Below, piece by piece: positions 1 through 64,000 of a stretch of 64,000 nucleotides of DNA. The notes beneath the pieces were generated by a model. It was given only the letters and a program-made list of their open reading frames with translations. It had not been told where the DNA came from and made no database searches. This DNA comes from Sphagnum magellanicum (taxonomy: Eukaryota; Streptophyta; Sphagnopsida; Sphagnales; Sphagnaceae): assembly GCA_021904315.1 (NCBI GenBank), contig CM038921.1, positions 12,182,146-12,246,145 of the forward strand. Direction: 5' to 3'. Made by a program: the position numbers and the translations under genes. Each line of letters opens with the position of its first letter. Position 1 is the first letter of the stretch.

Positions 1-2041
1 TCACGCATTTGAAGTTGGCATTCCATAAGTTGATCAATGGAACAATGTGTGTTTTCTTCATGTACATGTACTCCTAGGACACGAAAATTTGATGCCCTAC
101 AGCTTGTGGTGTAATATCTCCTCCCCCTTTGCTAACAAGGTGCATTCTTCTTCCATGTTAAAAGGATGAAAAGATTGTGGCATGACTGCTCGAACTCCTT
201 TAGTGCTAGTAATGGGACTTGAACCAGATGCGAGTCCATTAATCTAAATTACTTACCTAGTGGTAGAAACTCTGGGTGCCACATTAGCCTCTTGTGCCGC
301 AAAGTAGGAATGGCAAAAAGAAGTAACAAATTCTAGTGTGAGACTAGAATTATGTGCACTGGGAAAAACATTCTCCCCAACCATGGCATCGTGTGAGAGG
401 CCATAGAATGACCTAGGAGGTCCCTCCTATGATCCTAAACCTTGTACAAGTTGGGCATGACTAACTAGTAGGGAAGACTTCCTTTTTAGATTAGCAAGTT
501 GGGCTTTCAATGATTCGAGTTCATTTTGTAGAGTTTGAACTTGAACGGCATGGGCTTGAAGCACCTCCCTCTTGTCAACATTGTGCTCCTTCTTCTTAAC
601 ATTCTTATTGGAATTACCTTTGGTGGGGAAAACCTAAGTGGAAGGCTAAGGTGCCTTGGCTTTTGGTTAAGGGCAATGCTAGTAGATTTTGTCGTGGTAA
701 TCATAATTGTTTCTGTTCCGAGAACTTGACAAAACAAATAGTTTCCTAATGTCCCTCTTTCCCACAATAATCACAAAAGAAACCTTTGAAAGGAATGTTG
801 CACTCATTAGCTTTGTGGGCAAGATTACCATAATAGTTGCAAGAAGGTAGGATGGGTGCAGCCAAGTGCACCACTTTAGCCTTTGAGGAAGAATGTGATG
901 ATCTAGTTAGCGCAGCTGGTGGAAATTGGGGCCTTGAACGTGATGGACACCTCATGGTATTAACTTCATAGTGTGCATGAGCCAATTCCTGCTTTTTAAA
1001 AATGTTGTACACATCCAGCAAAGTGTATGAGTCTCTAAATTCTACAAAAACTCGTTGCAAAATGTGCACATGGAGTGTCAAAGTACTTTCTAATGAACGA
1101 AGATACTAATGGGCAGCTTCCAAGTTTGTGATGCTTTGAGTATCCTCTTTAAGCTTGAGAAACCTCTTGTAAAGCATCTTGAAGGTTTCATCCTTTTGTC
1201 GAGAGAAGGTGGCAAATTGTAGAATTTTTTCAGAACTCTTAACCTGAAATTTCAGTTCAAGAACTCGAAAGAATTCCTCCATTGGATTAGCAAAAGATGG
1301 TGTATCAATGGTGGGAAGAATGTTTATGGTAACAACAATGAATTGTTGAGGAGAAAGGTTTATTGAAATAGATACTAGATCTGGATTATTGGGCACAGTC
1401 CCCTAATGTGCAATGGTAGCTTATAGTGCAGCTTGAAAGGCGGTAGTGATGGCTGTGGCATAAGTTGGATTGGGGATCTACGTGACAGCCAAAATCCTTA
1501 GAGAATGTTGCTTGTAGACATCCAATGCCTCATAGTGCACATAACAGGCTAGTTGCTTGAATGCGAACGCCTCGGTGTAATTAGCACCATACTTGAGCTC
1601 CAATTCACAAATCATAGTTGAGAAAGTTGCTTTGAATTCCCTCGAAGAAATGGTACTTGGCCTTCCACTAAACTTTTCAATTCTCCTAGAAGAACTGTTG
1701 ATCTCCATGGTGTTTATGGGTGTAGAAGTCACAGCTTGTAGCGGAATATATGGTGATGGTGTGAAAGCTAGTGTGGCAACAGGCATACCCCATTGATTAA
1801 CCCTTCAAATGGATTTTGATGTACCATTGATGTAGTGTAACTTGAACCTGAATTCTTGGTAGGAATTGTACTAGATGACGATGGTGTTATAAACGTTTGA
1901 TGGTACTATCGTGAAGATCATGAGCTCAAAGAAATCAGCTCAAATGATTGTGTGTTACTTTGTAGTTGATACCTTGGCTCTAGTTGAGCAGTAGTGTTCT
2001 CATCATCCTAGGACATGGTGTTGTCCCATGCCCCAAAATTT
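1..2041 (-). mobile_element. Gag-bearing retroelement fossil, running off the left edge
   Basis: The minus strand carries pieces of a retroelement Gag. About 1,786-1,106 reads as the capsid-like part, including a stretch like FSGRPSTISSREFKATF and a following segment rich in aromatic and charged residues. About 1,081-746 holds two zinc-knuckle-like motifs, CNYYGNLAHKANEC and CDYCGKEGH. Below 740 the same strand continues as a charged, coiled-coil-like tail to the window edge. The element is broken several times. No protease or polymerase is visible because the element continues outside the window, so I cannot assign it to copia or gypsy. It is unlike the Gags of the two other LTR elements here. 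Confidence 0.6.
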
Positions 2042-3121
2042 TGTAACAATATAAAACACTAGTTACAAAGTTCTAACACAACATACGGTTTGAAGAATAC
2101 AGTGCGTTAACAGGGATGAACGGTGACAGACAAATGTCGAACGAAACGGAACGAACAAACAATGATTACGACGACACTGCAGAACGATCTACGTCCGTGA
2201 ACTCTACAACAATGGCATGCAAAAGAAAAAAAAAAAAAAAATCTTCTACTTAGTGTTTTTTCTTTTTCTTTTTCTTCTTCTTCTTCTAGAGCTACTACAA
2301 GAGCTACTCACTACATGATTACAAGTTCAAAAACACACAAGAGAGCACAACCCAAATGTTAACCTCAAAACCCATGTATAAGGAAAGTAAGTGTATGTGG
2401 GGTTGCATCACCTAGTGCAGATCTTGTATTACAATCAAACCTTGTGTGTGTGTGTGCGTGTTCCCAAGACCTAAAGCTAGCAATATAACAAGCTTTGGAG
2501 TTGCTCGCTCCTTCCTCCCTCCGGAACTCAGAACTTCACAACTTGTAGCTTGTTTCCAGTGTCCCTTTTCCCTTGTTTACACTACTGTTAATTATGGTTA
2601 TTGTTGTTCCTATTGTAGCTACAATACAAAAGTAGAAAAAGAAGAAGAAGTAGTAGCAATTCAAAAATACAAAAAATTAGCAAGCAAAAGAAACCCAAGA
2701 AATTCAAAGCCAAGAAAAATCTACTGCTTTCAACATTAAATAATAGAGAGCAATTTTTCTAGGATTAAATTGAAAAGAAGGAAAGAAAATGTATTGTATG
2801 TAAACAATGGGTGTGTAATAGTCGTCGTGAGCATCTAAAAATCCAGTCTAATTATGGAAAAAATTCTCCATGACAAAGGAATTCTACAAAAACTAATAAG
2901 AGAATAGAAGAGCTTGACCTTTTATACAGCTATCAACAAGTTGAAACCCTAAACAAGCCATAATCCTTAAACACCTAACGTACAGTAACCTAAGAACGTA
3001 CATTAACCCTAAGAACGTACGTTAACCCTAAAAAACATGATTGGCATGCCCGTAATCGACCGTCATGTATGAGACCATGCATACGAGCATGACACCTAAG
3101 CTTTAACAACCAAGGATCACA
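2042..3121 (-). repeat. Possible 5' LTR/leader of the Gag element
   Basis: On the minus strand a TATAAAA box lies at 2,926-2,920. It is followed by about 880 bases without an open frame before the Gag region begins. The inner edge reads as ...TTACA on the minus strand at about 2,042. The outer edge near 3,121 is a guess, because the partner LTR would lie outside the window. The stretch also holds a poly-A run (about 2,226-2,241) and a TTC-rich run (about 2,263-2,287). The LTR call rests only on position and the TATA box. Confidence 0.25.
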
Positions 3122-3829
3122 TCATTCATATGGATGAAATCAATTGAAAATCATTCATCAATGTTTATCATCATCGAAACACCCATGCTCAACAGAAATT
3201 GCACAAAACCTCCATGTGTGATTCACTTCATGGGATATTTCTCTTGGGGAACTTTGGAAATAATGAAGGAATGTGGTGAGAAATTAGAATGGAAATTCCT
3301 GCTTGTACTGCCCGTCTTAATCAGTGTATTTTTTCATGGGGCAAGGCTTTATGTTTTAGAGAATTAGCCATTGTGGTATACATAACAACCAATGAATTCA
3401 TAAATAAAACTTACATTCTTTTCTGATTTGAACCTTGAAGACCATTTTGTTTTATGGACAATGGATCAAAAGTCACTTAGATCAATAGCATAATGGAAAC
3501 GCTTCATAAATTAAATAAACTGAAACACCAAAGTAAATGCTTACTTCTTCTTTCCTACCACTAAAAATTCTCCAAGAAAGTTAGACATTGAGCTTGAACA
3601 AAAAGGCCTCATGAGTTACAAAAGTAAATGAATAGATAGATTTGGGGATTAATATGTTTTTCTTTTTGATGAAAAGGGATTTTGTTTACAATTTTCTGTG
3701 GAGAATTTTCAACAAGGTGTCTCTGTATCAATGTTTTTTTTTTTTCAATTTTGTAACATAGCCGAGGTGGCAATCATCCATAAGTTGATTTGAGTACGTG
3801 GGGACCAGAAAGACCTATGCATAATATTA
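3122..3829. other. Intergenic, nothing recognised
   Basis: AT-rich sequence with only short open frames of ordinary composition. It separates the Gag fossil from the LINE. Some of it may be the decayed 5' part of the LINE, whose first recognisable motif is at 3,830. Confidence 0.5.
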
Positions 3830-6800
3830 TGGAACATGCACGGTGGTGGTGTAAATACTAGAGCTATTTCAAGGTGCTGACCTTGTCTTATTAACTGAAA
3901 CTTAGCACTTCCTAGGCCAACATTTGCCACACATTGAAGGGTGTGACTCACTTACGGTAGCGCGCACTATGCAACTGGGAAAAACAAACACGATAAAACA
4001 TAATGGGGGGGTTGTTGTTTACTTTCGTAACCACCTTAGCCCAAACCTATCATAGTGGACGGAAGGAACCCACGATTCTTATCTATGGATATAAGTCAGT
4101 AGGGGTGTTGCCTCTGACTTGTTTGTCTACGTGGTGTACGTGCCCCTGTTGCCTCCAAACATGAGAGCGAATCCTTGTTCCAAAACCTAGCAGCACATAT
4201 TGTTAAAGTTTAAACTCTAGGGGGCATAATACTATTGGGAGGGGATTTTAAAGCATGTATTGTAGTGCTACCAGATACCATTGACACTAACAACCTTTAT
4301 GAATTGTCACAGGCGCCTGAGCTCGTTGAGACTGAACAACCAAGTGCTGTGGTTAAACAACAGAACCCTGACGCTAGTGTTAGCAACTAAGGCCGTGAGC
4401 TCTTGGACCTATGTTGTGACACTAAGTTACTCATCTTTAATGGCTAGACACTTGGTGACGAATCAGGGGAATTCATTTGCTTGGCAAATGGGGGGCATAA
4501 CACTGTCGATTATATTATTGGCTCACTTGCAGTTTGGCAAGTTGCTACACACCTCGAGGTGATAATAAATGACATCCACTATTATGCAATGGGGGGTGAT
4601 TCTGACCACAGGCCGCTGCGCTTATAGTTGAGCATTGATTACAACTTTGTTGAACCACAACATACGGTTGTAACCAAAAAAATCTTGCCTAGGTTCAAAT
4701 ATGATAAATTGAAAGTTGAAGAGTATCAACTTGCCCTAATAACAAGTCTTCGAAACTTGTGGGTTGTTGATTCGATTGGGCATTTAAAGGCAGATGGGTT
4801 AATTGACCTACTACAACACTGCGTGGGTGTTGTAACAAAGTCTACTTTTGGCAACAATACTTCAGGAGGAAGTTGCAAAAAGAGACACTGCCATAAACCT
4901 TGGTTTGACACTTATTATCGTATAGCGAAACATGAGCTGAAGCTCTGGTTGAAAGCCAACCCCAATTTGCACGTCGTTAAACATCGAGAAAGTAAATTTA
5001 AAAGTTTATTAAAAAGGAAAAAAAATTTCTGGGAAATTGCAACAACTCAACATATGTGTGTGCTTGTTAAGGTGGATGCGCTTTCATTCTGGAAAAAAGT
5101 ACCAGCCAAGGGCACCTGTTGTGGACAAGATTAGTGCAGCTACGCTTTTGGAAGGCTTTCGCGGGCTAGTTAGCTAGCCTCCACCACCCATATGGCTACG
5201 AACTGATCATTCGGCTGAAATGACCGAACCTCCACCTAGCCACACCTTGAACACAGATATCACACTTGCTGAATTACTTTAGGCACTGAAAAAACTACAA
5301 AGGAACAAGGTTGTCAGTTTGGATGGTGTGAAAGTTGAGTTCATTTTGGATGTGGGAAAGCTATTACACATGCCACTATTGACAATGTTCAATTGCTTTT
5401 TGGCAAAAGGCTTTCTAGAAGCCCTTTCCATTGGGGTGGTCCATGCGCTTTTTAAAAGGGGTGATGCCTCCAAATTTGACAACTACAACAAGATAATGGT
5501 TGGGCGTATCCTAGCAATGTTATTCACTATGATCCTTGACAAAAGGCTAAGCGAGTGGGCTGAACAACATGGGTTGCATACTAAGGGTCAAGTTGGGTTA
5601 CGCAAAGATTACCTCATTATTGACCAACTCTTCATATTGCGAACTTTGATAGAATAGAACAAAGCAAAAAAGAAGCCACTCTATTTCTGTTTTGTGGACG
5701 TTCGATACTATGCCACATGAAGTGTTGTGGCAGGTGTTGGCTGGCCTTGAGGTGGAGGGACACTTCTTGCGATGCTTACAGATGATGTATGCCAAGGATA
5801 CCATATTCATCAACCACCCAAATGAAGGTGTCACCTTTAACTTCAGGTGCCAGCAAGGTGTGAAGCAAGGTTGTCCTCTTAACCCCCTATTATTTGGGCT
5901 ATATTTAGATGCCCTAGAAGGGCACTTGGACAATAGAGAACACGATGCACTGACCTTAGCAGATGTGCACATATGGTTGTTGTTTTTTGTAGATGACCTC
6001 GCTTTGACGTTGGAATCAGAGGTGGGACTACAACAATAATTAGACGTACTCCAGCAGTTTTGTGTTGAACGTGGACTTATAATGAATGTGAAAAAAAAAG
6101 TCATGGTGTTCAATTCTATTGACCCATGCCAATAGTTTGTGTTTGAAGGTGACGTTATTGAGCGTGTGCGAACCTTCAAATACTTGAGGATCTTGTTCGA
6201 AACCACTTCGAACCTGGATAGTGCAGTGGAACATCTAGTAGTTGCTAGTAGGCGTTCGTTGTTCGCACTGAACCTCTGCAGTGCGGAGCTACAAATTATG
6301 GACATTAAACTACATTGTGACCTCTTCAACATGTTCGTGCGTTCTGTAGCAAGCTATGCCTGTGAAGTTTGGGTGGATTCTAAGAAAATAGAAGCTATTG
6401 AAGTAGTGTACCGAGGGTTCCTCAAGTCCCTACTCAGGGTGCGAAAAACAACCAGCACGTCCATCGTGTTGGCTGAATTTGGCAAATTCCCCTTTGAACA
6501 CTTTGCATGGGGACAAGCGTTGTTGTACTATAACCGTGTGAACATGGTCACTAAAGATCGCATCTTGGGAAAGGCATGGGAAGCCTAGTTCGCTATGCTT
6601 GTTGCAGGAAAAAAATGTCGGGTTGGATCCATGAAAAAATGGTTACTCTAAAATTAGCCCCATGAGGTGGCAAGTTTTTTGCCTCCGGTTCAACCACCAC
6701 TGGAAACGGCACCTCAGCTTGTTGTGACCCGTGCGTTCCAAGCGGGGACTACTTAATCACTGATGGGAACGATTCCTGAGACAACACACATACATTCGAC

Positions 6801-7360
6801 CCATCTAGCAAGGGTAAGAGGTTGGGCGGAGAGCCAAGTACCTTGGTGCAACGCGCACAACGTACGAGTGGGAGCTTAAGAGGCTAAGGCCCCACCCCCT
6901 TCATGTTTTCCCCACACAATGTTGAGTGTAAAAAAGGTGAAGGATAATATGTAGCTGGCTTTCATTGAAAAGCTCTTTACCAACCGTGAGATCGGGACTA
7001 ACGTACAGACAAGATACTTGCGCTTCAAAGGTATGTCATACGAGAGTGAAAGTTACTTGTGTGACATTAGCTATGTTCAGTTGCGAAAAGCTCTGGCCCG
7101 ATTTCAATGGGACAACACGCAGCTTGAAGTAGTGCTAGGTCTGTGGAATGTGTGCTATACACTGAGAGGCTTTGTCGAGGCTGCGACTTGGGGAAGGTAA
7201 AGGATGAAAAGCACTTGCTCCTTGCTTGTCCAAATACACAAAAAGTTAGGGAACGCTTTTGTTCATCCCTGCCCCTCACCCACACGAGCATTCTCGCTGA
7301 GCTCATGCAGATTACGAACATGATTGCCCTAGCCAAGTTTGTGGCATGCTACTAGTACTA
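3830..7360 (+). mobile_element. Decayed LINE (non-LTR retrotransposon), endonuclease + reverse transcriptase
   Basis: Three parts of a LINE ORF2 are readable in order on the plus strand. The apurinic-type endonuclease begins with WNMHGGGVNTRAISRC at 3,830, continues with DLVLLTET near 3,870, and ends with NTVDYIIGS near 4,500. A basic linker is open at 4,628-5,134 (HKPWFDTYYRIAKHELK). The reverse transcriptase spans about 5,280-6,040, with GVKQGCPLNPLLFGLYLD near 5,860 and the catalytic FVDDLAL near 5,990. The C-terminal part reads through 6,139-6,588 and ends near 7,143-7,355 with a CRGCDLGKVKDEKHLLLACP zinc-finger-like (zf-RVT-type) stretch. Several frameshifts and in-frame stops interrupt it. 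Many stops are TAG, for example directly after TET where LINE endonucleases have Trp, and after ILRTLIE, as expected from C-to-T decay. No poly-A tail or target duplication was found. Confidence 0.88.
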
Positions 7361-7724
7361 GAGGACAATTTGTCCTCCATGATCTACCTTTCGTCTAATG
7401 GACTATTTGGTCCAAAACATATGTAAAATTGTAAACAGTAAACAGAGTCAAATTTGGCTATTAAACAATATGAAAGCAAATCTTCTTAAACATCCTTGTG
7501 TATTTTTGGCTACCTAGTTGAATGAACCATGTATAGAAAATATGGTGACTTACAAAGATATTTTGATTCTTTTTTGAATTTTGACATTTTTTTCTCAAAA
7601 AATGATTGAATTTTTTTAAACATAATTTTTAAAATTTGTTTAACAACAATGCGAAATTTCACACCAAAGATGAAGGTTGATCCACAACTGTGTAGTAATA
7701 ACGGGTATGGAATGGACACCCGTC
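7361..7724. other. Intergenic between LINE and plastid insertion
   Basis: AT-rich sequence with no recognisable coding content. It may contain the LINE 3' untranslated remains and the left junction of the plastid insertion. Confidence 0.4.
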
Positions 7725-9061
7725 GGGATTTTACCTAACAATAAAATAGAAAATCAATTTTTTTATTCGATCATTTCGAATAACCATAAGAAGAATTATT
7801 ACATATGATTTGATAAACCTATTACTATGTGCCGATCCGACACTATTTGAAGTGAAAGAGATTCGGTTCAATATTTCTTTTTAGTGGCTTCCCAAAAAAT
7901 AGACAGTTGAATTAACGATTAAATTGAAATCAACGGGAAAAAAATGAAAAAAAAAAAATTGTTTGTACCATCCTAAAATTCCATAGATGCTGTCGCAGCA
8001 CCCATTTGATTTGGGGTTGGTTGGAGTGGCTCCATCATTTATTTATGAATATTTGGATACTAATTAAGTAATAGATTGATCCGAATCTGAAGAAGAGCGA
8101 GATGTAAATGGAAACTAAAAATAAATTTCCTCATTTTATTTGTCACTTCGTTCGAATACTAGCATAATAAAGGGGGGAGAAATAAGAATACTCGAAATTT
8201 TCAGTTTCTGTAGGAACTATATGGTATATAAAAACCAAATTCGATTTCATTGCAGTAGCCATCAATAAGGGATAAATTTTCTATTAATCAAACGCTTCGA
8301 TTGAACCTTTTTTTTTATCGATAAATTCGTAGAATTAAAAATTCATCTCAGCTAATTGAACTTTTTCGAATTGTTTCTTCTTAAGTACTAGAGAGATTTG
8401 TGCCAATATAACTGATGCAAAAAAGAGCAAAAGACCCTGAACACGTAAAGGATCTTGAAGTACTACTTCTGCATCTCCTTGACCAAAACCACCTACATTG
8501 GGATTATTGGTTAAAGGTTGATCTACTTTAATTGATTCACCCTCTGAAATAATAAGTTCTGGTCCTGGAGGTACAATATCAATCACTTGACGACCATCTG
8601 ATGCATTATCAATAGTTATTTCGTATCCACCTTTTTCTTTACGTATAATTTTATTGACTTTACCTGTAGCTGAAGCGTTGTAGACGGTATCATTACTCTT
8701 ACTCCCATCGGGATAAATTTGCCCTCTTCCTCTATTACCACCCACATATATTGGATATTTCAAGAAATGAGCTTCTTTATTAGCCGAAGGATCTGGCGAA
8801 AGGAGAGGAAAGACAATTTCACTATACTTTTTACCAGGAACCGGACCTACCACAAGAATATTTTTTTTATCAGGACTATAGGATTGAAAATAAAGATTAC
8901 CTATTCTTTCTTTTATTTCGGGAGGAATACGATCAGGAGGGGCTAATTGAAATCCCTCGGGTAAAATAAGAACCGCTCCTACATTTAAGGCTCCTTTTTT
9001 ACCATTAGCAAGAACTTGTTTTATTTGTGTATCATAAGGTATTTTAACGACAGCCTCAAAA
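7725..9061 (-). other. Nuclear plastid DNA insertion (NUPT) with petA and its downstream spacer
   Basis: The interval includes the 3' part of chloroplast petA on the minus strand plus about 600 bp of AT-rich sequence downstream of its stop, which looks like plastid intergenic spacer. The right junction is sharp: the petA match runs through the codons for [11 protein letters not shown] and stops at about 9,061, where unrelated nuclear-looking sequence begins. The left junction is not visible by eye and 7,725 is an estimate. Sequence on both sides is nuclear in character (LINE, invertase gene), so this is a transfer and not a plastid contig. Confidence 0.75.
8335..9061 (-). pseudogene. petA: Cytochrome f fragment (petA), 5'-truncated nuclear copy
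   Basis: Cytochrome f is the c-type cytochrome of the thylakoid cytochrome b6f complex, which passes electrons to plastocyanin. The minus strand reads without interruption through about 242 codons of its C-terminal part: [11 protein letters not shown] near 9,060, [79 protein letters not shown], then the single membrane helix and the end [15 protein letters not shown] followed by a stop. The N-terminal signal and the heme-binding CxxCH part are missing, so the fragment cannot make a working protein. The absence of stops or frameshifts suggests a fairly recent transfer. It lies alone in the nucleus with no sign of promoter or transit peptide. Confidence 0.95.
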
Positions 9062-10715
9062 ACCTGGTGGGTGCTGGTTCACTGTGGCCCCTCTCCTGAC
9101 CTTCTTCACTTGACTTGTAGTGTACATGTGTGCACACCAATGTTGATGTTGTACAAACTAATCCAACAAAAAGTCATCTCCTCTTTGTAACAGTCCATAC
9201 ACCTAACTTCATTTTTACCAATTTTTTTGACTACCCACTACCTAACTTCAGAAATATTATGGGCAAAGGATCTTTCTCTGAATCATGATCGCCAAAATAG
9301 TCTTCTTCACTGAAGACGAAAGCTCTCTCTCTCTATGTCAACAATTTGAAATTTGACATCAAATGAGACAATTTATTTCCAAACCCATTTTTGCCTTCAC
9401 AATTATGTGTTAATTAAGCAAACTTGTTGTGAACGACTCAAAATCTCAAGCTGAAAGTTTCTCAGCAAACTTCTTGTACACAACTCAGAATCAAGCTGAA
9501 AGTTTCTCAATAGTTTTATTCACACAGAGAAATGTAAAAGCCAACAAGATGTGATCCTCCTTTCTCCACAACATCCAGAACATGATTATTTTATTTTATT
9601 TTATTTTATTTTCTGCATCAGGATTCTGAGTATTCACAAGGTTGATGGATTGATTAATGAAATAAGTTATTTCTAACAGTCTTTTCATCCAACTGAAGAA
9701 TGAAGCTTTTTGCTAGCATCATGTCAGAAATCCAAACCATTATGGATGGGTCAGAGCAATCCATAAATGAAAATAGAAAAAGATGATAGTGGGTACAGCT
9801 TTTTTTTGTAAGGTGTAAAATTTCACAAAAATATGAAAAACTAAAATTAAAAAGGGAATATATTGTCACAATATTCCCATTTTCTGAAAAAACAATGTTG
9901 AAATTTCCAAAGGAAATCGAAATTTTTCCACCACGTTTGGAGTCCGAGTGGGGTTTTTCTTTTTTTGGGAATCTTCCTAACTTGGGAACATTTTTTTCAG
10001 AAAATGAAACAAAAAACACAAACACACACACACACACAAATTTTGTGATTTTGAGGGAGTTTTTTGGCCATTTTTTAGAAATAAAAATAATTAAATTAGC
10101 CATATCTAGACCTAGGCACTTCCCAGGTCACCACTTGTAGCAGCACTTTTGTAAAAATGCTACAGCCCACATACAAGACAATCGCCATTTAATGCTAATT
10201 AATGCTCGAGATCCTCGCCAATGAAATTTGAAAAAAAAGAAAACAAACCCTGGGACTCTGATGAAATTAGATAATTGTGTATTGAAATTGCCCCCAGAAA
10301 TTATCCTGTTTATAAAAACTAAACAATGGTTCAAGATAGTAACATATATTCCATGTGTATAATTAGATAGCAAAACAAATAGGAACCATGCCAACACAAT
10401 TAATAGGGTCCTCACAAAGTACAAAGAATAAATAAAGAGAATATCATGGGAGGTGTTGATATTTTGTGTCGTAGGTTTTTTGTTTAAATTTAATTTTGGG
10501 TTGAGAACTTTGAGACAGTAGGTAATAATAATGAATGCAGAGAGAGTATAAAAATTAAAAAAATCAATCACAAAAAAAAATCCCCTTTTGTTTTCCCAGT
10601 GAATTTTCACACTCCAGTAGATATAATTCCAAACTGCAGCATATGCATGTTGGACGTCACATGTCAGAAGTCTTTTGAGTTTTGCAAGGAAATTGTTTGT
10701 TGTTGTTGCGCCAGT
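9062..10715. other. Intergenic and upstream region of the invertase gene
   Basis: No gene is recognised. A pentanucleotide ATTTT-type run lies at about 9,585-9,613 and a short CA run at about 10,018-10,037. Open frames here, including a 160-codon one on the minus strand at 10,128-10,610, have the Phe/Ile/Lys-rich composition of chance frames in AT-rich DNA. Confidence 0.55.
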
Positions 10716-10730
10716 CTAGATTTATATATT
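10716..10730 (+). promoter_or_regulatory. Possible TATA box of the invertase gene
   Basis: A TTTATATATTTA stretch lies about 410 bp upstream of the chosen start codon. A transcript starting about 30 bp downstream would have a 5' leader of about 380 nt that includes two GA/CA microsatellites. The evidence is position and composition only. Confidence 0.3.
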
Positions 10731-10792
10731 TATTCCATGTCCATGTGCTGCCTGCTTGCTTGTATGAGGCATAGACATAGTTAGACACTGTA

Positions 10793-10813
10793 CACAGACA
10801 CACACACAGAGAC

Positions 10814-10846
<33 letters not shown>
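10793..10846. repeat. CA then GA microsatellite
   Basis: A short (CA)n run at about 10,793-10,808 is followed by a (GA)n run of about 15 units to 10,846. It lies in the presumed 5' leader of the invertase gene. Confidence 0.9.
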
Positions 10847-10851
<5 letters not shown>

Positions 10852-11003
10852 TATGAACAGCTAGCTAGCTGCACAGATTTGTGCTGCAATGGGAGTGATC
10901 GATTTTTTCAATTCTTGGGTATGAATTATAGTTTTGGTTTCTCCTCTCTCCAAAACTGAGCTTTTTTGTAGCAGTTTGTTTTTTCAGCACTGCAGACAGT
11001 ATT

Positions 11004-11025
11004 GAGAGAGAGAGAGAGGAAACAG

Positions 11026-11053
<28 letters not shown>
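11004..11053. repeat. GA then CA microsatellite
   Basis: (GA)n at 11,004-11,019 is followed by (CA)n at 11,025-11,053, about 80 bp before the invertase start codon. It is the second GA/CA pair in the same leader. Confidence 0.9.
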
Positions 11054-11056
<3 letters not shown>

Positions 11057-11134
11057 GAAAGAAAGAGAGACAGAACTGTTGAATTTTTATTGTGCTGCTG
11101 CTGGTGCACATATTTTAGTTGGAGAAGAAGGGAA

Positions 11135-14100
11135 ATGGAGTGCGCGGCCGCAGCAGCAGCAGCAGCAGCTTCAGAGTGCAGGACAGCAGCTTCGCGTATG
11201 AAGAAAACGGGAAGCCTGGTGATGATGATGATGAAGGTGATGATTTGTGTGGTGCTCTTGGTACTAGTGCTACTAGTGCCTTGTAGCAATGGACAGTATT
11301 CACAGACAGTGTTGCTGGCACAAAGAACTGGATTCCACTTCCAACCTATCAAGAATTGGATGAATGGTAAGGAGCAGCACTCCCACCCCCGCCCCTCCCC
11401 TGAAAAGAAAAGAAAAGAAGCAGAGGTTTTGGGGAAACCAATCAATTTCAAGTCTACACGGTTTTGCCTGGGAAGATCAAATTTCCAGGATCGATATAAT
11501 TCTTGGTGTCAAGGATGAGTTTGTAGACTGGAATTTATTTTTTTGATTGCAATGTTGTTGTTTTTCAGCTCAAAGAAAGAAAGAAAGAAAGAAAGAAAGA
11601 ATCGGAGGAGCCCAGGAAGAATTTATTGGTGAATGTCATGAATTGTGACTTTGCTAGTAGTTTCCTCAATTCAAATCCTCAAGAAGGAAGTATGCCCAGT
11701 AGTGGATTCAATCTCTAAGAGAGTTTATGAATTCATCTCTGGAGAATCTGAGAATTGGGCACCCACAAAATCACTAGCTTAGAGAACGGTTGTGTCTGTC
11801 ACAAATTTTGCACAGACCTATTGTTGGCATGCCTTATTGCATGCAAGTCTGTTGTCTCCTTACTCAAGAATTCTCTGTTGCTCCTCTTGCTGATCTTTAG
11901 CTCCAAGGGATTTGTTGTCTGTCTGTCTTGGGTTGAGATCTGATGGATTTTGTCTGACATTGAAATTCGGTTTTGGTGGGGGGTGGTGACAAAATTGGGC
12001 CCTTTGGGTTGGTTTGGATCCACTGAAATTTTGCAACTTCCACAATGATCAGATCCAAATGGTTAGTTCCTGAATCCCACCCTCTCTTCTACATATATTT
12101 CGTTGCATCTTATTGTGACTGCAGCTTTTAGTTCTTGTGATCAATATACTCACACTACTTTGATTTTGCCATTTCTGCAACTGCTGCTGCATTCTTGAAT
12201 CTTTTTGGACATATTCTTTTTTTTGGTTTTTTCTTCCCGTTTTGCTTTGCTACTTGAATCCAGGCAGTCCTGGAACATTAATCCATTATATTAGATTCAG
12301 GATTTCAGTCCTTGTGTATGCCGCACAAAGTTTGAAACACTTTTGTTGAATCTCTTTGTTTAAATTTCTGTGAGAACCTGGACCTCCGGCAGACCTCAGA
12401 TCCTTGTTGCAAAGCAAAGAAATTGCTGCTGTTGTTTCTGTCTGCTTTGGACATTCTTATGCTTTTCAGGAGTTGATTCACTGAGGGTTGATTTTTCCGC
12501 TCTGACTTATGCAACATCTGCACCATAAAGAATATATATATATGTATGTATGTATATATGTCAGACCTGCAAAAACCAACACATATAGATCTTTGCTCTC
12601 TTTGTTACACAAACTCAACAGATCAAGCTTTGTGATGTGCGCACTGCAGGTAGGTAGGTGTGTGAGCCTGCAGGTCTTGTAACTTGTTGCCATGAGGTTT
12701 CAAGGACAGCTTTTTTTGTCTGTAAAATCTGCTTCTTGGAGGTTGTTATGGATTGGTAACATCTAAGACCTGTCTTACCTGGGAAAGCAAATTGGAGAAC
12801 TCTAATTGCTCCAAATTCTGACTCCAAATTCCATGTTTAAGTAGAACTTGTACAAGCCACAAAAAAAAAAGAAGCCTCATCATCGGTTTTTGCTGAATCA
12901 TAACAACCCCTTTGAAATCATCCCTTAGAACTGGTTTGAAATTTGTCTAGCATATACAGTAATACACACAGCTGGGTGCGAAACTAATATGTGAATTATT
13001 ACTGGGTTGTTGTTTTCTATGTGAATTCTTCTTGCTAGGGCCACTGTATTATAAGGGCTACTACCACCTGTTTTATCAGTATGATCCGTATGCGGCTGTG
13101 TGGGGAAATATAGTCTGGGGCCATGCGGTGTCCACAGACCTGATTCATTGGCGTTATTTGGAGGAAGCATTAGTGGGCAGTGAGTGGTATGACATATACG
13201 GGTGCTGGTCAGGATCTGCAACCCTTTTGGATGATGGCACACCTGTGATCTTGTACACAGGCTGGTCCAATGCTTCTGCGGTAATTCAATCACAGACACA
13301 AAATCTGGCATTTCCTGCTAATGCATCTGACCCTCTTCTCCTCAAGTGGGTTAAGGTATGCCCCTGGCGCCTGGCCCCCTTCCTCCTGCCATATCTGACT
13401 TTTGAGGCCTTATTATGACTGTGTTGTAAAATTGACATGGTTCTTGTTGCCTTGCACATATTGTGAAACTAGTGCTGATTATGCAGTCGTATTGAACTGT
13501 TCATTCTGCAGAGTTGAGAGATATTATTATAGGATTTGTTGCTAAGTCTTCCTTCTACTGAACATTCAATAAGGTCATTGTTTTTGTGTGTGTTTGAAGT
13601 CAGCCCATAATCCAATTGCAACAGCACCACCAGGTTACAACAGTAGCTTCTTCCGGGACCCAACAACCGGTTGGCAAGGGCCAGATGGTGAGTGGCGGAT
13701 TTTGGTGGGTGCCAACCTGGGTACTGGAGGCAATATTGGAACAGCTCTAGTTTACAAGAGCAAAGATTTTCAAACCTGGTCCTTTGAGCACCCATTGCAT
13801 GAGGTACCTGGAACAGGAATGTGGGAATGCCCTGACTTTTACCCTGTGGCCTTGTCGGGCAGCAAGCTGGGCTTGGACACATCCGTGCTGGGTGCATCAC
13901 AGAAGCATGTTCTCAAAATCAGTTCAAACAATCTGCGGCATGACTACTATTCAGTTGGGACGTATTATTTTAACAACCAGACTTATGAGCCTGATATCAA
14001 GCAATTAGACACAGCCATTGGACTCCGTTATGACTATGGAAATTACTATGCATCAAAATCCTTCTTTGACCAACACAAAGGGCGGCGCATTTTGTTTGGC

Positions 14101-15944
14101 TGGGTGGAAGAGTCTGATAGCGCACAGGAAGACATTGCCAAGGGTTGGTCATCTATTCAGGTGCTTGTCCTGGAATCGCTCTGCAAATTGTGTTTTTCAT
14201 TCTTTAGTCATATTGTTGCTTACTTGCTGTTGTTCTTTCTTTTTCTTTTTCTTAGTGCTGATAATAATGCACAGCAATGAATTCAATCAAGGAATTGGTG
14301 GGATTGCTGGATCTGGATTTGGCAAATTTTGTGTTTTGAACTAATTGGGTGTGTATATGGGGAGCCAGGCAATCCCAAGGCAAATATGGTTGGACAGTGT
14401 GACCCCTACAGCTCTACTACAGTTACCAATAGAGGAGGTTAAGAACCTTCGAAGCACTAAATATGAACAGACGAATGTTACATTGAGTCCTGGCTCAGTT
14501 TTTCCTGCACAGGGAGTTCAAGGCGTGCAGGTATTGTGATTGCATTTGCTGTAATTTTGGACATTGCAACTTCAAGGCCAATTGCCTTGTATGTTGTGTT
14601 CAGGTTTTGAATGCAAACTAAACTGTTCTAGTGGAGAGAATTCATCCTTTACCAAAAGAATTTGAATGTGCAGGAGAGCGGGAATTCCATGTGGGAAGAA
14701 GAACCAGAATCTCACCATGAACTAACTGCCTTTTGTTTGCTGGCAGCTTGACATAGAATTGACATTTTCCCTGCCAAATGTGCCACAAAACTCCACAACG
14801 GAGGAATTTTTGGGGGAAGAGGGCCCAGTTGAATGTAGTAAAATTGGGGCAGGAACAAAGGGCGCAAAATATGGACCATTTGGTATCCTTGTCTTGGCAA
14901 CAGAGGATTTACAAGAGCAAACAGCTTTCTTCTTCTACTTTTCCTATTCTCAAAAATCTGGCTGGTTGACACTGCTGTGCAACGACCGAAGCAAGTACTG
15001 AAATTTTTTCTAAACCTTTCTTCTTCATATCTTTCATTCTTTAATTTTCAGTCAGTTGCAGTTTGTAACACAATCATGGAGAAGTTTCCAGAATTTGCCC
15101 CATTTTGAAACGCAAAAACCTCAGAGTCTGCTAGCCATGTAATCAGCACTACCTGTTCTGGAAATGAAGCCCAAGAAACTTGTGCCACAAGTTCTTTGAT
15201 GAACTATCATTGTATGTCACTTGATAACAAGAGAATAAGTTTTTAGGCTTTGGCAGTGCATTGAGGATTGCAAGAAAAGGAGCTGACATGATGGATTCTG
15301 AAATTTGTGCTTAGGTCATCGGTAGCATCAAATCTAGACAAGTCATCATATGGGACATACTTGCGTGTGTATCCAAATGACAAGTCTCTTGTTTTACGTA
15401 TCTTGGTGAGTGATTTTCTCTCTCTGGGTTTGTGAAATTCCTTGGTTGATTCATGGTTGACAGCATTTTTATTCTATCTATTGCAAATCATATTTGTTTT
15501 CAGGCATAATTTTATGCAAGTTTTGCACATTTGTGTTTTTGGGTCATATTTTTTTGCTAGTCTTGCACATGATCTGCAGTAAGAAGTTTGTAGTCTTGAT
15601 GAATAGAAGGCTTGATTTTGTAAAATTCAATTGGGATCTTTCCACCCAAATGTCATGACCACAATATCGATACTGTATATGCTTGGAGTATATATAATCA
15701 TTGTCCCAAAAAAAGGAGGAAACTTTGTTGAAGAAAAGGCAATTCGTTCTTGTTGCAGGTGGACCATTCTGTGGTGGAAACTTTTGGACAGTGGGGTAGG
15801 ATTGCCATCACTTCACGGGTGTATCCACAATATGCAATTGGAAATTCGGCTAAAGTGTTCCTGTTCAACAATGGCACTGAAGACGTGAAGGCTCAAAGCC
15901 TGAAGATCTGGAACGTGAACACAGTAAAACTAACCAATTTCTAA
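11135..15944 (+). CDS. GH32 beta-fructofuranosidase, cell-wall invertase type, 8 exons
   Basis: The family hydrolyses sucrose (invertase) or fructans in the apoplast. My splice model: 11,135-11,366; 12,053-12,061; 13,039-13,355; 13,600-14,160; 14,369-14,530; 14,747-14,994; 15,315-15,405; 15,759-15,944. All introns are GT..AG and the frame closes to 601 aa. The N-terminus has a poly-Ala run (GCA/CAG repeat) and then a hydrophobic signal segment ending near PCSNG. An in-frame ATG at 11,198 would give a more standard signal peptide. Active-site motifs are NDPNG at 77-81 (nucleophile Asp78), RDP at 205-207 and WECPDF at 261-266 (acid/base Glu262). Pro in WECPDF is the cell-wall form; vacuolar enzymes have Val. 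The C-terminal beta-sandwich ends with [11 protein letters not shown] and [11 protein letters not shown]. Residues 296-299 read NNLR where sucrose-cleaving cell-wall enzymes have an Asp...Lys/Arg pair, so it could instead be a fructan exohydrolase or a non-catalytic homologue. Confidence 0.95.
11572..11600. repeat. GAAA microsatellite in invertase intron 1
   Basis: About seven AAAG/GAAA units in the first intron, about 205 bp after the donor site. Confidence 0.85.
12053..12061 (+). other. 9-nt mini-exon (exon 2) of the invertase gene
   Basis: The sequence ag|ATCCAAATG|gttagt gives a 9-base exon. It joins exon 1 ending ...AATG (11,366) to exon 3 starting GGCCACTG (13,039) and makes exactly the codons for N-D-P-N-G-P. 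Plant beta-fructosidase genes are known for this mini-exon, among the smallest described in plants. Without it the catalytic Asp78 and the NDPNG motif are lost, although the frame is kept because the exon is a multiple of three. Confidence 0.93.
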
Positions 15945-17639
15945 GAAAAGTAGTGGGGCAATTTAGAAAGTTCAAATCAATCGGAAACAAAAACTCTGCA
16001 AGATAGCTGGGTTGCTTTGAGGTAATGGGAAATTGTTAATTCACAGTGGCAGCATGATTTGTAGCCCTTTTGTGTGCTTTGTATGGGTTTTTGCAGATGT
16101 GAGAGCCAATGCTGGTGTACAAGATTTAAACCAAAGAAAAAGTTCATTAGTAGCTCCATTGTTGATCTGCTACTTAAATATTGTAACCCATTCAATCACA
16201 CAGAGAAGCCCATTTACAAGTTTTATATCTGAGTTTGAGAATTTGAGTGAGTGAATCCCATCCTACCTGGTCTTCTGTGATGGTCAGAAGGGAAAAAATA
16301 GTCATCAAATGCTTGCATTGTCTCTCTTGCTGGTTACTGCAGAATGTCTAGGCACATAGAAAATCAAGTCTTGGACCAGAAAAAAAACTTATTAACTCTT
16401 CACAGTTTCACTTCCTTTCCTTTTCTGGTGTCCAATTTTCTATGGAGTGAAGATTTCTATCAGCGTTGTTGATGTCCATTTGGGAGCCACATTCGGTAGT
16501 AGACTTCTTTCCAGGTTCAGATTGCATGGCAGAGTGAGTATGTGTCCCAACACCATGGACTTCACATCCATTTGCATCAACAACAACACCCACAAAGTAC
16601 AATAAGACTCATCCTTGTCACATGAGCTTGGGGGGCTTCCTTTCAAAGTAAATCTTCTTCTTTGTCCCCTCCCTCTTGAGTTATTTCCATCTTTGTCCCC
16701 TCCCTCTTGAGCTATTTCCAACTTTCCCCCTGCTGTTTTGTGTTTGTAAATTGTTCATTTCAAATAACATGTAACATATCACTCCCAAACTTAGGTCTGC
16801 CAAATTTTGCTCCAAGGTTCTTAGTCCTGGATGAACATATTTCAACAGCATCAAAGCATGTTTTATGTACTTGTTGTCTTCACATAAATTGGGGTCCAAA
16901 GTTTGGTCCAAAAACTTTTCTCCTCAAGGCTCCTTGTTTCTTGTTTTCAGGTGTTCTAAAGCCAAGCAAAAGCTATTTTCCCCTGGGTTTTTCTTTTTTC
17001 TTTTTTCTGGGTGTGCTTAAAACACTTACAAAACCAAATCTGAAATGAGAGAGTAATAGGCTAAAATTATGAAATAATATACACTAGAGGACCCTTCCTC
17101 AAATGAAAACTATAGGTTTGCCAATTAATGTTAAAATTTTGAAAAATAGCCATTTGTGTATGCCTCTTGAAGGAGGAACATCCCCTTAAAAGTTATTTCA
17201 ATTGAATAGAGGGCCAACATATAAATGAACCCTAAAAAACTGTTGGATTGTAACAACAAAAATATCTCAAATTTCAGGATTTTGAGTTTGGATGATATGT
17301 GATTTGTATATAAAAAGATAAAGATTACATACTTTTACCCAGTGATTTTATTTTTTGGGTTTTTGGGAAGTCACCAATGTGGCTATCATGGGCATGCAAA
17401 AATAGGAGATTGTGCCAATTGGAGTAGCAAGATAAGCTAAAAAACATGTGAAAGAAAATTCAGCCATGTCAAATGGTGTAATGAGATGGATTTGTAAGTG
17501 AAATTTTATGTAGCTACTTTATCATGCAACATATTAGGTTTTGCACAAGCAATTCAAATATTCCATTAGAATTCAGAATATTTTATGAATATTCTGGGTA
17601 AATTTTCAAAATGATTTTTAAGCACCCTAATTAAGTGTA
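15945..17639. other. Invertase 3' region and intergenic sequence
   Basis: The first few hundred bases are presumably the invertase 3' untranslated region. No second gene is seen. A 24-bp direct repeat (ctttgtcccctccctcttgag) occurs twice, at about 16,660-16,680 and 16,691-16,711. The remainder is AT-rich. Confidence 0.5.
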
Positions 17640-18140
17640 AGTAAATTATAAATTTTATTTCCTAATGAATTTAGTTGCATCTTACAATTTTTTGCACATT
17701 GTTTGGATAAAAATGGAAGTGATTTCCCCAAGTCACCAAAGCATATGATATTCATGTAACACTATCTTTTTTAGTGACAACATGCTCAACCACTGAGTTT
17801 GGACATTATTCCAAATGATTTTCAACCCCTTGGTCTCCAAAACCTTAACAACCTTATGCAACTTTAATGTCTGCATTGAAGATTAGCTGAAATATGCATA
17901 TAAGGTTTGCAAAAAACCATCAATCATAGAGACCATGGGAAAAAGTGAAAAAATTTGAATTGCAAGATGTGCTCTATGTGCAACACAATGAACACCAACC
18001 AAGTGAAGCATTGTCATGCCCCTTAATTATTGGGAAATCACACCTATGTGTTTTCCCTCAAACATGACCATTCCATCCACACCAAAGCAAACCATTTCTC
18101 CCCTAGTTTAGGGTGTGTCACACCTCCATACTTCAACAAC
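17640..18140 (-). mobile_element. hAT-like transposase relic (ZNF862/DUF4371 type)
   Basis: The minus strand reads in one main frame, with stops, as the middle of a hAT-derived transposase. From high to low coordinate: MVCFGVDGMVMFEGKHIGVI (about 18,095-18,030), GVHCVAHRAHLAIQIFSLFP (about 17,995-17,935), FLQTLYAYFS, LKLHKVVKVLETKGLK, then NVQTQWLSML near 17,790. The patterns FGxDG, HCxAHRxxLAxQ and NVxTxWxSML are characteristic of the RNase-H-like fold of this group. In-frame stops occur after VISQ and after AYFS, among others. No terminal repeats or target duplication were found, and the N-terminal zinc finger and C-terminal dimerisation domain are not readable. It is not the same family as the large hAT element at 44-53 kb. 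Confidence 0.65.
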
Positions 18141-21100
18141 AAGAATTATTTAAGAGATGTTATGAGCTCTTGTCCATCCTAAGTTGACCCATTCCAAAGT
18201 TACTCCACCCTTATACAACATGCACTAATTAATCCAAGACTAATGGTTAAGAATTGAAACCTCATTGGTCATTAGTTTTTTAATATCTCCCTTATGAAAA
18301 GGAGCTAAGTTTGGACCTTTGTCTTGTGGGGCCTTGGTTACCATGGTTGGAATTTTGATGACTTGAGTTACAACCACTGCCATTGCACCTCTTGTTGCGA
18401 GATATTCACAACATTACCCTCAAGTTCCTTACTTCCATCATGAATTGCAACTAAAACATATATCATGCCATCCTTTTTATCTCTTGAAACCTCCAAAACT
18501 CAAAAAGCTTGAAAAATAAAAGTGATGTGGGAAGAGGGTGATAACTCAACAAGAAGAATTAGATCCAATGAAAAAAAAATGTCATCCTCCTTATTAATCC
18601 TTCTAAAGTCCACACATTGGGCTAAATATGAAGGGCAAAGAAAACTACACATCTCTTTCCTCCATTTTCTCCATCATCATTTTTTTAAAACTTAAAAATA
18701 TTTCAAATGAAAAAATTGAAACAATGGGATTGTTGTGAAAAGGGAAAGGAATTGTGAAGTTCCTTTTGCCATCATCACCTTTTTGCATTTCAATCTTTGC
18801 ATTTGCATTGCTTATATCCAATGAAAGTCAAAATGAAAACAACTTTGTAAACAACTTTCCTTCATTGCCACAACATGTTACTTGCTACACAACGTCACTC
18901 TTTGGATATAGTTGAAGTTTCTTAAAATTTTGCTAGTTTTGGGATACCTTGGGTGATATCTAGGAGTTGTAACATTTTGAACCCAACAATATTGTAAAAA
19001 AAAAATCAATTTCAATTTAAAGCTCATCTATTATAACCTTCCATATTTGTCTTTTGTGTTTCACCTTTGACTTTTACTTTTGTGATTCTTCTTTGAATAC
19101 CTACAAGTCTAATTTGTGTTGATCTTGCTTTACTTTCACCAATCTACTTTCACTATTTTGAGGTTTGATTTCTATTGTTCTAGCTTTATTTTGAGTACTT
19201 TGAAATTTGGTATATGATTTTTTGATCTTACTTTGATGTTTAATCTTTGTTGCTCTAGTTTGTTTTCTCTTGAATTGAAGTTATGACCTTCTTCTTTGCA
19301 CCTCAACATTATAACACTAGGACATAGAAGCTTTAAGAAGGATTGAAGCTCCTCTTGCACATTACTTTGGAACTTTAACATGTTGTAAAAACAAAGAGAA
19401 GTAAAGTTAAAAAGTTGAATTTCATTTGTATCCAAAATTGTCCAAAACCTTGTAAAATTGGTGCTATTATTTTGGTGGGAAAACAATGTGCCCAAAATTG
19501 ATAGGATTTTGGAAATTCTCACCCCATTCATGTGTTGATTTGAGGATCCATTGGGATTTTTGCAATGCTTAATTAAGGATACCATTTTGTGCAAAACTAT
19601 GTAGTTAGGGTTGTCACATTTTTTAATAGTTGTGTGCTATTTAATGTGACATGTAGACCCCAATCACCAAATTACATTTCTCCACACCAAACTAGGGCTT
19701 TTATAAAACCACCCTAATTCATTCCCATAGCCAAACATTAAAAATAAGCCTTGTGTTGGGCCTTGCATATTGAACTTGATTTCTTTTCATTTTTGTGTTC
19801 AACTCAATGCCCATCACTAAACTCTTTTTTTCACTCCAAACTTGGGATATGTAAAATGGGCCCACATCACTTCCATAATCAAACACTAAAAGTAATCCCA
19901 TGTTCTAGACCTTGCATATTTTTGGGGCAAATTGGTGCAAAATTTGGCCCTTGTCTTGGGAACCATATTCATCACAATAGTAGTCTACAACTTCTATTAG
20001 CCACCCATGGTCTTGGATGACATTTAAGGTGCCAAGTTGCATCAAATCATAAAGGAAGTTTGGCCAACATTTTATATTTAAGGTAGTTCTTTTGCTAGTT
20101 TTTCTATTATTTCGATAGTTTTCTCAAGACTTGTCACCATTAAAGCTAAATCTTTTGTGAGATCATTGCCACTCATGCTAAACATCTAGTGGGATGGTTG
20201 CAATCCATGGCACATGACAAAAATGAAAAAAAACTATTAACTATTTTTAATAATCAAAACATGTTTCCAAATTGAACTATGAGTCGTATTTGAATATTTT
20301 CTTTCTATGGGAGCTTGTGTTATGCTCCAAAATCAAGGCTTAGGACTAGTGATTCTTTTATTGGCGAATTTTCACCAAATTTCAACTTGAAAAATATGAT
20401 TTCAACTTATACATAGATTTTTCATGACCCAAATTCACCATATTTCAAAGAAAAAAATTCCATATTGCAAAACTTTTATGATAAGTTCTAATAGGTAGTC
20501 AAGAATATAGAAAGATTATGTTTTTTTCCACTTTCATATTTAATTTGTTTGCAAATTTTTCTAAATTAATTTATGGATGATCACCACTTTGGTTACAACA
20601 CAAAATCTTAAAACAAACCCTACTTGGGACCAACCAAGAAGGAGTACCACTTACCTCATAATAAAAGCAAAAATAATGGGAATCAATGATTTTGGTGTAC
20701 AAGCTTCTGTATTACATCTGTGTTCTTTTGGTCCCAATTTTGGAAATGACTAAATGTCGTGAGATCCTAAATTCAAAGCATTTGTTTGAAAAGGGTATAA
20801 GTTTAAAATGTTGTTAACATTTAGAATTTTACTAAGCTATGCTGTAACTTATGTTGTTGACCCAAATGTGAATTGGTTATTGAACTAATTTTCTTTCCAA
20901 AACCATTTTAATTGAATTTTCAATGACAAAATTGACTAAATATTCAATATTTCTTACACCTTATGTTTAAAGATTTCCAAATCATTGAGAGCTTTCCAAC
21001 AATACCACGAGCATATCCAAATTTGCATATGATTTTTTTTGGATTTAAATGAATTTTAAATAAAAAGTTGTTCAATATTCAATAATTTTTTCACCATAGG

Positions 21101-22635
21101 TTGAAACATTATACAAACCAATTTAGTGCGCCCTAACTCATTGAGTGCTCTCCAATGGTACCAAGAGCGTAGCAAGAGGTGCCATAAGGGAGGTCTTGTT
21201 GTGACAAACAAAATAAACAAGGGGTGTGTCACACACTGTGGCCTTGCCATTTACATGAGAAAGTATGTTTAAAGCAAAAGAAGGATTATGAAAATTCAAA
21301 TATTTCACCATGCAAAAATATAATCTTCAGATAAATCCTCTAAAAGAAACCAAAATCTTTCCAAATATCATAACTCTATAACTAATCTCAAGTTTCAACA
21401 CAAGCCAGAATATCATGTTTAAAAAATCCTTGTATAAAATTAGACCTACTACCTAGGGGCCAAAATCCATTAAGCTACTATACTCTATAATGAATCTAAA
21501 CACAATATCCTTGCCTTGATAGGCAAGCCCAACAAACAACCTTCCTTCATAGATACATTATTGAATGGAGAAGGAGGTGAAATGAAAAAACTCGTCTAAG
21601 TTACGAGTTTGTCAAACTAGAAGGAGGTGAAAAACTCATAAACTACAAGAGTTTGACAAGTCCACTTTGTCAAATTGCATTGCCAAGTTCACTTCACCCT
21701 ATGGACCGCCCTATGACCTTCATGCTGCCCACTAATTAAAAAAATTCTGGGCTGACCGGTGCATGAGTTTGTTTCTGCTGAAACTTCAGAAAAAATCTAT
21801 TGCCCCTGATTTTTATTTATTTATTTATTATCCACAGGCTGCCTATGCCTGCCCCCCCCCACCCCCAAATTTCATCAACAAAACTTCATCCATTGAAAAT
21901 TCACAAATTACGTTTCATGGATTTTCATCTTTCATCCATGGAATTTCAACTTTTAATGCAAAAAACAAAAATTGTGAATGAACTAATGATGGATGAAATA
22001 CATTATAGATGATAAATTTTCGTTGAACTCTATTTCATCTTAAGATATCCAGAATTTTCATGGATGCCTTTTGCTCTCAATATGTTCAAAATAAATAAAT
22101 AAAGACAGTTTTTATTTTTGAAAGGGCTCCTCTCAATCTTGAAAGGGCTATCAAAGAGAGAGAGAGAGAAGGAAAAGGTTTTTTGGGGGCAGACCTATTG
22201 GCAGACCAGAAACAAATTCAGGAAGTGGGCAGCTCAGAAAATTTAAAATATTTGGCCAGCTCGAGGCAGCCCACAGGGTTAAGTGGACCTGGCGATTTGG
22301 CCGTGTAGAGTTGGTGACTAAGGACTGCAAGTTGGAACATAGAGGGGACAAAAGGGTAATATGCACTTCCCAAATTGCTAAAATCAACTTGGCAAAAATA
22401 GTGTAATAACAATGGACTTTGTGATTTGGCAAAGGGGACTTTAGAAACACATAAAGTGAACTTGATAAATTCCATACCTTTGACATTAACCCTTAAATGC
22501 CAAATGGGTCTTCTTGACTATTGATAGCAACTCCAATCGTCACTGTACAGTTTACTTCTATTATGTATACTTTTGTGTTGAATGTCTCACAATGAAAGAA
22601 AGATATGCAGATTCTTTGCATATTTGAGTTTCTTC
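18141..22635. other. Long gene-free stretch
   Basis: Strongly AT-rich with many short frames and no domain I recognise. The part next to 18,140 may hold further worn remains of the neighbouring hAT relic. A C-run lies at about 21,851-21,860, and a direct/inverted pattern around GAGTTTG(T/A)CAA at about 21,600-21,665 is too short to interpret. Confidence 0.45.
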
Positions 22636-22733
22636 ACATACATTTTGGATGAAAAAAGTCAAAATTTCAGCTATATTTTGGATGAAAAAGTCAAAACCTC
22701 ACATATATTTTGGATGAAAAAGTCAAAACATGA
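22636..22733. repeat. Minisatellite, three units of about 33 bp
   Basis: The core ATTTTGGATGAAAAAGTCAA recurs at about 22,641, 22,674 and 22,706, with a period of 32-33 bp. It sits in otherwise gene-free DNA. Confidence 0.8.
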
Positions 22734-24384
22734 CCATTTGACTCAAACCGAGTGTTTTTGGCCCAGCATTTTCACAGAGGATGTTGAGGCTCACAAAAGG
22801 CACAGTAAAGTACAACACCTCTGCATCAAACATTGGACTTATCAAATTTGACATTTGCCATTGTTGCAAGAATCCTGATCTCACATTAAGCAACTTATTC
22901 ATAATCGACAGACACGCAATTTGACCTAGTTAAGTGTTTGGGTTAGGAAAACACTTAACATATATACAATACTAACACTCTAATAGTAAAAAGCTTGACA
23001 TTACAATTTATAACACTTACAAAATAAACAAATTTGAATTTTTAAATAAATTTTATCTATAAAAATAATCGGTCAAGCTCCTTTCATTTCCTTTAGCCTC
23101 CCTACAAATATCTTTCAAGTGCTAGAAGCTTGCGCTCTCCCTCTAAAACCAGGGCCTTTGGTTGTTTACTTTCTTATTTTCATCATTGCACATCACACCT
23201 TAAACCTAACCGCACATCTATTCACCACACATTCATACTTCATTTTTAAATGACATGAGAATTTATCACTCATCACGATTTACACTAGCTTTGACTAAGG
23301 TTAAGTTTGTGAAAGTGGTCATTAGGAACCAAGTTAATGATAAGATAGACTGATGGTTTTAGGAAACAAATTGTGATCACTTCATCATGATATATTTCAT
23401 GTAAGACTTTGAAGATCCTAATGCATTATTCTCAACTTCAAGATTAGGATTTTTGTAAGAACACCAAAATCTTACAAAAATAAACCCTTTCAATTGTCCC
23501 TTATCATGTAAACCTTCCTTCTTCTCCATTTCCCTAATTAAGTAACTAGTTGTGGAAGTTGGTAAGATTTGTAGGTGAGTTAAGTAGGGATGTAATTGGT
23601 TATTAGGGACCTCAATTTAGTTCTCATGTATGATAGGATGTTTAATTCTCACTAGGACCCTCAATTCTTAAATTGGTTTTTAAACTGATTCTCACAATGA
23701 AAACAGATTGGTATCCCATTTGACGAGAATCAGGTTATTAAAAATTGATTATTTTGTTTTAAATTATTTTTAAAAATTGGGTCGATTTTATCAAAGAACC
23801 AAAATCCGATTGTCAAGTAATATAATAAAATTGCCCATTAATGAACACACATTTATCAACAAACATTTATAAATATTTTCCTTGTTTCTTAACCAAGTTG
23901 AGTGATTTTTGTGTCATTAGATCTGATATTAATTTTGAAAGCTGCCCACATACAAGTATGCAGCTGATACTAGATACCTCAATTTTTAAAAATGCTGCGA
24001 CTCCTGTTCGGCAAATCTTGCTGAAAGAATTAAATTTTTGGAAAAGCAAAAAACGGGGTCCAGGAGTCTCAATCTAAATATTTCAGAATTTCAACAATAG
24101 TTTTGAAGTATGCTAAGTCCAATAATAAGTTTATCTTGTGTTTTGAGTTGGGTTCAATTTTCTAGAATTTCCCTAAATAGCTCTTCATGATATTTTTCTT
24201 TTTCTTTTTTGGCCTGACCCTCTTGAGAATTAATTAGTGTCGAAGATGAGTGGTAAGTATCTGACTAGTCTCTCTAAAAATAAGATACCCACCCAACATT
24301 GGTTTCAACTGGCCATTATAGTGTGTTGGATGGATGAATATGGAACAACAAATTTTGTGTCAGAATACCAGCAACATCCATTTG

Positions 24385-24387
<3 letters not shown>
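22734..24387. other. Intergenic, nothing recognised
   Basis: AT-rich, no recognisable genes. It lies upstream of the first LysM receptor gene and may hold distal promoter sequence. Confidence 0.45.
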
Positions 24388-24421
<34 letters not shown>

Positions 24422-24436
24422 CTCTCTCTCTCTCTC
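24388..24436. repeat. CA/CT compound microsatellite
   Basis: About 15 CA units to 24,418 followed by about 9 TC units to 24,436. It lies about 330-380 bp upstream of the first in-frame ATG of the LysM receptor gene. Confidence 0.92.
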
Positions 24437-24767
24437 CATCACCATGACGCACGCTCTTACCACAAAGGCACCGCATGTGGTCTTCTCATGGCTGGGCTCT
24501 TTCCTCGATTTCTCTCGGCCTCAGTCCAGTCTCTTTTTCACCTGGAGCCAGGGTGTGAGGGATTGAAGAACCTGGGCAATGGGCAGCATGATGATCAGCA
24601 CGCCAGGCCTTATTACACTGTTGTAGACTGGGTTTGAGAACGTAGGAAGGATTTTTTGCCAACAGAATCGACATAGCAGCAGCTTATGAACTTTATGTTG
24701 TTGTGGATCGGAATTGTGGAAGAGAAACGGTTTCATGGAAGAAGACTTACTAGTAAAAGATTGGTAG

Positions 24768-27700
24768 ATGTCGGGTGTCATGAGGTCGTTGCAACAGCAA
24801 GCAGAAATGGGTGAATTGGAATTTGTACATGAGGGTGAAGATCGAGGTTTTCTGAGAAGCAGTGTTGGAGTTGTTGCAGCTGGTCATGGTTTGATGAGGA
24901 CGAGGAGGAGATGTCTGAATGGGTCTGGTGTAATTCTTTGCGGGCTTCAGTGTGATGATGGGAGACAGGTACTGCTGCTTTTGTTTTCTTTGCTAAATTT
25001 GGCGCTGATGATGATGATGCATGGAGCTGGTGCCCAACAAGCCTACAACGATGTCAATGGCTACACTTGTAGTAGTACTGCGCTGCAATCCCAGACTTGC
25101 ACTTCCTATACTTTGTACAGGACACAGAGCAGCGAAGAAAACCTCACGAGTGTTAGCACTCTTTTCAACACAAGTGCAAGCGTAATTACCACCACTAGTA
25201 GCTTGAAGGTCACCTCCAACGACACTTCTTTGCCTTCCGGGACACCTCTTTACATTCCTCTTGCTTGCAACTGTGTGCACAGAAGAAGCTACCAAGGAAA
25301 TGAGAGTAGAACCACCTATGAAGCAACCGTCTCTTGGCATATCGTCAGAGGCAATACCTTCTGGATCATTGCAAATGCTACCTATGCAGGCTTGACTACT
25401 TATCAAGCCATAGAAGCTGCCAATCCCACTCAAGTACCCACTGATCTCCACATTCATAGCTACAGTACCATTCCCTTGCGGTGCGCATGCCCTTCAGCCA
25501 CACAGCTTGGAATTGCCAGATTCCTCCTTTCTTTTGTTCTCTTCCCGGCCGAGACAAGCCTGGCAGTTGTGAGTTCCTATTTCAATATCTCCATCGCCGA
25601 CTTGGAAGCAGCAAACCAAGTGAATGCCAGTACAACCCTACAACCCTTTTCCACTTTGCTTGTCCCTCTCCTCAAACTCCCTCCTCTGTCTTCAATTCCC
25701 TTTGTTCACGCACCTTCTTCAGTCCCAGGCTCTGCATCTCCTAAGTCAGCCGGTGGGTTTCCTAGTTCTCCTTCACCTTCATCTGCAAGTTCATCAAACA
25801 AGAACTTGTATATTGGGGTTGGCATAGGCATTGGATTAGGGTTTTTCCTGGCATCAATGTTGGGGATTTGTCTGTTGCTTGTCTGCTCGAGGAAGAAGAA
25901 GAAGATGAAGAAGACGGATCCTGGATATGTTGCAAAGTACAATTTGGGATTTGAAACCGTCAAGAACATCAGTGCTACAAAAGATAGTGGTGGTGATGGT
26001 GACAGCACAGAGTACAATGCTTTGCTGGCTGAGAAGGTGTCAGATGTGGTGGGATCTGACAAGCCCATGGTCTTCTCATACAAAGAACTTCAAGAGGCAA
26101 CTATGGATTTCAGTGATGCCAAGAGGATTCGAGGGTCTGTGTTCTTGGGCAAGTTGCGAGGGATGTTGGTTGCAATTAAGCAGATGAAGGGTAACAATAT
26201 GACACAGGAGCTCAAGATTCTTACAAAAGTCCACCACAGCAATCTGGTACACAACAATCCTGCACTTTCTTCCAGGCTCATCTTCTTCACATTTGTAAAT
26301 TGCATCTCTCCTGTTGGCTCATCTTCTTCAAGATGTGCTTTCTGCTGTCCTTTCAACTCACAATTCTTAGACTCTCCTTGTTTCTCAATTTGGATTTGGA
26401 CATTTTGGGTACTGATTTTCTTTCCAACAAGACCTCGCTATTCTTCTCTTGGTGTTTCTCACTCTGGATTTGAACATTTTGGATACTGATTTTCTTTCCA
26501 AAAGGTCTAAATTCTTCTCCTGGTGTTATTCACTTTGGATTTAAACATTTTGGGGTACCAATTTACTTTCACAGAAGATGATGCTTATCCATTAGATTAC
26601 ATGCCAACAGAGCTAGGGATAAAAGAGCTGGGGATGATCACATAATTCTCTGTTTTGGAATCATCACTTCTACACTGAGTAAAGTGAGGACCCATGCACA
26701 AGATCCTTTGAAGGCTGACAGCATGTGAAGGACTTTTTGCCATAATAAAAACCAACCTGTTTAGTAAGGATTTCCTGCAACGTGATCGTAAGAAACATAT
26801 TTCTTTCCACATTATTTGTTCCAGCCTGATCAACAACTTTCTGGATTTTGGCTGTGCTTAGAAGCTTCATCTGTTTCAGAGTGGTAAAATTGTTTGTGAA
26901 TCTGTGCTTTGGGATATTGAAGCTATAAGACTGAGATTTTTTTCTCCTCTAATGTCAAGGTGAATGGACATGGTTTGCTCTGTAGGTAAGGCTGGTTGGG
27001 ATGTGCGTAAGCAGTTCAGAGCATCTGTACTTGGTATTTGAGTATGCAGAGAATGGATCTCTCAGCGATTGCTTGCACAATTATAAAGAGACAGAGTTGA
27101 CAGCAAACTTTTCCCAAAGTGTTGCATTCTTGCCCTGGATGAGGAGAATCCAAATAGCGTTGGATGTTGCATCTGGCCTTGACTATATCCACAATTACAC
27201 TAATCCAAGCTTTGTTCATAAAGATGTGAAAAGCAGCAACATACTGCTCGATAGACAGTTTCGAGCAAAAGTAGCAAACTTTGGGATGGCAAAGTCTGCA
27301 AATGGCTCAGAAGGAGGAGGAGCTGGGGCAATGATGCTAACCAAGCACATTGTGGGGACACATGGTTATACAGCCCCTGAGTATCTGAAGCATGGGCTGG
27401 TTACACCCAAAGCTGATGTGTTCGCATTTGGTGTGGTCCTGTTGGAGATTCTCTCAGGCCAGGAGGCAATAGTGAGGCCAGCAGAAAGTGATGATGGAAA
27501 AGTGAAAGAAAGGGCACTTTCATCTCTCATTGGGGACATTCTAGAAGGTGACAATTATAAGGAGAAGCTTCAAGCTTGGATTGACCCATTGTTACTAAAT
27601 TTGTACCCACTTGATACTGCCTCCAATGTCGCAAACTTGGCAAAGACATGTGTGGATTCAGATATGTCATTACGGCCCAACATGAAAGAGATCACTTATG

Positions 27701-27798
27701 CACTCTCCAAAATGTTGGCATCATCCTTGGAATGGGAGTCTTCTGCAAGATTGGGAAGTAGAGGAGACATGCATAGCTTTTCAATTGAGGGTAGGTGA
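24768..27798 (+). CDS. LysM receptor-like pseudokinase, LYR (LYK4/LYK5/NFP) type, copy 1
   Basis: Plasma-membrane receptor family for chitin and lipochitooligosaccharides; LYR-type members usually signal through an active LYK/CERK1 partner. Exons 24,768-26,246 and 26,986-27,798 join as HSNL|VRLVGMC with GT..AG borders, giving 763 aa. Later in-frame ATGs at 24,807 (750 aa) and 24,894 (721 aa) are likelier starts, because the signal segment lies at residues 68-88 of the long form. The ectodomain begins QQAYNDVNGYTC and has the Cys pattern typical of three LysMs, with CNC and CAC spacers. Then come a short Ser/Pro linker, a membrane helix (about 346-370), a KKKKMKK stop-transfer run, and a kinase fold from about 434. 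The P-loop reads RGSVFLG without the usual first glycines. VAIK and a catalytic-loop Asp (HKDVKSSN) remain, but DFG is NFG. It is probably a signalling-inactive kinase. Confidence 0.93.
26384..26580. repeat. Tandem repeat of about 72 bp inside the intron of LysM gene copy 1
   Basis: Units begin at about 26,384, 26,458 and 26,529. Each has a TGGATTTGAACATTTTGG-like core followed by a CTGATTTTCTTTCC-like segment; the third is partial and more diverged. The intron of copy 2 (32,641-33,062) lacks it and is shorter. Confidence 0.75.
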
Positions 27799-28267
27799 TC
27801 CTTCCCAGATCTGTAGTTTGTTGGGTGGGTTTGTTAGTCATGCAAACAAGTAGAACCTACTACTACCTCAGCCATTTGGATGACACAGGAGTTGTGATTG
27901 TAAATTCATTGGAACAAACAGGGTTGTACAAATAGTAAAGACTAAAATTGTCAAAGGTAAAGTTCTTGCTGGATTCTCAATAGTTATTCCTGGACTCTTC
28001 AATATTCACCTCCTCACATCAATCACTTTTGCTCCAGATGATTTCAAGAATCAATCCAGTGTAGCTCATTTGCTGGGTTGCACATGCAGTTTTCTCCATT
28101 TGTGCTATTTTTCGCTGACATCCACAAAAGCTTTGGAGGAAAAAGCATTCACTGACATGCCCCATACCATTAAGCAAAAACAAAGATCTCGATCTGCACT
28201 CAATTTTCAATTGAGTGACAAGCTTGGCATAGCAAACCCTACAGCTCTTTTTAGGGTTTGAAAACCT
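27799..28267. other. 3' region of LysM gene copy 1
   Basis: Presumed 3' untranslated and flanking sequence. No further gene is seen before the 191-bp tandem array. Confidence 0.45.
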
Positions 28268-28840
28268 AATTTAGCATGTTAAAAGAAGGTTGAAAGTGTT
28301 GGATATCATCATTTCCAAAGTCAATTTTACATCTTTATATATTTGTGCATGTTTCTAAGATATTATGATTATATTTCCTAACATGTGATAAGTTTTGGCA
28401 AGGGATGTTCAACTCCATATTCCTGAAAGTGGCATCGTTTGACAACTTCAAGTCAAACAATTTAGCATGTTAAAAGAAGGTTGAAAGTGTTGGATATCAT
28501 CATTTCCAAAGTCAATTTTACATCTTTATATATTTGTGCATGTTTCTAAGATATTATGATTATATTTCCTAACATGTGATAAGTTTTGGCAAGGGATGTT
28601 CAACTCCATATTCCTGAAAGTGGCATCGTTTGACAACTTCAAGTCAAACAATTTAGCATGTTAAAAGAAGGTTGAAAGTGTTGGATATCATCATTTCCAA
28701 AGTCAATTTTACATCTTTATATATTTGTGCATGTTTCTAAGATATTATGATTATATTTCCTAACATGTGATAAGTTTTGGCAAGGGATGTTCAACTCCAT
28801 ATTCCTGAAAGTGGCATCGTTTGACAACTTCAAGTCAAAC
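28268..28840. repeat. Three identical 191-bp tandem repeats
   Basis: Units start at 28,268, 28,459 and 28,650. Each runs from AATTTAGCATG to CTTCAAGTCAAAC, and I found no difference between them. The array totals 573 bp and lies between the two LysM receptor genes. It has no coding potential of its own. Confidence 0.97.
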
Positions 28841-30078
28841 CTATTAAGAACAGGCCAAAGCTCAAGGAAAGATGATTTAATTTTTGACAACTTGTGTCGT
28901 CATCTAAGGTTCAGTGGAGAGCTCTCAACAAACTTTGCCTTGTGTTTTATTCTCTCATCTTTTGGTTTTGGATTTTCAACAAAAGAATCCCTTTTAGGGC
29001 TTTAGGATGAAAATATGTTCAAAACTTAAATCAATACAACCATTGTCCAAAAATTTGTGAAAGCTATAGCAACTTTGAAAGTTATGGAAGTTCATTACTT
29101 GGTTCCAACTAACACTAAAGTTGGGAATTTTAAGGTTGGAGAGTTTTAAGGTCTATTTGATCTATGCATTTGAAAAGAAACTTTAATGAAACACATAGAG
29201 CTATCATTTGATTTGCTAACAATTAAAAGACTAGCATTGAAAATATGTTGCAAATTGGCTTTCCAAGTTGATAGGTATCTTTTTTTCTGCCTTGGGGCCA
29301 AGTCAAGGCCATAAAAGTGGTAGATTAAAAAAAATTGTTTTCTTTAATCAGCCTTGACTCCCAGTGTAAAGCCCTGGGGGCTGTTTTCAGGGATTGAACC
29401 AATAAGAGTGCTCGATTTCCGTAAAACCTTGGCCCTGACTCCTAGTGTAAATTGTGCCTAGGCGTAGGGATGGTAATAGGTAGGGTGTTCTTTGCAAGAG
29501 GTATTAGCCCAGGCTGAAACTGGTGACAAACTCTTTTGGGAAGAGAAATTTCATGCAGCCAATGGGAAGGCCCAAGCATGCACTCAAGGTGCCTTGCTAT
29601 TTTTCCTTTTAAGTTTGAGGGGGGAGGGACAAAGGATTTTTTTCATTTTCCCTGGTTCCCAATGTGTTCCCACTATGTTCTTTCAAGTTCCCAATGGGTT
29701 CCCATCAGGTTTTCAATACATTCACCAAGCTCTCAATGTGTTCTCTGACATGTTCTCCATAGCACCTCACTTTTATCCCATATGCTTTGGCAAATCTTGT
29801 CATCCCTTCACCTATATACCTCGGCCAAATGGGAAAATCCCCATTCTACAAAGTAGAACCGTCTAGTTTGGGGAGCCTCCATAGTTTCATTTTTTTGAGT
29901 AATGGGCCAATCACATTGGCTCGTTGCACCGGCAAAAGAATAAAAATAAAAATTGAACGTGGGAGGCACCTCATCTAATTATTAAGGGTAGGGTCAAAGG
30001 GTGAGATTTTGCAGGTTACATGTGACCTGACCCTACTAAAAAGTTTAAAGCGGCCACTGAGGCAGATTCAGCAGAAAT
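28841..30078. other. Intergenic between LysM genes, with a possible SINE-like trace
   Basis: No gene is recognised. On the minus strand at about 29,402-29,392 a GGTTCAATCCC stretch resembles a pol III B box. A related sequence, TTTACACT(A/G)GGAGTCA, occurs on both sides of it (about 29,450 and 29,364). A convincing A box is missing, so a tRNA-derived SINE is only a possibility. Confidence 0.35.
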
Positions 30079-30274
30079 GCATGATTTTTATTGGAGATTC
30101 TTGCCTTGAACGTTAAAGAGCGGGCCAGGTAAGGCCGATTCCGGCTTCTAACAAGTCCAAAGGAGCCTTGATTCTGGCATGATTTTATTGGAGATTCTTG
30201 CCTTGAACGTTAAACAGCGGGCCAGGTAAGGCCGATTCCGGCTTCTAACAAGTCCAAAGGAGCCTTGACTCTGG
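30079..30274. repeat. 98-bp tandem duplication
   Basis: Two head-to-tail units start at 30,079 and 30,177 and differ at only a few positions. Each contains the GC-rich palindromic core GCCGATTCCGGC. It lies about 600 bp upstream of LysM gene copy 2. Confidence 0.92.
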
Positions 30275-30879
30275 CTCTTATCGTGCCCATCACTAATGGA
30301 GTCATCAGTCTTTGTCGACGGTCTTACCGATTTTTCCAAAAAAAGAAGGATTTCCTTTTTGACTCTCCCTCAAACAACCCCAGGGAATAACCGGTATCCG
30401 AATCCATGTAATTTATTTTGCGCGAATTGTTCAGTCGTTGCCGATGAGAGTGTGAATTTATTTCCACACGCTTGTGTACATTCGCATTTGCCACTCGCAA
30501 GATCTTCTTGTTCCATGGCTTGCTTCCGCGATGTTTCGGTTGGAACACAAAAGTCTTCGCCATTTAAACGCCGGCACTTAATCACAGGGACTGCTGCTGC
30601 ATTTGAGGCCAATTTGGAGAAGAATCGGTATGTGGGGGTATTTTTGTTGCGGGGGGGAGTTTTGCTTACAAATGCATCCACACCTTGACATGAGCTTGAT
30701 GGTGTTTTCGTCATGTACTTACTTAGTTGGGATTGTGAAAGTAGTTTTACACTTTGGAGAAGTCTGGGAGATGTGGTTGTGTTTTTAAGGAGCTCAAGAA
30801 GAGGACGAGTACTGGCTAATTGGATTAAGCAAGGATTGTCTGAGATCATTGAAGAAACTTAGGTGAAAAGCGACCGTTT
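30275..30879. other. Upstream region of LysM gene copy 2
   Basis: Less AT-rich than the surroundings. A 159-codon minus-strand frame at 30,370-30,849 shows no recognisable domain and is probably not a gene. Confidence 0.4.
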
Positions 30880-30886
30880 TATATAA
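30880..30886 (+). promoter_or_regulatory. TATA box of LysM gene copy 2
   Basis: TATATAA lies 33 bp before the first in-frame ATG (30,919). Transcription starting about 30 bp downstream would leave almost no leader for that ATG. The next well-placed ATG, at 31,051, would have a leader of about 140 nt and begins directly with a classic signal peptide. Confidence 0.55.
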
Positions 30887-30918
30887 CCTCGTATAACTAC
30901 AAGCCAGAAACGTTCCAA

Positions 30919-33872
30919 ATGGATTTCGGACAAGGGGGCAATCGGCATTTGTTGAGAAGAGGAGAAGATGCTTTTTGTGAATCGAGGAGTTTGCTCCATG
31001 GCTACAACGATAGTAGCTGTAGTATTCGTTGTGGGCTTTGTTTTCATGGGATGCAGGCCTTGTTTTGGATTTTGTTGGTCCTCTCCGTAATGTATGTCTT
31101 GATGCAAGGAGGTAGTAGTACCCAACAAGCGTACAACGATGCCAGTGGCTACACCTGCCCAGCAAACAACAGCAGCAGCAGCTCGTGTAGCGCAACCATC
31201 TTGTACAGGACGCAGACCCTGAACGAAAAGTTGACGAATGTGGGTACTCTCTTCAACGCAACTGTGAAAGCAATTGCAAATTTGAGTAATATAAAACAGT
31301 TCTCAGGTTCTTTGGCCTTTGCAACACCTCTTTATATCCCAATTACTTGCAGGTGCCTGAACGGAACATACCAAGCACCTGTTTCTAGGTTGATAACCAA
31401 CGGTGATACATTCTTTACCATTGCGAATGAATATGAGGGTTTGACCACAGTTCAAGCCATACAAGCTGCAAATCCCAATCAAGTGTCTACTAATCTCATG
31501 ATTGGTACCAACATTACAATACCATTGCAATGCACATGCCCAGCAGCTTCAGCAACACAGCAACAAACAGATCATGAAATTACTAACTTCTTCCTCACTT
31601 TTGTAGTTTTCCCAGGCGAGACTCTAGATGTTATAAGTTCCTATTCTAATGCCTACATCCCAGATTTAGAAGCAGCAAACAAAGTTAATGCTCACACAAC
31701 CCTTGAAACCTATACTACTTTCCTTGTTCCTCTTGCCAACCTCCCTCCTCTATCTTCAATCAATTTCAAAACACCCCGCCGTCTTCTAAGCAATAAAACA
31801 CAAACCCCATCTCCTGCTCCTACTCATCCTGCCCCTTCTCCTACTCATGATGCACCACCTCCTCATTCTCCTGCTCCTACTCATCCTGCCCCTTCTCCTA
31901 CTCCTGTTGCACCACCTGTTCATTCTCCTGCTCCTACTCATCCCACCCCTTCTCCTTCTCCTGTTGCACCATCTGTTCGTTCTCCTGCTCCTACTCATCC
32001 TGCCCCTTCTCCTACTCCTGTTGCACCATCTGTTCATTCTCCTGCTCCTACTCATCCCACCTCTTCTCCTACTCCTGTTGCACCAACTGTTCATTCTCCT
32101 GCTCCTACTCATCCCATCCCTTCTCCTACTCCTGTTGCTGCACCAGGAGTTCCACCAGGGAACGAATCCTCACCTGCTCCTCCTCTTGCCAGGAGTGCAT
32201 CCTCGAACAGAAAATTATACATTGGGCTTGGTATAGGCATAAGTACTGGTTTGGTGGCGTTATCTCTATTAGCAATTTTTCTGGTACTGGCCTGTAAAAA
32301 GAAGTGGGATCCTAAAAATGGACGTGGAGTTCCTGAGTTGGAAGCAGAGATTGGTGTGATGATGACAAATGATAGGGGTGACACCATGGTGTCATCAGAT
32401 GGCTTCCAAAAAGATGCTATGTTGACAAGGATGTCAGACATGGTGGGATCTGACAAGCCCCTGGTTTTCTCATATGAAGAACTTCAGGAGGCAACCATGA
32501 ATTTCAGTGATGGCAAGAGGATTCAAGGGTCTGTGTTCTGGGGCAAGGTGCAAGGAAAGTTGGTTGGAATCAAGCAGATGAAGGGGAACATGACAGAGTC
32601 TGATCTCAAGATTCTAACACAAGTCCACCATGCCAATCTGGTAACAATCTCAATTGCATGCTCTAAACTTCATGTCTTCAAGTTGTATCGTAAGCTGTCC
32701 ACTAAAACCAACCTTGCTTAGAAGGACTCCTGAAGATAAATTTTGAAGGAAAAGATTTCCTCCCACACTTATTTCCGGTGATCGACGCTGGTGGGGACCT
32801 CATGTGGGGCCGGTAATGTGTTCATGTGCCTTTCGGAGGTTTCCAGTGTCCCACGCTCAATGTGCCATGTCTACGGACACCATGTATTATCACAAGTTTT
32901 CTACAATTCTTCAAGCTTCTCGTGTGTTTAGAAGCTTCATTTGTTTTACAGTGTTAGAATCATTGCAGATATGTACTTCACAGCCTTCATACATTTCAAG
33001 ACAGTGTTGTTTTTTCAATGTCTAAACATCAAGGTCATCTTTGTGTGGAAATGCTTTTGTAGGTGAAGCTGGTCAGGATTTGCCAAAAGAACACAGAGTA
33101 TCTGTACTTAGTATATGAATATGCAGAGAATGGATCTCTCAGTGATTGCCTGCACAATAAGAATGTCAACCCAAGAACAAACTTTCTGCAAAGTGGTGCA
33201 ATATTTCTGCCCTGGACAACAAGAATTCACATAGCCTTGGATGTTGCATCCAGCCTTGACTATATCCACAATTACACTAATCCAAGCTTTGTGCATCGAG
33301 ATGTGAAAAGCAGCAACATATTGTTAGATGGAAACTTTCGAGCAAAACTAACAACCTTCAGGATGGCAAAGTCTACAAATGGCTCAAGAACTAGACCGAC
33401 ACTAACCAAGGATATTGTGGGGACACAGGGTTACATGGCTCCTGAGTATCTTGAGCATGGTTTGGTTACACCCAAAGCTGATGTCTTTGCATTTGGTGTA
33501 GTTCTGTTGGAGATTCTGTCAGGCAAGGAGGCAATGATGAGGCTAGTGGAAGGTGTTGAAAATGGAGCAGGGAAACCAAGGGAAGCAAGGCCACTCTCAT
33601 CTCAAATTGATGAGGTCCTTGAAGGTGAGAATTTTAAGGAGAAGCTTCAAGCTTGGATGGACCCACTCTTGCAAAACGCTTACCCACTAGACACAGCCTG
33701 TAGTGTGGCAAACTTGGCAAGGAAATGCTTAGTTGCTGATCCAGAACTACGACCCAATATGAAAGACATAAATTATGCACTCTCCAAAATATTGGTGTCA
33801 TGCTTAGAATGGGAGTCTTCTGTACTATATGGAACTAGAGATAGGACTGATGTTTCAGTTGTGGCTAGGTGA
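30919..33872 (+). CDS. LysM receptor-like pseudokinase with AGP/extensin-like spacer, LYR type, copy 2
   Basis: Tandem paralogue of the gene at 24.8 kb with the same intron position. Exons 30,919-32,640 and 33,063-33,872 (HANL|VKLVRIC) give 843 aa. From the likelier ATG at 31,051 the protein is 799 aa and starts with the signal peptide MQALFWILLVLSVMYVL. The ectodomain begins QQAYNDASGYTC with TCRC and QCTC Cys pairs (three LysMs). Residues 297-410 of the long form are six 19-residue units of the type SPAPTHPAPSPTPVAPSVH, rich in the SP, AP and TP pairs that are hydroxylated and glycosylated in arabinogalactan proteins. A membrane helix follows (about 432-458), then a kinase fold from about 515. 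The P-loop is QGSVFWG, VAIK is VGIK, HRD is kept, and DFG is replaced by TFR. It is almost certainly catalytically dead. Confidence 0.93.
31807..32148 (+). repeat. 57-bp coding minisatellite, six units
   Basis: Unit starts at 31,807, 31,864, 31,921, 31,978, 32,035 and 32,092. The period is exactly 57 bp (19 codons), so length changes keep the frame. The first unit is the most diverged. The array encodes the Pro-rich spacer of LysM gene copy 2. The long opposite-strand frames over it (Arg/Ser-rich and Leu-rich) are by-products of the repeat. Confidence 0.97.
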
Positions 33873-34797
33873 TCACTCCACAGATATAATAGGTTCTTAT
33901 GTGTTTGTGAACACTAGAAAATATGTACTTTGTTAAGGGTTTGGTGGTCATGCAAACTTCAATACTTTAACACAATTTTGCTTCATAATATTTACAGGAG
34001 TAAAAAGTCTAAATATTGGATTGAAGAGCATTGCAAGAAAGCTATGTTGCTCACTGTTGTAATGAAGATGATAGAAATGTTAGTATTTTGCAAATTGCTT
34101 GTTTTGTGCTCATGGGAATGAAAGACTTGGACTTTGTTGGGAATCATTTGAGAATTTTTGTTGACTGCATGTAGTATCATGCTACCAGTGGATACCCATG
34201 CAATCTCTGAAACACTACCTGGCCTCAACAATTGCACTGTACCCACTTAATAGTGCATTTCAAGTTTTACAGTGGTACTCAGATAGCAAACCCTTGACAC
34301 TAATGCAGTACAGGCAATTGCTCACAAATGGCAACAATCCTACTGATGGGGTTGCAATTGATACCTCAGACCAACATAACACTAGGTGTCTCACATCCCA
34401 TACATAAAATTATGCCACCAGTGCTTTACACAGACAGAAGTGGAAACAGAGTTTCACACATACCCAAATTTGGTTTCCCATGTTCATCATGTCTTTCTCA
34501 AGAACGTCAGATTCATGCTCAACCAAGGGCTTCATCACTACAAGTAAACACAATGCTCTGGTGGTCACTTAAATTGAAATCAATTACATCGGATAAAATT
34601 GGGGCATCCCATCACTCAGGTAACAACAGTGTATTTGGTTCCCAAGTTCTGAAAGCAACTTGGAAGCTCAGTACAGATAGGGATATCCCTAATGTGCTTG
34701 TTTGATGCTCATATGTTGGGACAAAAATATGCTCCCCTAAACATCCTGCAAAATGAGGGTTTCTAATCTTTAAGATTTCATTTTGATGTCCATCATT
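33873..34797. other. 3' region of LysM gene copy 2 and intergenic sequence
   Basis: No gene is recognised. A 125-codon plus-strand frame at 34,328-34,705 shows no domain. The stretch ends at the tail-to-tail neighbour, the CWC2-like pseudogene. Confidence 0.45.
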
Positions 34798-34799
34798 TA

Positions 34800-37235
34800 C
34801 TAAACATGATCACTGGTGGGATCTAGATCTTGCCGTTGTTCTAAATTTGTATGCAAGGGGAGGGGGCCGAGTTTACACATTCTTGGAGGAGGGGGCCCAG
34901 GCTGAAATGGGGGAGGTGGGTATTGTTGGTATGCATGAGGTCGTCCCCTATGTGGTCCATATGGAGGAGCCTGAAAGTACTGCTGCTGAAACTGAGGCGG
35001 TGGTGATCCTTGATGTGAGAACTCACAAGGAGGAGGAGTGGGACAAGCAGGCCCATGGGTGGCCGACCATACTGCACAGCTGGACTGGTTGACCTGGTTC
35101 TGAACCATCAGCTTGATCTGAGTTAGCACTTGATTCTTGCCCTGGAGCCACTGCACCCATCCATTGTGGACTCATTGATGGATAGAAGGGACACTCAGTT
35201 GGAGGTGGGGGTGGGAGATAAGTTGAAGTAGTTTAAAGGAGCTTGATCTTGACTGACTAAATTTGGTTGCTGATGTTGCTGCTGAGAGGTGACAGATTGA
35301 GGAAGTATACCTCTGTGAGATAGAATCCCCCCACCCAGATTGGATTCCTAGGGCTCCTCCCCATCAGCTATGCCCTCCAATTCAGACTTGAGGACCTGGG
35401 GTCTTCCACACATAAGTTATAATCTCAGGCCTTTAATAACCAGCTTGTTTACCAGATTATCAGCAACATTTTCTGAACCCTCTTGGCTTGTGTAGGTCGC
35501 AAAAGCACAAGCGCATTTTGGCACTGCCTAACTAGACTCAATCTCACCATACCCATAGAACTGGTCTTTAAGATCCTCTTCTGAGACCCTGTCATCAAGC
35601 CCCCCTACATACGGTGTCCTGATATTATGTCCTCCAGGGACACAAGAGAAAGCATTTCACCAGTCTTTCTCAGCAGCTTTGCTGCAACAGGGTCTTTCAC
35701 TCTGAAACATACAAAAACGACCCATTAGCACCAGCTAGAATTCTTTTGGAGAAATTGTGAAATACGTACCAATTACAGTGATATGATGATCCAAAAAGTA
35801 CCCTACAAGCCACAACCCCATTACCATTCAAGGGCAACATAAGCCAATCAATAGCCAACTTCAGCCTGGACACCCACTAAATCCTGCAAACTACAAGGAT
35901 GTCAACAACTCCTGAACCTGTGATACATCCCTGGAGTCATACACCACAACTACCCAAACAGAGGCAAGAAGGGCCACAATACGAAAATGATATTTAAAGA
36001 ACACTTTCCCAACTAGCAATGGGAGTTTCTGACAACCAAATATCAGAAATCAACCAGATCCAAGAAAGACTAACTATAATAGGATACTCAAGCATAGACA
36101 ACTCAAGCATTCAAAATTATCTTCAACAGTCACTTGGCATAGAAGTAGATAACCAAAAAAGTCCTAGGCTTGTTCACTGAACTCCTGCAACACAACCTAT
36201 CAACAGTCTTTCAGATGGCCATTAGTGCAAACAATAAGAACTAGGCACTAGAACTTGCAAACAGGTACAGAAGGTGCATTTCAAGGACGTTTTGTTGAGA
36301 CAGCTCCCCAGTGACAGACATTTCATGGCAAAACAGACACTCAGCTTCATGAGTGCACTTACCTTGTACAATGAAACTGCAAATGTGAGAACGATTTCTT
36401 TTATACAATGGTGTTGTCCATTGCAGCTTCAAGATCTTGTCAGTAGGCGCAGGCCTTTCCATTCAATCCAATCCAGTTCTTGCCTGAAAGATTTCCAAAT
36501 TGTCAGAAACCAGGCCAAGCAATTGTATCAGGCCTGTTAATAATGATTCACTTAACATGAGGCAGCTGCCCCATATTTTTTGAGTTTGGTGTGAACAAGG
36601 TCACATGAGAAAACAGAGATCAGGCAACATTGTTGCAGTGACTGAAAGAGCACCTTGAAAGAATATGGCAACATAGAGAAAGGTGGATAAGGGTGGTGAT
36701 AAGACCACACATGCTGTAGTGCTGCAACCAGTGGTTACATAGCGCTCTACCCAGAAATGGAAGCAGAAGTGTCAAAAGAGGAAAAACACGAAACTTATTA
36801 CTACTACGACTTCATGATGTACATTGCAAAATTGAGTCAAAGCACTGGTAGTATGGAGTCTTGCACCCAACCTATAATACCGTAATGCAGCATTGCTTCA
36901 TCTAGACAAGGCACTTACAATTGAGAAATGAGAGGGGACATAAAACGGAACAGTATCTTATGATTTTGCTGGTCTGCAAAATACTTGCAGTTGACATCAC
37001 TCTTAGCAATTGCATCATTTGTGTTGACACCCAGGGCCATATCTCTCACTGGGACTGGACAGGAAGCCTATACTCAAGGCCAAAGTAAGCAGACCTGACA
37101 CACATTCTTTAGTTTGCTGCATGTCTGGTAAACTTCTGATTTCTTGTGCCAAACATCTCGCCAGGCCTCCATCCAAACACTGTGAAAGGGTGTTGAATCT
37201 TGCATGGGAGCACAATTCAATGCACAATCAAAACA
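34800..37235 (-). pseudogene. CWC2/RBM22-like splicing factor, unprocessed pseudogene
   Basis: The parent family (CCCH zinc finger plus RRM) binds U6 snRNA and helps form the spliceosome active centre. On the minus strand three blocks follow in the right order. At 37,200-36,960: FHSVWMEAWRDVWHKK, TCSKLKNVCQVCL, then AKSDVNCKYFADQQ. At 36,486-36,280: an exon after a CAG acceptor with ILKLQWTTPLYKRNRSHICSF, GKCTHEAECLFCHE (CCCH finger) and VTGELSQQN. From 35,701 downward: VKDPVAAKLLRKTGEM, VGGLDDRVSEEDLKDQFYGY (RRM start), ACAFATYTSQEGSENVAD and NKLVIKGLRL, then a Gln/Pro-rich tail ending SDHV-stop at 34,800. Introns separate the blocks, so this is a DNA-level duplicate and not a retrocopy. It is broken: stops follow QVCLLWP, GEIESS and KGLRL, and there is a frameshift just before VGGLDD. 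The first exon was not found. Confidence 0.88.
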
Positions 37236-38874
37236 GACCACAAGACCAATGCAAACATGAGAGAGTTGTGTAGATCAATAGATGTGTAGCAGCAGGACAC
37301 TTCTTCCCACCATGGAAGGCATGGTTGTTGCAAGAATGTTTCATTGTGACCCTGCAGCAGTTCCCATCCAGTGCAGTTCTGTAGAATGAAGCAGGCTTTT
37401 GGAATCAGGGATGGAAAGGGCTGCAGTCATTCTGTGTCTGGATTGCCAGGAATTCTTTCTGTTGTTGATATGAGCATCATCTCTCCTCCACTTTCTTGTT
37501 CTGTTCCTTTACTTAGGAATGATCACCTTAAGCACAAGGGAGTTCAGCTGTACTTGCCTTGTTTACCACTATTATAACATCTTCTTGTTCTTGGATCCGG
37601 GTCTTGTCTTATTTACCACTATTACAACATCTGCTTGTGCTTGGATCAGGCTGGTTTTTCAGCAGGAACACGACAGGTTCACCTTCATTGAGCTGGAGCA
37701 GGGAGAGAAGGCAGAAGAGAACATTGTCATTGGTGAAAAGCAGTCAGGTATGGATGGATTGCGTGATGCAGACTCCTGTTCTAGTGTTCCAATATTTAGG
37801 GTTTGTGTGAGGGTGGTAAATAAAGTGGTCCATAATGAAGATTAGCTTCAATTATTCAAGGTTTGCGTGAGATGGTAAGAGGCAATAGTGACCACATGTT
37901 TCATTAGTCAGAGCTCTTCAATAGAGGTGGTCCACGATGTTGGCTCAAGGCAGAAGTATGTTAAATGATGGCTATAAACTGGTTATGTCAGCCTTTTGGG
38001 GGTTAATACTGGTAGTTGGGACCTGGGAATTGCCATTGAGTCGTGCATCAGTTGTAAAACTTCAGCAATGTACTGCCGTTCGTGTACTATCACGTTAGAG
38101 CTAAATTGTACAGGAATGCAAAAAGGCAAACCAGAGAGCATCAGCTTTATATTTCTTGCTTAAGTTCCTTCTAAGGTCACAATTGCTGGATGTGGGACAG
38201 AAGAATCATTTGACAAATAAAGACACCAAACACTCACAACAAGAAGACTTCGTGGACAAAATTGAAGATGTGACAGGCTTTGCAAGTGTAGAAAGACTTC
38301 CGTGCAGCAAGAAACTGTACTCTTTTGCCACAAATTTATTAAAAGATACAGACAGGGGCAAAAACCATGTCCAAAAAGAATGAATTTGTCTGTTTGAATT
38401 GAATGTTTTCTTCTTTTTTTTGAGTTTCCAGTTTGAATCTAAGTACCACATGTCTGTACAGGCGTAGTAGAATCAACAAAGTCCATCACTGTTAGCTCAC
38501 TTGCAAGCGGCAAGCAGCTCTAGTTTGAAAACAATGGCTGGTCCCTTTCTTGCTTCCTAACTTTGTTTTCATTTGAATAGATATGAACAACTTCCAGTTT
38601 CAGCATCACTGTCTTAGTGCATGAAAGGAATTCTTTTGGAGAATTCTGGTGCAATTTCACATCCAAGACTCGTGTGGACGAATTGAAGGACTAGCGTGGA
38701 GTGCAAGTCTTGCTGCTAATGCTCATACATCTTTGCTGCAGCTTTCAATTGCAAGACTAAGTCGCACCTTAGAACACCTCCGGCGGAGATCCGCCATTAC
38801 GTGCATCTGTACAACGCCCATGAATCCCAAACCAAGAGGAACGATGTCGAAAGAATCCACCTGCACAAAGATTT
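37236..38874. other. Intergenic and presumed 3' region of the 208-aa gene
   Basis: No gene is recognised. It holds a 50-bp tandem duplication at about 37,560-37,660. The last 200 bases or so are probably the 3' untranslated region of the minus-strand gene that ends at 38,875. Confidence 0.4.
37560..37660. repeat. 50-bp tandem duplication
   Basis: Two units, each starting TTTACCACTATTA (37,562 and 37,612), with several differences between them. Confidence 0.8.
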
Positions 38875-39501
38875 TCAAACAACAGCTTCATCGACAAGCG
38901 ACCAGTCGTCCCAGCTGATTTCGCTTCTGTCATCGTCCGAGAGTTCAATCCCTGACCAGCTATCCTCGCTGACCGGCAGACTAGCCTGCTTGCCAGCCGC
39001 TTCAATCTCGCTCTTGAAGCTCTCAAACTCATGCCTGAAAGCTTCAAAGTCGGGAAATTCAGCTTCCATATTCTCCTCGACGCTGCTGCTATCACTATCT
39101 ACAGCCTGCTCTTCACCGGCATCGTCAATCCCAGGATCCTCAACGCCCGACTCCGCTGCACTCTGGTGCTCGTAGATCTTCTTCTCTTCATCATACTCAC
39201 TCATTGGATAGTCAAGTACCAGCTTTCCCTCTGCAGCGGCGCTCTCAGAAGAGCCCCAAATCCCACTATTGGCGTTCAAATCTGCCTCAGAATCGTAAGT
39301 AATCTCAGCACAGACACGCCAGTCGTCGAGGTGATGGTTCATGGTGATGTCCAACGCCGTTCTCTTAACATGCCCCTTTGCCTTCACTACTGATTTGTTC
39401 ACTGGGTGTGAGTGGCAGCCGGGACATCCGACCTTGCGACATTTTCCTGTTGCTCTGGTGCGGTTTGTGGGTTTGCCAGACACCTTTCCCTCTCGCCTCA
39501 T
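38875..39501 (-). CDS. Acidic 208-aa protein of unknown function with N-terminal Cys/His cluster
   Basis: A single open exon of 208 codons starts at ATG 39,501 and ends with TGA at 38,875. The N-terminus is basic and holds KCRKVGCPGCHSHPV (Cys-x4-Cys-x2-Cys-x-Ser-His, residues about 20-34), followed by a Lys-rich KSVVKAKGHVKR. The remainder is strongly acidic: about 60 residues with runs such as DSEADL and DSDSSSVEEN, a helix-like PDFEAFRHEFESFKSEI segment, and a C-terminus SEISWDDWSLVDEAVV. There is no signal peptide or membrane segment. The start is supported by the basic Cys cluster directly after it and by the CpG-rich upstream DNA. I do not recognise the family. The basic-then-acidic layout with a possible metal site suggests a nuclear protein, which is inference. 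Confidence 0.72.
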   Translation of the reverse strand: MRREGKVSGKPTNRTRATGKCRKVGCPGCHSHPVNKSVVKAKGHVKRTALDITMNHHLDDWRVCAEITYDSEADLNANSGIWGSSESAAAEGKLVLDYPMSEYDEEKKIYEHQSAAESGVEDPGIDDAGEEQAVDSDSSSVEENMEAEFPDFEAFRHEFESFKSEIEAAGKQASLPVSEDSWSGIELSDDDRSEISWDDWSLVDEAVV

Positions 39502-40195
39502 GCTGAATCAAAGAGCGGCCTGTTGTCTTCTAGGTTATGTTACAAAAAAAAGATCCTCTACCTACAACTTCAACAAAAGAAGGAAAGAATTGCAACAAAA
39601 AACTATGCAAAGTTTAGGAGAGCGAAAGAAAGAAGCCGGGTGTTCTCGGAAGACGAGAGCAACAGATATAAACAAAAGCAGGGGCAAAGGATGAACAGGA
39701 AGAAGATGCAGAAAGGAGGAAATTACTGAGGAGGAGAGACGAGAAAAACGGGGACAGCTAACTACGAAAGAGATTGCACGCTCTGCAGGGAGTCGAGTGT
39801 GCAAGCAAGGGGGGAGTCAAGGTGGAACGCGTCTGTATGTGTGTGGCTTGCAAGCCAAGCAAACGTGTACAATGGACAAACACGGCGCAGCAGAGATCTG
39901 ACACCAGCAGTATCGCACTTCCGCCTTGAAGCAGCAGGTCAGGACTCAGGACGCATTAAACAAAAACTTGGAAAGCAAAAAGTGACTGGTGCAGCCAGCA
40001 AGCAACCAAGCACCCGATTTGCAGATCTTTCGCGTCTGCACCCCACCCCGTTCGTTCACATCTGAGTTCGTCGAAACGGGCCCCACGGAGAAAAATCGGT
40101 ATGGCAGGATAGAAAGTGCGAAAAACAGCAACAACGACAGCAACAGCGGCAGCAGCGTAAAAGAAGACGACAAGACGTGCGCAACACACTTTTAA
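39502..40195 (-). promoter_or_regulatory. CpG-rich upstream region of the 208-aa gene
   Basis: Visibly richer in CG dinucleotides than the rest of the intergenic DNA (for example around 39,730-39,960 and 40,010-40,190). CpG retention suggests DNA that is unmethylated in the germline, such as a promoter or 5' leader. No clear TATA box is seen. Overlapping short frames on both strands have no recognisable domain. Confidence 0.4.
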
Positions 40196-43100
40196 TTATT
40201 CCTTTTGTGGCGGGCAGTGTGCTCACTTGTATTGACTGTGTCAATCTTTGATTTGTATCGGTATTAGGACATTTCTTTCTTTCCTTGGTTGCTTGTAAAG
40301 GAAGCGTTTCAATTAGGAAATTGTTGTTGGAAAACGCCTGCCAAGTTTGGCCGTCCTTGGATGAAGAATTGGGAAGATGGCGGAATTTTTTTTTTAATTT
40401 GGGGTGTTCACGTTCAAACCATTTCAGTTTTTTCTCTCCCTCCTGTAGCCTAGTTATCAAATACCCTAATACCTTTACCTCTCCGGGCAATAATTAAATT
40501 ACCTTCAATATTTTCAAAATTAGCTATCCACAATGTCCAAAGTTCTAGAAGAAATTATATTGCTGTTCATTGTACATGGTTATTTTGTTCATTGCAAGTC
40601 TAAATGGTTGCGTCTTTGGAAGTGTTGAAATTTTAGGAAATTATTTTTGTTATTGCGGGAGTGAAAAAACAAGAAATAAATAAATATTCGGCAAGAAAAT
40701 GAAGGAATGGTAAAGGTACTACGGTAGGTAGTTGGGTGCTTGGTGTTGTTCACTAAATTGTGGGAATTACCTTTATGAAACACTGAAAGAAATTTCCTTG
40801 TATATTTGGAGCACACCTTATATCCATGAACATCCTTACTAAAAATAGAAAGGATCTCACGCCTACTCCAAAAGAATGAGAAAGAGATTATGCCTCCTTG
40901 TAAGTATAAGATCTCTACCTCTCTTAAGGATTTATAGGCATAAGAACTTTTTTCTTGTACACTCATTATTTATGAATGTATAGGTTCATGATGTCATTTA
41001 TGATGGGTAAAGCCCATGTGTGGAGGACATTCTAAAAATTTGGGGCCAGGCTTGACTACCACCTTATTTTAGGCCCTTTATTTCAAGAACGTCCCCACTT
41101 TAGAGCTTTACCTTACACAGCATTGCTTGAGGAAAGCATTGGAAAGAATGGGTGTTCATATTATTTAATTTAATTATTTTTTTTCCCCTAAACGTTTGTC
41201 CACACCTAATGATAAGTGTAAATTATATCGAATATATCTTACATTTACACCTATCTTAGGTGTTGGGTGTAAGTTGGGTGTAATCACAATAAAATGGACA
41301 TAAAGATTATCATTTTTGAAAGTAACAAGAAAACCTATTATATACAAAATCTGTTGAATGATTAAAAAAATCTTAAAATATATTAATGTACATTAATTTT
41401 CAAATTTTTCATCATAAAAATAATTTTTAAATAAGTTTTTTCTATATGCAATCTATTTGCAAGTTTTATTTTTGTAGTGAAACCTTTGTTTCAAGTACAT
41501 GAAAATGTGTTTTAACAAGCAAAAAAATAGATTTCTTTACAAAGTTTTCAAATATAAAATGATCTTCATATTGCAACTCAATGCATGTGTATTTCATTAA
41601 AACTTAATGAAAAAATATTAATTAGTTAGTTTCAATTATTTATTTATTATTTTTTTAGGGTCATTTGTTTCTTTTTTTTCCAAACTACATTTTTATAAAT
41701 TGATAAAAGGGAAGTACAATAGTTGACACATATTTTCACCCATTTCAATGTTCCTTTATTTGTTTTATGTGCCTAATACATGGTAATATTAAAAGCACTC
41801 ATTTTTTGTGTTATTTTACCATGCTTCCACCCTATTAATTACTCGGGCCCCGCGCTACTTCACACTACCAGTGATGATAAATAAATTATTTAAAAATTAA
41901 TTAGTTATCAAAAATTAATAATACATGATCATATAGATTATCCATGAAATTATTTTCGTTTTCATTGATTAAAAATTATATTTAAATTTCACCTGTTATA
42001 ACCTTAATATTTCTAACACCCATGATGTAGAAGTTCAGTTTCTGATTGTTCTCGTTACCTTGTTGATAACATTGCAAGAGGGATTCCCTCTGATGGCAGT
42101 TGACTTTAATGAGAGGCTGAAAAACTTCAAGAGTTCTGAGTAGGCCCTTGAGACCTGAACTATTTAAGCCTCTCCTTTTGAAAGTAATGTGTAAAGAGAC
42201 TCCATGTTGTAGGCTACAAGAAAATTCAATCTTATTCTTTTCATATTCATTCATGATCAGAAAATGATATGGTCATGTAAATAAATTGTTAGCTTTCGAC
42301 CCTCTCCTTTGGTACTACTTGGTACCCACATCACAAAGTATCTGGTGAATAGACACACACACATAGCTATAAGAATTTTTGGACTGTTTGGGGGGGGGGG
42401 GGATTTTGAGCCTTCTAGAGTGAATTTTTTTTGTTATAAAAATCTACACAAATCAAGTCCAAGATGGAAAAAACAACATACTCCACAATATGGAATTGGT
42501 AATTCAATGTGGTATATATGAAACTTTCACCCTTCAAACATCAACATCATGTTGTATACACAACCACAACAGTGTGAATCGACACCGAATACACATAATC
42601 CATTTCTATAGATGACCCCAACTCCAACACTTTAGTAGTGCCAAGTCAGGTACAAAATATCAAAATTTCACTAATATAGGCTATTAGAATAAATATGCCC
42701 TTAATCACAAATGTAGTTTTACATCTTGTTATGCAGAAATCAACAGTTGGACAAACCATCCAATAAGGAAAGATTCAAACAACTATAAGACAAACTCATT
42801 ATTCTTGTGGAAACATTATATGTTCATAAAAAACTCAATATGTACTCAAGGTTCAAATACTTACTTTTTGTTATGTGCAGATATTAGCACCCGGTTGGAT
42901 TTGGACAATGATAAAGGTACCCAACAAACTTTCCCATTCACTAGTGAACAAAGAGATTCCACCATCAATGAATGTTTACTACTTTCATATGAAAAGGCAT
43001 TCACCTATGAAGATTATGCCTCCGAATTCTTTTATGATTGTTCTACACACATGTTTTGGATTAGTGAGCGCACTTGTCAACTTGATGAAGCACACAATGA

Positions 43101-44366
43101 ATTTCTTGGTGGAGTTTCCAATCCCTTGGGAGTCAAGGTTTATTGTCTTTTTGTAATAGAAAATTCCCACCTTTTTATTGAACCATATTTTGATTTGGTG
43201 AAATGTTCATTGGGATCAATGTAGTTCTATCATGAAGTCATAGTTTTCAGTTGAAGAAGTTTTAGAATGTTAACAAGTTGACAAGATATCCCTATGTTTT
43301 TGGTGGAATATTTGCTACAAGTGAATGACAAGATGCCTCCAGCAACCTTATGAAACTTTGTGAGATTTTCAATCTGAACGACAAACTAAGAAGGCTGACT
43401 ATGATTATATGCATGGGAACAAAGAAGCTTAGTGAGAAGTTCCTTGTTTTGGTGTTGGCTATGCAGAACACATGACACATTGTGATGTGTTTCAGTGACC
43501 CCATGCATGGAAGCACGATCAAGGTTGCATCAAGTTTGAAGACCCAAATATTTGATGCCATCCTAGTGAATTCAACAATCTTAACACCCCTCTCCATACC
43601 ATGATGTGTGGATGAAGCTTGGTTGGTTTATCGGGGTTATCCTTGAACAAACTCATGGATACATTTCCTTCCACAAGATGATGATAACCAAATTCATATT
43701 CATGTACATTCATTAAAGTAGAATATCACAATGCCTACACAATTGTATATCAACAACATTTTCTCTATGTGTGATTCTAGACTTATAATGTGTATATCAA
43801 GGTCTATATGTCTAGTTTCCAACATGTTAATGAAGGCTTGGATATGTGCAACAATGAAATCATTTGAACACGTTTGTTGCAATTTCATAAAGTCTGTGTT
43901 CCAGGATCCTTGTAATTAGATATTCAAAAGGATTACTAAAAATCAACACTTACCCATCACCTGCTCAAACTTCATACAACAAAAGCTCCATCACACTTAT
44001 AATGAAATTGTAACTATAGACACAAGTGTGCAATTGATGCCACCACCATTTCATGTCAATGTGACAAAAGTGCACAATTCTTCTATAATTCATTTGCAAG
44101 GAATGAGTCAACTCCTTGTGTCAAGTCTTTTTTAATCCCACAAATTGGTCTCCATAGCAATTGTGGGGGAAAACATCATTTCAAGGTTTTTATGTTTTTT
44201 TTCCAATTTTTTGCATTAAAAAACACACTACAAAACCTCCCAAAATGGACTTTGCAATGGTTGTTTTTAGTACACCTTAATATTTTTTCACTTGTTGGAA
44301 CTCCATGAAGGCCCTCATTAATAAATCCTTGGTAGTCAAAAAACATTGCCCCACCAAGCGTGTGAT
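40196..44366. other. Long AT-rich gene-free stretch left of the hAT element
   Basis: No gene is recognised. An imperfect hairpin lies at about 41,205-41,267 (arms around ACACCTAA..GTGTAAAT). A run of 12 G lies at about 42,391-42,402. A 139-codon plus frame at 42,805-43,224 shows no domain I know and may be a worn piece of an older element. Confidence 0.4.
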
Positions 44367-44374
44367 GTTAGAAC

Positions 44375-44399
44375 AAATGTTGGGCAATTTTCATTTTTT
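44375..44399 (+). repeat. Left terminal inverted repeat of the hAT element
   Basis: Begins AAATGTTGGGCAATTTTC. The inner part continues as a T-run. It pairs with the repeat at 53,236-53,260 and follows directly on the target duplication GTTAGAAC. Confidence 0.82.
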
Positions 44400-44975
44400 G
44401 GGTGAGAACCTTTAAGGTTTTAAATCGGTTTTTAGAATGAGATTTGGAGGTTTTCACATAGCATGATAACCTTTATAATAACCTACCTGTCAATTTTTTC
44501 CCAAATGAGAATTAGCTTTTGAAAACCTTAAAAATATCACCTAGAGGTTGAACATGATAACCTTACAAGGTATAAAAAAAAGGGCACCAATTTTCAGTTG
44601 TTAGGATGTTTAATTAGGTTTAGGTTTTAATTTTTTATCTAGTTAGTGCAACCTCTCAACAACTTCTTTAACGTTTCCTTTAGCAAGAGCTCCATGAAGA
44701 AGCTTCATGTTCTTTTACAAAAGGGGGCCAATTTGGCCCCATCTCCGCATTCCTCCTCCTTTGTGTTTCATTGTTCCTCCTCTTCTATGTTTTGCTATTG
44801 TGCAATGTTTTGTCATTTCTCTTTGTTTTACTACTCCCTTATGGACCCAAGTACCTTTTTGCCCCTTGTTAATTCATTGTTACTTAGTGTTTCGTTGTTC
44901 CCTCGTCCAAATTGGTACTTCCCCCCATTCTTTTTTTTATAGTGTGTTGGAGTTTCACAATTCAACATTGAGTTT

Positions 44976-45185
44976 TGTTGAGATGTCAAGCTCAACTAGA
45001 GCTGGCATTCATGATGTGCCTCAATGACCGTTCTACATCGACTAGCATGCTTAGTGATCGTTCTATGTTCACATCGACTGACGTGTGCGCGACGGATCTT
45101 CACCAGTGTTTTTTAAAGGACTTGTTGTCGTCTAAGGGCGTGGGTGTTTGCAAGAGCTCAAGCTCTCTCCCCCCTTATCTTTTCA
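44976..45185 (+). repeat. Left LTR of the copia element
   Basis: 210 bp, TG...CA ends, identical in length to the right LTR and about 91% identical by eye. Confidence 0.95.
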
Positions 45186-48100
45186 TGGTATTAGAGCATG
45201 GTATAGGCTAAGGGCTGAGCAGCAAGCACAAAAAGCAAAGGAGGCGATACGACAGCAAGAGGCCATCATCTCTTCCCCCTTCGTGTTCGCCACTACACAT
45301 GTGTCGGAGCTCTTCGGGAGGCACCGGCAAACGACATCGGATCAAGGAGTTGTCTTCGCCAAGATGAAGCTATAGGGATTGCATACAATCTTTTGGACGG
45401 AATTTTGGGGCTGAAACTGCGTTTCTGCATCATCTCGACCTCTGTTTTGAATCAGCAGGCGTTCGTGTGCTATTCGGACAAGATGTCAGATGGCATCAAT
45501 CAAATTGTTAATGAGAAGCTTGACAAGAACAACTTCCATGCTTAGAAGTTCAGGATGACCAATTTCCTTATGGGAAAAGGATTTTGGGACTATGTGGAAG
45601 GTGAGAATGAAGACCCTCCAGAGTTGCCCGAGGAAAATGCCACTACAGTAGAGATAAAGGCATTCAAGGATTGGAACCAAGGTGCACGCAAGGTCATGTA
45701 TTGGTTGTCTGTCAGTGTTACAAACACAATGATTGGGCACATACAGGATGCTCACACTCTAGTAGAAGCATGGCAAAACTTGGTGCAAATGTTCCAAACA
45801 AATACAAAAGCAAGGAAGCTGCAACTAAAGTAAGAGCTGCACACTGTGGAGAAGAAGAACATGTCTATCAATGAGTATTCATTGAAGATCAATGGTCTTG
45901 TTGAATCCCTTGCATCTATTAATGTATCTATGGATGATGATGATTTGGTCAACGTTTGTCTAAATGGACTTGGAAAGGAATACAAACCTTTCAAGACATC
46001 CATAATTGTCAGGGAGAATGTTCCCAAATTTCGAGATCTTGTTTCAATGCTAATTGTAGAAGAGAACTTTAAATGAAGATTGTTCTACATAAAACAAGAA
46101 CAATGTAGAGCAGTAGGCCTTCTACTCAAATACAAGTAGAGGCAGAGGAAGAGGTCATGGTCAAGGCCAAGGTGGTGGCCATTTTGGAAATCAGAATTTT
46201 GGATAGCAATAGTCAAATGACTCACAACAACAACAATCATACAGAGGTGGTGGAAGAGGCCAGTCTCAAGGCAAGGGGGGCCAAAGAGGACGTGGTAATT
46301 GGAACAGACAACAATCTGGATCAGATTCTAGAGACTGTCATTATTGTGGCAAACCAGGCCATTGGGCCAAAGAATGTAGAAAGAAGGAAAGTGACATGAG
46401 GAATGGAAGACTGCAGCAGAATAATTATGCATCCTCAAGCAAGCAAGCTGAAGATAGGTATGAACATCTATTTGTTGTGCAGCACATGCTAAATACAATG
46501 GCTGCAAATGTATGCACAAATGTTGATAATGTATGGTATGTGGATTCGGGAGCCTCTAACCACATGACCTATCATGGTGAGTGGTTTAGGGATGTCAAAA
46601 ATCTGGAAAAACCAGGTTATGTAAAGACGGGAGATGACACAGCCCATCCCATTGCTCATATCGGGAATGTGCCATTAGTTATGCACTTTTAATGTACTTC
46701 ATGTGCCCAATATCACAAAGAACTTGGTTTCTGTTGGGCAAATGATTGAGCAGGGTTTGCAAATTCGGTTCAACCCTGATGGCTGTTATGTCAAAGACTT
46801 CAAGGACAAATGTCATTTAGTTGCTAAGGGCAAAAGAGTGGGCAGAATGTTTACCTTAGATGTAAGCATGCCTAAGGTGGAAGCTGCTATGTTTGCACAA
46901 GGTGTAGGAGTTGTGGCTGATATGGACATATGGCATAAGCGTATTGGTCATGTAAATGAGCAGCAATTGAAGTCTATGCAGAGTTTAGAAATTTTCACAA
47001 GTTTGCCAAAGTTTAAGGTGGATGGAATGCATAAGATATGTGAAGCATGTCAATTTGGGAAACAAACAAAGAATGTGTTTCCACATGACAAGAATGTAAG
47101 TAAGAGAGCACTTGATGTAGTGCATTCAGATGTATGGGGGCCAACCAATACGGCGTCAATGGGAGGATGTCGCTACTATGTATCATCCATTGATGACCAC
47201 ACAAGGAAAGTGTGGGTGTACTTCATGAAGGAAAAAAGTGAAGTGTTTACTCACTTTTAGAATTTCAGAATGTTAGCTGAAAAGCAAACAAGGTTGCAAG
47301 TTAAGTGCCTAAGGTTAGATGGAGGGGGAGAATATTTCTCCAATGAATTTACTACATATATGAAAATGCATGGAATTCAGAGGCAATTTACATGCAGGTA
47401 TACTCCGTAGCAAAATGGAGTTGCTGAGAGAAAGAACAGGCACATTGCAGAGGTTGGTCGTGCATTAATGGCTGACAAGAACATGCCACATCATTATTGG
47501 GCTGAAGCAATTGCGACTGCAGTTTACATCATGAACAGGACCCCCACAGCAACAATGCATGGTATGACTCTAGAGAAGAAGTACAGTGGCAGAAAACCAG
47601 ATTTGTCACACTTGAAAGTGTTTGGGTGCATTGCATATGTACATGTACCAAATGAGCTACGAACTAAGCTAGATCCGAAGGCTGAAAAATGTGTTTTCAT
47701 TGGGTACTCACTTGAGCAGAAAGGGTACAAATGTTATAACCCTGTCACACGTAAAATGAGGGTGAGCAGGCATGTTGTGTTTGATGAAATGAACAGCTGG
47801 TATGATGATGTGAAAGACACTATTGGGGCTGATGCAGATGAGCATGTGGTTGCAAAGAATGCAAGTCAACAATCATAAACATTGAATGGACCACGAGAGT
47901 CCCCTTCTAGTGGGTCTACTAATAAACCATGGAGTGGTAGGCTGTGTCATAATAGCAGTCCTACAAATACAAGTGATGCATCATATAAAGGAAAAGAGAA
48001 GGTTGGTAAGGCCCTTGGTATGCCTGACATTTCTGCAGGATATTCACATGTAGATGGAGAGTTTAGTGGCTCTAAGTAGAGCCTTGATGAGGAGTTTTGG

Positions 48101-49818
48101 ATTCTAGCTATAAGGACACCTAGTGTGAAAAGAACTAATGTAGCAAATAAGACACCACGGACAGATCCAGGTCCACGCATGTCTACCAGGGAAAGACGAC
48201 TAGTCCAGAGATTGATATATGATGGTTATGTAGCTCGCCATTATGCATATATGGCAAAGGTTGTGCAAGATGTTGAACCCATTTGTTTTGAGGATGCCAT
48301 TGGGCATGCACTTTGGGATAAAGCCATGGATGAGGAGATGGCTACATTGGATGCAAACAAGACATGGGAGTTGGTGCCTTTGCCTGAAGGGAAAAAGGCT
48401 ATTGGATGTAAGTGGGTGTACAAAGTGAAGCACAACTCGGATGGAAGCATAAGCAGGTATGAGGCTAGATTAGTAGCCAAAGGATATGCCCAGACACATG
48501 GCATTGATTATGAAGAGACATTTGCTCCTGTTGCAAAGATGGCAACAATGAGAGCTGTGATTGCAGTGGCTGCATCAAGAGGTTGGCTATTACATCGAAT
48601 GGATGTAAAAAATGCCTTCTTGCATGGTGAGTTGCAAGAAGAGGTGTATTTGGACCAGCCACCTAGATATGAGGATATGAGTCATCCAAATTATGTGTGT
48701 AGGCTGCATAAAGCCTTGTATGGACTGAAACAGGCACCGAGAGCATGGCATGACAAAATTGCAGAGTATCTTGTCACCATTGGCTTTCGTATGTCAAATG
48801 TAGATCATTCACTTTATGTGCGTAAAAGTGATGAGGGCATTGTGGTCATCACTATCTATGTGGATGATTTGATTGTTGGGGGTGACAATGAGAAGGAAGT
48901 TGAGCATGTAAAACATCTCCTTAAGCAGAAGTTTGACATGAAGGATCTGGGTGAGCTCAAATTCTTCCTAGGCATTGAGGTCATCAGGACGCCTGAGGGT
49001 ATATGGTTGTTACAGCGACAATATGCATTGGACATGTTGTCCAAATATGGTATGGTTGGTTGTAAGCCCATTTCTGTACAACTGAATCAGAATGGCAAGC
49101 TGAGTGTAAATGCAAGTGAGGTTTTAGAGGATGCCACTATGTACAGGAAGATAGTGGGCAGTCTTATTTACATGACGATCACCAAGGCGGACTTAAACTA
49201 CACAGTTGGGTTGGAGAGCCAGTTTATGCAGGTTCCTTGGAAGCCACATTTGGATGGTGTGAGGCACACACTACGCTATGTGAGTGCCACAGCAGATTAT
49301 GGTCTCTTTTATGAAACTAGCACGAAATTGCAGGTGCATGGATACATAGATGCTGATTGGGCTGGTAGCATCTCAGACAGGATATCTACTAGCGATTTTA
49401 TGTTCTCTTTTGGGAGTGCTACTGTTACTTGGAGTAGCAAGAAGCAACCGACAGTTGCCTTGTCGAACACAAAGGCAGAGTACAGGGGTGCTACGATGGC
49501 AGCATGTGAGGTAGCTTAGCTCCGCAAGCTACTTGGAGATTTGGGGCTGCATGTGGATAGACAGGTTGTCATATATTGTGATAACCTTAGCAGTATTCAG
49601 CTGGCTAGGAACCCAGTGTTTCATGCATGGACGAAACACATTGAGGTTCATTATCACTTCATTAGGGAGAAGGTCTTGGCAAGTGAAATTGATTTTATTT
49701 ATGTCAGCACAGAGGATCAAGTTGCTGACATCTTCACCAAGGTCTTTGGAACTGAAAAGCATCGCCGATTCTGTAGCATGCTTGGAGTGATGGAGTTGGA
49801 GTTGAGCTTGAGGGGGAA

Positions 49819-50028
49819 TGTTGAGATGTCAAGCTCAACTAGAGCTGACATTCATGATGTGCCTCAGTGACCGTTCTACATCGACTGGTGCACTTAGTGA
49901 TCGTTCTACGTGCACATCGACTGACGCATGCACGACGAATCTTCACCACTATTTTTTGGAGGACTTGTTGTCATCTAAGGGCGTGGGTGTTTGCAAGAGC
50001 TCAAGCTCTCTCCCCCCTTATCTTTTCA
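49819..50028 (+). repeat. Right LTR of the copia element
   Basis: 210 bp, preceded by the purine tract and followed by the target duplication AGTTT. Confidence 0.95.
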
Positions 50029-50455
50029 AGTTTGGGAGGAAGCATGGAAGCATCAATCTCCAAGCTAGCAATAATTTTTTTTAATTCTTTATTTGTTTTT
50101 TTGAAATTGTTTTTTTGGTTTTCCTTCTTTGATTTATTTCTAGATTTTTATTTTACTTCTTCATTATTTTACTTGGTTTTGATTGAATTTTAAATACATT
50201 TTTGTTATGTTGCAGGGATTTTTGGAAGAAGCTTTTAAAAACATTTTTCCATGGTTATAAATGAGCTTTATTATAATTGCTTGGAAATGCTTAGGTGTAA
50301 ATGGTTTTGGATTTTTGTAAATGTTTAGATGATTTTTAAACCAAAAATTTCAAATTTTCAAAAACCATATAACACTTAAACCATTTTATAATTCAAAAAA
50401 TCTCTTGTTTTGTCTTCTCAATTATAATCATACCATATTTGAAAATCCTTGTAAA

Positions 50456-52914
50456 ATGGAATCTTCAAGGATTAATGAAATAGTAATTGAAAATGAATAT
50501 TGTGATACTTTCGCCAATCAAGTTTCTATGCAAGAAACATCTATTATTGAAAATATAGAAAAAAATAGAAATTTGTAAACACAATTAAGTGGCATTCAGA
50601 GTGAAGAAAATAAAACTAAAACAAATTTATAGAAATTACATGTGCAAAGAGAAAATTGAAGAGGGCATGCTAGGAATGCATTATATTGGTCATTTTACAT
50701 TGTAAATGATAATAACATTGTTGGTGGAAACAAACCTTAGATCATGAGGTGTATGATTTGTCATGTAAATGTTGTCCCTTTTAATCTAAGAACAAAAGGA
50801 AGGAGAGGAATTATAACATTTTTTTTGTTTTAATGGCATAACAACTTTGAAAAAAATGTGGATGTAGATCATGTTATACTTGCAAAAATATTTAAGGAAG
50901 AAGTGAACTTTCCATTAAAAGATGTATTAAAAAAAAAACTTCCAAAAAAGAGGCCCAATGTGTCTAATTTTGAAATATAAGAGTTTTTTGGTGCAAAAGA
51001 TCATTTTAAGAAAGATGTTGTGCAACAAAAGCAATTTTTGCAAGACCTTGCCCTTTTGGTTGACAAAAATCATCTCCCTATTCAATTTATTGAAAGCACT
51101 TGGTTGAAGTTTCTTGTAATGCATTTATGTTCAAGAGTCGTGTTCACATCAAGAAAAATATTTTCACAAGAGGTTTTGGTTGATTTGGTGGAAAGGATGA
51201 AACAAAAATATGTTTTGCCTAAATTGAAACAATGTTATTTTGCAACTAGTTGTGACTTGTGGATGTCAAAGGGAACACATGATGTTTTTACATTGGTGAT
51301 TAGTTTTTTGAATGAAGAGTGGCAGCCTTAACATATTACAATAGGATTATATGAGGCAAATGAAACTATAGGGCATGTTATGGTGAGAAAATTAACTGAA
51401 TTGTTGGATCAATATGATTTAAGGAAAAAAATTATTGCATATGTTAAAGATGAAGGCACAAATTTGAATGCCATGACAATAGCTTTAAAATCTACTGTGT
51501 CAATTCTAAAGTTTCTAGTATGGAGGAGAGTTTCGAAGTCACTTGTTTTGGTCATGCATTTTTTAAAGCATGTCAATATGGGACAATAGAAGAAAACAAA
51601 TTGTAAAAACTTGAAACATATTTCTATTATGTCAACCCAGTTTAATTACAAAAGTGCATAATTTGGCCAAAAAACTTTTGGAAAAGGAAGACATGAATGG
51701 AATAAAGCTGACATTGATTTTGGAATTCGTCCAAGAAAGTTAAACACCCTTGTTAAAACAAGGTATTTTTTTAGTTATTTTTGTTTAAAATGTAGTTAAA
51801 CATTTGGTTTGCAAGTTTGTAATTTATTTTTTTCAACAAAATACTAATAGTTTGTCCAATATTGTGCAAATTTGCAAGCAAATTAATCTTGTTTCAAGGA
51901 GCCTTATTATTTTGAAAAACCATCATATTATGTTACAATTCACAAACTTCTATTTGTGTTTTTGGCCAAGTTGCCCCTATTATTACTTGGCATATTTGTA
52001 AAACAATTGTTGATTGCTTGTTTACAATTGTTACTACTTGTGTTCTAAACCAATCCGAAGATCATTGGTTATTTAATGATGCCCTAAACAATGCCATCAC
52101 AATGAGTTCCAAGTTAAAGAAAAATGTTGGAATTGTATAAAACTTAAACCAATTTATGGATGATGATTCTACAATTATTTTTGAATAGTCTTGGTTTGCT
52201 TCTAACATTAAGAATTTTTTTTGTGGTGTGCTTGATTCTTTCCTTACATTTTTATATATATGAAAAAAGAAAAACCCATAACATGCTTTGTTGATTTTAG
52301 ATCCACAATTAAAAAATCTTCGTTTGGTATCTTCATTTGCTGGTTATGAGCAAGGCATTTCTATTATAAAAGAGTATGATCAGAAGTCTTTGTAACCTAT
52401 GTTGTTGAAGTGCTATCATCATTTACATGATGTGGTAGATTGTGATGTTGAATCTATAGAACACAGATCTTATGAAAAGAGTAGCCTAGATATCTTTGAG
52501 ATGATTGCCACACAAGTGAACTAATGAAAAAATTAGTTAATAGAAAGCTTTTGATTTTTAGGAGATTTCAAGTGTATCCTATGGAGATCAAATGTCCTTT
52601 GCAATGGTGATAAATGCATGATTTTATGTTCCCCATTGTTGGTTTTCTTGCTTGACAAATATTAGGAATTATTGGATCACAAATAGAGACAAAAAGGATT
52701 TATTTTTTAGCTGGCATACTCACTAACTTTAGAAGATGTCATTTACAATAAAAAAAATTAGGAGAAATTCATTTTTGTTAATAAAAAGTGGCCTAATGAT
52801 GCTAGAACTAATTACAAATCTTCTAGTGATTTAGTAGAGTTTATTGAGATAGATGAACAATTAGAAAAATAGTTACAAGAATTTGAAGGTGAATTTGAAA
52901 AAAATGAAATTTAA
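50456..52914 (+). pseudogene. hAT transposase, broken
   Basis: The cut-and-paste transposase of the surrounding element. Reading starts near ATG 50,456 (MESSRINEIVIENE). A worn BED-finger region lies about 50,660-50,840. Then come AKIFKEEVNFPLKDV, KKRPNVSNFEI and an open stretch at 51,020-51,331 with FIESTWLKFLVMHLC and SCDLWMSKGTHDVFTLVISF. A second open stretch at 51,380-51,589 has LRKKIIAYVKDEGTNLN. The C-terminal hAT dimerisation motif is visible near 52,670-52,740 (IGSQIETKRIYFLAGILTN, then RRC). The frame ends with an acidic tail and TAA at 52,912. Many stops and frame changes interrupt it, for example TAG codons after SNFEI and within the last 60 codons. It is non-functional. Confidence 0.87.
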
Positions 52915-53235
52915 AATATATATTTTAATTTTTTCATTTGTTTCATGTTTTGCAATTAATTAATTTAATTAATTTAATTTTAAAATAAAAATTCACATTA
53001 AATTAAATAATAAAAATATGGAATTCTTAAAAATTTTAAAACCAACTTGTAGGAATCATGATTGAAAACCAAGGCTAGTAATTTTTATGAGAATTGATAG
53101 GATTGAAAATTGGTGGGAATTTTTTTTTCCAAAAATCTGAAACTCTTAAAGGTGATAAAAATCTTCTTTTTATATAATGAGAATCTTAAAGGGTTTTTTA
53201 AATGGTTGTGATAATCAGAACCAACAATTTTCACA

Positions 53236-53260
53236 AAAAAACGAGAATCGCCTAACATTG
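53236..53260 (-). repeat. Right terminal inverted repeat of the hAT element
   Basis: Read on the minus strand it begins CAATGTTAGGCGATTCTC. The first base C fits the usual hAT terminal C/T better than the A at the left end. The second copy of GTTAGAAC follows directly at 53,261. Confidence 0.82.
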
Positions 53261-53268
53261 GTTAGAAC

Positions 53269-55059
53269 ATGCTTGCATCTTTTGTTTTTCAGTCTATGTT
53301 TGTTTTTAAACATTTCTATTCACTAGAATTCATGTTTTGTGAAACCTTAGGTGGAAGTGTGATTGAAGTTTTATGTTGCATCCTTTTGATCTGTACTAAT
53401 GTCATTGTAACAAGTTTTTAACAAGAAAATCCTTTTCACTTATGGATTTTGAAAATCATTAAAACTTTGGATTGAGGCAGAACATTTTATTTTGCCTTTC
53501 TATTTGTGTGATACGTTTTTTTTAATCCTTGAACTCCTTCAAGGGCTTATGGTTTATCTAATTGTGATAGTCTCATCATGTTTATTTTGTTCATTCTCAG
53601 TAATATTCTTGATTTTCAGCCATGGTTCCATAAGTCTAAGTTTATCCCAATATTCCTTAGATGTTTAATAGAATATTGTCCATGCTATATAGGTACGTGT
53701 TGATTGATGAGGAAAAAAACGTTCTTGAAAAAGTTCAAAATGGGAAATTAGGAAAGAGTGCAAGTCAAATTTCACCATTAAAATAAGCATGTATGGGAAG
53801 GAATGGGAGCTAGAACAAAGGCAATGTAAGGGATGAAGGCCTTCTTCGCTTTTGCATAAAGCAATTTATTCATAATGATCACCCTTCCTCAAGTGCCATT
53901 GCAAGAAGTGCAATCATGTACAACATCACCAAGGTTGGTGGTTGGGAGTTTTATGATAATTAGTAGCAATTAACGTATCCATCAACTGAAAAATCTTCTC
54001 ATGTATAGCATGTTGGGGATATGAATAGATTTGTTATGCCCATGTTTCCAATGTAGATGATATATCCCACTTCATGAATTGCATTTTCATAGTGAAGGTT
54101 TAGAAAATATTTTTCATTTTGCTCTTTGTGGATGTACAATTATAGGAAATGGGTTTAGTAAGGTAGATGTCCATGTAGCAACACAAAAAACAACTTAGGC
54201 CGGTGTGCTAAAGAGTGACCTTTGAGGTTTTGCATTGGCTAGGAGCCAAAGGTGATGGAACCCTCATAGAAAAAGATAACATGTTAGGCTACCTTTTTAA
54301 TGTGCAAAGGCAAAAAGGAAAGTGAAGCTTCAAATTTTTTGGTACTAACCACTTTTTTTGCCTTTGAAAATATGATGTTTGGCTATAAATCGATTGCTTA
54401 TTTTGAGGGACTTTTTTATATCAAGATTTTATTGAGGATATTGGGAATGGAGATGTTGTCACACAAGACTATGAAATGCAAGTTGGTGGAAACAAACTAA
54501 AGATTTGCCTTCACGTTTGTCAAATTGTTCATTAGTTTAATTGAAGTTTTCCAAGTTGCTAACACTTTCACATTTCCCTCTCAACCTTCCATGTACTTGA
54601 AACAAATCCATGTTGCCACTTAGCTCAAACATTAAACTAAAAATGTTGGCATCATAATACAAAAAAGTATAAATCATTCTAATCATGTGAGCAATATTTC
54701 CATCTCGTGTTTTTCCACCTCAATCTACTCACCCTAGGAAATAGAGCCCAACTATGCAACGTTGAAAAACCCAAAAAAATTCAATGAACTAGATTACATA
54801 AAAATCACATATTTGAGTTGTTTTAAATTCAAAAACATTGACATGGGACACATTACCATCCAAAGGGTATAAATTTTTTTACCACATTACATAAATAGTG
54901 GGTCATTCTAGCTTGCAATTATCTGTGTCTGTCTTGATTGGGGGGGGGGGGACTTGCCGCAAGACACCCTAATGGGTCTAGGTGTGAGAAAATTTGACTT
55001 TGGGCCTGACATAATTAATTTTGCAGGGGTCGATTGGATCCAACAAAAGACCTAAACCT
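53269..55059. other. Intergenic between hAT and gypsy elements
   Basis: AT-rich, no recognised gene. A 66-codon plus frame at 54,300-54,500 shows no domain. A run of about 13 G lies near 54,941-54,953. Confidence 0.4.
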
Positions 55060-55064
55060 AATGG

Positions 55065-55821
55065 TGTGACCGAACAATAGGTCACCATACTAGTGTGAAC
55101 ATAGCTTGTTGTTTGAGTTAATTTTGTAGCCGTCAGTGGTTCTGGCTGCGGGGATCTCTCCATTACTACTACAAAGAATGCATGGCGGCTGCGTTTGGAT
55201 GTGCTATGAAATCGGATCACGCGCGAGTGAGGCGGCGCGGATTATGGCGGAATGGAGCCGCATTGATGAGCGGGAGTGGATGGAACGATGACGGATGAGG
55301 AGGAGGAAAGATTGAAGGCCAAGGAGGACCGGCAGAAGAGGAGAGAATATCAGAGAAAGTTTTTGGGAGACTTAGTGGGCTGTGGGCGAGAGGTGGTAGA
55401 GGAGTATAAAGATGCATAGATAGTTAGTGGCGAAGTTTTGTTCTGGCTGGTTGTTGAAATTTTCCGTTGCGCCAATAATTTAGCTGGACAATTATGAATG
55501 GCTTGCAGGAATAACTAAAAGGGGTTGGAGACGAGGTGTTTTGTTTTTGATGAATGCATTGCAGCAAGGATGCTTGTACTCTCTGGACTTTTTATGAATG
55601 AAGGTGTAAGCTCCAGATTCGATGATCAGAATCTGTTGATTTTGTATAAGTGTAAGCGGTGTCTGTGTGAAGATCAGCAGGTGTGGGCAGGAGAGTTTTA
55701 GATGAATTAGAGAGAAGATTAGAAGTTGTTGGTTGGTGTTAAAATCGCAGAGAATTCGATCCTGTGTAGGTACATTAGATCGTCCGGTTTGTTGTTTGGT
55801 CATACACCCTCTCTTTTTGGT
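55065..55821 (+). repeat. Left LTR of the gypsy element
   Basis: About 757 bp, starting TGTGACC directly after AATGG. The inner edge is blurred where it meets the primer site. Confidence 0.93.
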
Positions 55822-58800
55822 ATCAAAGTAGGTTCAGATCTAGTAGTTTCGGTAAAACCTGTGGATGTCTAGCTATAATGATAATTGAAGTATCATGTCT
55901 ACGCCTAGTGCAGATGAGGTTGGGGTAGAAGAATTAACACATGATATTCATGAACAACAGATCGTTAATAGGTTCGATTATTTGACTACTCAGGGTGGAC
56001 CACAAAGAGGAGCGGTAGTCCTACGTTTACTGGGTTTTGGAGTGGTAACGCTTGTGGGAATAGATCCAGATGAAGCTCGAGTCGAAGACATAGCAGTAGA
56101 AGTAGCTCACAGTGGTTTCTATACACGCGCTAAGGTTTGGTTGAAGGTGAGAGATGGAGCAAGGGGATGGGTGTCAATCTCAGAGCTACAGACGCAATAC
56201 TACTACACCTCGTACCTTGCGTAGAATAACGCCTTTATTTGCTGAGAGGCAGTGTAGTGTACCTAGGATAGGAGACATTTGGGTTCGTAAGTCTGCTGTT
56301 TCACCTAACCATTTCACCAAATTCTACATCCCTAGTGTGGAAGATTTGTTCCAGATTGGAGATCATCTTGTCAGGGTGGAACACGGTGGATCGAAATCTC
56401 GTGTCATCAGTTGGAGAATATGGCGCGATTCAGAAGGAAAGTGGCAGTTCCAACAATAATCCACAGATGAGCAAAACTTTTCCATTTTTCCATTTAATTT
56501 TGTACCTTTGAGACCAGTAGCAGAAGGAAATCAGTCTGAATTCACAGACTGAATCATATAACATTTGCTCGTTTAAAAATCCAAAACGAACCGAATAGAC
56601 TATAAAGCTATTCGGTACTGTGGTCGCCGATTGTGGCTTAAGGTTGATTGTGTAGTAGAAGGTGTTGCAATTTTGGTTTAAAACTGAACATTTGCAAGAT
56701 GATTAGCCCCCAGGGGATGGATGAATTGTTCTGGGGAAGAGACCATGAGGACGTCAATGACTGGGCAGAGAGGCTCACCATGGCAGTGAGGTGCACGATT
56801 TGAATGCAGACAAGCTCTTCAAGATTGCGAAGTTGAATATGAGGGGTAGAGCAAAGGAGTGGTTCAAGAGGATGCAACCAGCACTAGCCGATTGGCCTAA
56901 GTTGATAACTCTGATCGAACAAAAGTATGGAAATGTGGATGCCGATGACATCAGGATGAAGCTTGATGCCATCAAGCAAGAACCCAAGGAGAGGGTTCAG
57001 AAATATTTTGAACGTCTGGATAAATAGTTTCAGAGGGGAAGGATATAAGATGCGGAATAAAGGAGAAGGTTTTTGGCCAGGTTAAGGCCTGAAATTCGAA
57101 AATTATGTGTGGTGAGGATGTTCACTGACATTGAAGAGCTGGTGAGTGCTGCCACTAAGCTTAACAAAGTACTGGGTGAGCTTGGAGACACTCCATTCGA
57201 TTCTCTGAAGGAGGAGCAAGAAAAGGGAGTTGTAGAGACGATGATGGAAAAGCAGGTTACTGCTTTAAACAACACACTCATTAATTTCTTGAAGGGGAAT
57301 GTGCCGAATCCTGTCGCATCATCCTCTTCCACCATGTTTGGAGGGTGCCAGATCTGTAAGGGAGGAGACCATATAGCCATTACATGTCCGAGATTGAATG
57401 AACCACGACCGAAATGTGCCAAATGTGGCATGTCTCATAGGATAGAAAATTGTGGGATAAGATGCTCCTTTTGTTCAGGTTTAGGACACTCAGAGGACAG
57501 GTGTTAGAAGAAACCCAAGGATGGGAAGTCACATTTTGGAGCAACAAACTTCCTGGAAGTATTACTGAATGATGAAGAAGCAACTCTGCAACAACTCAAC
57601 AAGTTGTGTGGGAGTGAGAACATATTCTCATACACTCGAGTACCCAGGAGGAGAATGCCTATCGAAGTGGCACCGGCAGGTACTGAACCATCTCCTGAAG
57701 CTGCAAGAGAAGGCACATGGATGAATTGGGAGAATTCTGTCAGGTCGAAAATTCTGTCCCATTTCATTAAAGGAAAAGTGTCACTGACACCCATGGAAAC
57801 AGTGTTGATGATACCGGGAGAATTAGAACACCTAGAAAATCTAGTAAAAGTGGTTAGAAAGAAAAAGGATGCAGAAGTTGCGAACAATCAGGTGTCCATG
57901 GTTTCAGTAACACCAACGCTTTGACGAATCTGCATCAGCAAAACACATAGGAGTATGACACTCCACTTGTCGGTGGAAGTAAATGGCTATTTGGTGGAGG
58001 GACTTGTAGACACTGGAGTGTCTATGTCTGTCATGGCGGCTGCAGTAGTTCAAGAATTAGGACTAATGCACTTGGTTTCTGGATTTGAAACTTACAAGAC
58101 CACATCAGGAGTTGTTACGCAAGCTCTTGGTCGAATTGATGAAGTACCGGTCAAGGTTGGAGGTGTGTAGTGCACCATGGTGGTGGACACGGACAGCTAT
58201 GACGTACTACTTGGACTTGATCTTCTGATCAAAATTGGAGCAATTGTTGATGTGGAGCGAGGGCTGATCCAAGTGAGGCACAGACCAAGAACCAAGGTGG
58301 AAGTATTACCGTTGACCGTGGTGAACATGCTGCAAAAAATGAACTCGGAAACTCTGATACGAGAAGTTGCTGCTGCTCTGGGAAACACACATCTCGATGG
58401 AAATTTGGACACGATTGTCAAAAAGCCATCTTTGTGCGAGCACGTTGCAACTGGATGAATGGATGCACTGGTATCAGATTTAGACTCTGATACAGACGAG
58501 GATAATGAAGGAGGGATTCAGCTGGTAAAGCCAGTTGATGATGAAGCTGAGTTCGGAAACACCGAACTTGAGGATTTGGTATTGTTGGAAGAACCACAGC
58601 AAATTCTGCAGCTGACATTATAAGAGCAAGCTGATGATTTCATGAAAGAGGAAATCACAGATGCTGACGACTATGCCAATTGGATTAGGTGGGTTTCTGA
58701 TGCAGAGCAAGGAAAGCAAGCTCTCCTTGGAGCCGCGAATTGCGTAGAAGTGCATGTACTACTACAAGTCCAGCAAATGGACACTGCTAACTCTCACAAC

Positions 58801-61800
58801 AGCTTCAAGGAGCAATTAGCGTTATCTAACAACCTGAAGGCAAGTTCGAGGTGGGGAGAGATTTTCCAAAAGATTCGAGTTGATCAGAATCTGGATGAGG
58901 AGAAGGGACAGCAACTCTGGGGAGTCTTAGAGCGATATCAGGATGTGTTTGCTTGGAACAAAGGAGAGCTAGGCTATTGTACTGTCGGAGAACACTCCAT
59001 AGACACACAAGGATTTCCACCTTGCAAGGTAGCTCCTGGTCGATTATCATACTAAGAGGAGGCAGAGGTGAAGAGACAAATTGATGTGTTGGTGGAGTTG
59101 GGTAAGATGAAGCCGAGTGATTTTGAGTATGCCTGTCGTGTGACCCTCCCAGTGAAGAAGGACGCGAGTAGGTGATTCTGTGGAGACTACCGACCACTCA
59201 ATTTACAGACCCGGCGAGATTCGTTCCCCATGCCTCTTGTTGATGATGTGATTTCCCAGCTGGGGAAATCAGCTTGGTTTACTGCACTGGATTTGCAGTC
59301 AGGATTCTGGCAAATTCGTATGGTTCCTGAAGATATGAAGAAGACAACATTGGTTACCAAGACTGGGTTGTATGACTGGACAGTTATGCATTTTGGTCTC
59401 AAGAATGCAACCAATACATTCACCATAACAATGTCGTTAGTTTTCAAGGAATTGGGAGATAAGTTCCTGAAGGTGTTTGTGGATGATCTCAATGTCCACA
59501 GCGAAAATTAGGAAGACCATCTGCAACACTTGGAAGCTGTACTTTCCAAGCTCAAGGAAGTGAACTTGAAGCTGAACCCAGGCAAATGTTGTTTCGCTGT
59601 TGAAAGCATCGTGTTCCTAAGCTATGTGGTCAGTAAGGAAGGTACTAAGCCAGATCCTAAAAAAATTGACGCAGTGTTATGTTTTCCAGAACCAATGACG
59701 GTCACCAGTGTCAGGTCTTTCTTGGGACTGACAGGGTACTACCGAAAATATTTACGAGGTTATTCAAGGTTGGCTAGTCCGTTGTTTGAATTGACGAAGA
59801 AAGACGTTGCATTTGTATGGAATCAGGACTGCCAGCATGCATTTGATTCTTTGAAGAGAGCACTTGTTGATGCTCCCATATTGGTGCGTCCAGACTTCAA
59901 GAGGCCATTTTGCCTCAATGTGGATTGGTCAACAAAAGGTGTTGGTGCCATCCTGTCACAAAAGGAGGGTAGATTCGAAAAAGTGGTGGCTTATGCCAAC
60001 AAGGGCTTGACTGTGGTGCAAAGGAAGTTTCACCCCATGGAAGGGGAGTGTTATGCATTAATCTGGGGCATCATGCATTTTAGACAGTATTTGCACAGAA
60101 ACCATTTCACTCTGAGAACGGACCACAAGCCGCTTGAATGGTTGGTGACGGTGTCAGATGCACATGGCAGGAGAGGCAGATGGATCGATATGCTGCAGGA
60201 TTTCAGTTTCAAGATATTGCATCGACTAGGCTTGAGGCATACGAATGCAGATGCTTTGAGCAGAAATCCAGTAGGGTAGGCCACGGATGATGATGACTTC
60301 AGTGAAGAGATCCAAGACATTGGAAGTCCACTGACTGACACATTTAAAAGAGAAGGGGAAACTCTTTTTGTTCAGACTAGCGAGGAAACAGAATGGCTCG
60401 GCGTCAGGGGAAAGGACAGGGGGTGTGTATAACATAATGTGTACTGTGACCATGTTAGCAACCAGCAACTGTATATGGTTGACGTTGTATCAGAAGAAGA
60501 CCGGGTCAAGGAGCTTGAGCCATATGAGGTAGAAATTGCAAGGGAGAGTGAGCTTGTGCAGGACAAAGATGTGAGAGTGGTGCTGAAGAGGAGGAGACCC
60601 CAGTGCTATGATAGACAATAGTAATTAGAGCTAGTGTTGGCCGCTCAATAGCTGTTTGAGTCTGGTGAATGTGACTTGGTTGTTGCAGGTTCGGATGAGG
60701 AGGATGAGTGGGGAGCAAGCACAACGCACCAAGACATATGGGAGGATGTGACCTGCATGGATTTACTGCAAGGAGGCACTCTACCAGACACTATTGATCC
60801 TGTGGAGTCTAAGAGAGCAAAGAAGCGGACATTGAACTACCATTGGTAGGATCAATCATTCTATTTCAAGGGCTTACTTGTACCAAGACCAGAAGACCGC
60901 ATGGGACTAGTAGTCCGAATGCACAAAGACCTAGGACATTCTGGAGAAGAAAGGATTCTGGCTGAAATATGTAGGAGGTATTTTTGGCATAATCGGACTG
61001 AGGATGTGAAGACTGTGGTAAAGATATGCCAACAATGTCAGATGGTGAGAAGAGTGGGGAGTATATGCTCTGAAGATGAGGAGTTGAAAAGCATACCCAT
61101 TTGTGATCTATTTCATAGAGTGGCTATGGACACTCCAGGACCATTGCCTGAAACCAAGTCAGGAAACAAGTACATACTAGTGGCAATCGACCACTATTCT
61201 AAATGGTGCGAAGCAAAGGCAGTTGTTGATCATGGTGCGAAGACTGCGGCCAAGTTTCTAGAAGATGACATAATCTGCAGGTATGGAGTCCCCAAGTTCG
61301 TACTCACTGACAATGGTGGGGAATGGGCTGCAAAATTCGATGTTATGTGCAAGGATTACGACATCCAGCATCAGCACACTGCACCCCAATGGCTTCAGTG
61401 TAATGGGATGGCGAAACACTTGGTCAAGACTATCAAGCACGACATTACCGTTCTTGCTACAACACCAAGAAACATAGACTGTTGGGACGAGCATCTGGCT
61501 AAGGTATTGTTTGGGTACAGATGTGGGATATAGGCGAGCACCAAGTTTTCACCTTTCATGATTATGATAGGTCAAACACCACGTCTCAGGGTAGACAATT
61601 ACTTGCATGCTCTAACTGCTATGACTGATGATGATGTTGATGTTGAAGTTACTGCAGCACAGTTTCTACAGAAGGTGAAGCTTATAGCAAGCATCCACGA
61701 GAATGTTTTGCTCAATGTGGAACAGGCACAAAAGAAACAAAAGAAGACCTATGATGGCAGAAAAGGTAAGCAGACTTTTGAAGGTCTGGTTGCAGGTGAA

Positions 61801-62053
61801 ACAATGGTCAAAATGAAGAAACCAGGAAGGAAGAAGGCCTTGCCTGCAAGCTGGGAAGGTCCATACCAATTCATTGGACACGCAGATGGAAAGGGGAACT
61901 TTGATTTTGAAAAGGGCAGTCGAGTGTGCATCATCTAGGATGCTGATGGACGCCAATGGGAAAGGCCTCGTAGGGATCTTCAGATCTATCACGTTCAACA
62001 AGAGTAAATGAAGTTGAGGGACTCAGCTTTTTAAAAAACGGAGGGGTTACATA

Positions 62054-62815
62054 TGTGACCGAACAATAGGTCACCATACTAGTGTGAACATAGCTTGTTG
62101 TTTGAGTTAATTTTGTAGCCGTCAGTGGTTTTGGCTGCAAGGATCTCTCCATTACTACTACAAAGAATGCATGGTGGCTGCGTCTGGATGTGCTGTGAAA
62201 TCGGATCACGCGCAAGTGAAGCGGCGTGGATTATGGCGGAGTGGAGTCGCATTGATGAGCGGGAGTGGATGGAACGACGACGGATGAGGAGGAGGAAAGA
62301 TTGAAAGCCAAGGAGGACCGGCAGAAGAGGAGAGAATATCAGAGAAAGTTTTTGGGAGACTTAGTGGGCTGTGGGCGAGAGGTGGTAGAGGAGTATAAAG
62401 ATGCACAGATAGTTAGTGGCAAAGTTTTGTTCTGGCTGGTTGTTGAAATTCTCCATTGCGCCAACAATTTAGCTGGACAGTTATGAATGGCTTGCAGGAA
62501 TAGCTAAGAGGGGTTGGAGACGAGGTGTTTTGTTTTTGATGAATGCATTGCAGCAAGGATGCTTGTACTCTCTGGACTTTTTATGAATGAAGGTGTAAGC
62601 TCCAGATTCGATGATCAGAATTTGCTGATTTTGTATAAGTGTAAGCGGTGTCTGTGTGAAGATCAGCAAGTGTGGGCAGGAGAGTTTTAGATGAATTAGA
62701 GAGAAGAGATCAGAAGGTATTGGTTGGTGTTAAAATCGCAGAGAATTCGATCCTGTGTAGGTACATCAGATCGTCCGGTTTGCTTTTGGTCATACACCCT
62801 CTCTTTTTGGTTACA
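62054..62815 (+). repeat. Right LTR of the gypsy element
   Basis: About 762 bp, starting TGTGACC and ending GGTTACA, followed by ATGG. About 96% identical to the left LTR by eye. A purine-rich tract (about 62,036-62,046) lies just before it. Confidence 0.93.
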
Positions 62816-63783
62816 ATGGGTCTTAATGTATTTTTCTTGGGGCTGCATACTAAATGTGTAATATAAGGTATAAGCCATGGTATAGGGATTTGGGGCTGGA
62901 GTTTAAGGGCCTAGCTCCAAGCTCCCATTTGTGATTTTATTTATTTATTTTCATTTCACACTCCTACCATGTGACTTTGTTTTTTACCCTTCATTTCTCA
63001 CTCCCTCCTTGTGACTTTGTTTTTTTTCCTCACTTACCACTCACTGTGAATTTAATCATGAAAATTAGAGACCAATTTATTTCTTAGAATTTAATAACTC
63101 CGAGGAGAATGAGACCAAAAGGACTTGTTCTCTTTAAGAGAACGAAAACTTCCTTGAAAAATGCTTGTATCATCAACCTAAAAAATTGAACCCGAACTCA
63201 CCTTGAAATCAGAATCGACAAACCCCCTAAAGATTAAAACCATCAACTTATGGAAATGGTGATTAAAAAAATTTGACCCGACCTCAGAAGCGACAAGTTC
63301 TAATTTCTTAAAATATTTTTTTAAGACCTAGAGCCAATTGGTTGTCTGTTTTATAAATAACATTAGACTATGACTCAATGGTTCCTTTTAAAAAAACCCC
63401 GACCCGGCCAACACTGATCCTAACCACTTGCCTCGCAAGGAAAAATAATGTGAAAGCAATAACAAGTTTTTTTTTTTTTAAAATTTTTTTAAATGTGTCT
63501 TTTGACCTGCAATATTTATGTCATATATCCTTTAATGGGTTCAATATTATTTGATAATGTCTCGAATTTGATGCGTGAGGGGCAAAGAGAGATGCCAAAA
63601 TTAACCCTGATTGTTGTTCAGGAAGAGAGGTCCAAAGTGGCACATTTGAATCCCAAGAGTTGCTGACAAAAAAAACTACACGGAAATCCAAAAGTTGAAT
63701 AAAAGCAGAAATGGTAGTTTGAAGACATTAGTTTGAACTATCCAGCTGCTTCTGGGAGGCAGAATAGGTAACAAGCTTTCCTT
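62816..63783. other. Intergenic, nothing recognised
   Basis: AT-rich sequence with short homopolymer runs. No coding region is recognised between the gypsy element and the MITE-like element. Confidence 0.45.
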
Positions 63784-63997
63784 GGTGCATTCACACTTGA
63801 TGTTAAGTCATTGTTAAATGAAAAAAATCTATGTGGCATCCTAGGTGTCACCCAATTTTAAATGGGCAATAGCTAAATCTTAAGTGAATGTTAGCTTAAC
63901 ATAAAATGTTAATGGTAAGTAGGTGTAAGTCCTAAATGACTAGCATGGCATTAGGTGACTCAACACTAGAGTCCCTAACACCAAGTGCGAATGCACC
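63784..63997. mobile_element. MITE-like element with 22-bp terminal inverted repeats
   Basis: The 22 bases at 63,784-63,805 (starting GGTGCATTCACACTTG) and the reverse complement of 63,976-63,997 match at 20 of 22 positions; both differences are A/G transitions. The span is 214 bp and non-coding, typical of a miniature inverted-repeat transposon. The right flank is only three bases before the window ends, so the target duplication, and with it the superfamily, cannot be settled. Confidence 0.6.
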
Positions 63998-64000
63998 TTA

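Follow-up and report, generated by a model that had tools for sequence, protein, structure and literature searches.

Two LysM receptor genes, copy 1 and copy 2, lie in the window, the 64,000-nucleotide stretch C15:12182146-12246145 of the Sphagnum magellanicum genome (438,994,042 bases in 31 contigs were searched). Their features are collected in Table 1. Judged by Pfam matches, alignment and gene structure, copy 2 is an LYR-type LysM receptor gene whose in-frame repeat separates the third LysM from the membrane helix, in agreement with an earlier sequence-only reading. Like other LYR-type receptor kinases, a group in which we place NFP/NFR5, LYS11, LYK4/5 and MpaLYR, presumably all members, it has a predicted LysM1-2-3 ectodomain, one helix and a kinase-like domain without a DFG motif. 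Unlike the other three LYRs found in the genome, where 29-40 residues separate the LysM core from the helix, copy 2 has a 148-residue spacer that contains a tandem array.

Table 1. Coordinates of the two LYR genes and their parts, as window positions
Feature	Position	Strand	Evidence or remark
Copy 1, neighbouring LYR paralogue	24807..27798	+	exons 24807-26246 and 26986-27798
Copy 1 linker, 33 aa	25698..25796	+	picked out by the AG-motif rule, 3 dipeptides
Copy 2 exon 1: N-terminal extension, signal-type hydrophobic stretch, LysM1-3, spacer, helix, kinase-like start	30919..32640	+	open frame, donor
LysM ectodomain core (QQAYND...LPPLSSI) of copy 2	31123..31761	+	Pfam, PDB sequence matches
Whole extracellular linker of copy 2, 148 aa	31762..32205	+	
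RRLL just N-terminal of the array	31777..31788	+	alignment; not at this place in the other three LYRs
57-bp tandem array, 19-aa Pro-rich unit	31810..32138	+	TRF, in-frame translation, genome pattern count
Transmembrane helix, residues 441-459	32239..32295	+	hydropathy peak 2.54; modelled helix, block pLDDT 57-78
Copy 2 intron, 422 nt, GT-AG	32641..33062	+	position common to the other three LYRs
Copy 2 exon 2: remainder of kinase-like domain	33063..33872	+	Pkinase 4.3e-30 (Pfam); HRD present, TFR for DFG

The Pfam matches of copy 2 to LysM1_NFP_LYK (7e-13) and LysM2_CERK1_LYK3_4_5 (3e-15) were both over the cut-off, and that to LysM3_LYK4_5 was weak (0.0016) and under it. The LysM3 region aligned with the paralogues up to LPPLSSI, and copy 2 has CRC and CTC, CxC pairs that are predicted to form disulfides. 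The best PDB sequence matches were a "LysM type receptor kinase" (1.2e-21) and NFP (2.6e-20), with CERK1 far weaker (1.7e-6). In copy 2, hydropathy rose above 1.9 in two places, around residue 44 and around residue 441, which points to a signal-type N-terminus and a single helix. A structure prediction of the ectodomain, spacer and helix, made from a two-row alignment of window sequences, had a mean pLDDT of 38.2 and was unusable except for the helix.

The donor of exon 1 (AATCTG/GTAACA) is at an identical position in the other three LYR genes, and the exon-intron structure is common to all four that were found. The kinase-like domain lacks DFG in each of them; at this place copy 2 has TFR and the others have NFG, and copy 2 is further from the canonical motifs (TFR, LVGIK) than its three paralogues (NFG, LVAIK). 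Between copy 2 and copy 1, dN and dS were 0.177 and 0.53 for the kinase and 0.349 and 0.91 for the ectodomain. Since dN was smaller than dS in every domain comparison made, the copy 2 gene looks maintained.

With the ectodomain as query, the genome gave 14 matches at E<=1, of which nine were strong (E<=3.2e-51) and the other five weak (5.7e-10 to 0.6). Four of the nine strong matches were LYRs, namely copies 1 and 2 on C15 and one gene each on C10 and C4. Kinase dS among these four was 0.53-0.74 (0.53-0.70 between copy 2 and its paralogues), near the duplication peaks of 0.406 and 0.643 given in the Sphagnum genome paper (PMC9946827), where a different estimator was used. The same paper assigns chromosomes 4, 10, 11 and 15 to one ancestral chromosome; if contig numbers are chromosome numbers, C4, C10 and C15 are three of those four. 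A recent origin of copies 1 and 2 as a pair was not supported, as copy 1 grouped with the C10 gene in a four-row tree (97/98). In a nine-row tree, copy 2 and the C4 gene were on long branches and their placements were weakly supported.

The remaining five strong matches carry a lectin-receptor-type kinase. These LysM/LecRLK frames (L049:2034-4130 at C6:20.180, L052:2144-4000 at C15:12.876, and also L048, L050 and L051) combine an LYR-type ectodomain, 50-51% identical to that of copy 2, with a kinase in which HRD and DFG are present. The kinase is 63-65% identical to several C17 kinases, and the one C17 kinase checked, L067, is an L-type lectin RLK. In two of the five loci a single frame runs from LysM through the kinase. 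One of these frames has 699 aa; the other, of 619 aa, lacks the customary N-terminal extension and stops early in the tail. In the remaining three loci the frame of the ectodomain stops short of the helix. In novelty, this LysM/LecRLK-kinase chimera may surpass the stalk of copy 2 described below.

Several other features were seen in the window. Just downstream of copy 1 (28268-28840), a 191-bp unit occurs 3.0 times with 100% identity; upstream of copy 2 (30079-30275), a 97-bp unit occurs 2.0 times with 97%. A 247-aa cytochrome f (petA) frame on the minus strand (8338-9078) matches both Pfam halves and suggests plastid DNA in the nuclear genome. Retrotransposon-polyprotein-like frames with zinc knuckle, integrase and reverse transcriptase, copia-like and gypsy-like by eye, are located at 46213-49519 and 59512-61533. 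A glycosyl hydrolase family 32 exon (13573-14280) had 32 genome matches, some with internal stops, and none of the 32 was on C4 or C10, the contigs of the other LYRs.

The array in copy 2 was found by TRF with a period of 57, 5.8 copies, 93% matches, 0% indels and a score of 539. It sits in exon 1, in frame with a 622-codon open reading frame, and in the LysM frame its units translate as SPAPTHPAPSPTHDAPPPH / SPAPTHPAPSPTPVAPPVH / .... Six 19-residue units had been proposed; the 57-bp period, the frame and the absence of indels were borne out, and the number came to five complete units and a sixth that agrees for about 14 of 19 codons and then diverges. Identity at lag 57 across 31807-32148 was 0.905, whereas 20,000 codon shuffles of this stretch averaged 0.541 and reached at most 0.618. 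The open frame through the array is little proof by itself, because the stretch is 79.5% pyrimidine and the two remaining forward frames are likewise open across it (148 aa).

The 19-residue unit, rich in SP, AP and TP, is encoded nowhere else in this genome. The unit pattern, with at most three mismatches, occurred six times in the genome, each time inside the array of copy 2, and the backwards control pattern had no occurrence. When the spacer was used as a protein query, it was its own sole genome match at E<=0.001 (11 candidates, all 11 scored). No Pfam family matched the array at E<=1. An exact 25-base repeat pattern had no match in genome_contigs and viral_contigs, collections of prokaryote genomes and viral contigs that are uninformative on other mosses.

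The pyrimidine content also raises the possibility of an RNA-level function. The tract could in principle act as a 3' splice signal because it is pyrimidine-rich and free of AG from 31807 to 32145, where CACCAG/GAG follows, so that some transcripts would skip the repeat; a GT at 31781 joined to the AG at 32145-32146 would, counted by hand, excise 366 nt and keep the frame. However, no GTRAG donor was found between 31501 and 32300, and 31781 reads GTCTT, whereas the introns of the four LYRs all begin with GTA (GTAAC, GTACA, GTACA and GTAAG). From these signals, splicing out of the repeat appears unlikely, and a role of the tract as a splice signal very improbable.

Tyrosine cross-link motifs are a feature of extensins, and under the Hyp-contiguity hypothesis isolated prolines predict arabinogalactan chains, not extensin arabinosides. 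Of the 43 prolines in the array, 38 are isolated and only 5 touch another proline, and its 114 residues include 33 [ASTV]P pairs, which upholds the description of the spacer as arabinogalactan-like. The second term applied to it, extensin-like, is not supported: neither SPP nor Tyr occurs in the 148-aa linker, which thus lacks the SP(3-5) blocks of extensins. The isolated prolines and the lack of SPP and Tyr thus mark the spacer as arabinogalactan-like and not extensin-like. They also make it scarcely credible that the spacer is an extensin-type covalent anchor in the wall network, a role suggested by the position of the Pro-rich repeats next to the membrane helix, as in PERKs. The Hyp-contiguity hypothesis is cited in a study of formin ectodomains (PMC9232206).

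A published rule for bryophyte chimeric arabinogalactan proteins asks for at least three [STAGV]P dipeptides, no more than 6 residues apart, beside a known domain (PMC12209756). As given there, the rule picked out all four LYRs, with three dipeptides in copy 1, 37 in a single run in copy 2, three in the C10 gene and four in the C4 gene. None of the five LysM/LecRLK loci was picked out; the frames L037 and L040 cover linker, helix and kinase, and the other three stop short of the helix. By itself, a run of three dipeptides is only mild evidence, because 4 of 88 stop-to-stop frames of at least 100 aa in the window come under the rule, two of them copies 1 and 2.

From the LysM core to the helix there are 33 residues in copy 1, 148 in copy 2, 40 in the C10 gene and 29 in the C4 gene. 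Copy 1 does have only a short Ser/Pro linker at this place, as the sequence-only reading stated. The contrast between the two copies is more in length than in kind; both come under the arabinogalactan-motif rule. The statement that almost nothing separates the third LysM of LysM receptors from the helix was too strong, as the four LYRs found in this genome have Ser/Pro/Ala linkers of 29-148 aa that all come under that rule and juxtamembrane O-glycosylation motifs have been reported in several RLK families (PMC7511660). A short arabinogalactan-like juxtamembrane linker is a trait of the four LYRs found. This linker type is ordinary for them, and what is new is its tandem expansion, which is peculiar to copy 2. 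The L-type lectin RLK L067:601-2736 also has a short SPSVSPSVSPSG stretch ahead of its helix, so Ser/Pro linkers are not limited to LysM receptors here.

The origin of the unit could not be traced to the linkers of the paralogues, because local DNA alignment was no better than with codon shuffles; of 2000 shuffles, 1334 scored at least as high as observed for copy 1, 987 for the C10 gene and 436 for the C4 gene. As the unit is untraceable at the DNA level, only position and motif type tie the array to the family linker.

Units 1-5 differ pairwise at 1-9 of 57 bases, on average 4.8. Copy 2 has diverged far more than this from its paralogues, which makes the array either young or recently homogenised. 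Against the consensus of units 1-5 there was 1 synonymous and 10 non-synonymous changes, where 31% synonymous would be expected (P=0.10, with a two-base codon counted twice). Some of the changes eliminate dipeptides. Purifying selection on the unit sequence was not found in this comparison, and with a ratio of 1 to 10 and dipeptides sometimes lost there was no sign of selection on unit or motif.

These observations bear on a neutral explanation in which slippage or unequal crossing-over extended a disordered linker that accepts frame-keeping inserts, so that the extra 108-119 residues would be nearly inconsequential and the unit number would drift between individuals. Such a tolerated minisatellite is the main rival of the reading given below and a serious candidate, though a tentative one. 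It is in keeping with the low divergence of the units relative to the kinase dS, the excess of non-synonymous changes, the 191-bp and 97-bp arrays nearby and the lack of an array in the other three LYRs, and it stays alive because nothing shows selection on the unit sequence. The period that is a multiple of three, the absence of indels and the glycomotifs throughout argue the other way, although one genome cannot show selection.

The best reading, which we hold at about even confidence, is that a glycosylated stalk lifts the LysM head and slows the copy 2 receptor. According to this proposal, the short Ser/Pro/Ala juxtamembrane linker of the family would have been lengthened by tandem duplication of the 57-bp unit in an LYR-type receptor with a putative chitooligosaccharide-type head, a single helix and a kinase-like domain without DFG. 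If the gene is expressed, the isolated prolines of the spacer would most likely be hydroxylated in the secretory pathway and would then most likely bear arabinogalactan chains, making the spacer a disordered stalk that could extend for up to tens of nanometres. An extended polyproline-like chain measures about 0.31 nm per residue; as an upper bound and not a measurement, 148 residues would reach at most about 46 nm, compared with 9-12 nm for the linkers of the paralogues. The stalk would project the LysM head into the wall and slow the receptor laterally, and in this state the receptor may sample wall-borne chitin fragments.

The proposal of a slowed, wall-held receptor is drawn from the behaviour of formins and PERKs. 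The AtFH3 formin ectodomain, which has arabinogalactan chains, was reported to be nearly immobile with a mobile fraction of 12%, and those of two ectodomains with extensin-like motifs were 46.5% and 60.9% (PMC9232206). The PERK RHS10 associates with the wall, and the authors regard its Pro-rich ectodomain as the most probable means (PMC4783376). The sole LYR of Marchantia paleacea, MpaLYR, binds chitooligosaccharides, and a complex with MpaLYKa was reported (PMC12184373). By analogy, the copy 2 receptor would signal via a CERK1-like LYK partner, candidates for which, with LysM frames and HRD-containing kinase pieces, are present at C10:4.93 and C3:16.9. Several considerations weigh against a stalk: the unit changes give no sign of selection for the motif, a recent minisatellite in a permissive linker would give the same picture, and copy 2 shows kinase drift (TFR, LVGIK) and a LysM3 match below the cut-off.

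The tetrapeptide RRLL at the LysM-proximal end of the spacer, which we take to resemble a subtilase (S1P-type) cleavage site, suggests that stalk and motif together might decide where or whether the ectodomain is shed. RRLL is not at this place in the other three LYRs, shedding of the CERK1 ectodomain has been reported (PMC5705137), and in animals and yeast O-glycans have been linked with resistance to proteolysis (PMC7511660). With only four letters the motif is weak, however, and control of processing is quite improbable as the explanation of the spacer. An extension of the stalk reading, itself unlikely, is that a fast-mutating array sets the reach into the wall: unit number would vary among Sphagnum individuals within populations, and with it stalk length, the place of the receptor in the wall, its mobility, its encounters with partners and perhaps its shedding at RRLL, as a tunable trait.

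PERKs are not known to have a LysM head, class I formins are actin organisers not known to have a sugar-binding domain, and SERK and Strubbelig RLKs carry LRR heads. Each of these groups resembles copy 2 in part. PERKs such as RHS10/PERK13 share a Pro-rich extracellular stretch, a helix and a kinase, and AGP motifs are reported in their ectodomains (PMC4783376); their motifs are of the extensin type, whereas copy 2 is predicted to have a carbohydrate-binding-type head on an arabinogalactan-like stalk and a degenerate kinase. The class I formins AtFH3 and AtFH5 are membrane proteins in which an O-glycosylated Pro-rich ectodomain limits mobility (PMC9232206). Chimeric arabinogalactan proteins with kinase domains, which like copy 2 join arabinogalactan glycomodules and a kinase in one protein, number 454 in 46 species in the text of the source and 449, with 46/47, in its table (PMC5266747). 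The term "lysm" has a count of 0 in the available text of that source, so LysM is unnamed there among the chimeric kinase proteins. For the SERK and Strubbelig RLKs, in contrast to copy 2, the accessible part of PMC7511660 describes no long tandem array. Because kinases with arabinogalactan glycomodules (PMC5266747) and juxtamembrane motifs in RLKs (PMC7511660) had already been described, the spacer is less surprising than was first held. Among the matches listed from open-licence papers, in the portions available, no LysM receptor with a spacer of this kind is described, which is weak evidence of absence, and in the available text of a LysM-RLK review (PMC6207691) the words "proline" and "linker" both have a count of 0.

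If the spacer is made and glycosylated, copy 2 would be a natural experiment on the distance between head and membrane that can be tolerated and is compatible with signalling, and the neighbouring paralogue, with a stalk of normal length, would be its control. If the number of repeats varies, there would be a natural graded series of stalk lengths.
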